Assembly: GCF_900115615.1 (NCBI RefSeq)
Contig: NZ_FOXB01000002.1
Coordinates: 1 to 64,000 of the forward strand
DNA: 64,000 bases
Reading direction: 5' to 3'
Origin: Hydrogenimonas thermophila
Lineage (GTDB): Bacteria; Campylobacterota; Campylobacteria; Campylobacterales; Hydrogenimonadaceae
Shown: piece by piece, positions 1 through 64,000 of the stretch
Numbering within the stretch: position 1 is the stretch's first letter
Layout of the letters: every line of letters begins with the position of its first letter
The notes under the pieces: model-generated
Seen by the model: the letters and a program-made list of their open reading frames with translations, nothing else
What the model was told of the DNA's origin: nothing
Database searches by the model: none
Position numbers and translations under genes: made by a program

Positions 1-17
1 GGTTGTCTTACCCCTCT

Positions 18-138
18 TTGTCTCGGTGCCTATAGCGAGGGGGTCATACCCGGTCCCATCCCGAACCCGGAAGTCAAGCCCCTCTGCGCTGATAATACTG
101 CTCCCTTCGGGAGTGGGAAGGTAGGTCGGTGCCGGGCT
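18..138 (+). rRNA. rrf: 5S ribosomal RNA
   Basis: The stretch carries the 5S hallmarks: a CCTATAGCGAG segment near the 5' end, the CCCGGTCCCATCCCGAACCCGG core, AAGTCAAGCC, and a closing GTAGGTCGGTGCC segment. Bases 22-27 can pair with 131-136 as helix I, which sets the ends to within a few bases. The window therefore starts just inside the tail of an rRNA operon whose 23S gene lies to the left. A T-rich run (about 143-160) follows. Confidence 0.93.
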
Positions 139-622
139 GGAGGTTTCTTTCTTCTTACGTTTTTATCTCCTAATAAATCTTTTTGATTCTTTAATTAATT
201 TTATTCTTCCTGATTATTTTATACCGTTCTATTCTTTAGTTTCGTGAATTTTATTTTACTTCTAAGTACCTGTTTAAAAGTAATCCCAATTAATAGCGAG
301 ACTCTTGTGCTTGCACTCTCTGTGAGAAAGTCTCGACCCCTTATTCGGGGATGGGACTTCAGTTCCAAAAATTAAGTGGTGTTTCTATTGGTTTGATACT
401 TAAATATAATAAAATTTATCAATATAATAAATAACTTTGATAAAAAATAGTATTCTTATAAATATATAATATAATCTATAATATATAGATATAAGTTAAA
501 ACTATTGAACTATCTTTCAGCAAAATAAGACTCCTTTAAACGTAATCCATCTATAATTAGTGCTAATGCAGGACTGTCAGGACTGTAGGATGGTAAAAAC
601 CATTACATATCAAGGAGTAAAT
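139..622. other. 484-base intergenic region with a structured element
   Basis: I see no gene here. Bases 297-350 hold two consecutive hairpins: CGAGACT (297-303) pairs with AGTCTCG (329-335), enclosing a small TCTC-TGT-GAGA hairpin, and CCCC (337-340) pairs with GGGG (347-350). No T-run follows, so this is not a typical terminator; it may be a small RNA, a leader or an rRNA-operon trailer. Further right lie Crp/Fnr-like half-sites: TTGAT at 393-397, ATCAA at 418-422 and TTGAT at 437-441, none with the usual 4-base spacer. The DNA between about 400 and 500 is almost pure A/T and probably holds the promoter of the porin gene. Confidence 0.5.
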
Positions 623-2197
623 ATGAAAAAGTTGATCTCAGTATCTGTAGCTGCAGCAGTTGCTGCATCAGTTAGTTTTGCATCATCTACAGATGATCTA
701 AGAGCAGAGCTTGAGGCTCTTAAAAAAGAGGTTGCCGCACTTAAAAAGCAAACAAAAGGCTTAAAAGCTAAAAAACTTAAAAAGCAGATCAGTGAACTTA
801 AGTCTGCTGCACTTAATGATAATATTAAGTGGAATGTTGATTTTAGAACTGCATATGATGTAATTGGATATAAATATTCTGATGGTTCATCTGATTGGAA
901 TCAAATAATGACAAATAGACTTTGGTTAGGTATGGGTTATGCACCTACAAGCAATATTACCTTCAAGGGCTTATTGAGTTACTATAAGCAGTACGGTCAA
1001 TCTACTTCACAGGCTATGAATGCTTTTAACTATTTTGACTGGGTTGTAAATGAAACACCTAATCCAAGTGGAGAACTTAGAGTAAAAGAGGCTTATTGGT
1101 TATATTTTGGAGATGATTTCTTTGGTGTAGATATTCCTTGGACAGCAAGTATAGGTCGTCGTCCAGCAACAGATGGTCTTCTTGTTAACTTTAGAGATGA
1201 TCAAAATGCTAAATCTCCAATTGGACATATCATAAATACAGAATTTGATGGTGCAAGTTTTAAGTTTGACTTGAGTAATGTTACAAATGTTTCAGGTATG
1301 TATTTTAAAATTTGTCTTGGTCGTGGTATGACAAATGCAAATATTCGTTATGCTGGTATTCAGCCTAATATTACTCAGTCTACAGGATTATTTGGTGGAA
1401 GTGGACAATTCTTGATTACTAATATGACAGGTTCAGAATATACTAAAGTTGATGGATATGAATCTACTGATTTATTTGGATTTATTTTTGTTCCTTATGA
1501 TGATGGTCAATATTCTGTTCATACAACAGCATTTAAAGCACTCAATCTTCCTGGTATGAAGATTAATGATATGGCTGATACAAATGGAGATGGTATTCCA
1601 GATGCATATTTAGCTGATTTTAAACAAGTAGGTGATTTATATGGAGCAGCTATAAGTTTTCTTGCACAAGGAATAGGTGATGGAATAAGTGATATGCTTG
1701 ATGATACAAACTTCTTTGTCAGTTTGGCTGCAAGTAAAACAGATCCAGATGGAAATAATCAAATGCTTGGTATGACTATGATGACACCTACTGGCCCTAT
1801 GGTACTTGGTGCAGCTCCAGGAGAATCTAAAACAGGTACTTCTTGGTATACAGGTATAAATTGGCCTTGTCAACTAATAGATGATGCACGTGTTGGTGTA
1901 GAGTACAATCACGGTAGTCAATACTGGAGAAGTTTTACATATGCTGAAGATACATTAGCAGGAAGCAAGCTTGCTGCACGTGGTGATGCATATGAGATTT
2001 GGTTCAATAAAGAGTTGATTGGTAAAATTTTAACAGCGCAAGTTCGTTATACATATATTGACTATAAATATACGGGTAGCAATGGATTTTTTGCTGATGG
2101 TGGAACACCACTTACAATTGATCAAGCAGAAGCTATGGGTATGACAACTGTTGATAAAGCCCAAGATATTCGATTCTATCTGCGCTATCGCTACTAA
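623..2197 (+). CDS. Outer-membrane porin-like protein (DUF3373-type)
   Basis: The 524-residue product has a signal peptide (MKKLISVSV, cleaved near SFASS), a short lysine-rich coiled coil at about residues 24-65, and then a long, aromatic- and Gly/Ser/Asn-rich region with alternating beta-strand character, ending in a terminal Tyr-Arg-Tyr typical of outer-membrane beta-barrels. This architecture matches the DUF3373 family common in Campylobacterota, thought to be outer-membrane channels. The ATG at 623 is preferred over the ORF opening at 560 because AAGGAG sits 6-10 bases before it and the signal peptide starts there. It stands alone, followed by a hairpin. The solute it passes is unknown. 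Confidence 0.75.
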   Translation: MKKLISVSVAAAVAASVSFASSTDDLRAELEALKKEVAALKKQTKGLKAKKLKKQISELKSAALNDNIKWNVDFRTAYDVIGYKYSDGSSDWNQIMTNRLWLGMGYAPTSNITFKGLLSYYKQYGQSTSQAMNAFNYFDWVVNETPNPSGELRVKEAYWLYFGDDFFGVDIPWTASIGRRPATDGLLVNFRDDQNAKSPIGHIINTEFDGASFKFDLSNVTNVSGMYFKICLGRGMTNANIRYAGIQPNITQSTGLFGGSGQFLITNMTGSEYTKVDGYESTDLFGFIFVPYDDGQYSVHTTAFKALNLPGMKINDMADTNGDGIPDAYLADFKQVGDLYGAAISFLAQGIGDGISDMLDDTNFFVSLAASKTDPDGNNQMLGMTMMTPTGPMVLGAAPGESKTGTSWYTGINWPCQLIDDARVGVEYNHGSQYWRSFTYAEDTLAGSKLAARGDAYEIWFNKELIGKILTAQVRYTYIDYKYTGSNGFFADGGTPLTIDQAEAMGMTTVDKAQDIRFYLRYRY

Positions 2198-2223
2198 TTA
2201 AAAATATTCTCGATCTCCCTTTC

Positions 2224-2242
2224 TGCGCCCTTTTGGGGCGCA
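2224..2242 (+). terminator. Hairpin between porin and mrp genes
   Basis: TGCGCCC (2224-2230) pairs with GGGCGCA (2236-2242) around a 5-base loop. It lies between two converging genes and is the likely shared terminator, although the T-run after it is short and mixed. Confidence 0.6.
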
Positions 2243-2250
2243 ACTTTCTA

Positions 2251-3276
2251 CTATAAAATCTGTTTTAGAAGATTGTCTACTATATTTTTGTAGTAACCTT
2301 TTTGTAGTTTGTCTCCCATTGCTACAGGTGGAGTACCGTTATCTGAAAATTCTCTAATCTGCATATCTAAAGGGATTTTTCCAAGGAATGGTATGTCATA
2401 TCTTTTTGCTGTCTCTTCGCCACCGCCTTTTCCAAAAATGTCATATCGTTTTTTAGTATCTGGGGCTATGAAGAAGCTCATATTTTCTACCAACCCTCCG
2501 ATTGGTACATTTATATCTTTAAACATCATAATAGCCCGGCTTACATCATCTAGTGCTACAGGTTGTGGTGTTGTAACTATAACTCCGGCAGTTATTGGCA
2601 GTTCTTGAGCCATAGTAAGTTGAATGTCACCTGTTCCTGGAGGCATATCTATAACTAAAAAGTCCAGTTCTCCCCAGTCAACATCTTCAAGGAATTGGAT
2701 CAATGCACTTACAGCTACTGAACTTCTCCATACAAGCGGTGTATCTGAAGATGGAGTTGTTAAACCTACACTCATTATTTTGATACCAAAGTTTTCACTT
2801 GGAACAATTTTATTGTTATCGTTCCATTTTAGTTTTTCATCTGCAACTTGTGTCATTCTTGGTACATTTGGACCATAGACATCTGCATCTAAAAGACCAA
2901 CTTTAAATCCTTTTTGAGCTAAAGCAACAGACAGGTTAACTGAAACTGTACTTTTACCTACTCCACCTTTTCCGCTTGTTACGGCAATAACACGTTTTGC
3001 ATATGGTGCACGGTTATTTGGATTGGCAGTATTTCCATAGTTCATAGATTTTTTTTGTGTTAATGCTTTTCTTTTAACCTCTACTTCTCCATTAAACAGA
3101 TCGTTTAGGCGCGATTCCAGTATGTTATAGGCTTCATCATTTTGCATTGATAGCGTAATAACAGGTTTTTCATCTTCAACTTTTACATCTTCAACTATTT
3201 TTAGATCAATAATAGATTTATCAAGTCCTGGGTATTGAACTTTTTGAAGTTCATTTAAAATATCTTCTCTACTCAT
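2251..3276 (-). CDS. mrp: Mrp/ApbC/NBP35-type Fe-S cluster carrier ATPase
   Basis: This 341-residue protein has an N-terminal MIP18/DUF59-like segment (about residues 1-75) followed by a P-loop ATPase with the deviant Walker A motif GKGGVGKST (about 103-111) and the family signature DMPPGTGD. Mrp/ApbC proteins carry and deliver 4Fe-4S clusters to apoproteins in the cytoplasm. The C-terminal CxxC that many Mrp proteins use to hold a bridging cluster is not seen: after ENMSFF the sequence reads IAPDTKKRYDIFG where a CPHC-like motif would be expected. The gene overlaps the upstream hypothetical gene by 8 bases and is the last of a three-gene operon. The many Fe-S enzymes in the window would be plausible clients. 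Confidence 0.9.
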   Translation of the reverse strand: MSREDILNELQKVQYPGLDKSIIDLKIVEDVKVEDEKPVITLSMQNDEAYNILESRLNDLFNGEVEVKRKALTQKKSMNYGNTANPNNRAPYAKRVIAVTSGKGGVGKSTVSVNLSVALAQKGFKVGLLDADVYGPNVPRMTQVADEKLKWNDNNKIVPSENFGIKIMSVGLTTPSSDTPLVWRSSVAVSALIQFLEDVDWGELDFLVIDMPPGTGDIQLTMAQELPITAGVIVTTPQPVALDDVSRAIMMFKDINVPIGGLVENMSFFIAPDTKKRYDIFGKGGGEETAKRYDIPFLGKIPLDMQIREFSDNGTPPVAMGDKLQKGYYKNIVDNLLKQIL

Positions 3277-3646
3277 ACGGATTACTCCTCATCTCTCTTT
3301 GTAAAAGCATAATTGTCGAACGTGCTTTTTGTATCCATTGTTGAATAAGCGGAGCAGCAGTTGGAAAGTTTTGTGCTAAATCATTATATATTTTTGTTCT
3401 CTCTTGTAACAGCTGCATAAATCCTTGCATCATTTGAGATTTCATATTATTCTCATGTGCATGGTGCATAATCTGTTTTAAAAGAGCCATTCTATCTTTT
3501 AAAGGTAGTTCAAGACCAAGTAATTTTCCAACTTTTACAATATCTGCATTGGTAACATATACACCCGAATAGAAGAGAGCCATCAAATGTCGCTCTACAC
3601 CTTCATAAGCCGGTGGCAAAACATTTTCATTATGTTTACGACTCAT
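3269..3646 (-). CDS. Conserved-looking hypothetical protein, 125 aa
   Basis: I do not recognise a family. The product is soluble, mostly helical by composition, has no signal peptide and no cysteines, and contains a Met/His-rich stretch around residues 60-80 (MHHAHENNMKSQMMQGFM). It overlaps the preceding LRV gene by 4 bases (ATGA) and mrp by 8 bases, so translation of the three genes is probably coupled. The context suggests a role linked to Fe-S delivery or protein quality control, but nothing in the sequence shows it. Confidence 0.7.
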   Translation of the reverse strand: MSRKHNENVLPPAYEGVERHLMALFYSGVYVTNADIVKVGKLLGLELPLKDRMALLKQIMHHAHENNMKSQMMQGFMQLLQERTKIYNDLAQNFPTAAPLIQQWIQKARSTIMLLQREMRSNPYE

Positions 3647-4215
3647 GCTTCTCTCCTTTTATTTAAATTTGCTTCAGCTGCTTTAGCAACATTTTCATCT
3701 ACATCTTTTTTTAGACGTTCTAGAAGATCTAATGGTGCAGATGGATTTTCAGCAACACGCATACGAACCATTTTATCTGAATCATCAGCAAGAGTTTTTA
3801 AAATTTTTGCCGGTGTGTTTGGATTTCCTGAGAGACCATCACGTACAATTTTTTCATCACTAAAAAGTGTTTGAAGTATGTGTGATGGTGTATTTGGATT
3901 GGTTGCTACAAGAGCACGTACAAGATTAACTTCATCTTTTGCAAGTTTTTCCAATATATGTATAGGTGTATGCGGATTTTTTGCAACTGCCCAGCGACTA
4001 CCCATATCTTCAACTTCTGATAGTTTTATCAGAAGCTCTTCCATTATGGGACTTTTCTCTTTCTCTCTTTCATAAACTGATGTTCTAAGACTCAGGTTCA
4101 TAGCAACCTGACCTACAACTTGCATATCATTACAAAATGTTTCAAATATTGTTTTGACCTCTTCAAGAGGAAGTGTTTTGTCTTCTAGTTTTTCTATTGC
4201 CTGTTCTTTATTCAT
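3643..4215 (-). CDS. LRV/HEAT-like helical repeat protein
   Basis: The 190-residue protein has at least four copies of a repeat of about 24 residues with the core NPxTPxxILxxLxxD (copies near residues 80, 104, 128 and 152; the last reads NPSAPLDLLERLKKD). This is the leucine-rich variant (LRV) type of solenoid, first described in a protein near nif genes that also carries an Fe-S cluster. There is no cysteine cluster here (one Cys), so the Fe-S part of that prototype is absent. It is the first gene of the operon with the 125-residue protein and mrp. It is probably a protein-binding scaffold. Confidence 0.72.
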   Translation of the reverse strand: MNKEQAIEKLEDKTLPLEEVKTIFETFCNDMQVVGQVAMNLSLRTSVYEREKEKSPIMEELLIKLSEVEDMGSRWAVAKNPHTPIHILEKLAKDEVNLVRALVATNPNTPSHILQTLFSDEKIVRDGLSGNPNTPAKILKTLADDSDKMVRMRVAENPSAPLDLLERLKKDVDENVAKAAEANLNKRREA

Positions 4216-4548
4216 CTCTCTACACTCTTTTCTTTATTTGATTTCAATTTATGGTATCAAAAAGGTCTGTACTAGTCAATTATATGCATATTTTAGGTAG
4301 TTAATAGAATAGATTCAAGGTATTAATAATAATATTTTTTTATCTCTTCAAAAAAAATTCTCAGACTCATCATAAAAACTGCACAATGTGTAGAAATAGA
4401 TAAATTTTTTGTTAATGAAATGTAATTAAAGGAAAATTATTCTTCATTTCAGGCTTGACTAAGAAAGACACTCATACAATGTAGATGTATCGGAAATCCC
4501 GAAAAAATGGTGCATTAAGCACTAAAAACTTAAATATAAGGAGTGGTA
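4216..4548. other. Divergent intergenic region upstream of the rhodanese operon
   Basis: No gene is seen in these 333 bases, which lie between divergent operons. A possible promoter for the rhodanese operon has TTGACT at 4455-4460 and TACAAT at 4475-4480, but the 14-base spacing is short. TTTGAT (4237-4242) and ATCAAA (4256-4261) form an inverted pair with a 13-base gap, too wide for a standard Fnr box. A small hairpin GTGC/GCAC (4510-4522) lies in the probable leader, and AAGGAG (4538-4543) is the ribosome binding site. Confidence 0.4.
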
Positions 4549-5628
4549 ATGAAGCAGTGGCTTAAGACACTTTGCTTTGCGGGTCTCTTTTCTGCTACCG
4601 CATTAATGGCAGCAGATAAGATTACTATTCAACCCGAAGAAGCTATAAAGCTAATTGGCAAACCCGGTTACGTTTTTGTAAGCGGTGACAGTGAAACGGC
4701 GTTTGAAGGTGGACACATTAAAGGTTCACGCAACATGTATGCCCACCATCTGCATCATGCGGATATTATGGGAAATCTACATTGCGAACCTTTGTATCAA
4801 TGTCCTGAACATGCGGAGCACTACATAAGTAGTAAAGGAATCAAAAATAGCGACACAATTATTGCGTATGATAACTGGAGGGGACCAAACGCAACTGGTG
4901 TTTACAGTTTCTTTAAATCTTTTGGGCATGAAAAAGTTTATGTACTTGATGGAGGACAAGACGGTATAAAAGCTCTTGATCCAAATCAGCAAATCTACAA
5001 TAAATTAAAAGCTGAAAAAAGAAAATTGAAAAAAGCTTACAAGAAAGCTAAAAAAGCAGGTGACAAAGCTAAAATGGCTGAGCTAAAAGCAAAACAGAAA
5101 GAGATAAAAGCTCAGATGAAACAAGTTGAGAAAAAACTTCTTGTTCAAAGAGGTAAGGAGAAACACTTTAAGCATACTCATTATAAAATTGATCGTAACA
5201 AAATGAAACCTGAAATGCTTGCTACTACCGAAGAGGTGTACAAAGCTATGCAGGATATTTTGAAAAATGGTGATAAGAGTAAATATGTCATTATCGATAC
5301 AAGAGGTATGACAGAGATAATTGGTGAGCGTAAGATGGATAATGTTGCACGTGGCGGGCATATTCCAGGTTCAAAGTTTATTGAGTGGAAAAAGGTTACT
5401 GACTTTGATCGCAAAAAGAGCTTCCGCAAAAAAGAGGAGTTAAAAAAGATGTTTGAAAAATATGGAGTAACTCCAGACAAGACAATTTATGCCTATTGTC
5501 AAGTAGGTGCTGGGCGTGGCTCTGAAATTATTACGGCGCTCGAGTTACTTGGTTATAAAAATGTAAAAGTCTATTCAGGTGCGTGGGATACCTGGGGCAA
5601 TAACATGAATCTACCGATTCGACGCTAA
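4549..5628 (+). CDS. Periplasmic tandem-domain rhodanese (sulfurtransferase)
   Basis: The 359-residue protein has a signal peptide ending at LMAAD (about residue 22) and two rhodanese domains. In the first (about 25-145) the active-site loop reads AYDNWRG, with Asp where Cys would be, as in the inactive half of thiosulfate sulfurtransferases. The second (about 220-359) has the loop YCQVGAGRGS with the catalytic Cys. The domains are joined by a Lys/Glu-rich helical linker (about 150-195). ATG 4549 follows AAGGAG; an in-frame GTG lies 6 bases upstream. It lies 13 bases before the molybdoenzyme alpha gene, so it probably moves sulfane sulfur to or from that enzyme. That link is inference. Confidence 0.85.
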   Translation: MKQWLKTLCFAGLFSATALMAADKITIQPEEAIKLIGKPGYVFVSGDSETAFEGGHIKGSRNMYAHHLHHADIMGNLHCEPLYQCPEHAEHYISSKGIKNSDTIIAYDNWRGPNATGVYSFFKSFGHEKVYVLDGGQDGIKALDPNQQIYNKLKAEKRKLKKAYKKAKKAGDKAKMAELKAKQKEIKAQMKQVEKKLLVQRGKEKHFKHTHYKIDRNKMKPEMLATTEEVYKAMQDILKNGDKSKYVIIDTRGMTEIIGERKMDNVARGGHIPGSKFIEWKKVTDFDRKKSFRKKEELKKMFEKYGVTPDKTIYAYCQVGAGRGSEIITALELLGYKNVKVYSGAWDTWGNNMNLPIRR

Positions 5629-5641
5629 GGGAGAGTGAACT

Positions 5642-8545
5642 ATGATGCAAGAAGCACAAAATATTAAAAGACGAGATTTTCTTAAATTTTCAGGTGTGAC
5701 GGCAGCACTTGTAGCGTCACAGGGTAGTCTGTTTGCAAAAACCGGTGTTATTAAGGTTGAAAACGGCAAAGAGGATTATCCAAATACGACTTACACTGAA
5801 GAGATGTATCGTAATGAGTTTGATTTTACACGTGGTAAAAAGGAAGATACAGGATTTGCTTACCACTGTGTCAACTGTCAGGGTAACTGTGCTTGGGAGG
5901 TATGGTCGCATAATGGTATTGTTACTCGTGAAAATCAATCAGCACGATACCCTTCAATAAATGCAAAGATTCCAGACTTTAACCCACGCGGATGTAACAA
6001 AGGTGTTCAACACTCTCAAATAATGTATGAAAAAGATCGCATTCTTTACCCTATGAAGCGTGTTGGTGAACGTGGTGAGGGTAAATGGAAACGAATAAGC
6101 TGGGATGAAGCTGCTACTGAAGTTGCAGAAAAAATCTTTGATGTAATGACTGATCCTAATCGTGGACCTGATAAGTTGATGGTACACGCTGGTACAGGGC
6201 TTTTAACTGAAGGTAGACGTGGTGCACCTTTGAGATTTTCAACACAGCTTGGTGCAGTTCGTATCTATCCTGCATCTTATCTTGGCGATATGTTCTCTGG
6301 TGCGGCGATTGCTTATGGTGAGGGTAACGTCGGTGGAACATATGACTTTATGTACAATGTTGATACATCGATTTTCTGGGGCGGTAACCCATCAGTTTCT
6401 CGTATTCCTGATGCCCACTTTGTATGGGAAGGTAAATATAACGGTGCTAAAGTCATTATTATCACACCTGAGTTTAATGCATCTGCAAAGTCTGCTGACC
6501 TTTGGATTCCTATTAAACCAGGAAGTGATAATATTTTAGCAATGAGTGTTATAAATGTTATTTTAAATGAGAAGCTTTATAAACCAGGTTTTATGAAGAT
6601 TTTTACAGACCTTCCATTCCTTGTGCGTCTTGATAACCAAAAACTTTTAAGACGTTCAGATGTTGAGCATGCTAAGAATGCTGAAGAAGAGGAGAAGTTT
6701 GAAGAAGAGTTTTATGCAATGAATGCAAAAACCGGAAAGCCAGTTTTAATGCCTGGTACAGAAGGAAGCGAGCATAAAACACTTAGACTTGAAGAGTTTG
6801 GCATAGATCCAGAGCTTGAAGGTGTTTGGACAGTCAAAACAAAAGATGGTGATGTAAAAGTTACAACTGTCTTTGAAATGTTGAAAAAGTCTTCAGCAGA
6901 GTTTACACCTGAAAAGACACAAAAAATTACCGGTGTTCATCCTGATATAGTTCGTGAACTTGCTCATGATATTGCAAAACCTAAAGTTGTAACAATTACG
7001 ACAGGATTCTCTCTTAACAAATATTTCAACGGAATGATGACGATTTGGAATATCGCATCAATCTGTGGTTTAACAGGACGTATGGGACCATACGGTGGTC
7101 TGAATACAGAAAATGAGTTTAGTCTCAGCGGTCTTGGCGCACTAAGCGGCTTTAGCGGCAAATATAAACCTAGATTTGGTTCAGGGTTTGTCGGCGAATT
7201 TGTCTTTGGTGATGGAATGAAAACATTTGATCAATACTTCAGTGATGAAGATGTTCGCCGTGCACAAAATGGAATGAGTAAAAAAGATTATATGGAGATT
7301 GTCCAAAAGCTTCTTAAAGAGGGTGAAAACAATAAAGGAAATCTTGAGTCACACCACGGAAATGTTGTTAAGCCTTGGTGGCAGCCTGATACAGCTATTA
7401 TTGTGGCTGATTCTAAGTTCCGTCGTAATAAAGGTAGCCAGTATCGTGAAGCATTCTTGAAAAAGACCAAATTCTTCTGTTATGTAGATTTCCGTATGTC
7501 TGAAGCGGCTGTGTATGCAGATATTCTGCTTCCTGCAAAATCGCATTATGAGGTTTATGACCTTCGTACAAGTCCGGGGTACCACCGCTTTACAAACCTT
7601 GCTCAACCGATTGCAAATATGAAGCCGGTTGGAGAAGCAATGGATGAGTGGAGTATGTTTGCATTGATTGCTAAAAAGCTTGAAGAGGTTGCAAACAGAC
7701 CAGAAAACAAGGCAAAAGCAAAAGTGCCTGATAGCAAGAAGTATGCTCGTGAAGGGTATCGTGATCTTGCTAACTTCTATAAAGAGTACACTAACACAGA
7801 TGAAGAGTCTGAAGCAGCAGCAGAGCCATATCTTGGTACTGACAAGTTGGCTGTTCAAGCAGCACTTGAGAAGTGTGAACAGTATGAGCCGTGGACAATG
7901 GAGAAGATGTACAAAGCAGGTGGATTCCTTCAGCTTAATGAAAAAGCAGGTAAGATGTCTCCACTTTATGCTGACAGACCTTACTTTACGTTTGAAAACC
8001 ACCTTTACAAGTTTGAGCGTATGGAAACAGTTAGTGGACGACAGACATTCTATGTTGATCATCCAATGTTCATTAAACTTGGTGCTGCAACTAACACAGG
8101 AATGGAAGGAATCCGTCCTCAAGGTGAGAAATATCCATTCGTTCTAATGACACCACACGCAAGATGGTCAATTCATAGTAACTACAAGCAAAGCCGTATT
8201 CTTCAGCGTTTGCAACGCGGTGTGCCATATGTACAGGTAAACAGGCTGGTTGCTGAGAAGAAGGGTATTAAAGATGGTGATACGATTCGCATATTTAACT
8301 CATTAGGTGAGTTTTATGCAATGGCAAAAGTTTCAAGCTCTTGTCCGCCAGATGGTCTTGTAATGGAGCATGGTTGGGAACCTTATATGTATAAATTTAA
8401 AAAAGGTCACAATGAGGTTGTTCCAACTGCATTGAACCTACTTGAAATGGCAGATGGTTGGGGTCACTTGAAATTTGGTGGTCTTTGGGATGGTAACCAG
8501 TATGCATATGATGGTGCTATCGATTTTGAAAAAGCAAATGTGTAA
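5642..8545 (+). CDS. Type II DMSO-reductase-family molybdoenzyme, catalytic alpha subunit
   Basis: The 967-residue protein has a Tat signal (KRRDFLKFSG at 9-18), so the folded complex is exported to the periplasm. FS0 cluster ligands appear as His75, Cys79, Cys83 and Cys118 (HCVNCQGNC then PRGC), the His-Cys3 pattern of NarG and other type II enzymes. Asp216 in SYLGDMFSG aligns by eye with the Asp that ligates Mo in NarG. The rest has bis-MGD-binding features (WGGNPSVSRIPDAHF). Relatives include selenate, chlorate and perchlorate reductases and dimethylsulfide and ethylbenzene dehydrogenases. The partner genes fit this class. The substrate cannot be read off; the upstream rhodanese makes a sulfur compound a reasonable guess. 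It could work as a reductase or a dehydrogenase. Confidence 0.88.
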   Translation: MMQEAQNIKRRDFLKFSGVTAALVASQGSLFAKTGVIKVENGKEDYPNTTYTEEMYRNEFDFTRGKKEDTGFAYHCVNCQGNCAWEVWSHNGIVTRENQSARYPSINAKIPDFNPRGCNKGVQHSQIMYEKDRILYPMKRVGERGEGKWKRISWDEAATEVAEKIFDVMTDPNRGPDKLMVHAGTGLLTEGRRGAPLRFSTQLGAVRIYPASYLGDMFSGAAIAYGEGNVGGTYDFMYNVDTSIFWGGNPSVSRIPDAHFVWEGKYNGAKVIIITPEFNASAKSADLWIPIKPGSDNILAMSVINVILNEKLYKPGFMKIFTDLPFLVRLDNQKLLRRSDVEHAKNAEEEEKFEEEFYAMNAKTGKPVLMPGTEGSEHKTLRLEEFGIDPELEGVWTVKTKDGDVKVTTVFEMLKKSSAEFTPEKTQKITGVHPDIVRELAHDIAKPKVVTITTGFSLNKYFNGMMTIWNIASICGLTGRMGPYGGLNTENEFSLSGLGALSGFSGKYKPRFGSGFVGEFVFGDGMKTFDQYFSDEDVRRAQNGMSKKDYMEIVQKLLKEGENNKGNLESHHGNVVKPWWQPDTAIIVADSKFRRNKGSQYREAFLKKTKFFCYVDFRMSEAAVYADILLPAKSHYEVYDLRTSPGYHRFTNLAQPIANMKPVGEAMDEWSMFALIAKKLEEVANRPENKAKAKVPDSKKYAREGYRDLANFYKEYTNTDEESEAAAEPYLGTDKLAVQAALEKCEQYEPWTMEKMYKAGGFLQLNEKAGKMSPLYADRPYFTFENHLYKFERMETVSGRQTFYVDHPMFIKLGAATNTGMEGIRPQGEKYPFVLMTPHARWSIHSNYKQSRILQRLQRGVPYVQVNRLVAEKKGIKDGDTIRIFNSLGEFYAMAKVSSSCPPDGLVMEHGWEPYMYKFKKGHNEVVPTALNLLEMADGWGHLKFGGLWDGNQYAYDGAIDFEKANV

Positions 8546-8559
8546 GGTAGGAGAGTAGT

Positions 8560-9660
8560 ATGTCTAAAAGACAATTAGCAATGGTAATGGATTTGAACAA
8601 ATGTATCGGATGCCAAACTTGTACTGTTGCATGTAAAACTCAGTGGACCAACCGAAATGGCCGTGAGTACATGTATTGGAACAATGTTGAAACATACCCT
8701 GGAACTGGGTATCCGAAAAATTGGATGGAGCTTGGCGGTGGATTTGACGCTGCCGGAGATCTTCAAGCTGGAGTTGTACCAAATATTGAAGCAGATTATG
8801 GTGTGCCTTGGGATTATAACCATGATGAACTGCAATTTGGTGAACAGCTTAAGCCTAATGTAGATCCGACTTGGGGACCAAACTGGGATGAAGATGAAGG
8901 TGCTGGTAACTTTCCAAGTGACAACTATTTCTTCTACATTCCACGGATATGTAACCACTGTACAAATCCTGGATGTTTGAGTGCTTGTCCTCGTGATGCG
9001 ATTTTCAAAAGGGATCAAGATGGTGTTGTTTTAGTTGACCTTGATCGATGTCAGGGGTACCGATACTGTATTGCTGGGTGTCCATATAAAAAGATTTACT
9101 TTAACCCGAAAATCAGTAAGTCTGAGAAGTGTATTTTATGCTTCCCACGTATTGAGAAAGGACTTCCACCAGCATGTGCACAACAGTGTGTTGGACGTAT
9201 ACGTTTTGTTGGATTCCTTGATGATGAAGAGGGACAAGTGCATAAACTTGTTCACAAATATAAAGTGGCTCTTCCACTTCGCAGTGATTACGGTACTCAG
9301 CCAAATGTCTACTATGTTCCACCGACAGAAGCACCTCCGAAGTTTGATGCTGAAGGTCGTGTAATAGAGGGAAGTAACCGTATTCCTATTGAAGAGCTTG
9401 AAAAGCTTTTTGGCAAAGAAGTTCATCAAGCAATAAAAACTATTAAAGAAGAGAAAGAGAAGCGTAAAAAGACAGGTGAAAGTGAGTTGATGGATATTTT
9501 GATTGCTTATCAGCATTCAGAAATGTTCAGACTAGATCAAAACTATTATCAAAGTATTGCTAAGAAGCAAGGTCTCTCTCTTGCACCAATTGATAATCGC
9601 TATATGCAAGGTAAATTGACCTCGAACAAATATAAGTTTAAGGTGGTGGAATATGAATAA
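8560..9660 (+). CDS. Molybdoenzyme beta subunit, four Fe-S clusters (NarH/SerB type)
   Basis: The 366-residue protein has no signal peptide and would be exported with the Tat-bearing alpha subunit. Cysteine groups appear in the NarH order: CIGCQTCTVACK (from residue 15), CNHCTNPGCLSACP, CQGYRYCIAGCP and CILCFP...CAQQC. In the CQGYRYC group a Tyr occupies the position of the second Cys, as in the [3Fe-4S] site of NarH-like subunits (Trp in NarH). Three [4Fe-4S] and one [3Fe-4S] clusters are thus expected, wiring the Mo site to the gamma subunit. The gene follows alpha by 14 bases with a good ribosome site and overlaps gamma by 8. Confidence 0.9.
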   Translation: MSKRQLAMVMDLNKCIGCQTCTVACKTQWTNRNGREYMYWNNVETYPGTGYPKNWMELGGGFDAAGDLQAGVVPNIEADYGVPWDYNHDELQFGEQLKPNVDPTWGPNWDEDEGAGNFPSDNYFFYIPRICNHCTNPGCLSACPRDAIFKRDQDGVVLVDLDRCQGYRYCIAGCPYKKIYFNPKISKSEKCILCFPRIEKGLPPACAQQCVGRIRFVGFLDDEEGQVHKLVHKYKVALPLRSDYGTQPNVYYVPPTEAPPKFDAEGRVIEGSNRIPIEELEKLFGKEVHQAIKTIKEEKEKRKKTGESELMDILIAYQHSEMFRLDQNYYQSIAKKQGLSLAPIDNRYMQGKLTSNKYKFKVVEYE

Positions 9661-10849
9661 GCTTACAACAGCACTACTGGCTACTTCGCTTGTCGCTTCA
9701 GCGGCACTTGCTGAAGGTGCGGTATTGGCTCAAAAAACAGATGGTGATGTGACAAAATTAACACCGACATCAAGTGCATGGGAGTATGTCAAAGGAACTA
9801 CAATTCATCTTTACCCTCAGACAACGGTTACGATGAATGATAAAAAAGCTAATGAGATCAATAAAAATGCAAAAGCTAAAGAGGCTCGTGTAAAAGCTAT
9901 TTATGATGGTAAAAATATTGCATTTTTACTTGAGTGGCCTGATGGAACAAAAAGTGTTCAGCAGGGTTATAGATCAGATGTATATGGAGATGGGTTTGCT
10001 GTTCAGCTTCCTGTTAACTACAAAGATCCAAAAAAATTGCCATACATAGGTATGGGTAGTGAAGGAAGACCGGTTGTCATTCATCTTCAAAAAGCTGTTC
10101 AGCCAATTTATGAGCCAAATGGCAATGGAAATGTTGGCGATCAGCAAAATATTTTGAGTAAAAACAAGTTTGGTAAAGATATTGAAGCTTATAACGAAAA
10201 AGTTTCTAAACTTGCTGTGAAAGATTATCAGCGCTCTTTCATTTCAGAGGGTTTCCGATCTATGACAGAAATTAAAGATGGAAGTGAAAAGTTCAGTGCT
10301 GATATGAGTTATGGAAATAATACCTGGAAAGGTACAGTAATTCGCCCTTTAAAAGATTCATATCTTAATTTAAAAGGGAGCTTTCCTGTTGCATTTGCAG
10401 CATGGGATGGTTCAAAACTTAACCGTGACGGATTGAAACTTCTTTCAAGTTGGATTCCTGTGAAGCTTGTAGGACAAAGCGGTGGAGACAAACTTGTTTC
10501 AGAATTAACTGCACCTGTAAAAGGTGATGCCCAAAATGGTAAAAATCTTGTTATGCAAAATGGATGTATGGGATGTCATTACATTCCAGGTATGAGTGCT
10601 CCTGGATATATGGCTCCAGGACTTGCAAATATAGGTGGTTATGCTACAGCAGCTTATTTGCGTGAATCTATAGTTGATCCAAATGCTGTAGTAGTACCTG
10701 GGTACAATCGCAATGCACATCCAAATACACCTTGGTATAATGAAGTAGATGGTAAACGTCAATCTACAATGCCTCCATATCCGCTTGATGATAAAAGTCT
10801 TGATGATATGGTTGCATATTTAAAAACCCTCAAATCGGAGGTGAAATAA
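9653..10849 (+). CDS. Gamma subunit: heme b (EB_dh-like) domain fused to cytochrome c
   Basis: The 398-residue protein has a signal peptide (ending near ALAEG). Residues about 30-275 resemble the ethylbenzene-dehydrogenase-related heme b domain of type II gamma subunits (segments IYDGKNIAFLLEWPDG and VAFAAWDGSKLNRDG). Met134 in YIGMGSEG is a candidate axial ligand. Residues about 285-398 form a class I cytochrome c with CMGCH at 305-309 and a late Met in STMPPYPL. Classical gamma subunits (SerC, EbdC, DdhC) stop after the heme b domain; here the electron outlet is covalently attached. The gene overlaps beta by 8 bases and touches the next gene as TAATG. Confidence 0.85.
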   Translation: MNKLTTALLATSLVASAALAEGAVLAQKTDGDVTKLTPTSSAWEYVKGTTIHLYPQTTVTMNDKKANEINKNAKAKEARVKAIYDGKNIAFLLEWPDGTKSVQQGYRSDVYGDGFAVQLPVNYKDPKKLPYIGMGSEGRPVVIHLQKAVQPIYEPNGNGNVGDQQNILSKNKFGKDIEAYNEKVSKLAVKDYQRSFISEGFRSMTEIKDGSEKFSADMSYGNNTWKGTVIRPLKDSYLNLKGSFPVAFAAWDGSKLNRDGLKLLSSWIPVKLVGQSGGDKLVSELTAPVKGDAQNGKNLVMQNGCMGCHYIPGMSAPGYMAPGLANIGGYATAAYLRESIVDPNAVVVPGYNRNAHPNTPWYNEVDGKRQSTMPPYPLDDKSLDDMVAYLKTLKSEVK

Positions 10850-11256
10850 TGAAAAAGTTTGCTGCATTAGCACTTTGTATGATGTTGGCTGTTGCTGCGT
10901 CTGCTAGTAGTGAAGGGTTTGAAAAGAAGGGATTTTTAACAACCAAATGGTGTGTTGAAAATGATATGTTTAAAGATTGCCGTCTTGAAACTGTTGTTTG
11001 TGGTTATGGAGGTTGTAATCAAAACTGGGAATTTGGTGATCCTATAAAAGAGGAGATGGTTCTTTATGTTCATGATGACGGAAAATATTATAAAGTTGAT
11101 CTTGGACATGTAGAACGAAGTGAACTTGATGAGGCTATGAATAGAAATGAAGTAACATTGATTGGATCTTATGATGCAAAAAACAATGTTATTCACGTAA
11201 AAGAGTTTAAAGCCCCACCTCCACCGAAAAAATCTTTTTTTAAGGGTTGTCTATAA
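10849..11256 (+). CDS. Small secreted cysteine-rich protein of the molybdoenzyme operon
   Basis: This 135-residue protein is not recognised. It has a signal peptide (MKKFAALALC to about ASAS) and, in the mature part, cysteines 35, 44, 51, 56 and 134, the last in a C-terminal GCL. The core is acidic and aromatic (YVHDDGKYYKVDLG) and the tail has a PPPPKK stretch. Its start overlaps the gamma stop codon by one base, so it belongs to the complex or its assembly. Disulfides, a metal site or a sulfur-handling role are all possible; no CxxCH heme motif is present. Confidence 0.7.
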   Translation: MKKFAALALCMMLAVAASASSEGFEKKGFLTTKWCVENDMFKDCRLETVVCGYGGCNQNWEFGDPIKEEMVLYVHDDGKYYKVDLGHVERSELDEAMNRNEVTLIGSYDAKNNVIHVKEFKAPPPPKKSFFKGCL

Positions 11257-11280
11257 GATTTTCGCCTTTTGGCGAAAATC
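11257..11280 (+). terminator. 10-bp perfect hairpin after the structural genes
   Basis: GATTTTCGCC (11257-11266) and GGCGAAAATC (11271-11280) form a perfect stem with a TTTT loop, directly after the stop codon. No T-run follows, so it may be a partial terminator or a 3' stabiliser that sets the structural genes above the chaperone and ferredoxin genes. Confidence 0.6.
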
Positions 11281-11376
11281 GATGATGGATGTTGAATGAT
11301 GGATTTTAGATTAAATTCACTATTGAGTGTCCATTTTCTGCTATTATTTGCTACTAATTATTTCGAGGAATTTTAA

Positions 11377-11952
11377 ATGGATGATAAAACAAGACTCTAT
11401 ATTTATGCCTTTTTGTCACGTGTTTTTACAGAAGAGTTGGATGACAAGGCACTAAATGATTTGTATGAAAATGAAGCTTTGCTTGAAACAATTGGGGAAG
11501 AGACGCTTAAATGGTTTAAAACCAATGATTTGGAATATTTAAAAGAGCAGCTTAACATTGATTATAACTCACTATTTGGAATCAATAATCATCCTATTGA
11601 ATCTGCTGTTATGGATAGCAAAAATGAGATTTTAGTAGGGTTGCAAAATCCTGTAATGCAGTTTTATTTTAGTCATGGGTATGATCTTAATCTAGAAAAT
11701 TCTAAGCTTTATGTGCCTGATCATGCAGGAATAGAGTTTGGTTTTATGCAGAGTATGATTAGTCAAAATGACAAGTTTACACAAGCAGAGTTTTTGCAAA
11801 AACATCTATTGAACTGGATTGTACCTTTTTTAGTAGCTGTAAAACCAATGGCAGATACACCTTTTTATAGAGATTTATGTGACTTTATCATTGAATTTCT
11901 TATGTCAGATTATTCTGCGCTTATTGATGAGGTAGGAGTGATTCATGCGTAG
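11377..11952 (+). CDS. TorD-family molybdoenzyme assembly chaperone
   Basis: The 191-residue cytoplasmic protein has the all-helical TorD/DmsD/NarJ pattern: YIYAFLSRVF near the N-terminus, DYNSLFGINNHPIESAV in the middle, and the signature YVPDHAGIEFGFM. Such chaperones bind the Tat signal of the alpha subunit and assist insertion of the molybdenum cofactor before export. Type II operons (serABDC, ebdABCD) carry one as the D gene. It starts about 100 bases after the hairpin with its own ribosome site (GAGGAA) and overlaps the ferredoxin gene by 8 bases. Confidence 0.85.
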   Translation: MDDKTRLYIYAFLSRVFTEELDDKALNDLYENEALLETIGEETLKWFKTNDLEYLKEQLNIDYNSLFGINNHPIESAVMDSKNEILVGLQNPVMQFYFSHGYDLNLENSKLYVPDHAGIEFGFMQSMISQNDKFTQAEFLQKHLLNWIVPFLVAVKPMADTPFYRDLCDFIIEFLMSDYSALIDEVGVIHA

Positions 11953-13024
11953 TGAAAGTTTGACACAAGGTGATCTGTTTAAGTTTGACTATTTCAAATG
12001 TTTGAGATCTGAGTTTGCAAAAAATGAGTGTAGTATTTGTATAGATTTATGTCCTGAAGGGGCTATGGTATTTGATCGTGGTAAATTGACTCTTGATGCA
12101 AATGCGTGTACAGCATGTTCTGCTTGTATTGGCAGTTGTCCTACTGAAGCTTTGATGAGTGAAACATTTGATCCTAACCATTTTTCATTAAACTTTTCAA
12201 AGCAGTCTGAATCGCTTATATCTTGTAAAGAGAATGTACCTTGTATTGCATCACTATCTGTAGAACACCTTATATCTATAGCTTTGCGTAAAGAAGGTGA
12301 AGTTGTTTGTGATCTTTCACACTGTTTAGAATGCAGTGTGAATAAAGATAATAAAATTATAGAGATAATTAACTCTATGATAGATGAAGCCCAGAAGTTT
12401 TTACAAATTTGTGGAAGTGAAAAAGAGATCAAGGTACAAACAGAAGAGCTTGAAGAGAGTCTGGAAGTTGGTAGAAGAGGGCTTTTTAAGAAGTTAATTG
12501 GTGTAGCAAAAGAGGTAAATGAAGAAGTCTCTATGACTGAATTAATGAACAGCAGTGAAGAGAAACAGCCGTTAAAACGAATACTTCTAAAGAATGCTCT
12601 TAAATTGCAGGCTGAGAAATTTCCTGAAAATTCAGAGTTAGATGTTAACTTCTCTTTTGTTAAAGCCAAGAAGATTGATGCTGAAACTTGTACCAATTGT
12701 CAAGAGTGTGCAATGTTCTGCCCAACAGAAGCTCTTTCACTTCTTCAGGACAATACAGGAATAATTTTTCAGATGGGCAAATGCATATCTTGCTCTATTT
12801 GTGATGATATATGTCAACCAGGCTCCATAAAAAGCGATAGTAGATTTGACCTAGTAGAGTTTTCATTTGACAGAATGCAACTGCTTGTTAAACATAATTT
12901 AGAGATTTGTGAAGAGTGTAAGGTAGCATTTCCTTATCATGGAGGAGAAAAAGTGTGTGCACGTTGTAAAGATTTCCGCACAAATCATGCAGACCTATTT
13001 ACCTTGGCTAAAGATTTGGAGTAG
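11945..13024 (+). CDS. Polyferredoxin with four 4Fe-4S motifs
   Basis: The 359-residue protein has no signal peptide or clear membrane segment. Two cysteine groups lie near the N-terminus (CSICIDLCPEGA and CTACSACIGSCPTEA) and two in the C-terminal third (CTNCQECAMFCPTEA and CISCSICDDICQPGS). A helical, Cys-poor region separates them (about 140-225), and the end has a CxxC...CxxC pair (CEEC, CARC) that could bind zinc. It overlaps the TorD-like gene by 8 bases and ends the operon. It is probably a cytoplasmic electron carrier or an Fe-S assembly factor for the molybdoenzyme; similar NapF-like proteins accompany other Mo enzymes. The exact partner is not evident. Confidence 0.75.
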   Translation: MRSESLTQGDLFKFDYFKCLRSEFAKNECSICIDLCPEGAMVFDRGKLTLDANACTACSACIGSCPTEALMSETFDPNHFSLNFSKQSESLISCKENVPCIASLSVEHLISIALRKEGEVVCDLSHCLECSVNKDNKIIEIINSMIDEAQKFLQICGSEKEIKVQTEELEESLEVGRRGLFKKLIGVAKEVNEEVSMTELMNSSEEKQPLKRILLKNALKLQAEKFPENSELDVNFSFVKAKKIDAETCTNCQECAMFCPTEALSLLQDNTGIIFQMGKCISCSICDDICQPGSIKSDSRFDLVEFSFDRMQLLVKHNLEICEECKVAFPYHGGEKVCARCKDFRTNHADLFTLAKDLE

Positions 13025-13035
13025 CTCATTTAATT

Positions 13036-14103
13036 TTATAATATATTTTTTATGATATTGTCTATATTAACACTTGTTTCTTTTAAAATATTGCAATTAG
13101 GAATTAACTTTTTATGAAAAGCTAATTCTACATAATTCATTAATTCATTTTCATCATTTGTCCAAACCATAAGGTTATTATCTATTTGCCATTTATCATA
13201 GTGGCTTATGAAACTCCTGGTTGAGATGGTAGGCGTACCAAGAAAACAGCTCTCTGTATTTATAGTGCCACCACCACCAATAAAGAGATCAACATCTTTC
13301 AAAAGATGTTGTAAAAATATTTTTTCTTCTATTACGTAGGCAAAAGGGAACTCTTTTTTTAAGTATTCACTTTCGTATCTTGGAATTAGAATTATATTTG
13401 CATCAAATTTTTTATATATTTTAGGCAGTGCTTCATAAAGAAAAGGGTATTTTTTATTAACATAACAGGCTTTATACTCCTCTTCTCTTACTAAAATAGT
13501 AAATTTATTTCTATCAATTCCATATTTTTTATATAATTTATTTACATACTCGTTATTAAACTCAAAATTATCAAGCCAAATAAGAGGATCTATAAAACTA
13601 TATTCAACGATCTGCTCTTTATCTAGTCCAAATCTTAAAATTACCTCATCAGGAACTACAAAAGGCTTAAACATTTTAGTTGCAAGTGGAATGGTAAGTC
13701 TTGCTTGTGGAAGAGCTTTTTTAAAGTTTGTCTTATGGTCACTTAATGGAATATCATAAAAATTATACACTGGAATTCCAAGCCCAAAAGCAACTCTTAC
13801 AGCATCAACAGAAGATAGACATACAAGCTTTGAGATGTTTTGATGTGAAATATAATCTAAGAATTGAAATTGTCTTGATATTGAGGCATGAAGTTTATCT
13901 TTTAACTCGCCTCCACCAAAACTACCTATGCTATGATATTTAAATCTATAAAGGTCAAGAAGTTCAGTAGTTTCTTTGTAACCTTCTCCACCTCTTGTTG
14001 TAATTAATACATTACATTTTTTTTGGATCTCTTTTATTATAGGAGAGAAGAATAGAACAGATTTAGGGGTTACCAAGTCAAACCATATGGTATTTTTCTT
14101 CAT
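13036..14103 (-). CDS. DUF354-type glycosyltransferase-like protein
   Basis: The 355-residue protein opens with IWFDLVTPKSVLFFSPIIKE and has a C-terminal half with DVDLFIGGGGTINTESCFLGTPTIST, the pattern of DUF354 proteins, which resemble GT-B-fold UDP-GlcNAc 2-epimerase or glycosyltransferase enzymes. Family members occur in polysaccharide clusters and their reactions are mostly unproven. It is the last gene of the glycan island and overlaps asnB by 4 bases. It converges with the ferredoxin gene, with only 11 bases between them and no obvious terminator. Confidence 0.7.
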   Translation of the reverse strand: MKKNTIWFDLVTPKSVLFFSPIIKEIQKKCNVLITTRGGEGYKETTELLDLYRFKYHSIGSFGGGELKDKLHASISRQFQFLDYISHQNISKLVCLSSVDAVRVAFGLGIPVYNFYDIPLSDHKTNFKKALPQARLTIPLATKMFKPFVVPDEVILRFGLDKEQIVEYSFIDPLIWLDNFEFNNEYVNKLYKKYGIDRNKFTILVREEEYKACYVNKKYPFLYEALPKIYKKFDANIILIPRYESEYLKKEFPFAYVIEEKIFLQHLLKDVDLFIGGGGTINTESCFLGTPTISTRSFISHYDKWQIDNNLMVWTNDENELMNYVELAFHKKLIPNCNILKETSVNIDNIIKNIL

Positions 14104-15845
14104 AAATAGACCTTATTAAACCATTTTGCAAATAAAAATAGTTGCCATATATGCTGCTTAAACCTTTTCTCTTTTGCCTCATTAAATAAAAATTTAACAA
14201 ATTCTTCATTAAAAATATTTATCTCTTTATTAACTATCAAAATTGTATCTAAAATTTCTTTATCATACTCATCATAAAGCCATTCAATGAAAGGTGAACT
14301 AAATCCCTTTTTTTGTCTATAAACTATCTTTTGTGGAAGATATTTAATTGCTATCTGTTTTAATAAACTTTTATTTGTATCTCCTTTTTTTAACTCATCA
14401 TCAATTTGAAACATATATTCAACTAATCTAAAGTCTAAAAAAGGTGCTCGAATCTCAAGTGAATTTGCCATGCTGGCTCTATCTATTTTTGTCATTAAAA
14501 CTTCAGCTATCCATATTTTAAAGTCAATGTAACTTACCCATTTAACAGGAGTATAGTTAGTCAAAAACTCTTTTATAAAAAATTTTTCACTATAGTTTTT
14601 TAATAGAAGTTTTTTCTGTTTTTCTGTAAATGTTTCACCTGAAGTTTGATATATCGGAAGGTTATTTAATCTTCTGTAGTTATATTCCCAATCTTTTGTT
14701 AGGTTAAATTCAGACTCTTTTGGTGTTGAGGCATAATAAGAGAACATTTTAAAGTAGTTATCATACCCTAAAAAGTTCTCATCTGCTCCCTCCCCACTAA
14801 GTGCAACTTTTATGCCATTTTTATGGATAGCTTGACTTAAAATATATGTTGGAATAGTAGCACTGTCGCCAAATGGTTCATCTGTTGCTTCTAAGATCTT
14901 GTCGATAGTTTCTAAAAAGTCTCTTTTAGATATAACTATCTCATTATGATTTGAGTTTATATGTTTTGCTACTATTTTTGCATAATCTAATTCACTGTAA
15001 TGCAGGTATTCATCATACCCAATGCTGAAGGTGTCTATTTTACCTACTATTTTTGCATAAAGTGCTGATATAAATGAAGAGTCAACCCCTCCAGAAAGAA
15101 GAGATGCCACTTTTACATCAGAGACTAGCCTATATTTTAAAGATGAGATGAGAAGATCTTCAATATCAGATAAACTTTTGTTTTTATCAAAATATTTTGT
15201 TTCTATTTTATCTATATCGTAATACTTTTTTATTTTTAAATTATTATCTAAAATAAGATAGTGTCCAGCTTGAAGTTTTTTTATATCTTTATAAAATGTA
15301 TTTTGATGTATTGGTGTCATAAAAGAGAGATACTCATAAAATGCTTCATTATTCATACTTGGTGTTTTGTCTAAACAACTTAAAATAGCTTTTATCTCAC
15401 TACCAAATATAAATTTGCCATTTTTGTAGTAGTAATAGAATGGCTTTTTGCCAAATCTGTCTCTGGCACAAAAAAATCTTCGTTTTTTCTTGTCATAAAT
15501 ACAAAAACTAAACATTCCATTAATAAGTTTTAAAAAATCTACATCATATTTCTGATAAAGTCTAATTAAAACTTCAGTATCACTTTTTGTAACTACCTTT
15601 AAATTATGCTCTTTTATAAGCTCTTTGTAGTTATAGATTTCACCATTGAATACAATTATGATTTCATCAAACTCCATAGGTTGGTTTGCTTCTGCATCTA
15701 GGTCAATGATTGAAAGTCTAGTATGTCCAAAACAATTATTCTTATAGATTAAAATATCTTGATTATCTGGACCTCTAGAAAATAATTTATTTACAGCTTT
15801 ATTAAAGTATTTTAAAAAAAAATTTGTCCCAACTATACCACACAT
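14100..15845 (-). CDS. asnB: Asparagine synthetase (glutamine-hydrolysing) homologue in the glycan island
   Basis: The 581-residue product is a full-length AsnB: an N-terminal Ntn glutaminase domain with catalytic Cys2 (MCGIVG), RGPDNQD and FNGEIYNY, then an ATP-pyrophosphatase domain with SGGVDSS and SGEGADENFLGYDNYF. The start is the ATG at 15845 because Cys2 must be exposed; the ORF reads 9 codons further upstream. That ATG overlaps the upstream radical SAM stop codon as TAATG, showing coupling. AsnB homologues in surface-polysaccharide clusters often amidate sugar acids or amino-acid substituents rather than making free asparagine, and the setting here points that way, but the substrate is not visible. 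Confidence 0.88.
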   Translation of the reverse strand: MCGIVGTNFFLKYFNKAVNKLFSRGPDNQDILIYKNNCFGHTRLSIIDLDAEANQPMEFDEIIIVFNGEIYNYKELIKEHNLKVVTKSDTEVLIRLYQKYDVDFLKLINGMFSFCIYDKKKRRFFCARDRFGKKPFYYYYKNGKFIFGSEIKAILSCLDKTPSMNNEAFYEYLSFMTPIHQNTFYKDIKKLQAGHYLILDNNLKIKKYYDIDKIETKYFDKNKSLSDIEDLLISSLKYRLVSDVKVASLLSGGVDSSFISALYAKIVGKIDTFSIGYDEYLHYSELDYAKIVAKHINSNHNEIVISKRDFLETIDKILEATDEPFGDSATIPTYILSQAIHKNGIKVALSGEGADENFLGYDNYFKMFSYYASTPKESEFNLTKDWEYNYRRLNNLPIYQTSGETFTEKQKKLLLKNYSEKFFIKEFLTNYTPVKWVSYIDFKIWIAEVLMTKIDRASMANSLEIRAPFLDFRLVEYMFQIDDELKKGDTNKSLLKQIAIKYLPQKIVYRQKKGFSSPFIEWLYDEYDKEILDTILIVNKEINIFNEEFVKFLFNEAKEKRFKQHIWQLFLFAKWFNKVYL

Positions 15846-16819
15846 TACTGTAGTCCTGCTTGTTTTCCCCAAGGAAATTCAATCTTATGGGCACATAGCA
15901 TTCCACAAGGTTGACACTTTTTATTTTCAACTGTTTTTATAACATTTAAAGCTTTTTTTGATGTCAACAAATTATCTAAATTACCATCAAAGTCATTTAA
16001 ATTTCCCATATTTAAAAAATCTAAACAATCATTACAAGGATATACATTTCCATATGGATCAATTACAATGGCTTTTTTCCCCATATAACAATTAAAATAG
16101 GGAACGCTATTTTCATAAATAGATTTTGCCCATAACCAATTAGGTTTTCTCCTATCATTTAGCCAATTAGCTTTATATAAAAGTTCCTCAATAAATTGTA
16201 ACTCTTCTTTAGAATAAGTTATTTGTTTATTTAAATTATTTAATAAGTTTGCATTTCTTGCATAACCTATAAAATATTCTATTTGATTTTTTTTAGCAAA
16301 ATCTATAAACCAAAGAATATCATTATAATTTTGTTTATAAACAATCATAGTAACTCTTAAATTTATTCCAAATGGTTTTAGCAATTCAATTGTTTCTAGA
16401 ACTTTTTCATATCCATTCTTAACTAGTCTGATTTTTTCATAATTCTCTTTTTTTCCATCAAGAGAAATATCAATTCTAAAATTCTCTTTTTTTATATATT
16501 TTAAACATTCTTTAGTAACTTCATAATGTTTTTGGGGATACCATCCACTAATATTTGTATGAATAAAAGCATTTGGTTTATTTTTTGCAATAATTTTAAC
16601 AACATCAATATATTTTGGGCTGAGTTGAGACTCTCCTGCAGTTAAATCAAAATAGTTAGTATGTTGGATAGCTTTTGCAGAAAATATTTTTTCAAAAATA
16701 TTTATATCTAGTTCATCTTTTATGATCTCTTTTTTATCATATTGCCATATATTACAGTTTACACATTTTCCTGGACAATATAAGCTTACCATATAGTTAA
16801 TATCTTCTATTTTATACAT
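15845..16819 (-). CDS. Radical SAM/SPASM-like enzyme A
   Basis: The 324-residue protein has the radical SAM cluster motif C-x3-C-x2-C (YCPGKCVNCNIW, near residue 16) and a C-terminal Cys-rich region with IDPYGNVYPCNDCLD and CQPCGMLCAHKIEFPWGK, resembling SPASM auxiliary-cluster domains. It closely resembles the protein at 19031-20011, sharing the NWLWAKS and HKIEFPWGK segments. The start chosen is ATG 16819 (GGGA six bases upstream), which matches the MYKI start of the paralogue; a GTG lies 4 codons earlier. In glycan clusters such enzymes carry out radical dehydrogenation, epimerisation or dehydration of sugars or peptides. The reaction here is unknown. Confidence 0.82.
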   Translation of the reverse strand: MYKIEDINYMVSLYCPGKCVNCNIWQYDKKEIIKDELDINIFEKIFSAKAIQHTNYFDLTAGESQLSPKYIDVVKIIAKNKPNAFIHTNISGWYPQKHYEVTKECLKYIKKENFRIDISLDGKKENYEKIRLVKNGYEKVLETIELLKPFGINLRVTMIVYKQNYNDILWFIDFAKKNQIEYFIGYARNANLLNNLNKQITYSKEELQFIEELLYKANWLNDRRKPNWLWAKSIYENSVPYFNCYMGKKAIVIDPYGNVYPCNDCLDFLNMGNLNDFDGNLDNLLTSKKALNVIKTVENKKCQPCGMLCAHKIEFPWGKQAGLQ

Positions 16820-17897
16820 GAAAAATCCCACTGTAAGGTTTTAAAATATTAACATTAGAAAGATTTTTTGCCATTTTTTCTTGAATTTTTCTATTTGAAC
16901 TACAAAGTATGATTAAGTCATTACTATTATACTCTTTAATTTTTGGAAGATTTAAAATAGTATCTTTTTTAACAAAATCATCCATAAAATATAGTTCTTT
17001 TTTTTCTAGTAAATTTTTAAAGCGATTGTATATCCATAAATAGTAGTTACCTACACCATAAAAGATTACTCTTTTATACTTATTTAATTCCATAGTAATA
17101 TTATCTATGCTTTTTTGAAACTCTTTAAACTGATTAATAATATCCTCTTTATTATTTTTTTTATAATTTAAATTTCCTTGTTTAGAAAATATTGTATACA
17201 AAAATGGATTATCACAAAACTTTTCCAATCTTAAATTTGAAACTGAAGAGGTTAATGTATTTAAATAAAAATAGTTAACATGATCAGGTGTAAAATCTTC
17301 TATTTTATTGTTAAGAGAGTTTAAAAGGTTTGGAACTTCTATATATATTTTTCCATCATCTTTTAATACTTTTTTTACATCTTCTAAAAAGTTTTTTGGA
17401 TATTTTATATGTTCTAATGTATGTCTTAAAATAATTAAGTCAAACTTTACACAAAAAAGATCGGCAGAGAAGAAGTTTTGTATAGTTAAAACTTTTAAAT
17501 CTTGAAATTTAGTTGGCTCACAACCTAAAACATTAATTTTTTGAAACTTCTCTTTTAATAAATATAATAAATCTCCTCTATTAGATCCTATTTCCAAAAC
17601 ATTGTAATCAATTTCATCTTTAATAAACTCTTCTATAAACTCTAAAGCTTTTTGTGAGTAAAAGTCTCTTTTTGGAAAATTGTATTGTCTATTTATATCA
17701 TATGAGCTATACAGCTTTTCTACCTTTTTGTCATACTCATCTGTATAAGCTGAATTTTGAAATACAAATCCACAATTATTACAAAATGAAATCTCTAAAT
17801 CAATAACTTCATTTTTTAAAAATATCCCAAAAGGCATATTTTTATTAATATATACCTTTTTAAGATTTACAGCTTTGCATAAAGGACACTCTAGCAC
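16812..17897 (-). CDS. SAM-dependent methyltransferase with N-terminal zinc site
   Basis: The 361-residue protein has cysteines 4, 7, 39 and 42 (CPLC and CNNC), a zinc-ribbon arrangement typical of sugar C-methyltransferases of the Methyltransf_13/14 type. A class I SAM-binding fold follows, with VLEIGSNRGDLL and LRHTLEHIKYPKNFL, and then a C-terminal Rossmann-like part (VIFYGVGNYYLWIYNRF). Related enzymes C-methylate nucleotide-linked 4-keto deoxysugars, which fits the rfb genes nearby. The start is a GTG with GGAG 8 bases upstream, and it overlaps the stop of the glycosyltransferase gene by 7 bases. Confidence 0.8.
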   Translation of the reverse strand: MLECPLCKAVNLKKVYINKNMPFGIFLKNEVIDLEISFCNNCGFVFQNSAYTDEYDKKVEKLYSSYDINRQYNFPKRDFYSQKALEFIEEFIKDEIDYNVLEIGSNRGDLLYLLKEKFQKINVLGCEPTKFQDLKVLTIQNFFSADLFCVKFDLIILRHTLEHIKYPKNFLEDVKKVLKDDGKIYIEVPNLLNSLNNKIEDFTPDHVNYFYLNTLTSSVSNLRLEKFCDNPFLYTIFSKQGNLNYKKNNKEDIINQFKEFQKSIDNITMELNKYKRVIFYGVGNYYLWIYNRFKNLLEKKELYFMDDFVKKDTILNLPKIKEYNSNDLIILCSSNRKIQEKMAKNLSNVNILKPYSGIFHV

Positions 17898-19024
17898 TTA
17901 AATAACTCCATCCACTTATTTATAATCTTCTCTTTTTGTAACTCTTGTTCTATAATCTTTTTCCCAAATAAAATTGAAGATTTTTGAAGAGAAATATCTT
18001 GTAAAACTTCATTTGCTTTTATTGCTAACGATTTTGGATTTTTATCTGTTAAATGAATAGCAAGTTCATTTGCACCACATTTAAAATTATATGTAACTAT
18101 TGGAACTTCCAATATAATTGATTCAATAAAAACAGCAGGTAGCCCTTCAAATAATGATGTAGAAAGATAAAGAGAGGCCCTTTTCAAATATTTATATGGA
18201 TTATCTTTTTGATTTAAAAAAATTACTTCATCGGTTAAATTATAAAATTCAACTTCTTTAATAATATCTTTTTTTAAACTACCATCTCCTATAAGTAATA
18301 ATTTATGTTTAATTTCAAATTCTTTTTTTAAGATATAGTAAGTTTTTAAAAGATCTTTTTGATTTTTTTGTCTATTAAAATGTCCTATATTTATTAGAAA
18401 AGGTTCTTTTATTTCTATTTGATCTTTTGCCTTCAGTTGGATCTTTTTAATATCAAAAAGATTGTAAATATAAATACATTGTTTAATGTTATAGTTTTTT
18501 TTTAACTCATTGGATAAACATTTAGATACTGTATGGACATGTTTTACATATTTTCTCATTAAAAAAGGAAGAACTCTTTTGTACATAAAGTCAGGAAGTA
18601 AATGTATTAAAGTACCATTATACATATCATCCCAATTATTCCTTACAGATGCAATTATGCAAATATTTTTTCTAAAAGTGGCCAAAATTGCAATTAATAC
18701 AAAATAATCATCTATTGCTAAAATTTTGTCAAATTTCTTTTGTTCTATTAATCTTCTTGTTGAGTAAATTCTTATAAAAAGGTTTAAAAAACCAAAAAAA
18801 ATAGCAAATGGTTTTAATGTTAACTTATTTTTTAAAATCCAAGAAGGAATTTTTAAAGATTGAACAAATGTAATATCACCTTTATGAGGTAGAGAAACAC
18901 TTTTTTTAAATAGTAAAAATTCTCTTTGTAAATTTTCTGGAAAAGATATTTCTAAATCACTTAAACGGTTATCTACACCTCCTGCAAATCTATCTAAAGA
19001 GTGAAATAAAATACCTATTTTCAT
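17891..19024 (-). CDS. Glycosyltransferase family 4-like protein
   Basis: The 377-residue protein has an N-terminal MKIGILFHSLDRFAGGVDNR, in which the Gly-Gly loop marks GT4 donor/acceptor folds. The C-terminal half reads NIGHFNRQKNQKDLL, LLIGDGSL and FEGLPAVFIESIILEVPIV, with the E-x7-E motif of retaining GT4 enzymes. It would add a sugar to the glycan at the cytoplasmic face. It sits between a methyltransferase and a radical SAM gene in the same operon, 6 bases after the latter. Confidence 0.85.
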   Translation of the reverse strand: MKIGILFHSLDRFAGGVDNRLSDLEISFPENLQREFLLFKKSVSLPHKGDITFVQSLKIPSWILKNKLTLKPFAIFFGFLNLFIRIYSTRRLIEQKKFDKILAIDDYFVLIAILATFRKNICIIASVRNNWDDMYNGTLIHLLPDFMYKRVLPFLMRKYVKHVHTVSKCLSNELKKNYNIKQCIYIYNLFDIKKIQLKAKDQIEIKEPFLINIGHFNRQKNQKDLLKTYYILKKEFEIKHKLLLIGDGSLKKDIIKEVEFYNLTDEVIFLNQKDNPYKYLKRASLYLSTSLFEGLPAVFIESIILEVPIVTYNFKCGANELAIHLTDKNPKSLAIKANEVLQDISLQKSSILFGKKIIEQELQKEKIINKWMELFKC

Positions 19025-19030
19025 TTTAAC

Positions 19031-20011
19031 TTATAACCCTGTCCCTTTACCCCAAGGAAATTCTATTTTATGGGCACAAAGAAGATCACACGGTTGACAT
19101 TTTTTTTGTTTGATATTATCAAGAACTTTTAATGCTTTTTTGTCATTTAAAAGTCTATCTAAATTACCATTATAATCTTTAATATTACCCATATAAAGCA
19201 TTTTGTTAAGTCTTTTTTCTTGTCCTCCACCACAAGGATAAACATTACCATATGGATCAATTAATAAAGATCTACTACCCATCATACATTTAAATTCTGG
19301 AATATTGCCTAGATAAACTGATTTTGCCCATAACCAGTTTACATAATGTTTTGAGTCCATAAATCCAATCTCATATAAACTAGTTTCTATCTCATCTATT
19401 TCTTGATTTGTATAATATTTTACTTTCCCTTTATTATTAAAATTATCACTTTCTACAAAAAAACCAATATACCATCCAACCCCTTTTTCATGGCACATTT
19501 CAACAAACTTTTTTATAGATTTATAGTTTTGTTTATATACTATCATTACAAATGTTGGTTTTAATCCCAGTTTTAAAAGCTCTTTAGTTGTGTTCATAGC
19601 TTTTTCCCAACCATCTTTTGTAAGTCTTACTCTTTCATAATCTTCTTTTATTCCATCTACTGATATATCAATTCTAAATCTATCTTTATCAAAAAGTTCT
19701 AGTCCTTTTTGTGCAACTTCAATAGTTCTTTTTGTATGCCAACCACTTGTATTTGAATGTATATATGATTTTGGTTTATATTTAGCAATTAACTCTAATA
19801 CAGGAATAAATTTATTACTAAGCTGTGATTCTCCACCTGTTAATGAAAAATAAAATGTATCTTTTAATACTTTGCTTTGTAAAATTTTTTCAAATAACTC
19901 TATACTTGTTTCATTTTCTATATGTGGATCTTCTTGATAGATGTTACAGTTTAAGCATTTTCCAGGACAAAATCTGCTTATTGGATATACTAAATCATCA
20001 ATCTTATACAT
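19031..20011 (-). CDS. Radical SAM/SPASM-like enzyme B
   Basis: This 326-residue paralogue of the enzyme at 15845-16819 has FCPGKCLNCNIY as the radical SAM motif, GGESQLS (SAM binding) and a C-terminal cysteine region IDPYGNVYPCGGG and CQPCDLLCAHKIEFPWGK. ATG 20011 (MYKIDD) is preferred to the TTG one codon earlier. The two copies flank a methyltransferase and a GT4 gene, as if each sugar or modification module had its own radical enzyme. The conserved NWLWAKSxY and HKIEFPWGK segments could serve as family markers. The substrate is unknown. Confidence 0.82.
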   Translation of the reverse strand: MYKIDDLVYPISRFCPGKCLNCNIYQEDPHIENETSIELFEKILQSKVLKDTFYFSLTGGESQLSNKFIPVLELIAKYKPKSYIHSNTSGWHTKRTIEVAQKGLELFDKDRFRIDISVDGIKEDYERVRLTKDGWEKAMNTTKELLKLGLKPTFVMIVYKQNYKSIKKFVEMCHEKGVGWYIGFFVESDNFNNKGKVKYYTNQEIDEIETSLYEIGFMDSKHYVNWLWAKSVYLGNIPEFKCMMGSRSLLIDPYGNVYPCGGGQEKRLNKMLYMGNIKDYNGNLDRLLNDKKALKVLDNIKQKKCQPCDLLCAHKIEFPWGKGTGL

Positions 20012-20020
20012 CAAATATCT

Positions 20021-21013
20021 CTAATATGGACAGTTATTACATAAAAATATATCTTCATCATATATATGCTTACTCCTGAAACTTTTCATTTTTTCTGAAT
20101 TATATATATTATTAAATTCTTCTTTTTTTAAGTTTCCAAAAATTATTGGATTTGTAACTTGATGACAACATTGGATTATATCTAAATTTGAAGTAATATA
20201 TATGTTTGAAAATCCCCAAGCACAAAATCCTTTTAATTTTCTTGGATACCAAATAGTCAAGCTAAAATTATACTTTTTATCATAATTTTTTACTATAAAT
20301 TCCCAGTCAATTAGTTTGTTTTTTTCAATAAATTTTTTAAATTCTATATATTTTTCTGTTTTTGGAAAATAGTTATTGCTTGTTGCCTGAATACTCAAAT
20401 GATCTACTCCAGATATTTGACAGAACTGATAGATATTTTTAATATCTTTATAATTTTTGTAATTTACAGTAAAATTAATATTTATTTTGCATTTTAGCTT
20501 ATTGTTTATAGCTTCAATGATAGTATCAAATAGTTTATCTGGTTTAACCCCTTTTCGTATCTCTGTTAATGTCTTTTGATCTATAGCATCTACAGAAAAA
20601 TTGACTTCATCAGCATATTTTAAAATATCCTTATTAAAAAGAGAACTATTATTATAAACTTCTACATAAAACCCTTGTTCTTTTGCAAATTTTACCATTT
20701 CAATATAGTTTTTATTTAAAAAAGGTTCTCCTAATCCTGATAAACAAATATTTTTTACACTTTTAGGTAGTTTTGATAAAATAAGTCTAAATTCATCAAA
20801 AGTTAAATCTTTTCTTTTTGTAGGTTCTATTTCATCAATAGGACACATAATGCAGTTGAAGTTACATCTATTAGTAGGCTCTATTTGAACTCTTGTAATA
20901 CCTTGCTGTAAATGGTTTTGTAAAAAACTTTTTTTTATTTTTTCATAGTTTTCTTTATTTTCTATATTGTGCCATTTTTTATAATTTTGTTGAACTTCAT
21001 CATAATTATTCAT
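20021..21013 (-). CDS. Radical SAM/SPASM-like enzyme C
   Basis: The 330-residue protein has a standard radical SAM motif CNFNCIMCPI (about residue 50), SGLGEPFLNK, and a short C-terminal cysteine region (CCHQVTNPIIFGNL and CNNCPY) like a reduced SPASM domain. It is only distantly similar to the two other radical SAM enzymes in the island. The start is ATG 21013, which overlaps the upstream methyltransferase stop as ATGA; the ORF itself is open 11 codons further. Its role could be sugar or peptide modification. Confidence 0.8.
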   Translation of the reverse strand: MNNYDEVQQNYKKWHNIENKENYEKIKKSFLQNHLQQGITRVQIEPTNRCNFNCIMCPIDEIEPTKRKDLTFDEFRLILSKLPKSVKNICLSGLGEPFLNKNYIEMVKFAKEQGFYVEVYNNSSLFNKDILKYADEVNFSVDAIDQKTLTEIRKGVKPDKLFDTIIEAINNKLKCKININFTVNYKNYKDIKNIYQFCQISGVDHLSIQATSNNYFPKTEKYIEFKKFIEKNKLIDWEFIVKNYDKKYNFSLTIWYPRKLKGFCAWGFSNIYITSNLDIIQCCHQVTNPIIFGNLKKEEFNNIYNSEKMKSFRSKHIYDEDIFLCNNCPY

Positions 21014-21768
21014 ATTTTTCTCGCTATGACTAAATAATTTGGACAAAACTTTTTGTGTTGAAATAGATCTAAGATTAAACCTAAAATATTATTTAAAAAA
21101 AATAATAATAATAGTGGAATTAAAAAAACAGTATTTCTTAAGAATTTTAGTTGTATGTTTTTATTCCATATTTGCCATAAAAAGCTATTCCATATAGATA
21201 CAAGAGTAGTACCAATATATCCTAGATAGTGAAATTCCATAATTCTAAAATTGTGTTTTTCTAAAATGTACTTTAAACCATATTCAGAAAATCTAAAGTA
21301 ATCATTTGGTTCTGAATGTATATGATATATAAAAGGCACTGAAATAACAAAAGTTCCATCTTTTTTTAAAACTCTATGGACTTCACTTAATGCTTGTTCA
21401 TAATCATCAATATGTTCTAAAACTTGATTTAACAAAACTGTATCGGCATAATTATTGTCAAATGGTAACTTTTTTATATCAGCTTCTATTTGATGTTCAT
21501 TTTGTTTATATGCTACTGCCTGAGTCTCTTTTTTATCAACACTTATATATTTATCTACTTTTATATATCTTTTATAAGGGGAATTACCGCTACCAATATC
21601 TAAACATATTCCATTTATATATTTTTTAGAAGCTTTTTTCATATATTTTTTTAAATAGTACCAATTTAAAAAATTCATATTCCATAAAGAAACATTTGGA
21701 GCATAAATATCTAAAGTTATAATAGGAATAATTTTATAAGAGATAAACTCAATTATTTGTTTCATCAA
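21010..21768 (-). CDS. Class I SAM-dependent methyltransferase
   Basis: The 252-residue protein has the SAM-binding motif CLDIGSGNSPYKRYI, the motif II/III region ADTVLLNQVLEHIDDYEQAL and VHRVLKKDGTFVISVPF, typical of Methyltransf_11 proteins. A hydrophobic stretch (FLIPLLLLFFLNNILGLIL at about 215-233) suggests membrane association. It overlaps both neighbours, the GT2 gene by 20 bases and radical SAM gene C by 4. It probably methylates a lipid-linked or nucleotide-linked glycan part. Confidence 0.78.
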   Translation of the reverse strand: MMKQIIEFISYKIIPIITLDIYAPNVSLWNMNFLNWYYLKKYMKKASKKYINGICLDIGSGNSPYKRYIKVDKYISVDKKETQAVAYKQNEHQIEADIKKLPFDNNYADTVLLNQVLEHIDDYEQALSEVHRVLKKDGTFVISVPFIYHIHSEPNDYFRFSEYGLKYILEKHNFRIMEFHYLGYIGTTLVSIWNSFLWQIWNKNIQLKFLRNTVFLIPLLLLFFLNNILGLILDLFQHKKFCPNYLVIARKI

Positions 21769-22780
21769 ATACCTTTATATATTCTTTAATATATTCATTT
21801 CTTATTTCATTCCAATTTTTTTCCATTTCTTTTAGCCTACTTTTTTTAAATAAAGTTTTATTTGTTTTGTATATAGAGTATCTTTTATCTGTTTCGTTAT
21901 CAAAAAAAGGATAAAACAGTCCATTATTTAAGTTTTTAAAATGATCTATCCAATATTCATCATTAAAATTAATTAAATTAAATACTGCATCTTTATCCAT
22001 TAAAAATTTAAAACATGAACAAATATAACTTTTTACATTTTTTATGAATATTTCATCGCAATATTTCTCTTTATAGTTATTTTTAAGCTCTATATAGAGC
22101 TTATAACCATCAAAAACATGTTTTTCATTAACATTATGATTTGATTGAAAATTATTTAAAGTATACACTCCAACAATATCATTTAATATCATAATTTTTT
22201 TGTTAAAAGCTATATTAAATATAGTCAAATAGTCAGCATTACGTAATTTTGTATCAAACTTTACTTTTAAAGCCTCAGTTCTATTAAAAATTATTGTAAA
22301 CCAGCTAAAGTTATCTAGTCCAAATTTATGTATTTTTAAAAATTCTTTACCAGTACCCAAAAAATTTGAATCTCTATAAAAAGACTTTATTTTATTTGTA
22401 AAAGTATTTACTATATTATATCCAGCACCAATCCAAACTAAATTTTCTTTTTCAATATACTCCATTGATTTTTTAATATAATTAAAATCTATAAAAAAAT
22501 CATCATCAGATAATATTAATACATATTCAGACTTACAGTAGTGTTCTAATGCATAATTATAATTTCCATAAATACCTAAATTTTGAGTATTTCTAAAATA
22601 ATATACATTATTATATTTTGAACTCAATATTGACCCAATCTTTTGAGTATTGTCGGTAGAACAATTATCTGAGATAATAATTTTCATATTATTATAGTTT
22701 TGTTGTAAGATATTTTCAACTACACTATTTAGCAAATATCCTCTATTATATGTAGGAATTAAAATATCAATGCTTTTCAT
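21749..22780 (-). CDS. Glycosyltransferase family 2
   Basis: The 343-residue protein begins KSIDILIPTYNRGYLL, the GT2 nucleotide-binding strand, followed by IIISDNCSTDNT and the DxD-like LILSDDDFFID. The start is ATG 22780, because this start opens directly on the GT2 strand; the ORF is open 15 codons further upstream inside rfbH, which this start overlaps by 14 bases. GT-A inverting enzymes of this sort use nucleotide sugars in the cytoplasm. No transmembrane segment is obvious. Confidence 0.85.
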   Translation of the reverse strand: MKSIDILIPTYNRGYLLNSVVENILQQNYNNMKIIISDNCSTDNTQKIGSILSSKYNNVYYFRNTQNLGIYGNYNYALEHYCKSEYVLILSDDDFFIDFNYIKKSMEYIEKENLVWIGAGYNIVNTFTNKIKSFYRDSNFLGTGKEFLKIHKFGLDNFSWFTIIFNRTEALKVKFDTKLRNADYLTIFNIAFNKKIMILNDIVGVYTLNNFQSNHNVNEKHVFDGYKLYIELKNNYKEKYCDEIFIKNVKSYICSCFKFLMDKDAVFNLINFNDEYWIDHFKNLNNGLFYPFFDNETDKRYSIYKTNKTLFKKSRLKEMEKNWNEIRNEYIKEYIKVFDETNN

Positions 22781-24101
22781 TAATAAACTCTCTAATTTTT
22801 GTGACCATATAATCAATCGCCTCACTACTCATACCAGGATAAACCCCAACCCAAAAGCTGTCATTCATAATTTTATCTGTATTTGGTAAGTTACCTATAA
22901 CTCTATAATCTTTATCTTTTTCTAGACTCTCAAACATTGGATGTCTTAGCATATTTCCAGCAAAGAGATTTCTTGTTTGAATATTATTGTTTTCAAGATA
23001 TTCAGCAAGTTCATTTCTACTAAACTTAACTCCATCTTTCAGAGTAATCATAAATCCAAACCAACTAGGATCACTGTTTGGTTGTGGTTCTAATAGAATA
23101 AACTCTTCAATATCTTTTAATCCATCATAAAGCTTTTGAAAGTTCTCTTTTCTCTTTTGAACAAATTGTGGAAATTTCTCAAGTTGAGCTACGCCGACAG
23201 CTGCTTGCATATCAGTGGGCTTAAGATTAAAACCGAAGTGGCTATAGACATATTTATGATCATACCCTTTAGGAAGAGAGCCAAACTGTTGTGTAAAACG
23301 GTGTCCGCAAGTATTATCTACACCACTTTCACACCAACAATCTCTTCCCCAATCTCTCATTGAAAGAAGTATCTTTTTAAGAAGAGGATTATCAGTATAA
23401 ACGGCACCACCTTCTCCCATTGTCATATGGTGTGGCGGATAAAAGCTACTTGTTCCTATATCTCCCCAAGTTCCTGTAAGTTTTCCTTCATAGGTTGACC
23501 CAAGAGCATCACAATTATCTTCTATAAGCCAAAGGTTATGTTTGTCACAAAACTCTTTTACAGCTTTTATGTTAAAAGGATTCCCCAAAGTATGAGCTAT
23601 CATTACAGCTTTTGTTTTTGAGCTTACAGCTTTTTCTAACTGAGTGGTATCAATATTAAAATGTTTTAGCTCCATATCTACAAAGACAGGTACTGCACCA
23701 TACTGAACAATTGGAGCTACTGTGGTAGGAAAGCCTGCCGCTACGGTTATAACTTCATCACCTCTTTTTACACGTCTGCTTCCAAGTAAAGGTGAAGTTA
23801 AAGCATAAAAGGCTAAAAGGTTTGCACTACTTCCTGAATTGACTAAAAATGCCCATCTAACACCTAGAAATTGAGCTAATCTTTTTTCAAACTCTTTAGA
23901 GTATTTTCCATAGGTAAGCCAAAAATCTAAAGAAGAGTCAACAAGATTCATCATCTCATTTTCATCAAATACTCTACCTGCATAGTTTACTCGGCTTTTT
24001 CCTTCTTGAAACTCTTGTGATTGCTGTGGTTTATGTACAAGTTCATAATACTCTTTAGTCTTTTGTAAAATCTCTTGTTTCAGTTGTTCTTGTTTTGTCA
24101 C
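22767..24101 (-). CDS. rfbH: CDP-4-keto-6-deoxy-D-glucose-3-dehydrase (E1)
   Basis: The 444-residue protein is a DegT-fold enzyme of the RfbH type: RVNYAGRVFDENEMMNLVDSSLDFWLT at the start of the fold, and SSFYPPHHMTMGEGG, where His replaces the PLP-binding Lys, as in the PMP-dependent E1 dehydratase. Cysteines in RDCWCESGVDNTCGHRF fit the 2Fe-2S site of the family. E1 removes the 3-OH of CDP-4-keto-6-deoxyglucose on the way to 3,6-dideoxyhexoses. No gene for its usual E3 reductase partner is seen in the island. It follows the epimerase gene with a 1-base overlap. Confidence 0.9.
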   Translation of the reverse strand: MTKQEQLKQEILQKTKEYYELVHKPQQSQEFQEGKSRVNYAGRVFDENEMMNLVDSSLDFWLTYGKYSKEFEKRLAQFLGVRWAFLVNSGSSANLLAFYALTSPLLGSRRVKRGDEVITVAAGFPTTVAPIVQYGAVPVFVDMELKHFNIDTTQLEKAVSSKTKAVMIAHTLGNPFNIKAVKEFCDKHNLWLIEDNCDALGSTYEGKLTGTWGDIGTSSFYPPHHMTMGEGGAVYTDNPLLKKILLSMRDWGRDCWCESGVDNTCGHRFTQQFGSLPKGYDHKYVYSHFGFNLKPTDMQAAVGVAQLEKFPQFVQKRKENFQKLYDGLKDIEEFILLEPQPNSDPSWFGFMITLKDGVKFSRNELAEYLENNNIQTRNLFAGNMLRHPMFESLEKDKDYRVIGNLPNTDKIMNDSFWVGVYPGMSSEAIDYMVTKIREFINEKH

Positions 24102-24988
24102 TATTTATCTCCAAAAATTGTATTTTTTATAGCCTCTTTTAGAGAGTATTTAGGTTTCCATCCTGGAATTAAAACTCCATTACTCCAAGGGTGCATTACT
24201 TCTCGTTCACGATACTCTCTTGCACCCCAGTTTATATTTAATTTATATCCTGTAGCCTCTTCAAAAATTGTTGCTAATTGCTTTAGATTTACTCGTTCAT
24301 TTGATCTAACTGCAAAGGTTTTATTTTTAAACTCATTTGCAGAGCTTGAGTTTAAATGATTAATTAATATCTCATAAGCACTAACTACATCTTCAATGTA
24401 GCTAATATCAATAATCTGTTCACCTTTTGACATATCAAGCGTTTCACCAGACTTTGAAATCTTTTGCCAAAGGTTAAAAATTTTATTTCTTGTATCATTA
24501 GGACCAAATGTATCGTTAAGTTTTATTGTTGTGAAGATTATATTTGAAGTCTCAGTATAGTACTTTGCTATTTTTTCAAAAGCCTCTTTGGTTGCAGCGT
24601 AAAGATTGACAGGGTTATAATCTTCATCTTGATAGTTTTGCCAAAAAGTCCCTGTATTGATAAACCACTTGACATTAGACAGTTTAGCACACTCCAAAAG
24701 TTCTGTACCAAACTTGACGTTTGAGTCAATAAGAGATGGAATATCTTGTGGTTTATGTGAAGCTAAAAAAAGGGATGCTAAATGAATAATGCCATCAAAC
24801 TTCTCTTTTTGAAAAAACTCTATAAGAGTATTAATATTTCCATTATATCTGAAGATATTTACTCTACTATCTATTTTAGAAAGTTCACTATTTTCTCTTA
24901 CAATTGCATAAACATCTTGATTTTCTACTAGACTTTTTACAAGATTTTGTCCTATAAATCCAGTAGCACCTGTAACTAAAATTTTCAT
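24101..24988 (-). CDS. NAD-dependent epimerase/dehydratase (CDP-sugar synthase-like)
   Basis: The 295-residue short-chain dehydrogenase has GATGFIGQNL for NAD(P) binding and a catalytic YAATK (Tyr-x3-Lys) with an upstream Thr in NTGTFWQNY. In 3,6-dideoxyhexose clusters a protein of this class performs the last 4-keto reduction (abequose, paratose) or epimerisation. Placed between rfbC and rfbH, it may be such a synthase, but the sequence alone does not define the sugar. Confidence 0.78.
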   Translation of the reverse strand: MKILVTGATGFIGQNLVKSLVENQDVYAIVRENSELSKIDSRVNIFRYNGNINTLIEFFQKEKFDGIIHLASLFLASHKPQDIPSLIDSNVKFGTELLECAKLSNVKWFINTGTFWQNYQDEDYNPVNLYAATKEAFEKIAKYYTETSNIIFTTIKLNDTFGPNDTRNKIFNLWQKISKSGETLDMSKGEQIIDISYIEDVVSAYEILINHLNSSSANEFKNKTFAVRSNERVNLKQLATIFEEATGYKLNINWGAREYREREVMHPWSNGVLIPGWKPKYSLKEAIKNTIFGDK

Positions 24989-25539
24989 TGATTATCTCCA
25001 AAAACAAAAGGGGAGTCAAACTCATCTAATGTTTTAAAAGAAAGATCTCTATCAGAGACTTTTGGATTATCACACTCCCAATCAAATCCAAATGAATCAA
25101 ATCTTATACCCTTGTCTGCTTCTGGAGAGTAACAAGTTGTTTGCATATATGTTACGTTTGTATTATTTTGCAAAGATTTAAATCCGTGAGCCAAGCCTTT
25201 TGGAATAATTAAAACTTTACCATTATCAGCAGAGAGTTCAATCTTAAAAAACTTCTTATAAGTTGGTGAACCTTTTCTTATATCTAAAACAACATCAACA
25301 ATTTTTCCAAATGGAACATAAACCAGTTTTATATGATCATATGGAGGTATTTGAAAATGCATACCTCTTATTACATCTTTATGGGAGATAGAGTAGTAAC
25401 TCTCTTTAATTTCGATCTCTATTTTATGTTCTTTAAAAAAATCATTATTAAATGTTTTGACAAATCTACCTCGTAGATCTTTAAAAATTTTAGGCTCTAA
25501 AATTCTTAATCCATCTATTGGTGTATTTACAATATTCAT
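24985..25539 (-). CDS. rfbC: RmlC-like cupin epimerase (dTDP-4-dehydrorhamnose 3,5-epimerase family)
   Basis: The 184-residue protein matches RmlC: DLRGRFVKTFN, the catalytic His region VIRGMHFQIPPYDHIKLV, and ILIPKGLAHGFKSL. The family epimerises C3 and/or C5 of NDP-4-keto-6-deoxy sugars. There is no rmlA, rmlB or rmlD here, and the neighbours work on CDP sugars, so a CDP-linked substrate is more likely than dTDP; the family name should be read as structural. It overlaps both neighbours by 4 bases. Confidence 0.85.
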   Translation of the reverse strand: MNIVNTPIDGLRILEPKIFKDLRGRFVKTFNNDFFKEHKIEIEIKESYYSISHKDVIRGMHFQIPPYDHIKLVYVPFGKIVDVVLDIRKGSPTYKKFFKIELSADNGKVLIIPKGLAHGFKSLQNNTNVTYMQTTCYSPEADKGIRFDSFGFDWECDNPKVSDRDLSFKTLDEFDSPFVFGDNQ

Positions 25540-26639
25540 ATTTTAGTCCACTCTAACTTTTTTGCTTTTGCATCTTTAATATAGTTATCTAAATTCTCTT
25601 TTGTTAATAGTCTTTTTTGTTCATAAAATGCTTTATACCAGTTAGTTGTAATCTCAAATGTTTTTTGACTATCCCAAACATCTTTCCACTTTAGCTTAAT
25701 ATGTGCTTTTGAGCAGTCTAATTTTAGAAGATTTGCTTCGTGTGGATGATCTTCATTGCTATTTAGTTCGTAATCGATCTTTTCCCAGTATTGCTTTATA
25801 TGCTTGACAACCTCTTCAACAGTAATTGCCCCTTCATCTGATGGTCCGAAGTTCCAACCTTCAGCAAACTCTTTTTTACCTTCTAAGAGTTTTTGTCCAA
25901 TTTGTAAGTAACCACTTAATGGCTCAAGAACATGTTGCCATGGTCTAGTTGCTTGTGGATTTCTAATTTTGACCTTTTCATTTTTACTGACTGCTACCAT
26001 TATGTCAGTAATTAATCTATCTTTTGCCCAGTCACCACCACCTATTACATTACCTGCTCTACAACTTGCAAGTAAGGTGTGATGTTTTTTGCCATAATCA
26101 TTTAGGTTAAAGTAAGAGTTTCTGTAACTTGAAGTTAAAAGTTCTGCACAACCTTTTGATGAACTGTATGGATCGTAACCACCCATTGGATCATTCTCTC
26201 TATAACCCCATACCCACTCTCTATTTTCATAGCACTTATCGCTTGTAATATTTACAATAGCTTTTACATTTGCTTTTCTGCAAGCTTCAAAAACTTTCAG
26301 TGTACCTATGACATTTGTTTCATATGTCTCAATGGGATCTTCATAAGAGAGTCTGACCAAAGGTTGAGCAGCTAAATGAAAAACTATTTCAGGCTTATAC
26401 TCATTAAAAACTTTATCTAGTTTTTCTTGATCTCGAATATCACCTATAATTGAGACAATATCTAAATTTAGTAGATCAAAATGGTTTGGGTTTGTTGGTG
26501 CTTCTAATGAATAACCTATAACATTAGCACCCATCTGTTTTAACCAGTAAACTAACCAAGAACCTTTAAATCCTGTATGTCCTGTTACTACTACTGTTCT
26601 ATTTTTATAAATTCCGCCAAATAGTTCTTGCATTACCAT
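25536..26639 (-). CDS. rfbG: CDP-glucose 4,6-dehydratase
   Basis: The 367-residue extended SDR has GHTGFKGSWL for NAD binding, the YDPYSSSKGCAE active site (Tyr-x3-Lys) and GGGDWAKDRLI, matching RfbG. It turns CDP-glucose into CDP-4-keto-6-deoxyglucose, the committed step before rfbH. The start could be ATG 26639 or the ATG two codons later (26633). Only 11 bases separate it from the rfbF remnant, which normally supplies CDP-glucose. Confidence 0.9.
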   Translation of the reverse strand: MVMQELFGGIYKNRTVVVTGHTGFKGSWLVYWLKQMGANVIGYSLEAPTNPNHFDLLNLDIVSIIGDIRDQEKLDKVFNEYKPEIVFHLAAQPLVRLSYEDPIETYETNVIGTLKVFEACRKANVKAIVNITSDKCYENREWVWGYRENDPMGGYDPYSSSKGCAELLTSSYRNSYFNLNDYGKKHHTLLASCRAGNVIGGGDWAKDRLITDIMVAVSKNEKVKIRNPQATRPWQHVLEPLSGYLQIGQKLLEGKKEFAEGWNFGPSDEGAITVEEVVKHIKQYWEKIDYELNSNEDHPHEANLLKLDCSKAHIKLKWKDVWDSQKTFEITTNWYKAFYEQKRLLTKENLDNYIKDAKAKKLEWTKI

Positions 26640-26650
26640 ACTTTCTAAAG

Positions 26651-26887
26651 TTAATTTGAGTTGTTTAAAACTTCCCTTTTATCAGTGGCAATATTTATAG
26701 TTACATCACTCTTATGAAGAAAATAGTTTGCAAAATACTCTTTTATATAATACCCTTTATAGCCAAGAAGAATTACAAACTCATTAAAGCCATAGTGAGA
26801 ATATATCTCTACCATTGGCTTTGGGCGTATATCTATCTCTTCACTTAGTCTTGCACCAAAGCCTTCAGCTAATAGTAGTACTTTCAT
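26651..26887 (-). pseudogene. rfbF: Remnant of rfbF, glucose-1-phosphate cytidylyltransferase
   Basis: The 78-codon ORF is clearly the N-terminus of RfbF: ARLSEEIDIRPKPMVEI, then GYKGYYIKEYFANYFLH and SDVT. Three things are wrong. The family is about 255 residues long, so about 175 C-terminal codons are gone. A block of about a dozen residues after PMVEI (GGKPILWHIMK in intact enzymes) is missing in frame. The nucleotide-binding signature reads AEGFGARL instead of AGGxGTRL. The reading frame is otherwise open to a stop just before rfbG. Enzyme activity is very unlikely. Comparison is from memory of the family. Confidence 0.85.
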
Positions 26888-26896
26888 AACATTGTA

Positions 26897-28765
26897 TTAA
26901 TTTAAAATACTTACAAAATTATCTTTTATTTTTTTATCTTTTTCGAACCATAAATATTTTTCAATAGATATGATTTCTTCTTTAAATTTTTGATCTTCTA
27001 TTAGTTTGTTTATTATTTGAATATATTCATCATCTGTTTCAGCTAAAAAAGGCTGTATGTGAACATTTTTAAAATCTTCTCTTTTTCTATGGTACACAAT
27101 AGGTTTCCCTTTTGCTAAAAACTCTTCTTTACTTATTCCTTGTCCTAACGGAAAAGTATCTGGCCATATATCAATAACCCATCCATAAATATGTGGGTTT
27201 ACCATACCTGTAAATATAAATCTATCTTTATCTATACCATATTTTTTTATCTTATTTTTAATATTCTCTATATTTCCACTTCCACAAGCTAAATAGATTA
27301 TATTTTGATTTTGATTCATAATTTGTGCAATAGTTTTTAAATATTCTTCACTATCAATTTTTACAAGTCTTCCTATGGTTCCAAGAATAATAGTATCTTT
27401 TCCAAATAATTCTAAATATCTATTTTTTATTTTTAATCCTTCTTCCTTTTCATCATTTGTTCCTACTAAAAATTCTTCAGCAATAGGTACACCAAATATT
27501 TTCCAATTCCACTTTTTGCACTCTTGATCAAAATGAGAAATTCTTTCATCAACACCTTCAAATTCACTGACACAATTTCCATGTGACCAAAAGAACTGTT
27601 TTGGAGCAGTTCTTGTTGCAAAAAGAAAAATAGAAATATCATATCCACCGCCACCTATTAGATAGTCTATTTTATCTTCTATTATTTTTTCTCTAAGAAT
27701 AATTGCCTTTTCAAGGTGTGAATAGTAAAAACCATAAGCTGCAAAAATATTTTGAGGAGAAAAAAACTTTACATCTAATTCTAAAAATCTATTAATTAAT
27801 TTTTTATTATCAGATTGCTTATCAAGATAATTCATTGAGTATAAATAAATTTCATATTCATTTTTAAAACTATCATTTTTCATAAGTGCTTTGAATAACG
27901 AGTATAAAACCATAAATGGTGATGTTAAAATTATTCGATCTATTAAAAAACCAATTCTTTTTTTATTTTTAGAAATAGTTGTTTTAGCTTTTTTAAGATT
28001 ATTATTTTCATAAAATTTTTTATAGAATAAGCTTGCCGGTTGCTCTACTGTTTCATTAAATATTCTCCAGTCATCTAATGTTTGAATATTATTTCCATAG
28101 ATATGATAAGTAAAAAAATGTATATACATTTGTTCTTCTATTAAATTTTTTTCAATTGTTTTATTTAATAGGTCTACCAAACTATCAAAAGTATCCAGCC
28201 ATATTTTGTTATTATACATTGTTGGATTATTCCAAAGTATTGCTAAACTGTTTGTAAATATTGATCTTCTCTCATCGCTTTGTAGTGCAAAAAAATAGTC
28301 TGGTTCTATCATCTCTTTGAAAGTTTCAATTGCTATTTTTTCATCTATCTCATTTTTAAGAAAGTCTCTAATAGAATTTCCTTCTTTATCAACTGTTAAT
28401 TTGTGTGTATTAAAAAGAAAGCTTCTTTTTATATATTCTTTTACGGCACTAAAGTTTCCATTCAGAATCTCTAATCCAAATAAAAAATTATTTATTATGA
28501 ATTTCTCTTCAAGTGAGGCATTAGGGTAATAATTTTTAAAAAATTTTATATGTTCAGAATATTTGGGATGAGTATTTACTTTCAAGTCTTTAAAAATAAA
28601 ATAAAGGTTAAGATAAAAGGGTGGAATAATGTCACCTTTTGAAATTAAAATTTCTAATACTTTTTCTCTTAAAAGATTAAAAATTTGCTCTTTATCTTCA
28701 ATATTTTGATTTTGAATAAGTGCAGAAACTAATAAATCCAGCTCTTGTTTTGATTCTATCTTCAT
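26897..28765 (-). CDS. Large GT-B-like glycosyltransferase candidate
   Basis: The 622-residue protein has an N-terminal all-helical half (about 1-260) and a C-terminal half with two Rossmann-like parts: IDYLIGGGGYDISIFLFA with QFFWSHGNCVSEFEGVDERI, and IILGTIGRLVKIDSEEYL with IIYLACGSGNI and RFIFTGMVN. The order resembles GT41/HMW1C-like protein glycosyltransferases, which have helical N-terminal domains. It lies 21 bases from maf and close to flagellin, so a role in flagellin glycosylation is plausible. The family placement is tentative. Confidence 0.6.
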   Translation of the reverse strand: MKIESKQELDLLVSALIQNQNIEDKEQIFNLLREKVLEILISKGDIIPPFYLNLYFIFKDLKVNTHPKYSEHIKFFKNYYPNASLEEKFIINNFLFGLEILNGNFSAVKEYIKRSFLFNTHKLTVDKEGNSIRDFLKNEIDEKIAIETFKEMIEPDYFFALQSDERRSIFTNSLAILWNNPTMYNNKIWLDTFDSLVDLLNKTIEKNLIEEQMYIHFFTYHIYGNNIQTLDDWRIFNETVEQPASLFYKKFYENNNLKKAKTTISKNKKRIGFLIDRIILTSPFMVLYSLFKALMKNDSFKNEYEIYLYSMNYLDKQSDNKKLINRFLELDVKFFSPQNIFAAYGFYYSHLEKAIILREKIIEDKIDYLIGGGGYDISIFLFATRTAPKQFFWSHGNCVSEFEGVDERISHFDQECKKWNWKIFGVPIAEEFLVGTNDEKEEGLKIKNRYLELFGKDTIILGTIGRLVKIDSEEYLKTIAQIMNQNQNIIYLACGSGNIENIKNKIKKYGIDKDRFIFTGMVNPHIYGWVIDIWPDTFPLGQGISKEEFLAKGKPIVYHRKREDFKNVHIQPFLAETDDEYIQIINKLIEDQKFKEEIISIEKYLWFEKDKKIKDNFVSILN

Positions 28766-28786
28766 CTATATATCCTGCAAGTTTAA

Positions 28787-30679
28787 TTATTTTACTTCAC
28801 TATATGTAGTATTGTAGTGTTTATCTAAAATGAAGATTATATTTTCCAATGCTCCTGCAAGAAAGAAGAGCCATGATTTATGTTCATATATCCAATCTAT
28901 CATTTTAACTTTTTTTTCAATATCTTTATCGGAACGACTTACCATAATTTTTGCAAGTTCTAATTCGGCATTAACGATTATAGGATTGGTGATATTAGCA
29001 AATTTTAGAATAGCTTTATCTCTTTCAAACATCTCTTTTATTATATCTATCTTATCTATTACATCTGACAGTTTATCAAAATCTATCTTTTCAAGCTCTT
29101 TATCACGGTTTAAACTTTCAAGTTCTTCTATTGTATGCATAACTTCTAAAAAAGTCTCTTCAGTTCTTTTTTTCATTGTTTTTAGTCTCTCAAGATAGAT
29201 ACAAAGAAGTTTTTTTATTCTTCTCATATAGTGTTCTGCTCTATTTGAAGATACTTTTTTAAGTTCTATCCGATCTTTTTTATCAGATTTGTTTACTTGC
29301 TTTAAAAAATCTTTAAATGGTATATGTTTAGCTCCATCAATATATGCACCACCTTCTGTACAATTGTATACATTTAGCCCTTTTTTGTTTAAAGCATGCG
29401 GCATATTTCGTACAAAATAGTGAAGAAACTGTTGCCATATCATTGTTGTATATACTTCACCACCATAATAACCTTTAATTTTATGAGTAGCTTCATATTG
29501 TTCTTCTTTCTCTCCAAAAATTGAACCTTTTGAATGAGTTTTGCCATCTTCTCCAAAAGCTAAGTCTTGACCTATAAATGCTATATTTTTATAACCTGTT
29601 AAAATGGCAAAATCAAAGGCCATATTTGCAGCACTCATTCCAATACCAATGTATCCCCATTGAGAAAGATAGTACATTCTGGTATATCCGAATGGACGCA
29701 TTGAAATAACTTGTTTCATACCTTCAAGATTTTCCAATAATTTAGGATGGACAATAGATGTAGGAACAAAAATAGTATCTTTTAAGAGTTCTTTATCAAG
29801 ATTTTCATAAAATCTTGCAGTTGCTTCCACTCTTTCAAGTGAAAATACTATATCTGGAGCTATTCCCTCTTTTTGTAATATTGGTAGACTTGCATCCACA
29901 CATAAAATAGTTATAAAATCTTTGTACTCTTTTAAAAGAGGGAGTTGTTTTGCTAAACTTGGTCCAGTTGAAACTATTACAGCAAAATCACTATTTTTTT
30001 GCTCAGCAAGGCTTTGAAGAGTATAAGATCTTACCATTTTAGGCATATTTGCCAAATGGTGATCTACTCCTATTAGTGAATCTCTCGCATCATTTCCTTC
30101 GCCAGTTACAACGTGTTTTATCTGTTTTATTATTTGTTTGTTAAGTTCTTTTATTCTATCTCCATAGTAGGTAGAGTAGTAATCAGCAGGAATTTGCATC
30201 TCATAAGTTTTTAAAAATACTTTAACTTCAGAGTTGCTACAAAGTGAAAATAATTCTGCTTGATCTACAAGTTGCTCCCAATAGATTGATAACCTTTTTT
30301 CATAGATATCAGTACTAAAATCAAATAAATTTAAAGCAATATAAATTAATTCTAAATTTGGCTCAAAAATATAACACTTTTTAATATTTTGCATTCCAAG
30401 TATCATTTTAAGCCAAACTCCATTGCCAATTCCGTATATAAAAATAACAGGATAACGTATATATTGCTCTTCAAATTTTTTAAAAGATTTATTAATTTCA
30501 TCAAGAGGGATATTTTTATATATAGGAACTTCAAGTGATTTATCGTAAATATTTATATTTGCAGCATCTTTCTCATCTATAAAAACTTCAAATCTTTCAT
30601 TTGTTCTAATTGTCATTAACTGTGCAGCTAAAACAGGATTGACTTGCATTATAGCATCTATATTTTTTTTAAATATCAT
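28787..30679 (-). CDS. maf: Motility accessory factor (Maf) flagellin glycosyltransferase
   Basis: The 630-residue protein has the Maf/DUF115 core: FIYGIGNGVWLKMIL, IFEPNLELIYIALN, VIVSTGPSLAKQLPLLKEY, CVDASLPILQKEGIAPDIVFSLER and FIGQDLAFGEDGKTHS. Maf proteins transfer nonulosonic acids (pseudaminic or legionaminic acid) to Ser/Thr of flagellin in the cytoplasm. It opens the minus-strand glycan operon and lies just downstream of flagellin. No genes for nonulosonic acid synthesis are in the window, so they must lie elsewhere or a different sugar is used. Confidence 0.88.
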   Translation of the reverse strand: MIFKKNIDAIMQVNPVLAAQLMTIRTNERFEVFIDEKDAANINIYDKSLEVPIYKNIPLDEINKSFKKFEEQYIRYPVIFIYGIGNGVWLKMILGMQNIKKCYIFEPNLELIYIALNLFDFSTDIYEKRLSIYWEQLVDQAELFSLCSNSEVKVFLKTYEMQIPADYYSTYYGDRIKELNKQIIKQIKHVVTGEGNDARDSLIGVDHHLANMPKMVRSYTLQSLAEQKNSDFAVIVSTGPSLAKQLPLLKEYKDFITILCVDASLPILQKEGIAPDIVFSLERVEATARFYENLDKELLKDTIFVPTSIVHPKLLENLEGMKQVISMRPFGYTRMYYLSQWGYIGIGMSAANMAFDFAILTGYKNIAFIGQDLAFGEDGKTHSKGSIFGEKEEQYEATHKIKGYYGGEVYTTMIWQQFLHYFVRNMPHALNKKGLNVYNCTEGGAYIDGAKHIPFKDFLKQVNKSDKKDRIELKKVSSNRAEHYMRRIKKLLCIYLERLKTMKKRTEETFLEVMHTIEELESLNRDKELEKIDFDKLSDVIDKIDIIKEMFERDKAILKFANITNPIIVNAELELAKIMVSRSDKDIEKKVKMIDWIYEHKSWLFFLAGALENIIFILDKHYNTTYSEVK

Positions 30680-30790
30680 TTTGCGGATCTTCCTTTTATA
30701 GCTTTAAAAAAGCATATCTAAAAAATCATTAATTTTATATTTATATAATTTAAAATAAAAAATAAACTTTTTAGAAATACTTTTTTAATT

Positions 30791-30824
30791 TATGCAAATG
30801 AAGCATAAAAGCTCCATTTGCATA
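30791..30824 (-). terminator. Stem-loop after the flagellin gene
   Basis: TATGCAAATG (30791-30800) is complementary to CATTTGCATA (30815-30824), and the interior adds an AGC/GCT pairing, giving a long stem 17 bases past the flagellin stop codon. The run after it on the minus strand is A-rich rather than T-rich, so it may act as a stabiliser of flagellin mRNA as well as a terminator. Confidence 0.6.
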
Positions 30825-30840
30825 TAAATATAAATAAGAT

Positions 30841-32322
30841 TTACTGTAGCAATCTCATAACATTTTGCTGAACAGCATTAGCCTGGCTCATAGCATAACT
30901 TCCAGATTGTGCTAGAAGGTTATGTTTGTTGAAGTTTGCACTCTCTTCTGCAAAGTCAACATCTCTAATTTGACTCTCTGCAGCTTTAACATTAACTTGA
31001 GTAACAGATATATTGTTAACAGTTGAAACAAGCTGATTTTGAACAGAACCAAGATCACTTCTGATTTTATCAAGAAGTTTTTGAGCAGATTCAGCTATAT
31101 TCATAACAGCCATAGCACCTTTTAGAGTAGTAACACCGGCATTAACACCACCTGAAACTTGATAAGCTACATTATCATTAGCTACAAAGCCCATTGCATC
31201 TGCTTGTGAAGATGTGAAACCACCTTTGATAGAACGTAAATTTACTGTCTCTTCGGTCTCAGTACCATCAAATCCAACATTAGTTCCACCACTAACAACA
31301 ATATCTCGTGCATCAAGTCGTACTAAAGTTAATCGTCCATAGTTAACTTCAGTTTGGTCAGTTCCAAATCCTACTGCAGATAGACCTGATGCTGCAGAAA
31401 CAACAATACCACGACCATCAACACTGGTTAGATTAAGGTATCCACGCTCATCAATTGATGCTTCAACACCAGTTTTATCTTTTAATAAATTAATAGCATT
31501 CACTAATGCACCGTTTTTATCATTTGCATCAACCTCAATTGTTCCAATTGAGACACCATTGATTGTTAAATCACTAAGAGTACCAGATGCAACGGCAGAG
31601 ACACCAGTTGATTGTACTGACCAAGAAGCTCTAACACCAGTTTTATCTGAGTTTTTATTAATAGCTTCAGCTAAAACACCCATACCCGTACCAGCACTAT
31701 TACTGATTACAACACTTTCAATCTTAACATCATGACCACCATCAACAGCCACAAAGGTAAGTGTAACTTCAGCATCTGCTGAAATTAATGAACCTGTTTC
31801 AAATCTGGTATTACCAATTTTATCAGAGCTTGTAGCACCAATTGATGCTTTAACAGTAGTATTAGAGTAAGCACCTATTTGGAACTCTTTGTTTGTATAT
31901 TGTCCAGAAAGCAACTGTTGACCGTTAAATGATGTAGTGCCTGCAATATTGTCAAGCTCTTCCATCAATCTAACAATATCTTGTTGTAGAGCTTTTCTGG
32001 TCTCTTCAGTTTGACCATCCTGAGCTGCTTGAGTAGCTTTGGTTTTAATGGTATCTAGAATTTTTACCTGTTCATCCATAGCTTTATCAGCTGTTTGGAT
32101 AATGGCAATACCATCATTTGCATTTTTAATAGCCTGTCCCAAAGCATTTGCTTGAGATCTTAATGAGTCAGCAATAGCCATTCCTGATGCATCGTCTGCA
32201 GCTTTGTTGATGCGAAGACCAGAACTCAATCGTTCTAACGATGTATTGAGTGCGCGGTTATTTGCTACTCCATTTGCGTGAGCATTGAGAGCCGCTACGT
32301 TTGTATTGATTCGAAAACCCAT
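30841..32322 (-). CDS. flaA: Flagellin
   Basis: The 493-residue protein has the conserved flagellin ends: [15 protein letters not shown] and [22 protein letters not shown] at the N-terminus, and [21 protein letters not shown] to NVMRLLQ at the C-terminus. The middle (about 170-400) is a Ser/Thr/Val-rich variable region, the usual target of O-glycosylation. It is the only flagellin in the window. A sigma-28-type promoter and a leader hairpin precede it, and AAGGAGG lies 7 bases before the ATG. Maf and the sugar island are directly downstream. Confidence 0.95.
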
Positions 32323-32348
32323 GATTTCCTCCTTAATTTATCATTGAA

Positions 32349-32364
32349 AGAGCATCCTTGCTCT
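32349..32364 (-). other. Hairpin in the flagellin 5' leader
   Basis: AGAGCA (32349-32354) pairs with TGCTCT (32359-32364) around a 4-base loop, placing a small stem at about the predicted 5' end of the flagellin mRNA. It may protect the transcript. Confidence 0.55.
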
Positions 32365-32371
32365 GTTAAGT

Positions 32372-32398
32372 AAATCGACCCAATAAAAAAAATGTTTA
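32372..32398 (-). promoter_or_regulatory. Sigma-28 (FliA) promoter of flagellin
   Basis: On the minus strand TAAACATT (32398-32391), an 11-base spacer and GTCGATTT (32379-32372) match the FliA pattern TAAAGTTT-N11-GCCGATAA, in particular TAAA and CGAT. It lies about 50 bases before the flagellin start codon. Confidence 0.8.
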
Positions 32399-32495
32399 CA
32401 GTTTAAAGATTACATAATGTGAGTTTTAAAGAAAAAATAGAAAATAGAAGAGAGTAGGAAGCAATATGCTCCCTATTTTAAAAAGTTTATTTAGA

Positions 32496-33857
32496 TTATT
32501 TAGATGATAATTGTGCATCTATAGCCATTTGTAAAGACTGGTAAGAGGTGTTCATATTGCTTATCATTTCATCATATGCTGCAAATTGCATTGCCATAAT
32601 GTCATATCTTTTATTTAGCATCTCTAAACTTCTTTCTCTCTCCTCTGAGAGATGATCCTCTTCTCTTTTTAACTGTTCTTCATAAATTCCTAAATATCCA
32701 GTTGACATATCTGTAGCATTTTTTAAAGTATCATTAAGACTGCTAAAAACACCACCTATATCGCTGGTAAAAACCTCTACAGCTTTTTCTGGATCGCTAT
32801 TAAGCTCATCAATAAACACTGTTCTATCAAAAGATAAGATTCCATCTTCATTTACCGTTATGCCATATGTTCCTGCTCCTTTACCATCAATTTCTGAATT
32901 GAAAAGAGCATATTTTACATCACTTAGCAACCTTCTAATAGTTGAATCTCCTTGAAAAATACCTGAAGTTCCACCATCTGGATCAAACTTCGTTGCTTCT
33001 GTTAAGTTTGAATTCCAACTGTTATAAGCAGATACAAATTCAGATACCATATCTGCTATTCCTTCAACATCTCTTTCTATTGAGATTCTGTTATCTTCTC
33101 CACTTGTACCTGTTAGTTCAAATGTTACACCTATCACAAGATCATCAACTGTATTTGTTGCTCTTGTAACATTTACACCATTAAATTCAAATAGTGCATC
33201 TTGTGCATTTTGAACAGTTGTAAAACTTAAAAAATCATCATTAGTAGTAGCAGGATCTCCATCATCATAAGATATATCAATTGCTTGATCGGCTCCAGTA
33301 TTACTTGATTTTAAAATTAGAGAGTAAGGGTTGTCCCCACCTGTATTTAATATAGAGGCGACAACATTACCATCAGTTGATTCATTTATTTGATCTCTTA
33401 ACTCTTCTAGTGTTGTACCTGCTTTAACATTTATATCATATGCAGTTCCATCTATTGATATTGTCATAGTGGTATCTTTGTCAACAACAGATGATGTTTC
33501 TGTAGCAAAGCCTTTGGATTGTTCTATTTCTGTTTGAGCTAATTGAGTAACTTTTAAATTTATATCTTGTACAGCAACACCATCATTTGCTTTGACTGTA
33601 ACATCTTTACCACTGACTGAAACTTTTCTTTTTTCAAAAAATGAACTATCTGCCAAATCAACAACTGCTGTTTTTAGAGTAGAAGTTAGAGTTGTAATAG
33701 TAGTAAGATTACTCTCTTTCTCTTTGATTTCACTTATCTTATTGTCTATTGGAGTAATCTGCGTTTCAATATCAGCATTTTTTAATTTATCAATAATATC
33801 GTACGTTAATGTTCCACTCCCAATACCCAATGAACTTAATGCTCCCAAATCTGCCAT
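32496..33857 (-). CDS. fliD: Flagellar cap protein FliD (hook-associated protein 2)
   Basis: The 453-residue protein has the FliD N-terminal region (GIGSGTLTYDIIDKLKNADI), a central region with DINLKVTQLAQTEIEQSKGF, and the FliD_C part VEGIADMVSEFVSAYNSWNSNL with a C-terminal coiled coil. FliD caps the filament and directs flagellin polymerisation. The start is ATG 33857, 6 bases after AAGGA; an in-frame TTG lies two codons upstream. Its promoter (33888-33914) lies partly inside the preceding kinase gene. Confidence 0.92.
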   Translation of the reverse strand: MADLGALSSLGIGSGTLTYDIIDKLKNADIETQITPIDNKISEIKEKESNLTTITTLTSTLKTAVVDLADSSFFEKRKVSVSGKDVTVKANDGVAVQDINLKVTQLAQTEIEQSKGFATETSSVVDKDTTMTISIDGTAYDINVKAGTTLEELRDQINESTDGNVVASILNTGGDNPYSLILKSSNTGADQAIDISYDDGDPATTNDDFLSFTTVQNAQDALFEFNGVNVTRATNTVDDLVIGVTFELTGTSGEDNRISIERDVEGIADMVSEFVSAYNSWNSNLTEATKFDPDGGTSGIFQGDSTIRRLLSDVKYALFNSEIDGKGAGTYGITVNEDGILSFDRTVFIDELNSDPEKAVEVFTSDIGGVFSSLNDTLKNATDMSTGYLGIYEEQLKREEDHLSEERERSLEMLNKRYDIMAMQFAAYDEMISNMNTSYQSLQMAIDAQLSSK

Positions 33858-33887
33858 TGTCAATCCTTTTTATTGGCTTCTAAATTA

Positions 33888-33914
33888 ATATCGACTTTTT
33901 ATAACTTATCTTTA
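33888..33914 (-). promoter_or_regulatory. Sigma-28 (FliA) promoter of fliD
   Basis: On the minus strand TAAAGATA (33914-33907), an 11-base spacer and GTCGATAT (33895-33888) fit the same spacing and core as the flagellin promoter. The -35 half lies within the last codons of the PAS kinase gene, so fliD can be uncoupled from the signalling operon. Confidence 0.8.
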
Positions 33915-34981
33915 AGTGGTATAGAAATAATAAAACTATTTTTTTTATCTTTACTAATTATAGAAAGTTTTCCATTATGAAGGTCAATTACTTTTTTAGC
34001 TATACTTAATTCCAAATTCAATGCCATTGGATTTTGCGTATTATTATAATATATATCATCTACCTGTTTAGATAATATTTTAGCTTCATCTTCATCTATT
34101 TTGTTACCAAAATAATCTATAGTGAAAACACCTTTATTATGTTCTTTAATAAAAGATAAATATATATTATGATTATTTGGTGATAATTTAATTGCATTTA
34201 TAAGCAAAGATGTTATTGCTACTTTTAGTAAATTGTGATCTCCAATGATTGTATCTTCTTCAATATTAGGTATTATAAGATCTATACTTTTTTCTTTTGC
34301 AATAGGATATATTTTTTCTTTTATATCATTTAGAAAACCATTTACTTTAAAGTGATGCGGAGTATATTTTATATTTCCAGATGATATTTTTGAAAAATCG
34401 ATCATTTCATTTATTAAAGCTAATAGATGTTTTCCTGAAGTTTTAATTTTATTTAGAAAACTTTTTGCATATTCAGGAATATCATCTTTATTTTCCAATA
34501 TTTGAGAAAACCCTATAATTGCATTTAGAGGCGTTCTAAGTTCATGGCTTATCCGTGATAGAAATACCTCTTTTGCTCTATTTGCTGCTATTGCCTCCTG
34601 TCTTTTGTCAATAAGTTCAGTAACATCATATCTAACAGCTATAAACTCTATAATTTCACCGTTTTCATTCATTATAGGAATTATTGTAGAGTCAACATAA
34701 TAGTAAGAACCATCCTTCTTTCTATTTTTAATTATACCTTTGAACGTTTTTTTTGCAAGTATTGTTTTCCATAACTCTTTAAAAAGAGATTTTGGAGTAT
34801 CTGGATGTCTTACAATATTGTGTGGTTTTCCTATTAACTCTTCTTCGCTATAACCACTTATTTTACAAAACTTATCATTTACAAAAGTTATTATTCCATG
34901 TTTATCTGTTTTTGAAACTATTGCAGTCTCATCTAAAGCTTTCCTGTATTGCTCTAATAAATGTATATTTTGTTCATTCAT
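33899..34981 (-). CDS. PAS-domain histidine kinase with degenerate ATPase domain
   Basis: The 360-residue cytoplasmic protein has an N-terminal Aer-like PAS domain (TFVNDKFCKISGYSEEELIGKPHNIVRHPD, at about 32-61, followed by a PAC segment) and a HisKA helix with phospho-acceptor His146 (SRISHELRTPLNAIIGFSQ). The C-terminal ATPase region has lost its standard motifs: the N-box reads LLINAIKLSPNN, and the DxGxG and GxGL boxes are absent (DYFGNKIDEDEAK in their place). It may be phosphorylated by, or pair with, another kinase, or act as a phosphotransfer sensor. It overlaps the HDOD gene by 4 bases (ATGA). Confidence 0.8.
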   Translation of the reverse strand: MNEQNIHLLEQYRKALDETAIVSKTDKHGIITFVNDKFCKISGYSEEELIGKPHNIVRHPDTPKSLFKELWKTILAKKTFKGIIKNRKKDGSYYYVDSTIIPIMNENGEIIEFIAVRYDVTELIDKRQEAIAANRAKEVFLSRISHELRTPLNAIIGFSQILENKDDIPEYAKSFLNKIKTSGKHLLALINEMIDFSKISSGNIKYTPHHFKVNGFLNDIKEKIYPIAKEKSIDLIIPNIEEDTIIGDHNLLKVAITSLLINAIKLSPNNHNIYLSFIKEHNKGVFTIDYFGNKIDEDEAKILSKQVDDIYYNNTQNPMALNLELSIAKKVIDLHNGKLSIISKDKKNSFIISIPLKDKL

Positions 34982-35736
34982 ATTAAATGCCCTATATCTT
35001 TTATCTTAATACCAAGTTCATTTTCAATTTTTAAAATTTGATCAGTGTTTTGTTGGTTATGTATTGGTATTATGGTTATTAAAATATTTAAATATTTACT
35101 TTCTTGCGCATAATTTTTACACTGTTCTGGAAAGTAACAAAATTTTATAGGCTCATAAATTTCATCAGGAAAATTCCATTTTTTAAATAATTCTGCTACT
35201 AATTCATAACTTGTATATCCTGTCAAATCTTTTTCAATATCTTCAATATTTCTATTTTCTATCTCTAACAAAAATTTATTTTTCATATATTTTTTTATAT
35301 AGGGAGAAAACACGATCTTTCCCAACTCTAAAAAACAAATTGATTGTTTAATATTATTAAAAACTTTTTCATCAAAAACTTTTTCTGCTAACTTTATTCT
35401 TTTTAAAGATATTTCTGAAATTTTAGAGATTGAAAAAGGGTAGGGGTAAATATCTTCTGTAAAAAACTTTTTTATAATAGCTGTTAAAACAATTCCCTTT
35501 ATAATAGTTAATCCTAAAATCGCAATAGCTTGTTCTACTGAGTTAATCTTTGATCTTAAACCAAAATATGGTGCATTTACAGTTTTTAATATATTTGCTT
35601 GCAGCATAGGATCTTTTTTTATTATATCGGCAATATATCTATTTGGTTTCTCTTCATTTATAGCTTTTTCTAAACTTAGAATTGTATCTGGTATTGGAGG
35701 AAAAGATTGTACATAATTTAAAATTTTATTTGGCAT
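34978..35736 (-). CDS. HDOD-domain signalling protein
   Basis: The 252-residue protein has the HDOD pattern: VQSFPPIPDTILSLEKAIN, IIKKDPMLQANILKTVNAPYFG, INSVEQAIAILGLTIIKGIVL. HDOD domains are HD-fold proteins without the catalytic metal residues and act as scaffolds in signalling, often with c-di-GMP or chemotaxis proteins. A second HDOD gene lies at 62614-63438. It sits 8 bases after the hybrid kinase gene in the signalling operon. Confidence 0.85.
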   Translation of the reverse strand: MPNKILNYVQSFPPIPDTILSLEKAINEEKPNRYIADIIKKDPMLQANILKTVNAPYFGLRSKINSVEQAIAILGLTIIKGIVLTAIIKKFFTEDIYPYPFSISKISEISLKRIKLAEKVFDEKVFNNIKQSICFLELGKIVFSPYIKKYMKNKFLLEIENRNIEDIEKDLTGYTSYELVAELFKKWNFPDEIYEPIKFCYFPEQCKNYAQESKYLNILITIIPIHNQQNTDQILKIENELGIKIKDIGHLI

Positions 35737-35744
35737 AGTAAAAG

Positions 35745-38051
35745 TTATTCTCCTATAAATGATAAAATTGTTTCTATATCGTTTTTATTAAAAATGGCCT
35801 CAATATTCCTAATTTTATTCTCTATAGAGTCAATTATAAACCTATCTTCTTCAGCAGAAATAATCACAGTAGGCACCTCTATTTTCTCTTCTTCCATAAA
35901 ATCTAATACTTCAGTTCCAATACCGTCAACTAGGAAAAAATCTAATATGACAAAGTCATACTTATTTGCTAATAGTAGATTTTTTGCCAAATTAACTGAG
36001 TTTGCAACAGTTATGTCATATCTCTTTTTTAGTTTATCTACTAAAATATTTTTATATTCATCTGAATCCTCAACTATTAAAAGCTTTAAAGCATTTTTTA
36101 TATTTGAGCTATTTTTTATAAACTCTTTTTTATTTTGAGAAATTTTTATTGGAATAGTAAAATAAAAGCAACTTCCGTTCCCTTCTTCACTCTCTAGCCA
36201 TATTCTTCCTTCATGCAACTCTTCAATAATTTTTTTAGAAAGAGCCAGTCCTAATCCTGTACCTTTAACACTCTTTTGAAAAACATTTTCTGACTGAACA
36301 AATGGTTCAAATATTTTTTCTTGATCCTCTTTTTTTATCCCTATACCAGTATCGCAAACACTAAAAAGATATTCTTGCGACTTTTTATCATATTTAATAT
36401 TTAATGTAATTTTGCCATTATCAGGTGTAAATTTAACTGCATTGCTTAAAAGATTTATTAATACTTGACTAATTAACTGCTTGTCTAAATATAAGGATAG
36501 TGATATATGTTTTGGATATTTAAATTGTATAGATTTATTTTTACATAATGGTTCTATAATTGTTATAACTTCTCTTAAAAGCTCTTCAACATTTACAAAT
36601 TCAGGCATAAAATTAAATTTGCCTGCTTCTATTTTTGCAAAATCCAATATTGTATTGACTAAACTTAGCAAATTATTTCCAGCTATTGAAATTTTTTCTA
36701 TATATGCTTTAAGGTTATCTGGTATATTTGGATTTGAAACAAGTATTTGTGAAAAACCTATAATTGCATTTAGTGGAGTTCTAAGTTCATGGCTCATGTT
36801 TGCCAAAAACATATCTTTTGCTTTGTTTGCACGATCTGCTTTTTCTGCCATCAAGATGAGAGCTTTTTCTCTCTCAATCATTTTTATATGAACTTCAATG
36901 GCATCAAGAAGAAACTTGATAGTTTCCATAATATAAAGTTTATTTGGAATATTTTTTAAATTTACTCCAAAGTAGATCTCTTTATTGTCTACTCTATACA
37001 TTTTAACAATAGAAAAAGATTTTTCATCCAATGAAGTGGTAGAAACTTCTATATTTTCAATAGACCAATTCATAGATTTAATTAGTAAATCTTTTATCTC
37101 TCTGTAAAAGTTTTCTTTTTGTGTTAGCTTTATATCAAACCTGATCTTTTGCAAAAATTCCAAAACATTGTGTAGAAACTTTATGCCTGATGAGACTGCA
37201 AGAAAAGATGTTGTAGAGAGTGAATTTAATGGTTTGTTAAATATATCATCAATTTCTAAAGATATTTTCTCAATATCTTCAAAAATATTTTCCATTCTTT
37301 TTTTATCATTTTTTTGAACAGCATCAATAAATTCTTTAGCTTTTTTATGCCATAAAGTATGGAGTTTATCAGCTTTTAAACTATCTATTTTTAATCTTTC
37401 AATAATATCATTGTCATTTTGAAGCTCTTTTATTATTTCCCCGACAATACAATTTTGGGGATTAAGTTCAATATCTTGTATTAAATTCAAGTCTCTACTA
37501 TTCAATAATTTTTTTATAGTAAAGAAACTTTTTTTATGATAATTAAGTGATAGATATAACTTATCAAAAGTTTTTATTATCTTAGACTCTTCTTGCTTTT
37601 TTGAAATTGTACTAACCATATATTGGCAGGCAAGATGCTCTGCAAAATTTATATTTTTCAATATTAAAACTAAATATTTTTTTATATTTTCATTAACAAA
37701 AGTAAGATCAACTATTATCTCTTTTACAAAATTCATTATTGCTATATATTCATTTGGAGAAAAGCCATATCTTATCAATTTATTTGCAAAGTTTTGATTT
37801 ACTTCAATAAACTCTATTTTTATATCGCAGGTAAATATCTCAATAATATAGTCAGAAAGCTCTGCTTTAATACTAAAACTATTTTTTTTGAACAGTTCAT
37901 TTAAACTATCTATATGTGAAACATATTTTTCAAAAAGAGTTTCAGATATCATGTTTCCCAATGATGTTATAAACTTTTCAATTTCAGATCTCTTTTTTAA
38001 CTCTTCAATTGTAAAGTTATAATAGATTTCTATAGTTTCGCTAGTTGTCAT
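35745..38051 (-). CDS. Hybrid histidine kinase with CZB-like zinc-binding region
   Basis: The 768-residue protein has no transmembrane segment. Residues 1-160 are helical and weakly recall a sensor globin (FANKLIRYGFSPNEYI), without a clear heme His. Residues about 165-260 look like a chemoreceptor zinc-binding (CZB) domain: His172, Cys201, His231 and His235, in the order and spacing of the 3His/1Cys CZB site (final pair HTLWH). Then come HisKA with His421 (ANMSHELRTPLNAI), a full HATPase (NLLSNAVKFTPDNG, DTGIGI, GTGLGL) and a C-terminal receiver (VILDFFLVDG, late Lys in IFNKND). The CZB part suggests zinc or oxidant sensing. The start overlaps the FIST gene by 11 bases. Confidence 0.85.
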   Translation of the reverse strand: MTTSETIEIYYNFTIEELKKRSEIEKFITSLGNMISETLFEKYVSHIDSLNELFKKNSFSIKAELSDYIIEIFTCDIKIEFIEVNQNFANKLIRYGFSPNEYIAIMNFVKEIIVDLTFVNENIKKYLVLILKNINFAEHLACQYMVSTISKKQEESKIIKTFDKLYLSLNYHKKSFFTIKKLLNSRDLNLIQDIELNPQNCIVGEIIKELQNDNDIIERLKIDSLKADKLHTLWHKKAKEFIDAVQKNDKKRMENIFEDIEKISLEIDDIFNKPLNSLSTTSFLAVSSGIKFLHNVLEFLQKIRFDIKLTQKENFYREIKDLLIKSMNWSIENIEVSTTSLDEKSFSIVKMYRVDNKEIYFGVNLKNIPNKLYIMETIKFLLDAIEVHIKMIEREKALILMAEKADRANKAKDMFLANMSHELRTPLNAIIGFSQILVSNPNIPDNLKAYIEKISIAGNNLLSLVNTILDFAKIEAGKFNFMPEFVNVEELLREVITIIEPLCKNKSIQFKYPKHISLSLYLDKQLISQVLINLLSNAVKFTPDNGKITLNIKYDKKSQEYLFSVCDTGIGIKKEDQEKIFEPFVQSENVFQKSVKGTGLGLALSKKIIEELHEGRIWLESEEGNGSCFYFTIPIKISQNKKEFIKNSSNIKNALKLLIVEDSDEYKNILVDKLKKRYDITVANSVNLAKNLLLANKYDFVILDFFLVDGIGTEVLDFMEEEKIEVPTVIISAEEDRFIIDSIENKIRNIEAIFNKNDIETILSFIGE

Positions 38052-39126
38052 CTATTATCCCCATTAAAGTTGTTTTATTAAAAATCTTTATATCATTAAA
38101 TTTTGAGTTTGTTATTTCACCAATACTGGAAATTCCAAATAGTTTTAAATCTTCTTTTTCTCCACATTCATAAATGGTTTCTATCTCTTTTTTAAATTCA
38201 TTACCTAAAAATATAAGTCTTGATATGCAATCAAAGATCAATCCAATCCCCTCTATCTTATTAGAAAATAACTCCTTAGCAAAAATACAAGAGCTTTCAA
38301 TAAGTTCTTCTCTCTTTCCTTTCATAATATATAAACTTTCCATCTCATTAATAGAACTTACAATTTGAATAGAACCATCATCATTTGCTTTAACAGGATC
38401 TCTGACTATTAAATCTTCATTAGAAAAAGAGAGCATAGCAAAAGGATAATTTTTTGCTATTTCAAAAAAATTCTCTTTTGTTATAATCTGCTCGTCAATC
38501 TCATATAAAACTTTCTTATATATCTCAAAGGCTGGTTCTCCATTTAATTCATATAAAATATTCTCTTTTGATTTTGTTACTACTAATGGACCATATATTG
38601 GTTTCCACCCATGTGAAAAACCCATTCGTATATTTTGATCTATTCCTATAATTAAAGAGTGATCTTTATAAGTGCCATCTTTATCAAATATTGTAAATTT
38701 ATGGGAAAAATCTTTATAGCCAAGTCCTGCGCCTATGACTTTTACTCTTTTATTTAGTGAGTTATTTAAATTGTTTACTAATTTTTCAAAATATCTAGAT
38801 AGCCCATCTACAAATAGAAGGATTGATTTACTATTTATATTTTCTAAAAACTTTTTATCATCATCAGAGATCTCTTTCATATTCAATAGTTTAAATAGAC
38901 TCTTTTCTTTTTTTAATTTTACTACAGCAATAGATGAATAAAATATACTCTTATTTATTATAATATGAGGAACAATGACTCCATAAAAATTTCTATTTTT
39001 AAATTTTTTTCTTATATCTTCTAAGTTTAAAATATAATCTTCAGTTATGAAAATGATATAATTAGCTTCTTTTTCAATTTCTATTTTTATCTCTTCTACA
39101 CTATTATAATTTTTTATCTCAATCAA
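38041..39126 (-). CDS. FIST-domain sensory protein
   Basis: The 361-residue protein has FIST_N and FIST_C features: VKVIGAGLGYKDFSHKFTIF, DHSLIIGI, FSHGWKPIYGPLVVTKSK and ENILYELNGEPAFEIYKKVL. FIST domains are thought to bind small ligands, perhaps amino acids, and to pass the signal to kinases or cyclases. The start is a TTG at 39126 with GGGAG 9 bases upstream. It overlaps both the CheY-like gene and the hybrid kinase gene, so it is a likely input module for that kinase. Confidence 0.85.
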   Translation of the reverse strand: MIEIKNYNSVEEIKIEIEKEANYIIFITEDYILNLEDIRKKFKNRNFYGVIVPHIIINKSIFYSSIAVVKLKKEKSLFKLLNMKEISDDDKKFLENINSKSILLFVDGLSRYFEKLVNNLNNSLNKRVKVIGAGLGYKDFSHKFTIFDKDGTYKDHSLIIGIDQNIRMGFSHGWKPIYGPLVVTKSKENILYELNGEPAFEIYKKVLYEIDEQIITKENFFEIAKNYPFAMLSFSNEDLIVRDPVKANDDGSIQIVSSINEMESLYIMKGKREELIESSCIFAKELFSNKIEGIGLIFDCISRLIFLGNEFKKEIETIYECGEKEDLKLFGISSIGEITNSKFNDIKIFNKTTLMGIIDDN

Positions 39127-39496
39127 TATTTTCTCCCAAAAATTTTCTTATGACTTCTCCCAGCTTATTCATATCTATTGGTTTTGACAGGTAATCATCA
39201 AATCCTTCTAATAGAAGTCTCTCTTTGTCGCCAGTAACAGCAAATGCGGTTACACAGATTATAGGTATGTTTAAGTGTAGTTCTCCTTTTACTTTTTTAA
39301 GCAGTTCTCTTCCATCTAATTTTGGCATATCTATATCTGTTAAAATCAAATCGTAACTATTCTCTTTTAATTTTAAGTATGCTTCCAAGCCATTATCTAC
39401 AATTTCAATATTTACATTTGGTACAATGAGAGCAAGCATCTCTTTAATTACCATACGGTTTAATTCATCATCCTCTGCCACAAGGATTTTTTTCAT
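39119..39496 (-). CDS. CheY-like single-domain response regulator
   Basis: The 125-residue protein is a lone receiver domain: acidic pocket AEDDELN (about 7-13), phospho-acceptor Asp in LILTDIDMPKLDG, conserved Thr in CVTAFAVTG and Lys in YLSKPID. It has no output domain and probably relays phosphate between the kinases here and the flagellar switch or the HD-GYP protein. ATG overlaps the HD-GYP gene stop by 4 bases. Confidence 0.88.
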   Translation of the reverse strand: MKKILVAEDDELNRMVIKEMLALIVPNVNIEIVDNGLEAYLKLKENSYDLILTDIDMPKLDGRELLKKVKGELHLNIPIICVTAFAVTGDKERLLLEGFDDYLSKPIDMNKLGEVIRKFLGENID

Positions 39497-40605
39497 ATTC
39501 TTCCTTCTTCAATTAAGTTTAAAATAGATGGTGTTTCACTACTTTCATCTTTAAATATATCTCTTATTTTTAGAAATTCATTTATATTATTAAAAAATAG
39601 CTCTAATAGAGTACTATCAAAGTGTGTGCCAGCACCATCTTTCATTATTCCTATAGCAACATCAAGATCTAATGCAGGTTTATATACACGTTTTGATGTC
39701 AATGCATCAAATACATCAGCTATTGCGACTATCTTAGCATAAATATGAATTTCATCTCCTTTTAATCCATTAGGATACCCTGTTCCATCTATCTTTTCAT
39801 GATGTTGAAGAGCTATGATTTTACCAGCATTTATAACCGGGTACTTCTCTGCACCTTCTAATATTTTCCCTCCAATTGTTGTGTGCATTTTCATTATTTC
39901 AAACTCTTTTTGCTCAAAGCGTCCAGGCTTTAATAGAATATTATCAGGAATTCCAACTTTGCCTATATCATGCAAAGGAGATGCATGTAAAATAATTTCT
40001 ACTTCATCTTTTGGAAGTCCTGCGAGTTCAGCCAATTTTGCTGAATAATGACTCATTCTTTTAATATGCATACCTGTTTCTAAATCTCTAAACTCCGATG
40101 CTTTGCCAAGTCTTTCAGATATTTCATATTCAGTCTCTTTTGCTACTTCAAGGGCTTTTTGAAGTTTTAAAGTTCTCTCTTTTACTTTATCTTCCAAAAC
40201 CTGGTTTATATCATCTAATTGATATTGAAATTGTGATAATTTACAGTAGTTAAGTGTTCTGCTTTTTAACTCTTCTATATCTACAGGCTTAGAAAGAAAA
40301 TCATTGGCGCCAAGCCTTAAAGCATTATGTTTCTCTTCATTATTTGCAGTAACAACAATTACTGGTAAAAACTTATATGTATCATTGTTTTTAAGCTCTT
40401 TTAAAACATCAAACCCATTTTTAATTGGCATTGAGAGGTCAAGAAGGACAGTATTGTAATACTTTGGAGATTTTGAATAGATTTTATCTAGAGCATCTTT
40501 ACCATCAATTGCAGTTTCTACTATTATATCTTCTATCTCTGAAAAAGCAAGCTCTATCAGATCAAGATTAAATGGTTCATCATCAACAGCTAAGATTTTA
40601 TACAT
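39493..40605 (-). CDS. Response regulator with HD-GYP c-di-GMP phosphodiesterase domain
   Basis: The 370-residue protein has an N-terminal receiver (AVDDEPFNLDLIELAFSE, Asp in TVLLDLSMPIKNG, Lys in FLSKPVD), a coiled linker (about 125-160), and an HD-GYP domain with intact catalytic motifs: HASPLHDIGKVGIPD, MKMHTTIGGKIL, ALQHHEKIDGTGYPNG and IVAIADVFDALTS. This is the RpfG type, which hydrolyses c-di-GMP and favours motility. It is the first gene of the signalling operon that leads into fliD. Confidence 0.92.
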   Translation of the reverse strand: MYKILAVDDEPFNLDLIELAFSEIEDIIVETAIDGKDALDKIYSKSPKYYNTVLLDLSMPIKNGFDVLKELKNNDTYKFLPVIVVTANNEEKHNALRLGANDFLSKPVDIEELKSRTLNYCKLSQFQYQLDDINQVLEDKVKERTLKLQKALEVAKETEYEISERLGKASEFRDLETGMHIKRMSHYSAKLAELAGLPKDEVEIILHASPLHDIGKVGIPDNILLKPGRFEQKEFEIMKMHTTIGGKILEGAEKYPVINAGKIIALQHHEKIDGTGYPNGLKGDEIHIYAKIVAIADVFDALTSKRVYKPALDLDVAIGIMKDGAGTHFDSTLLELFFNNINEFLKIRDIFKDESSETPSILNLIEEGRI

Positions 40606-40831
40606 AGTTTATGCCTTTCAGTGTGAGATTTTTTGCCTGCTACAGACAACTAAAAATCATAGTTATTAACTATAGTGGTAGTTTATATGATCTATTTAAA
40701 GTATTGTTAAAATTACAATGAAATGGATTATATAACATAAACTTTACATTTTGCTAAAACAAAAATTGCTAATTAACAGTTTTTGCTATTGATAGAATAT
40801 TCAGTTTTTTTTCTATCTTTTATAAAGGGGA
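40606..40831. other. Divergent spacer between the signalling operon and nap
   Basis: No gene is seen. The region holds a perfect 7-base inverted repeat with a single-base centre (ATAGTTA at 40659-40665 and TAACTAT at 40667-40673), which may be an operator, and AT-rich DNA that must include the promoter of the HD-GYP operon. The nap control elements to 40987 are listed separately. Confidence 0.45.
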
Positions 40832-40845
40832 TTGATAAAAATCAA
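40832..40845 (+). promoter_or_regulatory. Fnr-type operator of the nap operon
   Basis: TTGAT (40832-40836), AAAA, ATCAA (40841-40845) is a perfect Fnr consensus palindrome. Its centre lies 29.5 bases before the -10-like TAAAAT at 40868, which puts it at about -41.5, the class II activator position. Confidence 0.88.
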
Positions 40846-40867
40846 GTAGAATTCAGCTGAACTCTTG

Positions 40868-40873
40868 TAAAAT
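40868..40873 (+). promoter_or_regulatory. -10 element of the nap promoter
   Basis: TAAAAT at 40868-40873 is correctly placed below the Fnr box, and no -35 is needed at a class II site. Transcription would begin near 40880, a few bases before the large stem-loop. Confidence 0.65.
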
Positions 40874-40884
40874 TAGTTTGCGTT

Positions 40885-40955
40885 GGAATTATAGTGCCTA
40901 GATTCAAGAAAAATTTAATATTGAGCTTTTTTTGAATCTGGGCACTTATAATTCC
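40885..40955 (+). promoter_or_regulatory. 71-nt near-perfect stem-loop in the napA leader
   Basis: GGAATTATA (40885-40893) pairs with TATAATTCC (40947-40955), and GTGCCTAGATTCAA (40894-40907) with TTGAATCTGGGCAC (40932-40945), with one G-U pair and one bulged T. An A/T run extends the stem to about 27 pairs with a loop near 40913-40926. It sits between the predicted start site and the napA ribosome site (40977-40982). The T-run lies inside the stem, not after it, so this is not a terminator. Confidence 0.85.
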
Positions 40956-40987
40956 AGAAAATTGTGCAAATTTATTAGGAGGTAAAA

Positions 40988-43792
40988 ATGTCATCTATGT
41001 CACGACGTGACTTCCTGAAGAGTGCTGCGGCTGCTACTGCTGCAAGTGCTGTTGGGATGTCAGTTCCTACTGAAGTAGAAGCAAAAGCCAGTAAAGCTGA
41101 GAGCGGATGGCGATGGGATAAAGCCGTATGCCGTTTCTGTGGTACTGGATGTGGTATTATGGTTGCAACAAAAGATGGAAAAATTGTTGCAGTAAAAGGT
41201 GACCCAGCAGCACCAGTAAATAGAGGTCTTAACTGTATTAAAGGTTATTTTAACGCAAAAATTATGTATGGTGCTGACCGCCTTACCACTCCACTTCTAA
41301 GAATGGATGAAAAAGGTAACTTCGATAAAAAAGGAAAGTTCCGTCCAGTTAGTTGGAAAAGAGCTTTCGATGAGATGGAGCGTGCTATTCGTAAAGCACT
41401 AAAAGAGGGTGGTCCTGAAGCTGTTGCAGTATTTGGTTCTGGACAGTACACTATTCAAGAGGGTTATGCTGCTGCAAAAATGATGAAAGCAGGTTTTAGA
41501 TCTAACGCTATTGATCCAAATGCTCGCCACTGTATGGCATCTGCTGTTGTTGGATTCTTCCAAACATTCGGTATCGATGAGCCGTCTGGATGTTATGATG
41601 ACATTGAAATTACCGATACTATTGTAACCTGGGGTGCCAATATGGCAGAGATGCACCCAATTCTTTGGGCTCGTGTAACAGACCGAAAACTCTCTGACCC
41701 TGATAGAGTTAAAGTTGTTAACATCTCTACATATAGACACCGATGTTCTGACCTAGCAGATATGGAAATTATTTTCCGCCCAGGTTCAGATCTAGCAATG
41801 TGGAACTATCTTGCACATGAAATTGTTTACAACTACCCTGAAGTAATTGATTGGGATTTTGTTAAGAAGCATACAATTTTTGCTACAGGGTTTGTTGAAA
41901 CAGGTTACGGTATGAGAATGCCAGATGAAGCCAAAAAACTTGGTTATAGCGATAAAGAACTTGAAACAATTAAAGAAGAAGCAAGCCATACTGTAACTGA
42001 AAGAGAAGCTCCTGGTTTAGCACCACTTGGATACAAAGCTGGTGATAAAATGGAGATGAAACATAGAGGTCATGCTCTTGGTCACTGGGAAATCACTTTT
42101 GAAGAGTTTAAAAAAGGTTTAGAGCCTTATACATTAGATTATGTAGCAAAAGTTGCAAAAGGTGATCCTGAAGAAAGCATTGAAAGCTTTAAGAAAAAAC
42201 TTGTAGCACTTCGTGATCTTTACATCGATAAGAGCCGCAAAATGGTTAGCTTCTGGACCATGGGTATGAACCAGCACTATCGAGGTTCTTGGGTTAATGA
42301 GCAATCTTACATGGTTCACTTCCTTCTTGGAAAACAAGCAAAACCAGGTATGGGTGCATTCTCTCTAACTGGACAGCCTTCAGCTTGTGGTACTGCTCGT
42401 GAAGTTGGTACATTTACTCACCGCTTGCCAGCAGACATGCTTGTTAAAATTCCTAAACATAGAAAAATTGCTGAAAAAATCTGGAAACTTCCAGAAGGTA
42501 CAATCAACCCTGTTGGGTACCAGCATATTATGAATATCCATCGACAAATAGAAGATGGTAAAATTAAATTTGCATGGGTAAACGTATGTAACCCTTACCA
42601 TGACACTGCAAATGCAAACCACTGGATTAAAGCAGCTCGTGAAAAAGATTGCTTTATCGTAACATCTGACGGATACCCTGGAATCTCTGCAAAAGTTTCT
42701 GACCTTGTTCTTCCATCTGCAATGATTTATGAAAAATGGGGATCATACGGTAATGCAGAGCGACGTACACAGCACTGGAGACAGCAAGTTCTTCCTGTTG
42801 GTGATGCAATGAGTGATACTTGGCAGTGGATAGAACTTTCTAAACGCTTTACAGTTAAAGACCTTTGGGGTGAATGGACTATCAAAGGTGGTAAAAAACT
42901 TCCAAATGTCATTGAAAAAGCTAAAGCGATGGGATATAAAGAAGATACTACAATGTTCGAAATCCTTTTCGCTAATGATTACTACAGAAGCTTTAAAGCT
43001 GATGATCCGATTATGGAAGACTTTGACAATACTGAAGTATTTGGTGACAGCCGAAATGTTATCGGTAGTGATGGAAAGCCTTGGAAAGGGTATGGATTCT
43101 TTATTCAAAAAGCTCTTTGGGAAGAGTATCGCAAGTTTGGTGCTGGTCACGGTCATGACTTAGCAGATTTTGATACTTACCATAGAGTACGCGGACTTCG
43201 CTGGCCTGTTGTTGATGGTAAAGATACTCCATGGCGATTTAATGTTAAATATGATCCATATGCTCGTAAGCATGCTAAACCAGGTGAAGAGTTTGCATTC
43301 TATGGACCAGCTCTTAAAACAATTAAGCGTGGTGATCTTAAAAAGATTGATCCAGCAAAAGGTAAAATTAACCTTGCAAACAAAGCTAAAATCTTCTTCA
43401 GGCCTTACATGGATCCAACAGAACAGCCAGATAAAGAGTATGATACTTGGCTATGTACAGGTCGTGTAATTGAACACTGGCACAGTGGTACTATGACAAT
43501 GCGCGTTCCTGAACTTTTCCGTGCAATGCCTGAAGCATTCTGCTATATGAACCCTAAAGATGCAAAAGCAAAAGGTCTTAAAGAGGGCGATATGGTATGG
43601 ATCGAAAGCCGCCGTGGTAAAGTTAAAGCACACGTTAAAACTCGTGGTCGTAACAGACCTCCTCGTGGTTTGGTTTTCGTGCCTTGGTTTGATGAGCGTG
43701 TATTCATTAACAAAGTTTGTCTTGATCACACTTGCCCAATGTCAAAACAGACAGACTATAAAAAGTGTGCAGTTAAAATCTATAAAGCATAA
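40988..43792 (+). CDS. napA: Periplasmic nitrate reductase, catalytic subunit NapA
   Basis: The 934-residue protein has a Tat signal (SRRDFLKS), a [4Fe-4S] site at Cys48, Cys51, Cys55 and Cys83 (CRFCGTGC, then NCIKGY), and the Mo-ligating Cys182 in [12 protein letters not shown], which separates it from the Asp-ligated type II enzyme at 5642. It reduces nitrate to nitrite in the periplasm using bis-MGD. The length fits the epsilon-type NapA. AGGAGG lies 5 bases before the ATG. Control is by the Fnr-type box and leader stem-loop upstream. Confidence 0.97.
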
Positions 43793-43802
43793 AAATAGAG
43801 TT

Positions 43803-43827
43803 GTCGCCTGAGGATATCCTCGGCGAC
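43803..43827 (+). other. Intercistronic hairpin between napA and napG
   Basis: GTCGCC (43803-43808) pairs with GGCGAC (43822-43827), and the inside adds GAGG/CCTC. This strong stem 10 bases after the napA stop is not followed by T-residues. It probably protects the 3' end of napA mRNA or partly reduces readthrough, giving more NapA than NapGHB. Confidence 0.75.
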
Positions 43828-43881
43828 TATACATAAGGTTTAATACAAACCTAAATATCATTGAAAAGGTGGATTGAGTCT

Positions 43882-44718
43882 TTGAACACTCAAAACCCAA
43901 AAAAAGATACAAAAACCAGTATAAGTGAGAGAAGACGGTTTCTGAGTATTATGGCTCAGAGTATCGGTCTTTCAGCTCTTGGTGGAATTATATGGACAGG
44001 GTATGTAGAAGAGGCAAAAGCTTCACCTCTGCTTTTACGCCCACCTGCTGCACTTCCTGAACCAAAGTTCTTGAGAACCTGTATAAAGTGTGGACAGTGT
44101 GCTGAAGCTTGCCCTTACGATACTCTGCTAATGGCAAAACCAGGAGATGGTTTACCAATGGGAACACCATACTTCATTCCAAGAGATATTCCTTGTTATA
44201 TGTGTACAGATATTCCTTGTGTACCTGTATGTCCTACAGGTGCGTTGGATGAAGATGCAGTTTCCAGTGTCGTAGATGGTAAAAAAGTACTTGATATCAA
44301 CAAAGCACAGATGGGGCTTGCTGTAGTTGATCATGAATCGTGTGTAGCATTCTGGGGTATACAATGTGATGCTTGCTATCGTGCCTGTCCTGTTCTTGGA
44401 AAAGCTATTACAATTGAGTTTATCCGAAATGAGAGAACAGGTAAGCATGCAAAACTTGTACCTGTTGTTCATGCAGATCATTGTACTGGATGTGGTTTAT
44501 GTGAACGTGCTTGTGTAACTGAAAAAGCTGCTATCTTTGTCTTACCTAGAGATATCGCTATGGGAAAACCTGGTGACTACTATGTCAAAGGTTGGAGCAA
44601 AAAAGATCAGGAACGCATTAAACAGCGTGATCTGACCAAACTTGAAACCAAAACTGAGCGTAGCGAAAAGAAACCGCAAGACTATTTAAATATGGATGAG
44701 GGGTTGTTCGATGACTAG
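43882..44718 (+). CDS. napG: Ferredoxin-type menaquinol-oxidation protein NapG
   Basis: The 278-residue protein has a Tat signal (SERRRFLSIMAQS) and four cysteine clusters: CIKCGQCAEACP, CYMCTDIPCVPVCP, CDACYRACP and CTGCGLCERAC. NapG and the membrane protein NapH pass electrons from menaquinol to NapB/NapA. The start is uncertain: TTG 43882 has AAGGTGG 9 bases upstream; an earlier in-frame TTG at 43861 would add seven residues but lacks a ribosome site. It overlaps napH by 8 bases. Confidence 0.93.
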   Translation: MNTQNPKKDTKTSISERRRFLSIMAQSIGLSALGGIIWTGYVEEAKASPLLLRPPAALPEPKFLRTCIKCGQCAEACPYDTLLMAKPGDGLPMGTPYFIPRDIPCYMCTDIPCVPVCPTGALDEDAVSSVVDGKKVLDINKAQMGLAVVDHESCVAFWGIQCDACYRACPVLGKAITIEFIRNERTGKHAKLVPVVHADHCTGCGLCERACVTEKAAIFVLPRDIAMGKPGDYYVKGWSKKDQERIKQRDLTKLETKTERSEKKPQDYLNMDEGLFDD

Positions 44719-45532
44719 AATATTGAAAATGAGATATCTGATCCTCAGACGTATTACTCAAGTCGGACTCCTCTTTCTATATTTTGCTGCAAATGCATAT
44801 GGTTGGAAAATTTTAAGTGGAACATTAAGTTCATCAAAACTTTTTGATACTATTCCACTTAGTGATCCTTTTGCTGTATTGCAGATGCTTTCTGCTGGAG
44901 CATTGATGGGTATTAATGTTTTTGTTGGTGCCGTTATTATTATTCTTTTTTATGGGATAATTGGAGGACGTGCATTTTGTAGTTGGGTATGCCCTGTTAA
45001 TATGATTACAGATTTGGCTAACTGGCTAAGACGAAAACTTTTGCTTGACAAAGCAGAACGAAAAGTATGGATCAGCAGAAATACTCGTTATTGGGTAATT
45101 GGGCTCTCTCTTATTGTTTCAGCTATTACAGGTCTTGCTGCGTTTGAGCTTGTCAGCCCTATAACAATTTTTAATCGCGGTATTATATTTGGAATGGGAA
45201 TGACAGGTGCTGTTCTAGTAGCTATTTTTCTCTTTGACCTATTTGGAGTTAAAAATGGTTGGTGTGGACATATTTGTCCTCTTGGAGGTATTTACTCTTT
45301 AATTGGACGATTCAGTCTAATTCGGGTTAAACATAATCAGCAAAATTGTACACTATGTATGAAATGTAAAGAGGTTTGTCCTGAAAACCAAGTTCTTTTT
45401 ATGATAGGCAAAGATAGTACAACAGTAAATATGGGTGAATGCTCCAACTGTGCACGTTGTATCGAAGTATGTGATGATGATGCACTTAGGTTTAGTATAA
45501 GAGATTTTGCAAAAAGGAAGGAGTCAAAATGA
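44711..45532 (+). CDS. napH: Membrane quinol dehydrogenase component NapH
   Basis: The 273-residue protein has four hydrophobic segments, two cytoplasmic CxxxCP motifs after membrane helices (CSWVCPVN and CGHICPLGG) and two [4Fe-4S] motifs near the C-terminus (CTLCMKCKEVCP and CSNCARCIEVC). ATG 44711 is chosen because GAGGGG precedes it by 7 bases; the ORF is open 5 codons earlier. It overlaps napB by 4 bases. No napC is in the cluster, so NapGH is the electron route here. Confidence 0.93.
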   Translation: MTRILKMRYLILRRITQVGLLFLYFAANAYGWKILSGTLSSSKLFDTIPLSDPFAVLQMLSAGALMGINVFVGAVIIILFYGIIGGRAFCSWVCPVNMITDLANWLRRKLLLDKAERKVWISRNTRYWVIGLSLIVSAITGLAAFELVSPITIFNRGIIFGMGMTGAVLVAIFLFDLFGVKNGWCGHICPLGGIYSLIGRFSLIRVKHNQQNCTLCMKCKEVCPENQVLFMIGKDSTTVNMGECSNCARCIEVCDDDALRFSIRDFAKRKESK

Positions 45533-46137
45533 AAAAAATTATTCAATCAGCCCTCTGCGCAGCATTGATACTGGGTCTTAATGCTTGTGCTAACAATGAA
45601 GGGGCAAGTAATGTAGGAAATAGTGAAGCTGCCAATGCCAAAACTGTAATAACAGAAGAGGAGCTTGGTCTTAGAAAAGAGAACCTTTATACGGAACAAG
45701 GAATAGCACCAGTAACAGCAGATTTTACAAAACCGGCACCTGGTATGTCTAAAAAAATTGATCGCTCTTATGAAAATGCTCCTCCACTTATTCCTCACAG
45801 TGTAGATGGTATGTTGCCTATTACTATTAAAAATAATGCATGTACCGGATGTCATATGCCGGCAGTTGCAAAAAGTGTGAATGCAACACCAATTTCACCA
45901 ACCCATTTCAAAGACTTTTTTGCTGAAACAAAAGAGAATTTGAAAAAATATAAGGGTTCTAAAGTTCATGCTGATGAGAGTGATATTGCTCCACAAAGAT
46001 ACAACTGCTCTCAGTGCCACGTACCTCAAGCAAATGTAAAACCTTTGGTTGAAAATAAATTCCAGCCAGATTACAGAAACCCTAATGAAAAACAGAAATC
46101 AAATCTAATTGATACTCTAAATGAGGGTGTTCGCTAA
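45529..46137 (+). CDS. napB: Diheme cytochrome c NapB, with lipobox
   Basis: The 202-residue protein has two heme motifs, CTGCH and CSQCH, with the NapB contexts NNACTGCHMPA and YNCSQCHVPQ, and His residues for axial ligation. It transfers electrons to NapA. The N-terminus reads LGLNACAN at residues 15-22, which fits a lipoprotein signal with Cys20 as the lipidated residue; soluble NapB proteins usually have ordinary signal peptides, so this one may be membrane-anchored. Confidence 0.93.
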   Translation: MKKIIQSALCAALILGLNACANNEGASNVGNSEAANAKTVITEEELGLRKENLYTEQGIAPVTADFTKPAPGMSKKIDRSYENAPPLIPHSVDGMLPITIKNNACTGCHMPAVAKSVNATPISPTHFKDFFAETKENLKKYKGSKVHADESDIAPQRYNCSQCHVPQANVKPLVENKFQPDYRNPNEKQKSNLIDTLNEGVR

Positions 46138-46138
46138 T

Positions 46139-46642
46139 ATGCCTGATATTGAAAGACGGAGGCTTTTTGCCTCTGTCTCATCTTTAATAAGTAATCAAAA
46201 GAGGGAAGAAAAAAGTAGAGTTTACCCTCCTTATTGCTCTGATGAGTCTCTTTTTCTCAAGCTATGTCCAGAATGTATAGATAAACCTTGTGCCAAAGCG
46301 TGTGAAGAAGAGATAATATTTATTGATGAAAATGGAGTGCCTACTCTAAATTTTGCAGAGAGAGGCTGTACTTTTTGTGATGCTTGTGTTGATGCTTGTA
46401 AAAATGATGTTCTTAATGATAAATCATTGAACTCAATTAAAGCAACAGTTGAAATAAATGTATTAAAGTGTATAGCTTGGCACCAAGTTATGTGTAGTAG
46501 TTGCAAAGAGCCTTGTTTAGAAGATGCTATCACTTTTTTAGGACTTTTTAGACCAGAAATAGATAATGGAAAATGTACATCTTGCGGATGGTGTTTATCA
46601 GTTTGCCCTGCTGATGCAATAGAAGTTATACCTAACATATAA
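46139..46642 (+). CDS. napF: Ferredoxin-type maturation protein NapF
   Basis: The 167-residue cytoplasmic protein has [4Fe-4S] motifs CPECIDKPCAKACEE, CTFCDACVDACKN, CSSCKEPCLEDA and CTSCGWCLSVCPAD. NapF assists Fe-S or Mo cofactor loading of NapA in the cytoplasm before Tat export. The start is ATG 46139, one base after the napB stop; the ORF is open further upstream but this M (MPDIERRRLF) matches the family start. Confidence 0.88.
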   Translation: MPDIERRRLFASVSSLISNQKREEKSRVYPPYCSDESLFLKLCPECIDKPCAKACEEEIIFIDENGVPTLNFAERGCTFCDACVDACKNDVLNDKSLNSIKATVEINVLKCIAWHQVMCSSCKEPCLEDAITFLGLFRPEIDNGKCTSCGWCLSVCPADAIEVIPNI

Positions 46643-46655
46643 AAAAGGATAAAAG

Positions 46656-47618
46656 ATGATAAGAATGTTGTTTGTATTTTGTCTTATATCAGTGTTTTCA
46701 ATAGCATCTCCTATTACTGTAAAGCCATCATACTCTATAGATGTTGATGGAAATGTAGTAGAGTTTGTTCGCAAAAACAGCACTCTTTATGTGGCAACAG
46801 ATGCAGGTAAACTTGAAATTTACGATTGGAAAAAAAATAGACTTCTTGAGAAAATAAAATTTAATACTATTCACGATTTTATGGGTGATCCGATTGCTCC
46901 TAAAGTTTTTGGGGTAGATGTAAATAGTAATGGAGACACCTTAATAATTATGGTTCAAGATGAAGGTGGTGAGAGGATTCTTTATAAATATAAAGATAAA
47001 AAACTTACAAAACTTTTAGATAAAAGTGCACATATTCAGATGCGTGAAGCGCGTTTTGTAGATAATGATCATATTCTTATTGCATCAATGAGTAATGAAC
47101 TAATACTTTTTCAAATTTCAACTAGCAAAATTTTATATAAAAATAAATTGAGCCTTTCAACATTTTCAGATTTTCAACTAAATGAAGATAATAGTAAAGT
47201 TGCAAGTACCTGTGAATCAGGCATTGTTTATGTTGTTGACACAAAAACCGGTAAAGTACTTAAAACTCTTGAAGGTGGCAATAAAGACAATGTTTTTAAA
47301 GTTGATTACAAAAACTCATATGTGCTTGCTTGTGGTCAAGATAGAAAGGCTGTCCTTTACGGGGTAAAGAGAGATAGTTTAACAATCTATCCAACACAGT
47401 TTTTAGTATATGCAGGGGCATTAAACAAAGATGCTACTCTTAGCGCTTTTGGAATAAATGAACAAAATGATATTGGCATATATGACAATATTTTAAAATC
47501 TATTAAATATAAGCTTGTTGGACAACAGTCAACACTAAATACCATTGTTTTTATTGATGATAAAACTTTAATCAGTTCAAGCGATGACAATCATATCTTA
47601 ATTTGGAGGATTCCATGA
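46656..47618 (+). CDS. napL: Periplasmic beta-propeller protein NapL
   Basis: The 320-residue protein has a signal peptide (MLFVFCLISVFSIAS) and WD40-like repeats with strands such as LYVATDAGKLEIYDWKKN, VYVVDTKTGKVLKTLEGG and TLISSSDDNHILIWRIP. NapL is found only in epsilon-type nap operons, between napF and napD, as here; its function is not settled, but loss in relatives lowers nitrate reductase activity modestly. AAGGA precedes the ATG by 6-7 bases. Confidence 0.85.
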   Translation: MIRMLFVFCLISVFSIASPITVKPSYSIDVDGNVVEFVRKNSTLYVATDAGKLEIYDWKKNRLLEKIKFNTIHDFMGDPIAPKVFGVDVNSNGDTLIIMVQDEGGERILYKYKDKKLTKLLDKSAHIQMREARFVDNDHILIASMSNELILFQISTSKILYKNKLSLSTFSDFQLNEDNSKVASTCESGIVYVVDTKTGKVLKTLEGGNKDNVFKVDYKNSYVLACGQDRKAVLYGVKRDSLTIYPTQFLVYAGALNKDATLSAFGINEQNDIGIYDNILKSIKYKLVGQQSTLNTIVFIDDKTLISSSDDNHILIWRIP

Positions 47619-47968
47619 ATATTTCTAGCATAGTTGTACAAGTTCGTAGTGAATATATTGATGAAGTTGTAAATACTCTTAAAGAGTCTGATTTTTGTGA
47701 TTATCACTTTCATGATAAATCTATAGGTAAAATAATTGTAACAGTTGAAGGTGAAAATATTAGTGAAGAGATAGAAAAAGTAAAAAAGATTCAAGCTGTA
47801 CCACATGTCATAGCTGCTGATATGATGATGGCTTATAGTGAAGATGAGCTTGAAGCTGAAAGATCAAAATTAGAAACAGGTCCAAATGTACCTGAAATGC
47901 TTAATGATGACACAATTCGCGCCGAAGATATTGTTTATAACGGCGATCTTAAGAAAAAAATAATATAA
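47615..47968 (+). CDS. napD: NapA signal-peptide chaperone NapD
   Basis: The 117-residue protein has the NapD ferredoxin-like fold: ISSIVVQVRSEYIDEVVNTL, GKIIVTVEGENISEEIEKV and VPHVIAADMMMAYSE. NapD binds the NapA Tat signal. The start is ATG 47615, after GGAGG, and overlaps napL as ATGA; the ORF runs 4 codons earlier. An acidic tail of about 25 residues after the domain is longer than in the enteric protein. Confidence 0.88.
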   Translation: MNISSIVVQVRSEYIDEVVNTLKESDFCDYHFHDKSIGKIIVTVEGENISEEIEKVKKIQAVPHVIAADMMMAYSEDELEAERSKLETGPNVPEMLNDDTIRAEDIVYNGDLKKKII

Positions 47969-47974
47969 ATATTT

Positions 47975-47997
47975 GGGATCAACCCCTGATCCCTTTT
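47975..47997 (+). terminator. Rho-independent terminator of the nap operon
   Basis: GGGATCA (47975-47981) pairs with TGATCCC (47987-47993), loop ACCCC, and TTTT follows (47994-47997). It lies 6 bases after the napD stop codon. Confidence 0.88.
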
Positions 47998-48092
47998 ACT
48001 AAAAAATACCTTCTAATAACCTTAAATAAATCCAAAAATTACTTTAAAGAATCCTTTATTATGAAAATTGGACTTATGAAGTTTTGTTATTA

Positions 48093-48110
48093 AGTTTAAT
48101 TTATTAAACT
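48093..48110 (+). promoter_or_regulatory. Crp/Fnr-like inverted repeat upstream of the cytochrome pair
   Basis: AGTTTAA (48093-48099), TTTA, TTAAACT (48104-48110) is a perfect palindrome with the 4-base spacer usual for Crp/Fnr regulators, but with TTTAA rather than TTGAT halves. TATATT at 48127-48132 may be the -10 element. The binding protein is not known. Confidence 0.5.
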
Positions 48111-48155
48111 AGTAAGCTCAATTTAATATATTTCTAGATATACTTTCGTTTATTT

Positions 48156-48222
48156 AGGAACAATTAAGTTCCTTTGCTTCAATTCTTTAGTGAAGAAGCA
48201 AAAACCAAATTTTAAGTTTGGT
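48156..48222 (+). other. Three tandem hairpins in the leader of the cytochrome operon
   Basis: AGGAAC/GTTCCT (48156-48161 with 48168-48173), TTGCTTC/GAAGCAA (48074+100: 48174-48180 with 48195-48201) and ACCAAA/TTTGGT (48204-48209 with 48217-48222) follow one another directly before the ribosome site. Such a string could stabilise the mRNA or control translation of the cytochrome genes. Confidence 0.6.
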
Positions 48223-48246
48223 TAAAACTAAAGTCAGGGGTTGCCA

Positions 48247-48804
48247 ATGAAGCAGGAGAAGAAGAGCTTATCAAAAATGGCTCTATTCACAATCATCTTG
48301 ATAGGAATAGTTGTGGGCGCAGTTGGCTCATTTACAACAGCAGTTATGGTAGAGAAAACCAGCGGGAAAGAGTTCTGTACCCAGTGTCATACTATGCAGC
48401 CCATGGCTGACTCCTATCTGGCTGATATACATGGGGGCAAAAATAAAGAGGGTCTGACAGCAAAATGTGTTGATTGTCACTTACCTCATGATTCTCTTAT
48501 GGGGTATTTGGTAGAGAAGGCTAAAACAGGCATACATGATGTTTGGGCTGAATTTACATATGACAAAAGCAAAATTGATTGGCAAGAGAAGCGCAAGCAT
48601 GCCAAACATTTTGTATTTGATAGTGGATGTCTACATTGTCATACTAATCTTAAAGATGCAACAATGGGCACACCTAAAGGATTTATAGCTCATAAGGCTT
48701 ATTTCCTTGATAAAAAGAAAAAGTGTGTCGAGTGTCATGAAAATGTAGGTCACCATAGTTTAGGTGATTACATTTCTCAAATCCAAACTAAGGAGAAAAA
48801 GTGA
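48247..48804 (+). CDS. NapC/NirT/NrfH-family tetraheme cytochrome c
   Basis: The 185-residue protein has one N-terminal membrane anchor (about 10-32) and four CxxCH motifs (CTQCH, CVDCH, CLHCH, CVECH). This is the NrfH-type menaquinol dehydrogenase that hands electrons to a periplasmic cytochrome. The next gene encodes the octaheme partner, so it serves that enzyme. ATG 48247 (AGGGG 6 bases upstream) is preferred to the TTG at 48241. The mRNA leader has three hairpins. Confidence 0.92.
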   Translation: MKQEKKSLSKMALFTIILIGIVVGAVGSFTTAVMVEKTSGKEFCTQCHTMQPMADSYLADIHGGKNKEGLTAKCVDCHLPHDSLMGYLVEKAKTGIHDVWAEFTYDKSKIDWQEKRKHAKHFVFDSGCLHCHTNLKDATMGTPKGFIAHKAYFLDKKKKCVECHENVGHHSLGDYISQIQTKEKK

Positions 48805-48830
48805 ATCCAACACCAAAAAAGGAGGGATTA

Positions 48831-50207
48831 ATGCGGTTTAAGTCATTGATGATCGCTACTTTGCTGGCATCTGCATTTAGCATATCTGCTAATGCATCAG
48901 CAAAAGCGACTGAACATGTTGGGGATATCAGCCCTAAAAACTTGAAAGTTACTCGTGGAATGACAGCAGAAGCAAAACGCTGTGTTGAGTGTCACGCTGA
49001 AAAAACACCTGGTCATGTAAATGATTGGAAACAGAGTCGACACGGACATGTTGGAGTATCTTGTATTGACTGTCACGGTGTCAAAAAAGATAACCCAATG
49101 GCAGCTCAAAACTGTCCAGGAGTAAAAGGAACAAAAACATACGTTTCTGTACTTGTAAGTCCAAAAACTTGTGAAAAATGTCACCCTAATGAGGTTGAAG
49201 AGTTTCAACATAGTGGTCATGCTCGTGGTGCACTTCAAGTTCGTTCAAAAGCTGGTATGCAAGCTTTAATGAAGAAAATTGAAGGTCGTGATCACCCAAA
49301 ATTCAAAAACTCACCTGAAGCTACTGGATGTATGCAGTGCCATGGTTCAATCATTGAGCTTGATGCAAACAAACAACCAACTGCTGAAACTTGGCCAAAC
49401 TATGGTATTGGTAATGTATACCCTGATGGTGGTGTAGGTAACTGTAAATCTTGCCACAGTGGACACAAGTTCTCTATTGAAGAGGCTCGTAAACCAGCTG
49501 CTTGTGCAAGTTGTCACTTAGGACCTGACCATCCAGATATTGAGATTTACAACAACTCTATGCATGGACATATCTATAATACAGAGGGTAATACTTGGAA
49601 ATATGACTCTGCTCCAGATGCTTGGGAACCAGGTGATTATCGTGCGCCAACTTGTGCTACTTGTCATATGAGTGGTATTGGTGATCTTAGAACTACTCAC
49701 AATGTTAGTCGACGACTTAAGTGGAATATCTGGGCTCCAATTTCTAAACTTAGAGATGGTGGATATGACACAGCTGTAAGTACTTATGAGAAAACTGGAA
49801 AAATTACTAAAGGTAATCCTTTAGCTGGACACCCAGATGGACATAAAGCTGGTCGTGCAGAGATGGAAAAAGTATGTAAGTCTTGCCATACAACACTTCA
49901 TACTAAAAACTTCTTCAAAATGGCTGATCAACATGTAGAACTTTACAATGTATATGCTAAAGAAGCTAAAGGTATGATCGATGAGTTGACCAAAAAAGGT
50001 CTAATGATGAAAGATAAGTGGTCTGATCCTGCATTTAAAGTATGGTATCATCTATGGCACCATCAAGGACGACGTATGAGACAAGGTGCACTTATGGGAG
50101 CTCCTGACTATGCTCACTGGCATGGTGTATTCGAACTTCAGCAAGATATTCGTGAGTTGAGAGCAATCTACAACCAAAGAATTAAAAGCGGAAAAATAGA
50201 GCACTAA
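48831..50207 (+). CDS. hao: Octaheme cytochrome c of the epsilon hydroxylamine-oxidoreductase (HAO) type
   Basis: The 458-residue protein has a signal peptide (MRFKSLMIATLLASAFSISANA) and eight CxxCH motifs in order: CVECH, CIDCH, CEKCH, CMQCH, CKSCH, CASCH, CATCH, CKSCH. The C-terminal WHHQGRRMRQGALMGAPDYAHWHG resembles the HAO core. In Campylobacterota these proteins are paired with an NrfH-like donor and act as nitrite reductases, replacing NrfA; that role is known for the family and inferred here. ATG 48831 has AGGAGGG before it. A GTG at 48801, also with a ribosome site, would add ten residues. Confidence 0.9.
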   Translation: MRFKSLMIATLLASAFSISANASAKATEHVGDISPKNLKVTRGMTAEAKRCVECHAEKTPGHVNDWKQSRHGHVGVSCIDCHGVKKDNPMAAQNCPGVKGTKTYVSVLVSPKTCEKCHPNEVEEFQHSGHARGALQVRSKAGMQALMKKIEGRDHPKFKNSPEATGCMQCHGSIIELDANKQPTAETWPNYGIGNVYPDGGVGNCKSCHSGHKFSIEEARKPAACASCHLGPDHPDIEIYNNSMHGHIYNTEGNTWKYDSAPDAWEPGDYRAPTCATCHMSGIGDLRTTHNVSRRLKWNIWAPISKLRDGGYDTAVSTYEKTGKITKGNPLAGHPDGHKAGRAEMEKVCKSCHTTLHTKNFFKMADQHVELYNVYAKEAKGMIDELTKKGLMMKDKWSDPAFKVWYHLWHHQGRRMRQGALMGAPDYAHWHGVFELQQDIRELRAIYNQRIKSGKIEH

Positions 50208-50214
50208 TTAAAGT

Positions 50215-50242
50215 GATGAGAGGAATTAATTTTCCTCTCATC
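50215..50242 (+). terminator. Hairpin after the octaheme cytochrome gene
   Basis: GATGAGAGGAA (50215-50225) and TTCCTCTCATC (50232-50242) form a perfect 11-bp stem with a 6-base loop, 8 bases after the stop codon. The run after it is A/T-mixed without a strict T-tract. Confidence 0.75.
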
Positions 50243-50264
50243 AAATGATATAATAAAAGATTGA

Positions 50265-50293
50265 TATAACACCATTTAAAAAATGATGTTATA
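50265..50293. other. Second inverted repeat before the parvulin gene
   Basis: TATAACA (50265-50271) and TGTTATA (50287-50293) pair, and CATTT/AAATG extends the stem to 12 of 13 positions. It lies in the leader of the parvulin gene and may be an operator or a second transcript-end hairpin. Confidence 0.5.
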
Positions 50294-50339
50294 CCACTCT
50301 TTTAACTCTTGCAAAATTACTTTAAAAAAGGATATAAAG

Positions 50340-51221
50340 TTGAAAAAGCTATTTTTTTCAATTATTGCACTATTAATACTAAGTTTCTCTGTTCAGGCTT
50401 CAGACGTTTTGGCAATTGTCAATGGCTATAAAATTACAACAGATGTTGCACCTAGAAATTTCAATGACTTAAATAGTTCGGAGAAACATAAAATAGTAAA
50501 CAGACTTATAGAAAAATATTTAGCAGCAAATTATGCACTTAATACAGATATTGTCAATGATCCAGAATATAAAAAGGTTTTGAAGCATATCTTAAATCTG
50601 TCTTCAAAACCTAAAAAAAGTGAAACTTTGGCTTCAGCTGTAAAAAAAAGTACAGGTTATACTGAGGAGCAGCTTTTCAGTAAAAAAGGTCTTTTAGCTT
50701 TTGATTTTATTTTGGAAAAAAAAGCAAACTCTATGAAGCCTGATGAAAAAGTTTTAAGAGAGTATTACGAAAAGAATAAATTTAAGTATGATACTCCAGC
50801 AATGGTTGAACTTGCTACAATTGTTGTAGATAGCAAAGAAGAAGCAGAAAAAATAATGAAAGAGTTAAAAGGTTCAAAAGGAGATTATAAACTCTTTAGT
50901 TCATTAGCAAAAAAGTATTCAAAAGCTCCTGATGCCATTGATGGTGGATATATGGGTAAAATACCTATAAGTGATTTAAATGAAGAGATAAGTAAATATA
51001 TTTTGCCTCTTGACCGAGGAGAACATACTAAGCCTATTAAAACAGTTTTTGGATATCAGATCTATTATGTAATCAATCAAATTCCAGCTGTTAATACAAC
51101 TTTTGATATGGTAAAAGAGCGTGTCAAAGATGAGTATATTCGCAAAGAAGTTAAAAAATGGGCATTTGATACTATTCATAAGTTAAAAAATTCTGCTAAA
51201 ATAGAGCTAAAAATAGATTAA
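50340..51221 (+). CDS. Periplasmic parvulin-type peptidyl-prolyl isomerase (SurA/PpiC-like)
   Basis: The 293-residue protein has a signal peptide (KKLFFSIIALLILSFSVQA) followed by a SurA-N-like helical chaperone region and a rotamase domain (about 150-250: VELATIVVDSKEEAEKIMKEL, FSSLAKKYSKAPDAIDGGYMGKIP, VFGYQIYYVINQ). It helps fold secreted or outer-membrane proteins. The start is TTG 50340, 7 bases after AAGGA, which gives a clean signal peptide; the ORF begins 19 codons earlier within the inverted repeat. It lies between the cytochrome operon and the regulator. Confidence 0.85.
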   Translation: MKKLFFSIIALLILSFSVQASDVLAIVNGYKITTDVAPRNFNDLNSSEKHKIVNRLIEKYLAANYALNTDIVNDPEYKKVLKHILNLSSKPKKSETLASAVKKSTGYTEEQLFSKKGLLAFDFILEKKANSMKPDEKVLREYYEKNKFKYDTPAMVELATIVVDSKEEAEKIMKELKGSKGDYKLFSSLAKKYSKAPDAIDGGYMGKIPISDLNEEISKYILPLDRGEHTKPIKTVFGYQIYYVINQIPAVNTTFDMVKERVKDEYIRKEVKKWAFDTIHKLKNSAKIELKID

Positions 51222-51246
51222 TTAAAAAATTACGAAAAGGAAAAAG

Positions 51247-51909
51247 TTGAGCTCAAACATACCATTAATAAAAGGTATATTGAAAGATTTTTTCCTTTTC
51301 ACACATTTAGATGAGGAAAAACTTAACTCTTTAGTATCAATATCTAGTCTTGTAGAATATAAAAAAGAGAGTATTCTATTTTTTGAGGGAGAAGAGCCAA
51401 AATCCCTTATTATTCTTATTGATGGTATTTTAAAAGTTTATAAAACTGATTTAAAAGGTAATAAAGTAATTCTTCACAGATTTTACCCTGTAGACTTAAT
51501 TGCAGAGTTGGTAAATATTGAGCATATGAATTACCCTGCATCTGGAGAGTTTGAAACAGATGGAAAAGCTATTTTAATAAACTATAAAGAGTTTGAGAAA
51601 AAGTTTCTCAAAGATCCTGAAGTATCTTTTGCATTTATAAAATCTCTCTCAAAAAAGATTAAATATCTTGAAAATGTTATTGCTACAAATTTAGTAATGA
51701 ACTCTACAGCTCGAGTAGCAAAATTTATTTGTGAGCATGGTCATGAAATATCAAAATTAAAAAAAAGTATGATAGCAGCTGATCTTAATATGGCTCCTGA
51801 AACTCTTTCTAGAATTTTAAAAAAACTTTCAACTCTTAAATTGATAGAAAGAGAGAAAGATGAAATTATAATTCTTGATAAAGAAGGTCTTACAACATTC
51901 TACTTATAG
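51247..51909 (+). CDS. Crp/Fnr-family regulator without an Fe-S cysteine cluster
   Basis: The 220-residue protein has an N-terminal cyclic-nucleotide-type beta-roll (ILFFEGEEPKSLIILIDGILKVYK), a long dimerisation helix (about 125-150) and a C-terminal winged helix. In the recognition helix APETLSRILKKL, Glu185, Ser188 and Arg189 repeat the E-x2-S-R of Fnr, predicting TTGAT half-sites. The only cysteine is Cys162, so there is no Fnr-like 4Fe-4S sensor; heme-based NO sensing, as in DNR, or another ligand is possible. TTG 51247 is the start, with AAGGA before it. The perfect Fnr-type box at 40832 is the natural target. Confidence 0.88.
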   Translation: MSSNIPLIKGILKDFFLFTHLDEEKLNSLVSISSLVEYKKESILFFEGEEPKSLIILIDGILKVYKTDLKGNKVILHRFYPVDLIAELVNIEHMNYPASGEFETDGKAILINYKEFEKKFLKDPEVSFAFIKSLSKKIKYLENVIATNLVMNSTARVAKFICEHGHEISKLKKSMIAADLNMAPETLSRILKKLSTLKLIEREKDEIIILDKEGLTTFYL

Positions 51910-52002
51910 TTAAAAGTTTTAATTAAGATACACTTCAGCTGGCAATATGTTAGAATTGCAGCCAACAATTTTTTTACTTTCATTAAATAGCAGGAAGCAG
52001 TA

Positions 52003-54198
52003 TTGAAAAATCTAATCATAGTAGAGTCACCGGCCAAAGCACGAACAATTAAAAATTTTCTTGGAAAAGATTACGAAGTTATTGCATCAAAAGGTCATAT
52101 TAGAGATCTTCCAAAACATAGCTTTGGAATAAAAATAGAAGATAATCAGTTTCAACCTCAGTACAGAGTAGATAAAGATCACAGTGATATTGTTAAACAG
52201 ATAAAAGATTTGGCAAAAAAGAGTGACCAAATCTATATCGCAACCGATGAGGACCGTGAGGGGGAGGCTATAGGCTATCATATTGCCAAAGCGATTGGAA
52301 AAGATCCTCAAACTCTACCTCGTATAGTTTTTCACGAAATAACCAAAAGTGCTATTCAAAATGCTCTTGAAAATCCTCGCAAAATCAATATGGATCAAGT
52401 TAATGCCCAGCAGGCACGCCGTCTTTTGGACCGTATTGTTGGATATAAACTTTCACCACTGCTTGCATCAAAGATCCAAAAAGGACTTAGTGCCGGTCGG
52501 GTACAATCTTCCGCTCTTAAAATCACAGTAGATCGTGAACGTGAAATTCAGGCATTTAAACCAGTTGAATATTGGAGTATTGATGCTCTGTTTAAGCCTA
52601 AGATAGATGCAAACCTTGTTGAATACAAGGGTAAAAAAATTGAAAAGATGACAATTGGCAATGAAAAAGATGCCCGTGAAATAGAGACTGTTTTAAAAGA
52701 CGAGGTTTATCATGTAAAAAGCATAGAAAAGAAACAGCGAAAGAGCTCAACACCTCCTCCTTTTATGACTTCTACACTGCAACAAAGTGCTTCTGGTCGT
52801 CTTAGCTTTTCACCAAAAAAGACTATGATGATTGCTCAAAAACTATATGAGGGAGTTAAGACTGACAAAGGACAGATGGGTGTCATCACCTATATGCGTA
52901 CAGACAGCCTTAACATAGCAAAAGAGGCACAAGATGCAGCAAGAGAGACTATTTTAAAAACATATGGAGAAGACTATCTTCCAGAAAAACCTAAAATATA
53001 TACTTCTAAAAGCAAGGGGGCACAAGAGGCTCACGAAGCTATACGACCCACAAGACTTGACTTTACACCAGAAATAGCTAGTAAGTATCTCTCAGCTGAT
53101 GAATTGAAGCTCTATAAACTTATATATAACCGTTTCCTTGCAAGTCAGATGACAGATGCTATTTTAGAGTCACAAACAATTCTGTTTGCTTCTGAAAATG
53201 GTATATTCAAAGCCAGTGGTCGAAAACTTCTGTTTGATGGTTTTTATCGTGTTATGGGATATGATGATAAAGATAAACTTCTTCCTGAGCTAAAAGAGGG
53301 TGAAGAGATTCCTTTGGAAAAACTGACAGCCAATCAACACTTTACAGAACCACCTCCACGCTATACAGAGGCAAGTCTTATTAAAAAACTTGAAAGCCTT
53401 GGAATAGGTCGTCCAAGTACATATGCACCTACAATATCTCTGCTTGTATCAAGAGAATATCTGAAAATAGAGAAGCGTCAACTTATTCCAACACCAATAG
53501 CATTTACAGTTATAGAAATTCTAGAAAAGCATTTTCCTGAAATTGTAGACTCTAACTTTACAGCAGAGATGGAAGAGAAACTAGATGAAGTAGCAGAGAA
53601 AAAGGTAGATTGGCAAAAGTTGCTTCTTGACTTTTACACCCCGTTTATAGAAAAAGTTGAAAAAGGCAAAAAAGAGATTAAGAGTCTTAAAAAGGCTGAA
53701 CCAATTGGACGTGAATGCCCTGAATGCGGAAGTGAACTGCTTCTTAGAAGTGGTCGTTTTGGTGAATTTATTGCCTGCAGTAACTACCCTAAATGTAAAT
53801 ATACAGAAGCTATAGAGAAAGATGGTGAAGAAGCACCGACACCACAAACTACTGATGAAGTATGTGACAAATGTGGTGCACCAATGGTTATAAAGAGTGG
53901 TCGAAGAGGCTCTTTCTTAGCTTGTAGCGCTTACCCTAAATGTAAAAACACCAAACCTCTTGAGAAACCAAAAAGTCTTGAAGTTAAATGCCCTGAATGT
54001 GGAGGTGAACTGCTTGAGCGAAATTCAAGACGAGGTAAATTTTTTGGTTGTAGCAACTATCCAAAATGTAAATTTGTTTCAAAATTTGAGCCTACTGAAA
54101 AAAAATGTCCAGAGTGTGATTATGCAATGGCAAAACGAACATTTAGAGGCAAAGAGGTCTATGAGTGTATTAAATGCAAACATAGGATAGATGCATAA
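52003..54198 (+). CDS. topA: DNA topoisomerase I
   Basis: The 731-residue type IA topoisomerase has the TOPRIM start (IVESPAKARTIKNFLG), DEDREGEAIGYHIA, the domain with HEAIRPT, and the catalytic Tyr in GVITYMRTDSLNIA. The C-terminal part (about 570-731) has four zinc-finger-like cysteine sets (CPECGSELL...CSNYPKC, CDKCGAPMV...CSAYPKC, CPECGGELL...CSNYPKC and CPECDYAMA...CIKC). It relaxes negative supercoils. The start is a TTG with AGGAAG upstream. Confidence 0.95.
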   Translation: MKNLIIVESPAKARTIKNFLGKDYEVIASKGHIRDLPKHSFGIKIEDNQFQPQYRVDKDHSDIVKQIKDLAKKSDQIYIATDEDREGEAIGYHIAKAIGKDPQTLPRIVFHEITKSAIQNALENPRKINMDQVNAQQARRLLDRIVGYKLSPLLASKIQKGLSAGRVQSSALKITVDREREIQAFKPVEYWSIDALFKPKIDANLVEYKGKKIEKMTIGNEKDAREIETVLKDEVYHVKSIEKKQRKSSTPPPFMTSTLQQSASGRLSFSPKKTMMIAQKLYEGVKTDKGQMGVITYMRTDSLNIAKEAQDAARETILKTYGEDYLPEKPKIYTSKSKGAQEAHEAIRPTRLDFTPEIASKYLSADELKLYKLIYNRFLASQMTDAILESQTILFASENGIFKASGRKLLFDGFYRVMGYDDKDKLLPELKEGEEIPLEKLTANQHFTEPPPRYTEASLIKKLESLGIGRPSTYAPTISLLVSREYLKIEKRQLIPTPIAFTVIEILEKHFPEIVDSNFTAEMEEKLDEVAEKKVDWQKLLLDFYTPFIEKVEKGKKEIKSLKKAEPIGRECPECGSELLLRSGRFGEFIACSNYPKCKYTEAIEKDGEEAPTPQTTDEVCDKCGAPMVIKSGRRGSFLACSAYPKCKNTKPLEKPKSLEVKCPECGGELLERNSRRGKFFGCSNYPKCKFVSKFEPTEKKCPECDYAMAKRTFRGKEVYECIKCKHRIDA

Positions 54199-54222
54199 AG
54201 ATTGATGATTTACGGATAGTGG

Positions 54223-54753
54223 ATGAAGATAGGTATTCTTTCAGATACACATAAAAAAGTAGGGCGTGCCAAAAAAGCTATAAATATGCTTTTAGAGAAT
54301 GGTGCAGAGTTTTTGATTCATGCAGGTGATATTTGTAAAGAGGAGATTTTAGAGTATCTTGAAGAGGTTTCAGTTCCGTATGTAGCTGTACTTGGCAACA
54401 ATGATCGCAAACTGGTACCCCTTATAGAAAAATACAACCTCTTTAAAGAGCCACATTACTTTAGTGTAAATGATATACGCATAAAACTTATGCATCATCC
54501 ATGGTTTTTAAGTCCAGATGCAGATCTCATAATATTTGGGCATACGCATAAATTTTCTCTTGAATGTCGGCTATCTGGTGAGCTTTACTTAAACCCTGGT
54601 GAAGTATGTGCCAGAAATAAGCCAATAAGTGAAGCTGTAATTCTTGATATAAATGATGAAAGCTTTGAGATAACTCATTGCCAAAGGCGCATTAAAGAGA
54701 ATAAATGGCAATATAACAAAAAAATCTGCAAAAGAGTTTTGGAACATGTCTAA
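54223..54753 (+). CDS. YfcE/MJ0936-type metallophosphoesterase
   Basis: The 176-residue protein has the calcineurin-like metal-binding set: GILSDTHKK, IHAGDICKEE, VLGNNDRKL and FGHTHKFSL. The family hydrolyses phosphodiesters in the cytoplasm; natural substrates are mostly unknown. The 24 bases after topA suggest co-transcription, and it overlaps bioB by 8 bases. Confidence 0.85.
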   Translation: MKIGILSDTHKKVGRAKKAINMLLENGAEFLIHAGDICKEEILEYLEEVSVPYVAVLGNNDRKLVPLIEKYNLFKEPHYFSVNDIRIKLMHHPWFLSPDADLIIFGHTHKFSLECRLSGELYLNPGEVCARNKPISEAVILDINDESFEITHCQRRIKENKWQYNKKICKRVLEHV

Positions 54754-55594
54754 AAAAGTATTTTTGTGTGCTATAAGCAATATATCAAGCGGTCACTGCT
54801 TGGAAGATTGTAAGTTTTGTACACAGAGTGTCAAGTATGGTGCAAAAATAGAACGTTTTTATCATAAACCTATTGAAGAGATTGTAAAAGAGGCAAAACA
54901 GGCAAGAGAACGACAAGCAGTAGGTTTTTGTCTTGTTACTGCAGGTAAAGGGATTAATGATAAAACACTGCGGTTTGTCTGTGAAGCAGCAGAAGCTGTA
55001 AAAAAAGAGGTTGAAGAGCTTAATATTATTGCTTGTAACGGTACAGCAAGTGAAGAACAGCTTCGTATTTTAAAAGATCACGGTGTTAGTAGTTATAACC
55101 ATAACTTGGAAACCTCCAAAGATTTCTATCCCACTATTTGTACTACACATGAGTGGAAAGAGCGTTATGAAACTTGCGAAAATGTAAAAAAAGCAGGTCT
55201 AAAGCTTTGTACAGGCGGAATATTTGGACTTGGTGAAACAATGGATGATCGTATCAGTATGCTGGAGTCTGTAAAAAGCTTAGAGCCTGAATCTGTACCT
55301 ATCAACTTCTTTCATCCTAATGATGCACTTCCTCTTGAAGGAAAGATATTACCAAAAGAAGAGGCTTTAGAGATGATACGCATTGCAAGAGAGATACTTG
55401 GAAATAGTAGACGTATTATGATAGCAGGAGGAAGAGAGATCACCTTTGGAGATGAAGACTATAAAATCTTTGAAGCTGGAGCAAATGCTATTGTAATTGG
55501 AAACTACCTTACTACACATGGTAATGATCCTTTACGAGATCACAAAATGTTAGAAACTTACGGCTATGAAATAGCAAAAAACTGCAATGACTAA
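54746..55594 (+). CDS. bioB: Biotin synthase
   Basis: The 282-residue radical SAM enzyme has the cluster motif C18-x3-C22-x2-C25 (CLEDCKFC) with the BioB-type context TQSVKYG, and ACNGTASEEQL, YNHNLETSKDFYPTIC and GIFGLGET. It inserts sulfur into dethiobiotin. It is shorter than the 320-residue enteric form, as is usual in Campylobacterota. It overlaps both neighbours by 8 bases, which is tight for a vitamin gene beside a phosphoesterase and an antiporter. Confidence 0.88.
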   Translation: MSKKVFLCAISNISSGHCLEDCKFCTQSVKYGAKIERFYHKPIEEIVKEAKQARERQAVGFCLVTAGKGINDKTLRFVCEAAEAVKKEVEELNIIACNGTASEEQLRILKDHGVSSYNHNLETSKDFYPTICTTHEWKERYETCENVKKAGLKLCTGGIFGLGETMDDRISMLESVKSLEPESVPINFFHPNDALPLEGKILPKEEALEMIRIAREILGNSRRIMIAGGREITFGDEDYKIFEAGANAIVIGNYLTTHGNDPLRDHKMLETYGYEIAKNCND

Positions 55595-56762
55595 TGATGT
55601 TTTAATCATAGTTACTCTTTCGCTACTCATCTGGGTAGCTCCTTTTATTGCAAAAATAGTAAAACTTCCAACAACACCGGTTGAGATCATCTTAGGTTCA
55701 GTTGCCTCAGCTTTTGGTTTTTTAGGTCATGGCGACAATGAACTGTTTGATTTGGTAGCAGAGTTTGGTTTTTTATATCTAATGTTTGTGGCTGGACTTG
55801 AAGTAAATGTAAAAAAGCTTCTTAAAACTGATACCAAAATTCTAAGAGCTGGATTTGCCTATTTAACTATTCTTTATGCTCTATCTATTCTTGTTGCATA
55901 CCAACTTGGAATGAGTTTTGTCTTTATGGTAATCTTCCCACTAATCTCAGTAGGTCTTATTGCCGCACTCTCAAAAGAGTATGGAAAAGAGACTCCTTGG
56001 ATCAAAATCTCACTGACAATAGGCATACTTGGTGAACTAATTAGTATTATTGTATTAACACTTGCTAGTGCAGGAATCCAATATGGTATAGGCATAGAGT
56101 TTTTCACAAAAATTACTACATTGGCAATTTTCATTGGCTCATTGGCACTTTTATACTATCTTTTACATCTTATTTTTTGGTGGTACCCTGAAATTAGAAA
56201 TGTTATGATGCCGTACTTTGATACAAAAGAGCAGGATATCAGACTTAGTATGGCAACTCTTTTTATAATGCTGGCTATTATGATCTTTCTTGGGTTAGAA
56301 ACGGCATTTGGAGCTTTTATAGCAGGTGTATTTATTGCCACTTTCTTTGCGCATAAAGAGGATTTGGAAACAAAACTTTCAAGTTTCGGTTTTGGATTTC
56401 TTGTTCCTATATTTTTTATACATGTAGGAAGCTCTTTGCCAATAGAGGCATTTGAAAAAGAGGGACTTGTTCTTTTGGCATTTATTATAGCCGGTATTAT
56501 GCTTTTTGTTCGTCTAATGGCATCATTTGCTTTTATTAATTATTTTGGAGTCAAAAATTCTGCTCTTGTAGGTCTTTCTCATGCTATGCCATTAACTCTG
56601 CTCATTGCAGTAGCAACACTTGCCTATCATGCAAAAAGTATAGATAGGTTCAATTATGAAGCATTTATTTTGGCAAGTTTAATGGAAGTTATCATTGCAA
56701 TGGTAAGCATAAAACTGTTAGCAAAAGAGTCATCTTTTCAAAAGTCTAAATATCAAAAGTGA
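55587..56762 (+). CDS. Cation:proton antiporter (CPA2/KefB type)
   Basis: The 391-residue membrane protein has about 11-12 hydrophobic segments and the Na+/H+ exchanger pattern: VKLPTTPVEIILGSVASAFG, FLYLMFVAGLEVNVKKLLK and GAFIAGVFIATFF. There is no RCK/TrkA-N domain, so it is the transport domain alone. It probably exchanges Na+ or K+ for protons at the inner membrane. It converges with aroK, 5 bases away. Confidence 0.85.
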   Translation: MTNDVLIIVTLSLLIWVAPFIAKIVKLPTTPVEIILGSVASAFGFLGHGDNELFDLVAEFGFLYLMFVAGLEVNVKKLLKTDTKILRAGFAYLTILYALSILVAYQLGMSFVFMVIFPLISVGLIAALSKEYGKETPWIKISLTIGILGELISIIVLTLASAGIQYGIGIEFFTKITTLAIFIGSLALLYYLLHLIFWWYPEIRNVMMPYFDTKEQDIRLSMATLFIMLAIMIFLGLETAFGAFIAGVFIATFFAHKEDLETKLSSFGFGFLVPIFFIHVGSSLPIEAFEKEGLVLLAFIIAGIMLFVRLMASFAFINYFGVKNSALVGLSHAMPLTLLIAVATLAYHAKSIDRFNYEAFILASLMEVIIAMVSIKLLAKESSFQKSKYQK

Positions 56763-56767
56763 TAAAA

Positions 56768-57271
56768 TTAAATATCATCGCATTTTAAAAGTATCTCATC
56801 TACAACAGTTTCAAGCGGGTGGTTGGCATTTACAGTAATTTGTGCTTGCTCTTCATAAATCTTTTCACGTAAATTAAAAAGATTTTTTGCCTTTTCTATA
56901 TCTTGAAAAAGTGGTCTTTTAGCTCTTTCTTCTGGAGAGATTCTCTCTAGTATCTTTTCAAATGGTAGCTTCAAATATACTACTTTGCCTATGTCGTGCA
57001 ATCTTTCAACTACCAGTGGCATTCCTCCACCAGTAGAGATGATACTTCCTTTAACACACTCAGCCATCCAGCGTGCAGACTCTTTTTCTAACTCTCTAAA
57101 ATACTCTTCTCCATATTTTTCAAAAATAGAAGAGATCGCTTTTCCTTGGGCAGACTCTATTAATGTGTCAGCATCAAGAAAGTACCGTCCACTCTTTTTA
57201 GAAAGCAGTCGTCCTACACTGCTCTTTCCAGAACCCATAAAACCTATAAGAACAATATTTTCAGAGCACAT
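56768..57271 (-). CDS. aroK: Shikimate kinase
   Basis: The 167-residue protein has a P-loop GFMGSGKSSVGR, the shikimate-binding DADTLIE, FRELEKESARWMAE and STGGGMPL, and the lid segment ERAKRPLF. It phosphorylates shikimate in the aromatic amino-acid pathway. It overlaps the AMIN-like gene by 11 bases and is the last gene of the recA-eno string. Confidence 0.93.
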   Translation of the reverse strand: MCSENIVLIGFMGSGKSSVGRLLSKKSGRYFLDADTLIESAQGKAISSIFEKYGEEYFRELEKESARWMAECVKGSIISTGGGMPLVVERLHDIGKVVYLKLPFEKILERISPEERAKRPLFQDIEKAKNLFNLREKIYEEQAQITVNANHPLETVVDEILLKCDDI

Positions 57272-57884
57272 CTACAATATAACCGTCATCTACTCTTAAA
57301 ATTTTATATTTGTAAGATGAATCTAATGTTATAACTACTCTATAATAACCGTCGTGATTACCTATATCTAAACGTAAAAAAGGTGGTTTGTTCAAAGGTA
57401 CTTTTTTAGTCAAAAAACTTGCATCTCTTTTGAAGTCAAATACAACTTTAAATGGTGCAGCTAGATGAAATGAGCGTATTTTTTTATCTTTTGTAATAAT
57501 TTTTATTCTATTTTTCTGAATAAGCTGAAATGATATAAAAGGCAATGGTTTGTATATTGACTTAGAAATTCTCTTTTTTGAGCTTTTATATGTTGGTTTT
57601 AATTTGCCTTGCGTTACAATAATGGGCTTATGCCAATCGATTGATTTATCGACTTTTAAACTCTCTTTTTTTACAGAGCCATCTATAGATTGATAAAAAA
57701 TAGTAACTGATTTTAAAACTCTGGCATCACTGGGCAAGTTAATACGCAGCTCTTTAAAATCAGGTACTTTTTCAATTTTATTGGCAGTTACGGGTAAGAC
57801 AGTTTCATCAATTACAGGCTTAAAAGGATTCTGTCTTGCCAACGTCAAGCTATACAGAGCTATTAAAATAGTTAAAAATCTCAA
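57261..57884 (-). CDS. AMIN-domain periplasmic protein
   Basis: The 207-residue protein has a signal peptide (MRFLTILIALYSLTLA), a Lys/Ser-rich linker and a C-terminal AMIN-like beta domain (KIRSFHLAAPFKVVFDFKRDAS to VVITLDSSYKYKIL). AMIN domains target proteins to peptidoglycan or secretin assemblies. It overlaps the FtsB-like gene by 4 bases, so it is likely tied to cell envelope or division. Confidence 0.75.
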   Translation of the reverse strand: MRFLTILIALYSLTLARQNPFKPVIDETVLPVTANKIEKVPDFKELRINLPSDARVLKSVTIFYQSIDGSVKKESLKVDKSIDWHKPIIVTQGKLKPTYKSSKKRISKSIYKPLPFISFQLIQKNRIKIITKDKKIRSFHLAAPFKVVFDFKRDASFLTKKVPLNKPPFLRLDIGNHDGYYRVVITLDSSYKYKILRVDDGYIVDVL

Positions 57885-58153
57885 GGTTCTGGCTCCAACT
57901 GTTTTAGCTCAAAATACTCTTTTTGCAATGCTGCATTTTTTGATTTGAGCGTCTTTATATACCATTCATATGATGAACGCTGCTCTTCTATACCCATCAA
58001 CACCATTAGCGAATTGGGTCCAAAGAGCAGCACACCGGCATAAATTCCCAATGCTATAACAATAACCAGCGCAATAATAATACGCTGGATTGGAATACCT
58101 AAAAAGGCGATTGGTACTCGTCCCCCTGTTTCGGGAACGTCAATTTTGGGCAT
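57881..58153 (-). CDS. FtsB/DivIC-like septum formation protein
   Basis: The 90-residue protein has one transmembrane helix (about 24-46, IIIALVIVIALGIYAGVLLF), then a coiled-coil periplasmic part (QRSSYEWYIKTLKSKNAALQ), the layout of FtsB-type division proteins. It follows eno with a 1-base overlap (TAATG), the same eno-ftsB linkage known in enteric bacteria. Sequence similarity is weak, so the name rests on layout and context. Confidence 0.72.
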   Translation of the reverse strand: MPKIDVPETGGRVPIAFLGIPIQRIIIALVIVIALGIYAGVLLFGPNSLMVLMGIEEQRSSYEWYIKTLKSKNAALQKEYFELKQLEPEP

Positions 58154-59421
58154 TACCCAAAGATCTCTTTGCCAAGATATTCAAAATAACCAAGTTCTCG
58201 CTCAATAGCAAGAAGACGGTTATATTTTGCAATACGCTCACTTCGAGCAGTTGAGCCTGTCTTAATTTGACCAGTATTTAGAGCAACTGCAAAATCTGCA
58301 ATAAAGCTATCTTCACTCTCACCACTTCGGTGGCTCATTACACAAGTATAGCCATTGCGTTGAGCAAGGCGGACTGTCTGCATTGTTTCACTAACAGAGC
58401 CGATTTGGTTAGGCTTGATGAGGATTGAGTTTGCAACACCTTTACTGATACCTTCAGCAAGAATAGATGCGTTGGTTACAAACAAGTCATCTCCAACAAG
58501 CTGAATTTTTTTACCAATACGTTCTGTAAGAACTTTCCATCCATCCCAGTCATCTTCACTCAAACCATCTTCAATACTTACAATAGGATACTTGGCAATT
58601 AGCTGCTCATAGTATTCAACCATCTCTTCGCTTGTTAAAGTTCGTCCTTCACTCTCAAGACGGTAACCACCATCAGCAACAAGTTCACTGCTTGCAACAT
58701 CAAGAGCAATAGAGATTTGCTCACCAGGCTTATAACCTGCTTTTTCAATAGCCTTCATAATTACTTCAATTGGCTCTTCATTACTGCTTAGATTTGGTGC
58801 AAAACCACCTTCATCACCAAGTGCAGTACTGTGTCCCATCTCATTTAAAATCTTTTTTAGATTATGGTAAACTTCAGCACTAGCTCTCAACGCTTCAGAG
58901 AACTCTTCAAATCCTGTTGGCATGATCATATACTCTTGGAAGTCAACACTGTTATCTGCATGGCTTCCACCATTAATGATATTTAGCATTGGTGTTGGCA
59001 TAACCAGTGCATTTGCACCACCAAGGTATCTGTAAAGAGGCATTTTTAGGCTTTTTGCTGCAGCCCTTGCTACTGCCATAGATACGCCAAGAACGGCATT
59101 TGCTCCAATATTGCCGTAATTGTCTGTACCGTCAATCTCTTTCATAATTGCATCAATTTCACTCTGATTATATGGACTTATTCCAATCAGTTCATCAGCA
59201 ATTTTGATATTGACATTATCACATGCAGTCAAAACACCTTTACCCATATATCGATCGCCACCGTCACGTAACTCTAAAGCTTCACGTTTACCAGTACTTG
59301 CACCACTTGGAACGATTGCATCAGCACTTGTTCCATCGCTTAAATGTACAGTAGCTCGAACTGTAGGGTTACCACGACTATCCATTACTTCATCAGCTCT
59401 AATATCATCAATAAATACCAT
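58153..59421 (-). CDS. eno: Enolase
   Basis: The 422-residue protein is a full-length enolase: [15 protein letters not shown] at the N-terminus, [16 protein letters not shown], the metal-binding [11 protein letters not shown] and GDDLFVTN, the catalytic [13 protein letters not shown], and [18 protein letters not shown] near the end. It interconverts 2-phosphoglycerate and phosphoenolpyruvate. It lies 5 bases after recA in the order conserved in Campylobacterota. Confidence 0.97.
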
Positions 59422-59426
59422 TGTAA

Positions 59427-60476
59427 TTACTCCTCTCCCGCTAATTTAATCTCTTCTTCACTCATTTCAAGCATAGTACTTCCAATACCTAATGCCTCTT
59501 TAATCTCTTCTTCTATTTGGGCAGCCAGTTCTGGATTATCTTTAAGTGTCTGCTTGGCATTTTCTCGTCCCTGACCAAGCTTTGTCTCTTTATAACTGAA
59601 CCAAGCTCCGCTTTTATCGATTATATCCAACTTAACACCATAATCGATAATCTCACCCTCTTTGCTGATCCCTTCACCAAACATAATATCGAATTCAGCA
59701 ATTCTAAAAGGAGGTGCAACTTTATTTTTGACAACTTTTGCTTTTACACGGTTTCCTATCTGATTTTCACCCTGCTTCAAAGTAGCAATACGGCGAACAT
59801 CTACCCTGACAGAAGCATAAAATTTTAAAGCATTTCCACCAGTCGTAGTTTCAGGGCTTCCATATCCCATAGTTCCAATCTTCATACGAATCTGGTTGAT
59901 GAAAATGACAGTAGTCTCCATTTTATGAAGAACACCGGTAAGCTTGCGCAGTGCCTGACTCATCAAACGTGCCTGAAGTCCGACATGCGTATCTCCCATA
60001 TCACCTTCAATCTCAGCTTTTGGAGTCAATGCTGCAACAGAGTCTACAACAATTACATCTACCGCACCGCTACGGGCAATAGTCTCTACAATGTCAAGTG
60101 CCTGCTCACCAAAATCTGGCTGACTTACAAGAAGATTTTCAACATCTACACCAAGATTTTTTGCGTAACGTACATCTAGAGCATGCTCTGCATCTATAAA
60201 AGCACAAATACTGCCATCTTTTTGTGCTTCAGCGATAATTTGAAGTGCCAATGTTGTTTTACCTGAACTTTCAGGTCCGTAAATCTCGATCATCCTCCCT
60301 TTTGGAACACCACCAATACCAAGAGCCATATCAAGTCCCAACGAACCTGTACTGATAGCTTCAATTGGCTCTATCTCTTTATCACCAAGGCGCACCAACG
60401 CCCCTTTGCCAAACGCTTTATCGATCTGCTTTAAAGCAACATCTAGCGCTTTTTGTTTATTTGGATCGATCCCCAT
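59427..60476 (-). CDS. recA: Recombinase RecA
   Basis: The 349-residue protein has Walker [10 protein letters not shown], the DNA-binding loops with [18 protein letters not shown] and [17 protein letters not shown], and the acidic C-terminal tail. It catalyses homologous pairing and co-protease activity in the SOS response. It is the first gene of the minus-strand string recA-eno-ftsB-like-AMIN-aroK. On the minus strand TAAAAT (60512-60507) may be the -10 element, 30 bases before the ATG. No SOS-box-like palindrome was noticed. Confidence 0.97.
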
Positions 60477-60558
60477 AGATACCTCACCTAAATTAAAATT
60501 AGAGATATTTTAACACTATTTCGATAAAATCAAGCAAAAAAGATAGGGTTGCCCACTT

Positions 60559-61452
60559 ATGAGCAAAAAAAATTCAATATTTAACACTAAACATTCAACA
60601 TCTATAAAAATCGCTCACTCACCTGATGCAGATGATATCTTCATGTATTATGCAATTAAATTTGGATGGGTAACTACTCCAGCTCCATTTGAAAATATTG
60701 CACTAGATATAGAAACACTCAATGAGGCTGCCATAGAAGGGACATATGATGTTACAGCAATCAGCTTTGCACTCTACCCTAAAATATGTGAAGATTTTGC
60801 ATTGCTTCGTACTGCCGTAAGTTTTGGAGAGGGGTATGGGCCAAAACTCATTAAAAAAAGAGACAAAAAGCTTCGTCGTAACTTTAAAGTAGCTCTCAGC
60901 GGTCGCCATACAACCAATGCTATGCTCTTTAAAATTGCATTCCCTGAAGCAAGAATTATTTATAAAAACTTTCTGGATATAGAAAAAGCTGTTTTGGATG
61001 GAGAGGTTGATGCTGGGGTTTTGATCCATGAAAGTATTTTGGATTTTGATGAAAGTTTGGAAGTAGAGTGTGAAATATGGGATATATGGTTAGAGTTAGC
61101 AAAAAAAGAGCTTCCTCTGCCTCTTGGAGGAATGGCTATGAGAAGATCTATTCCATTAACTCGTGCAATAGCTATAGAAAAAGCACTTATAAAAGCTGTT
61201 GAGGTAGCAAATACCCATCGGGCAATGCTAGCAAAAATGCTTTTAGAACGTGATCTTGTACGCATTGATGCACCTACTTTAGATAAATATCTAGACCTTT
61301 ATGCAAATGATAAATCTATTACAATGAATGATGTTCAATTAGAAGCACTTGATAGGCTTTTTCAAATAGGATATGAACATAACTTTTATGAGTGTCCAAT
61401 ACAAGCACGAGATTTTATGATTCCTCACGAATATATGGATAGCAGGGGGTAA
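60559..61452 (+). CDS. mqnD: MqnD-like menaquinone biosynthesis enzyme (futalosine pathway)
   Basis: The 297-residue protein has the MqnA/MqnD pattern: HSPDADDIFMYYAIKFGW, then YDVTAISFALYPKICEDFALL, GPKLIKKRDKKL, SGRHTTNAMLF and GEVDAGVLIHESIL. The family makes the dihydroxynaphthoate precursor of menaquinone, the quinol that feeds NapH and the NrfH-like protein. The SPDADD variant differs from the SPCPND of other MqnD proteins, so the D versus A assignment is not fully certain. It is divergent from recA. Confidence 0.82.
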   Translation: MSKKNSIFNTKHSTSIKIAHSPDADDIFMYYAIKFGWVTTPAPFENIALDIETLNEAAIEGTYDVTAISFALYPKICEDFALLRTAVSFGEGYGPKLIKKRDKKLRRNFKVALSGRHTTNAMLFKIAFPEARIIYKNFLDIEKAVLDGEVDAGVLIHESILDFDESLEVECEIWDIWLELAKKELPLPLGGMAMRRSIPLTRAIAIEKALIKAVEVANTHRAMLAKMLLERDLVRIDAPTLDKYLDLYANDKSITMNDVQLEALDRLFQIGYEHNFYECPIQARDFMIPHEYMDSRG

Positions 61453-61454
61453 AT

Positions 61455-61721
61455 ATGGAAGCAAAATTTGTTGCACTTGGTGTAGAGACACTAAAAATTG
61501 CTTTAACTCTCTCTCTGCCAATGCTGCTAAGTGGATTGATTGCAGGTTTGGCAATCAGTATATTCCAAGCAACTACTCAGATTAATGAAATGACGCTTAG
61601 TTTTATTCCTAAAATTTTGATTGTTGCTGTAGTTATGATTATGATAATGCCTTGGATGATGAATACATTGATCGATTTTACAGTTCGTCTTTTTAACATG
61701 ATTAAGGATTTCCCTTTTTGA
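61455..61721 (+). CDS. fliQ: Flagellar export protein FliQ
   Basis: The 88-residue protein has two transmembrane helices (about 17-39 and 52-72) and the FliQ pattern ALTLSLPMLLSGLIAGLAISIFQATTQI and NEMTLSFIPKILIV. It is part of the export gate of the flagellar type III secretion system. It is 2 bases after mqnD and overlaps murB by 4. Confidence 0.93.
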   Translation: MEAKFVALGVETLKIALTLSLPMLLSGLIAGLAISIFQATTQINEMTLSFIPKILIVAVVMIMIMPWMMNTLIDFTVRLFNMIKDFPF

Positions 61722-62494
61722 AAAAGAGAAGTATTGATTTTTCAAAATTTTCAAGCATAAAAATAGGACCAGTTGTAGATGTTACTGTTATTGAAAAAGG
61801 CGATGTACTGCCAAAAGATCATCTACTTATAGGTCATGCAAATAATTTGTTAATAAGTCCCATGCCTCCAAAACTGATGATGCTTGGCAAAGATTTTGAC
61901 TATATTAAAATTGAAGATGAACGCTTAATAATTGGAGCTGCAACACCAACGGGAAAGATTTTGTCATTTTGTAAAAAGTTTGATATTGGCGGATTTGAGT
62001 ATGTGGCAAAACTTCCAGGTACGCTTGGTGGGATGCTTGCTATGAATGCAGGTGTAAAATCGTATGAAACATTTAACACTCTTTTAGAGGTTAAAACTGA
62101 TATTGGCACTTTTGCCAAAGAAGAGATTGAGCATGGATATCGTTATGCCAATCTGCCTGGTATTGCACTGGAGGGTACTTTTAAGTTTGAAAAAGGATTT
62201 AACAAAAATCTTGCTGAACAACTTTTGCAGCTTAGAACAAATCAACCACAATTGCCAAGTGCAGGTAGTGCTTTTAAAAATCCTCCGGGTGATTATGCAG
62301 GTCGCCTTATAGAAGCAGTTGGGCTGAAAGGAGAGCGTATAGGCAATATGGCGTGGAGTGATATGCATGCAAATTTTCTTGTTAATCTTGGTGGTGGTAT
62401 ATTTGATGATGCCATAACTCTTATTGAGCTTGCTAAAAAAAGAGTTTTTGATATGTTTAATATTGAATTAGAAATTGAAATTAAGATAATATGA
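61718..62494 (+). CDS. murB: UDP-N-acetylenolpyruvoylglucosamine reductase
   Basis: The 258-residue protein is a short, type II-like MurB: FSSIKIGPVVDVTVIE, GHANNLLISPMP, the FAD-contact LPGTLGGMLAMNAGVKS, and QPQLPSAGSAFKNPPGDYAGRLIEAVGLKG with Ser272-equivalent proton donor in GSAF. It reduces the enolpyruvyl group in peptidoglycan precursor synthesis. The start is a TTG overlapping the fliQ stop. Confidence 0.93.
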   Translation: MKKRSIDFSKFSSIKIGPVVDVTVIEKGDVLPKDHLLIGHANNLLISPMPPKLMMLGKDFDYIKIEDERLIIGAATPTGKILSFCKKFDIGGFEYVAKLPGTLGGMLAMNAGVKSYETFNTLLEVKTDIGTFAKEEIEHGYRYANLPGIALEGTFKFEKGFNKNLAEQLLQLRTNQPQLPSAGSAFKNPPGDYAGRLIEAVGLKGERIGNMAWSDMHANFLVNLGGGIFDDAITLIELAKKRVFDMFNIELEIEIKII

Positions 62495-62510
62495 TTAGTT
62501 ATAAAAATGA

Positions 62511-62516
62511 TATAAT
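62511..62516 (+). promoter_or_regulatory. -10 element of the HDOD gene
   Basis: TATAAT at 62511-62516 is a perfect -10 hexamer about 98 bases before the start codon. No clear -35 is visible, as is usual in Campylobacterota. Confidence 0.55.
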
Positions 62517-62613
62517 AATTTAGGTTTAATTTTATCACTGGTTCACAAATAGGTTGCAATAAGTGTAGGAGTGAAGGTAGTAAAACTGAATTAAAAAAAG
62601 TTGGAGTATTCTA

Positions 62614-63438
62614 ATGATTGAAAAAATTATAAAAAAAATAAGATCTCTTCCTCCTCTTCCAGAAAGCGTTCAAAGAGTACGAGAAGTTTGTTCTAATCCT
62701 GAAGGTACTGTAAAAGATTTGATTCCTGTTATAAAACAGGATCCAATGTTTACAGCTGATATTTTAAAAGCTGCAAACTCTCCTCTTTATGGTTTCAGTA
62801 AACAGATAGCATCTATAGATCAGGCAGTATCACTGTTTGGAATGGGGACAATACAAGGGTTTGCAATTGCTTATGCGATGAGGAAAAGTTTTTCTGTTGA
62901 TCTTTCAGTATATGGCATAAATTCAAATGATTTAACTAATGTTTCAACTATGCAGAATGCGCTAATATGTAATTGGGGTAAATTTCAAGTATTTACATAT
63001 AAAGATGAGATGACAACCCTCTCTTTAATTATGGAACTTGGAAAAATGATAGCTGCAAAAATTATTGAAGAGAACAATAAAACAGAGATTTTTAAAGATG
63101 AAATGTCAAAAGTACGAACTTATAAAGAGATACTAGGTGTTGAAAAAGAGTTTTTATCAATTTCTAGTGAACAAATAAATGCAATGATGTTTAAACATTG
63201 GAAATTTAGCGAGACAATGATTGAAATCATGCAACATATTGTAGAGCCTGAAAAAGCAGATGAAGATGTTAAAAAGCATACACAGATTTTAAGGGTAGCT
63301 AAAGAGGCAATACCAGTAACATCTCCATTATGTGAAAAATCTATTGGACTAGCATTAGAAAAATGTAAAGAGTATAAGTTGGATTATCAAAGTTTAAATA
63401 GTGAAATCAAGGCACTAAAATCCTTAATAGCTAGCTAA
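62614..63438 (+). CDS. HDOD-domain signalling protein (second copy)
   Basis: The 274-residue protein is an HDOD protein like that at 34978-35736: IRSLPPLPESVQRVREVC, VIKQDPMFTADILKAANSPLYGFS and IASIDQAVSLFGMGTIQGFAIAYAM. It lacks a recognisable catalytic HD pair and no other domain is attached. It stands alone with its own promoter and may function with the signalling operon or in motility. It converges with the transporter gene. Confidence 0.85.
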   Translation: MIEKIIKKIRSLPPLPESVQRVREVCSNPEGTVKDLIPVIKQDPMFTADILKAANSPLYGFSKQIASIDQAVSLFGMGTIQGFAIAYAMRKSFSVDLSVYGINSNDLTNVSTMQNALICNWGKFQVFTYKDEMTTLSLIMELGKMIAAKIIEENNKTEIFKDEMSKVRTYKEILGVEKEFLSISSEQINAMMFKHWKFSETMIEIMQHIVEPEKADEDVKKHTQILRVAKEAIPVTSPLCEKSIGLALEKCKEYKLDYQSLNSEIKALKSLIAS

Positions 63439-63455
63439 AATATTTTGTTCAACTA

Positions 63456-64000
63456 TTACCATAAAATTAGAGCTATGGTACTAGTTAAAACAATAGCAAT
63501 AATATTAAACACAAATCCAAACTTTGCCATCTGTTTAATAGTTAAAACACCACTACTCATTGCAATAGCATTTGGAGGAGTGGCAATAGGCAACATAAAT
63601 GCATAACTTGCGCATATTGTAGCTACCATTAAGATCAAGTAAGTATCAATACTTGAAACTTTTCCTAATGCATAAATAATTGGTAATGCTATAGAAGTAA
63701 GTGCTGTATTGCTGGTTATTTCTGTCGTAAAAGTTATTAATGTAGCAACAATTAAAATTAGCATAATAGGTGGTAGTGTAGTTAGCTCTAAAAGCATATT
63801 TGATATATCTTTTGCCAAGCCTGTACTTGAAAATCCAGAAGCAATAGAAAATCCGGCACCAAATAAAAATATAATCTCATACGGTATTTTTTTTGCATCA
63901 TCCCAAATCAAAAAACCGATTTTTGGTAAAAACATAGCCAAGCCAAAACTTAGAAGTATTACTGATTCATTAAATTTTAAAAAAGAGTTAACTAATAAAA
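63456..64000 (-). CDS. C-terminal part of an SLC13/DASS-type anion transporter, cut by the window edge
   Basis: At least 181 codons are open from the stop at 63456 to the window end, and no start is required because the frame runs through upstream of the apparent start at 63941. The sequence shows several transmembrane segments and the SLC13 motifs TEITSNTALTSIALPIIYALG and ASYAFMLPIATPPNAIAMSSG. Members move dicarboxylates, citrate or sulfate with sodium; the substrate cannot be told. Confidence 0.85.
   Translation of the reverse strand, partial: LLVNSFLKFNESVILLSFGLAMFLPKIGFLIWDDAKKIPYEIIFLFGAGFSIASGFSSTGLAKDISNMLLELTTLPPIMLILIVATLITFTTEITSNTALTSIALPIIYALGKVSSIDTYLILMVATICASYAFMLPIATPPNAIAMSSGVLTIKQMAKFGFVFNIIAIVLTSTIALILW

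Follow-up and report, generated by a model that had tools for sequence, protein, structure and literature searches.

The abundant ompA mRNA of Escherichia coli carries a stabilising stem at its extreme 5' end, and its Shine-Dalgarno (SD) sequence is free of this stem. The E. coli pnp leader has a long, near-perfect stem near its 5' end that is processed by RNase III, an enzyme that prefers roughly 22 bp. In Helicobacter pylori, the vacA mRNA is stabilised by a stem-loop at +4 to +30. Mirror mutations that restore the pairing also restore the half-life, so that pairing, not sequence, is responsible for stability; a route through RppH and RNase J is the hypothesis of that paper (PMC4843948). For napA itself, a TTGA-N6-TCAA site has been described in Nitrosophilus labii, 49 bases upstream of the predicted start of napA transcription, with a start-to-RBS distance of 37 (PMC11539149). 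According to a review, Campylobacterota encode no FNR orthologue, and in Wolinella these reductases are governed by NssA/B/C (PMC6682613). In the literature searched we found no paper on a nap leader hairpin, nor any report of post-transcriptional nap control in Campylobacterota.

We analysed a 64,000-nucleotide stretch of the Hydrogenimonas thermophila genome (contig NZ_FOXB01000002.1, positions 1 to 64,000; the window), in which a long hairpin lies between the napA promoter and the SD. As in vacA, from the same phylum, a stem-loop with conserved pairing is found within a few nucleotides of the (here predicted) +1, upstream of and separate from the RBS, in an organism with RNase J-type decay and without a recognised RNase E. 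The vacA stem is much shorter and weaker (about -8.8 kcal/mol) and belongs to a different gene and promoter; its stabilising effect is experimental, whereas we infer that of the Hydrogenimonas leader. The ompA stem is also shorter and acts in a decay system based on RNase E, and the Hydrogenimonas hairpin differs in being a genus-specific feature of napA. It resembles the pnp leader in its long stem near the predicted 5' end, and differs in that cleavage and autoregulation are known for pnp. N. labii has a similar box, but its start-to-RBS distance is too short for such a hairpin, whereas the stretch from +1 to the SD measures 97 nt in the H. thermophila source strain. Thus, the promoter is the norm for the class, and the hairpin an addition between promoter and RBS. 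The most likely function of the hairpin is of an already known kind. We hold with moderate confidence that a class II promoter dependent on a Crp/Fnr-family protein (probably Dnr/Nss) starts transcription at about G40880, and that the 5' hairpin most likely controls the lifetime of nap mRNA.

The nap locus and its promoter

The following features were identified at the start of the operon, together with a candidate regulator gene downstream:
40832-40845, plus strand: Crp/Fnr-family site TTGATAAAAATCAA, a perfect TTGAT-N4-ATCAA centred 41.5 bases before the predicted +1 (TTGAY-N4-ATCAA in 16/16 genus leaders)
40866-40873, plus strand: -10 element TGTAAAAT, with the hexamer TAAAAT at 40868-40873 (T(A/G)TA(A/G)AAT in 16/16 leaders)
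40880, plus strand: predicted transcription start, an invariant G, the seventh base after the -10 element
40988-43792, plus strand: napA, encoding the catalytic subunit of periplasmic nitrate reductase (Tat motif SRRDFLK)
51247-51909, plus strand: Dnr/Nss-like Crp-Fnr-family regulator with recognition helix E-TLSR, candidate activator of the promoter through a putative link to the box

The napA gene comes first in a cluster that fits napAGHBFLD in gene order and motifs, where the names beyond napA are suggested by the open reading frames. The encoded NapA shares 90-95% identity with its counterparts in named Hydrogenimonas MAGs and in Campylobacterales MAGs that cluster with these. The genus sample comprised 18 genomes (the source and 17 further Hydrogenimonas), 15 of which contain the napA 5' end. 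These provided 16 distinct leaders, as one MAG (G014) has two distinct napA 5' regions on contigs C28 and C90 (leaders L092 and L107), each with the hairpin; this represents either two copies or a strain mixture.

The box is centred at 40838.5, which is 41.5 bases from G40880. The palindrome TTGA-N6-TCAA occurs in all 16 leaders, and the box-to--10 spacing is 22 nt in every one of them, with zero indels. In the alignment of genus leaders (A1), column 1 is an invariant G at the predicted +1, 7 nt past the -10 element. A site about 41.5 bases before the putative start, combined with a -10 element at constant spacing, is the arrangement of class II Crp/Fnr-activated promoters, and the class II spacing proposed in the first-pass annotation is upheld. 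By itself the box is statistically unremarkable: the window contains one perfect copy for a chance expectation of 0.35, and at least one copy was found in 32 of 100 shuffles. Therefore, its weight derives from its position and its fixed spacing in relatives, not from rarity. A genome-wide search for the promoter pattern with two mismatches returned mostly noise.

Three Crp/Fnr proteins of the source genome (92 contigs) exceed the HTH_Crp_2 cut-off. Their NCBIfam Fnr scores are 26, 49 and 34 bits (cut-off 228), all three sequences lack an N-terminal cysteine cluster, and a cysteine-cluster Fnr orthologue was not found in the 92 contigs. One of the three is encoded close to the nap cluster, at 51247-51909, and its best match is Pseudomonas DNR (3dkw, 3.3e-14). 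The site had been called a perfect Fnr box. The perfect TTGAT-N4-ATCAA is indeed present, but this perfection is peculiar to the source strain (the box of relatives is TTGAC-N4-ATCAA), and judging from the protein sequences the regulator is probably of Dnr/Nss type rather than a cysteine-cluster Fnr. "Crp/Fnr-family (Nss/Dnr-type) box" would thus be the apter name.

Structure and conservation of the leader hairpin

Downstream of the predicted start we identified:
40885-40955, plus strand: leader hairpin with a 28-pair main stem, bulged U40946, a 4-pair top and loop 40918-40921 (indicated by fold, covariation, strand asymmetry and model matches)
40956-40976, plus strand: spacer AGAAA...GUGCAAAUUUAUU between hairpin and SD (18-21 nt in relatives)
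40977-40982, plus strand: SD sequence AGGAGG, identical in all leaders
41010-41016, plus strand: Tat-motif codons (ACUUCCU), predicted partner of the SD (beyond synonymous-codon expectation clearly in the source strain alone)

Folded alone, 40885-40955 forms 32 pairs with a minimum free energy of -37.1 kcal/mol: 28 pairs in the main stem and 4 atop a 1x1 mismatch, with two G-U pairs in each part. The earlier description of a long stem with one bulge thus stands, whereas its count of about 27 pairs with one G-U is replaced by 28 main-stem pairs and more G-U. The suggested folding of 40875-40990 yields -44.5 kcal/mol (z = -8.65 relative to dinucleotide shuffles). When 4406 sliding windows covering both strands of the 64 kb were compared by GC-corrected energy, 40862-40977 on the plus strand came out lowest. 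At the hairpin site the minus strand folds far less stably than the plus strand (-30.6 vs -45.7). The hairpin begins 5 nt from the predicted +1, and about 3-5 terminal nucleotides ahead of the stem are partly unpaired in the predicted fold. Directly 3' of the stem the sequence is AGAAAAUUGUGC and a U-tract is absent; the element is therefore not an attenuator.

The hairpin was found in all 15 genus genomes that contain the napA 5' end (16 distinct leaders). A covariance model detected none in the three genomes that lack this end, one of which is 99% complete and encodes a molybdoenzyme that matches NapA weakly, with nothing better. The first-pass annotation had let its case depend on conserved pairing in relatives and had proposed a search for compensatory changes in their napA leaders; pairing is present in all 16 leaders, as expected of a 5'-terminal stabilising stem-loop, and such changes were found. 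In A1 (15 rows, consensus of 27 pairs), two-sided changes occur at 9 of the 27 consensus pairs, compared with a shuffle mean of 4.4 (0/500 as high); since the rows share ancestry, such counts do not represent independent events. Paired cells amount to 95.8% vs 91.7% in shuffles (0/500 as high), and fall to about 56% or less in controls in which the partner was slid by one base.

The strand test is stronger than these pair counts. Genus leaders contain 68 G-U cells vs 5 A-C mismatch cells, and in 16/16 leaders the sense strand is better folded than the antisense strand. Thus, selection acts on the plus-strand nap mRNA leader rather than on a palindrome in the DNA or an antisense transcript, and an antisense or cruciform function is ruled out by the G-U to A-C asymmetry. 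The napA leader hairpin is confirmed as a real, conserved 5' RNA element.

Every one of the 16 leaders has 11 nt between the -10 element and the stem, with zero indels, whereas hairpin length ranges from 63 to 71 nt and the hairpin-to-SD distance from 18 to 21 nt. Therefore, the stem is locked to the predicted 5' end. Sequence is conserved as well: over the initial 20 nt of the 5' arm identity is 80%, compared with 51-54% in the promoter flanks, and the loop UUUAA is almost invariant. Mismatches or a bulge interrupt the stem in several lineages.

Only one full copy of the hairpin occurs in the source genome, and a repeated or mobile element was therefore rejected. Across the 18 genus genomes the covariance model matched the napA leader and no other gene. 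Nothing convincing was found outside the genus in 399 genomes of the order, a scan that was strictly filtered, took few candidates from each genome and may therefore miss weak relatives. The sole match from another genus (L134), a perfect hairpin and then T-rich sequence after an unrelated gene, is terminator-like and was rejected. Rfam, Moco riboswitch included, gave no match at the gathering threshold; at E up to 10 there were only miRNA-precursor look-alikes, far below the cut-off, and other noise.

Most of the other Campylobacterota tested have their box about 70-100 nt upstream of napA and a leader without a strong fold. The Hydrogenimonas box is 145-156 nt upstream of the gene, and the promoter is about 60-70 nt further upstream than those of other genera. 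Four napA leaders of the Sulfuricurvum group (L175, L176, L059 and L068) have their own strong hairpin (z about -5 to -6.7). It also lies between promoter and RBS, with unconvincing homology to the Hydrogenimonas element; in L175 and L176 the box is likewise pushed upstream, to -137 to -139. In a close relative (L177/L066) the hairpin is weak. An unfiltered model search for homology in the Sulfuricurvum and other leaders gave best E values of 0.016 (L040) and 0.16 (L176), which are unconvincing. From these sequence comparisons the Sulfuricurvum hairpin is probably independent of that of Hydrogenimonas, and since no homology was found the two may be convergent.

Possible roles of the hairpin

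Transcription of napA from the class II promoter by a Crp/Fnr-family activator would start at or near G40880, and the RNA, after some 5 nt at its 5' end, would fold into the long hairpin that selection maintains throughout Hydrogenimonas. The stem would be too near the 5' end for easy removal of pyrophosphate by RppH and would bar the 5'-to-3' entry of RNase J; the SD, 21 nt downstream, would stay free of the hairpin. The genome encodes RNase J (677 bits), an RppH-like Nudix protein (126 bits, cut-off 116) and RNase III, all over curated cut-offs, and its RNase E/G match is below cut-off. Because the stem is locked to the 5' end and vacA provides a precedent, stabilisation of the mRNA is the best reading, and by analogy it is plausible that the 5' stem slows RNA decay. 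Several points stand against this. In the predicted fold, the 3-5 partly unpaired 5' nucleotides may be sufficient for RppH. With about 28 pairs, the stem greatly exceeds the length that stabilisation needs and could be open to cleavage by RNase III, and the 5'-arm identity and near-invariant loop exceed the needs of a bare stem, which hints at recognition. In addition, a hairpin of any kind is missing from most napA leaders of Campylobacterota.

RNase III might instead cut the long stem soon after synthesis, so that the lifetime of nap mRNA would be RNase III-dependent and the mature 5' end would lie within or after the stem. The enzyme is encoded in the genome, the 28-pair main stem exceeds the roughly 22 bp it prefers (and the minimum of about 20 bp for an RNase III-processed leader), and pairing is kept along the entire stem. 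However, the stem is interrupted in several relatives by mismatches or a bulge, and RNase III would not need such strict anchoring to the 5' end. We consider this unlikely.

Recognition of the RNA is also doubtful. A protein, small RNA or ligand/metabolite could read the conserved 5' arm and loop (AAGAA...UUUAA, GAAA, GUGCAAA) and tune nap expression, with nitrate or molybdenum cofactor as example signals. This would account for sequence conservation beyond the pairing, which includes the unpaired loop and the 3' flank, and for the restriction to one gene in one genus. However, no Rfam family, the Moco riboswitch among them, was matched, neither a ligand pocket nor an alternative conformation is evident in one long hairpin, and the absence of a U-tract excludes an attenuator. 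If the hairpin were recognised in this way, it would be a cis-regulatory RNA new to Rfam, and nitrate respiration in Hydrogenimonas would be subject to a post-transcriptional control of which no nap operon is known to be an example.

The first-pass annotation had also suggested that the hairpin may gate translation, which would require the leader to hold the SD closed with the hairpin as part of a switch. In 16/16 leaders the predicted fold pairs most of the SD (0-18% left unpaired) with the Tat-motif codons GACUUCCU (40977-41017), and in the AT-rich source strain this closure exceeds 99% of synonymous versions (1% are as closed). However, the remaining 15 leaders do not depart from synonymous expectation in their closure (fractions 0.115-0.445), the local fold around the SD has a z of only -1.8, and in silico removal of the hairpin, with the window's own codons as common downstream context, left predicted SD accessibility unchanged. 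The suggestion is thus not supported: the predicted partner of the SD is the first napA codons instead, the hairpin leaves the SD uncovered in these models, and we regard a translational switch as very unlikely. The codon CTG within the SD-pairing stretch has no other use in source-strain napA beyond codon 21.

An inverted repeat functioning as DNA (a protein-binding palindrome, or a decayed relic of an insertion or mobile element) would fit the insert-like displacement of the promoter, but the single genomic copy speaks against this, the least probable explanation, and the asymmetry that marks selection on plus-strand RNA rather than DNA symmetry largely refutes it.

With stabilisation as the preferred reading, the covariation-backed, genus-wide hairpin on the mRNA of the main nitrate reductase is a defined target for the study of how respiratory mRNAs are retained or disposed of in vent bacteria without recognised RNase E. 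The comparison of hairpin-bearing Hydrogenimonas with relatives that have a similar, hairpin-free promoter amounts to a natural experiment.

Other structured leaders and gene ends were found downstream of the nap genes. A multihaem cytochrome operon (48241-50207, NapC/NirT-like and Hao-like) has a strongly structured leader (48090-48245, z -4.0) containing the 18-bp palindrome AGTTTAATTTATTAAACT, which could be an Nss-type site. Two hairpins, GATGAGAGGAATTAATTTTCCTCTCATC and AACACCATTTAAAAAATGATGTT, lie 3' of the Hao-like gene at 50207-50310. They overlap the listed start of the open reading frame at 50283, the true start of which is probably further downstream.

Follow-up and report, generated by a model that had tools for sequence, protein, structure and literature searches.

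According to the accessible part of PMC6682613, Campylobacterota control nitrate respiration despite encoding no FNR, ArcA or NarP. The DNA analysed here, a 64,000-nucleotide stretch from Hydrogenimonas thermophila that we call the window, poses the question of how this is done at a single locus, since it holds a nap operon, an operon for a Hao-family cytochrome and, behind the latter, the gene of a Crp/Fnr regulator. Which box does this protein read, which signal does it sense, and why does its gene lie where it does? Our preferred reading, which we regard as probable, is that of a dimeric activator of the Nss family, most probably of the NssB branch, which would act like DNR on nap and on NO-related operons in response to an NO-haem signal. 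Regulators of this type (Nss/DNR) are already known, and what is unusual is the place of the gene in the hao operon. The case provides a predicted regulon with fixed promoter geometry for one genus, tied to an NO reductase of the gNOR type, which has been little studied. A search of the open-access literature found no paper on this regulator protein.

The regulator and the other Crp/Fnr proteins of the genome

The regulator gene (51247-51909, + strand) has a TTG start at 51247, preceded by the purine stretch AAAAGGAAAAAG, and a stop at 51909, yielding a protein of 220 amino acids. This protein matches cNMP_binding (PF00027, 51.3 bits, 1.2e-13) and HTH_Crp_2 (PF13545, 43.1 bits, 4.3e-11), both over the cut-off, and the combination of a beta-roll with this helix-turn-helix places it in the Crp/Fnr superfamily. 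FNR carries an E-x2-S-R motif and has a box of the TTGAT-N4-ATCAA type. The first-pass annotation had matched Glu185, Ser188 and Arg189 to this motif, and the translated frame confirms the three residues; in a predicted model (mean pLDDT 87) they lie in the recognition helix (residues 184-196, around P184-E185-T-L-S188-R189).

That annotation had also counted a single cysteine. Indeed, C162 is the only one, which, as far as the sequence can tell, excludes an Fe-S cluster of the Fnr type as oxygen sensor; the protein is hence not an FNR proper, which has a 4Fe-4S cysteine cluster. Among its homologues, 18 of the 69 rows of our alignment A2 (the window protein plus 68 of 80 named loci holding an Nss gene) have no cysteine at all. 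Nor does it resemble a cAMP-binding CRP, whose phosphate-binding cassette is marked by Arg-Ser: E87 is kept, but the regulator has PASG in the Arg-Ser region. Conservation of E185 in A2 is partly built in, as the locus scan used PETLSR among its patterns; the rows of the same-genus homologue list and of a 30-row set (L034-L063) were chosen without this pattern.

The whole 2.44-Mb assembly, rated 100% complete, yields four cNMP_binding matches, namely one 616-aa frame and three Crp/Fnr proteins, for which HTH_Crp_2 scores over the cut-off as well. The three carry PETLSR (the regulator), PVTLSR (on contig C48) and RHVVNR (on contig C30) in their helix-turn-helix, with one, two and one cysteines, respectively, so that E-x2-S-R is present only in the window regulator. 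Another Fnr with a cysteine cluster, which had been named as the protein that might control nap instead, was looked for among these Crp/Fnr proteins of the genome and not found, in agreement with the absence of FNR from Campylobacterota in the accessible part of PMC6682613.

The C48 protein (L016:1405-2055) is a second close Nss paralog, 43% identical to the regulator, with Val replacing the key Glu. Its gene adjoins one for a cytochrome c and two small ones that look NifX-like and DUF134-like by eye. Since no same-genus counterpart of it stands among the homologues listed, it was possibly acquired from outside the genus and may read another box.

Box and promoter geometry at the predicted targets

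The nap operon starts with napA (40988-43792, + strand; NCBIfam NapA equivalogs above cut-off) and continues through ORFs at 43861-47968 (+) which, by resemblance, we take to be napG, H, B, F, L and D. The half-site TTGAT pointed out before napA belongs to a perfect TTGAT-N4-ATCAA box, TTGATAAAAATCAA, at 40832-40845 (+), the sole exact match within the 64-kb window. A predicted -10 element, TAAAAT (40868-40873, +), lies 22 bp past the box and sets the predicted transcription start at about 40880, so that the box is centred at -41.5. In E. coli CRP and FNR promoters, class II sites are centred at this position, and from the sequence alone the nap promoter has this class II activator layout.

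This geometry was compared over the 15 of 18 genus genomes that contain napA. All 15 promoters carry TTGAY-N4-ATCAA at a distance of 157-168 bp upstream of the napA codons for SRRDF, with a gap of exactly 22 bp to TARAAT (15/15). The left half-site is TTGAC in 14 of them and TTGAT in the window alone. The nap box is thus real by virtue of its conservation, and not by the number of exact matches in the genome. Together with E185, S188 and R189, its retention in 15/15 genomes points to a DNA specificity of the FNR type. Control of nap by the regulator, as proposed in the first-pass annotation, is hence supported as a prediction by phylogenetic footprinting, by synteny (see below) and by the lack of a cysteine-cluster Fnr in this genome.

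Could the conserved boxes be read by another Crp/Fnr protein, that on C48 or that on C30, leaving the window regulator with other targets? The C48 protein is a close paralog encoded in the same genome, which speaks for this alternative. On the other hand, the box is found genus-wide, the C48 protein has Val for Glu and no same-genus counterpart listed, and the C30 protein carries RHVVNR. We therefore consider it highly improbable, and retain the window regulator as the predicted reader of the boxes.

A genome-wide search for TTGAT-N4-ATCAA, put forward earlier as a check, returned 18 sites, compared with 5 for the reversed pattern. As 15 of the 18 lie inside ORFs (two at ORF edges) and only 3 are intergenic, this count is weak evidence alone and we rejected it as such. 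The relaxed pattern TTGAY-N4-RTCAA gave 30 sites, with 21 for the control. A clearer contrast came from the 80 named loci (1.1 Mb, 13% outside ORFs), which were chosen for holding an Nss gene and some of which are closely related: 131 of the TTGA-N6-TCAA sites lie between genes and 52 inside them, while 11 other half-site permutations of the same layout occur 1-8 times each between genes, and other spacers (2-5, 7-12) 3-11 times each. The count tests the motif and not the identity of the binding protein. Genes found behind these sites include nap, nor and hemerythrin genes (gene names by eye).

Besides nap, two boxed promoters of this genome are conserved in the genus and have a suitably placed -10 element. 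The first, on contig C39 (L030:1545-1558), stands before an operon of hemerythrin, DUF2249, 420-aa membrane protein and FmdE-domain genes, in that order, and the box sits between this operon and a divergent siroheme-type Met8 gene. The membrane protein is NnrS-like by eye and matched no model. The box is present in 16 of 17 genus loci (missing in L213, genome G007); its gap to the -10 hexamer is 22 in 10 of the 15 loci evaluated and one base longer in the other 5.

The second, on contig C25, combines a box and TATAAT at a gap of 22 before a two-gene operon (C25:27839-30057; L284:3840-6058) encoding subunit II (cupredoxin-like) and subunit I (COX1 family), with a NarK-family transporter and a PP2C-kinase fusion lying upstream. 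The first gene of the operon is found in 11 of 18 genus genomes. The box is present in 9 of the 10 loci with upstream sequence (missing in L288, again G007), the eleventh, L290, being left out because a contig end cuts its upstream region; of these 9, 6 have the -10 element at a gap of 22 and 2 at one base more, and 1 is ambiguous. Curated models match the two subunits weakly, as oxidase, and a PDB look-up of subunit I returned oxidases only. Reading helix VI by eye against what we take to be the oxidase motif with the CuB His and Tyr, subunit I has D in their place. This fits gNOR, for which the accessible part of PMC8756737 gives an active-site D and lists Sulfurimonas, Sulfurovum and Persephonella, and we call the operon gNOR-like. 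The notion of a genome without any NO reductase, suggested by the lack of a cNorB match, was dropped when the TTGAY search led to this operon.

Two other sites were noted. On contig C18 (L011:1501-1514), an exact TTGATN4ATCAA lies 56 bp before lysA, with no -10 element at the expected place. On contig C8 (L178:1501-1514), TTGACAAAAGTCAA (TTGAC-N4-GTCAA) is followed by TAGAAT at a gap of 22, before a UvrD-like helicase gene, and may be a chance match.

Family placement and gene neighbourhood in relatives

The neighbouring cytochromes had been taken as a hint to a regulator of the DNR/NssR kind. DNR (3dkw) is indeed the best solved relative (3e-14 with the single sequence, 1.4e-27 with a profile), ahead of CRP and FNR. 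DNR of Pseudomonas aeruginosa reads TTGAT-N4-ATCAA and shares the PET[LF]SR recognition helix; it is distant in sequence, and has Glu at the position of the regulator's H77. FNR of E. coli and Aliivibrio fischeri is alike in fold and in its class II promoters (A. fischeri FNR against the regulator model: Z about 21, rmsd 2.3-2.4 A over 213-215 residues) and differs by its N-terminal cysteine cluster. The structure comparison is not discriminating, however, as its 998 chains are led by Crp/Fnr proteins of many kinds at Z 20-22. HcpR of Porphyromonas gingivalis, a haem-dependent NO sensor of the Crp/Fnr family, was not recovered by name among the close relatives of the regulator. NssR of Campylobacter jejuni is likewise a Crp/Fnr regulator of nitrosative stress genes, and from the same phylum. 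In the accessible part of PMC1274295 it reads TTAAC-N4-GTTAA, with A180/Q181, whereas the window regulator has E at the Q181 position and TTGAY boxes. Of the DNR/NssR assignment, the DNR-like part is hence supported, in the form of the NssA/NssB type (by the 3dkw match, the regulon and the nor/nir adjacency), and the C. jejuni NssR type does not.

The regulator shares the traits of the Nss family (Kern and Simon 2016, through the accessible parts of PMC6682613 and PMC11539149), being a campylobacterotal Crp/Fnr protein with a DNR-type helix-turn-helix, linkage to nap and nor, and TTGA-N6-TCAA sites. NssA and NssB of Wolinella succinogenes and Nitrosophilus labii are alike in all of this, with TTGA-N6-TCAA before nap or nor and the gene beside either of them. 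In the accessible text of PMC11539149, the nap-adjacent protein of N. labii has Wolinella NssA as its closest match (44.8% identity) and the nor-adjacent one has NssB (50.0%), with TTGA-N6-TCAA sites. In our tree, built from 139 of 141 rows (one non-homologue ORF and a duplicate of the window protein were removed), the window protein groups with its genus (support 100/99), near nor-adjacent proteins of other genera. A separate second clade (100/99) holds 14 paralogs labelled nap-adjacent, most with PETLSR and two with PATLSR.

All five 10-kb loci inspected in relatives (one of the same genus, four from outside it) show the regulator gene and a norC/norB/nirS-type cluster in divergent orientation, the names being given by eye and COX1, cytochrome c and Cytochrom_D1 domains found by Pfam in one of the five. 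The regulator gene is thus nor-adjacent like NIL_RS03815 of N. labii (PMC11539149, accessible part). This synteny with Nitrosophilus, along with the identities reported in the same source, suggests that the regulator most probably belongs to the NssB branch. Among the 15 genus genomes with napA, 12 have the regulator gene immediately before napA in the same orientation, its end no more than about 420 bp away. Only the window, G004 and G015 depart from this; in G015 the two genes may still be neighbours, since the regulator runs up to the end of a contig and the napA start is close to a second contig end. The window gene differs from NssA and NssB genes in lying in the hao operon, about 10 kb past the napA start, in a genome without nirS, cNor or nosZ matches.

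The hao operon and the signal

Beyond a possible terminator at the nap/hao junction (47975-47993, +; GGGATCAACCCCTGATCCC then TTTTAC, a pattern match only) follow genes on the + strand for a tetrahaem cytochrome of the NrfH/NapC type, haoC-like (48241-48804, by models), for an octahaem Hao-family cytochrome with eight CxxCH motifs, a probable nitrite reductase (48801-50207, by models and motif count), and for a peptidyl-prolyl isomerase-like protein (50283-51221), ending 25 bp before the regulator gene. The neighbours described as nitrite-reducing cytochromes are thus a tetrahaem and a Hao-family protein, and not NrfA. Reduction of nitrite to ammonium via Hao and hydroxylamine has been proposed for Nautilia in the accessible part of PMC2628731; a term search for regulation in the available text of PMC3701875 found nothing. 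The isomerase gene and hao probably form the operon that carries the regulator. Octahaem Hao was found in 2 of 18 genus genomes, the window genome and G015 (80% complete), and haoC, hao and the isomerase gene are consecutive in both, with the regulator next in the window only.

Direct control of hao by the regulator was considered and dropped because the scanned haoC upstream region holds no box at up to one mismatch to TTGA-N6-TCAA (350 bp in the window, 385 bp in G015, up to the haoC start). The link to nap therefore does not depend on the adjacency to hao, and is supported by the nap and nor adjacency in relatives.

The window genome yielded no match to the relatives' NorB (cNor), NirS or clade II NosZ, for which 13, 14 and 12 of the 18 genus genomes have matches, respectively (one NirS very weak, one NosZ partial). 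Owing to this absence, NO turnover is probably lower here than in relatives. This, like the lack of both the hemerythrin and the gNOR-like box in G007, counts against our preferred reading. Both haoC-hao genomes of the 18 (in the window, 48241-50207; and G015) are without nirS, cNorB and nosZ matches, an apparent swap of denitrification for ammonification. The regulator gene is relocated behind hao, away from any box, and it is this move into a hao operon, in a genome without nirS, cNor and nosZ, that is unusual.

Taken to its extreme, this loss would make the regulator a decaying leftover of lost denitrification and of the move to the hao operon, with its ancestral job gone and the boxes persisting by inertia. 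The missing nirS, cNorB and nosZ matches agree with that, as do the lack of a box at the gene's new promoter and the tree tips of the window and G015 proteins, at 0.22 and 0.38 longer than any others of the genus (no significance test). Yet the ORF and its recognition helix have remained intact, as have the three boxed promoters of nap, hemerythrin and gNOR in this genome, and we hold a decaying leftover to be most improbable.

As for the signal, NO-haem sensing is suggested by the regulon and the family, rather than by the protein itself. In the accessible part of PMC6682613, NssA, NssB and NssC mediate the responses of Wolinella to nitrate, NO and N2O, respectively, so that signals vary within the family. 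Given this, and given the location of the gene in the hao operon, the same regulator with the same targets could instead bind nitrate, nitrite or hydroxylamine (a Hao product or intermediate) directly in its pocket. The hemerythrin operon and the gNOR-like NO reductase among the predicted targets, the nor/nir neighbourhood in relatives, and the NO sensor DNR as best solved relative all argue against such direct binding, which we judge unlikely. An NO-responsive Nss activator thus remains the reading that we favour. It would bind TTGAY-N4-RTCAA boxes at -41.5 before the nap, gNOR-like and hemerythrin-DUF2249-membrane protein operons. A nitrogen oxide, most likely NO from nitrite reduction, would bind haem in the beta-roll pocket and turn the DNA-binding domains to the active state; RNA polymerase would then be recruited, the box replacing the -35 element at the target promoters. 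With its gene at the end of the hao operon, the dose of regulator would probably follow that of the nitrite-reducing enzyme.

The best candidate for the haem ligand is H77, in the beta-roll, which is present in 30/30 rows of L034-L063 and in 57/69 rows of A2. In the alignment with E. coli CRP it falls opposite Ser62, a residue near the cAMP pocket. This putative ligand would differ from those of DNR, which has Glu at this position, and of HcpR, for which the accessible part of PMC12750200 gives Met68.

A bolder proposal, which we hold to be unlikely, is that a denitrification (NO) regulator has been rewired here as an ammonification switch: nirS, cNor and nosZ would have been lost, Hao gained and the NssB-type gene relocated to the hao operon, such that hao expression would set the amount of sensor available for nap, gNOR and hemerythrin, with an H77 ligand unlike that of DNR or HcpR, or with an intermediate of the Hao pathway, for example hydroxylamine, being sensed. 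The nirS/nor-bearing relatives and this hao-bearing genome form a natural comparison for the signal sensed by Nss proteins.
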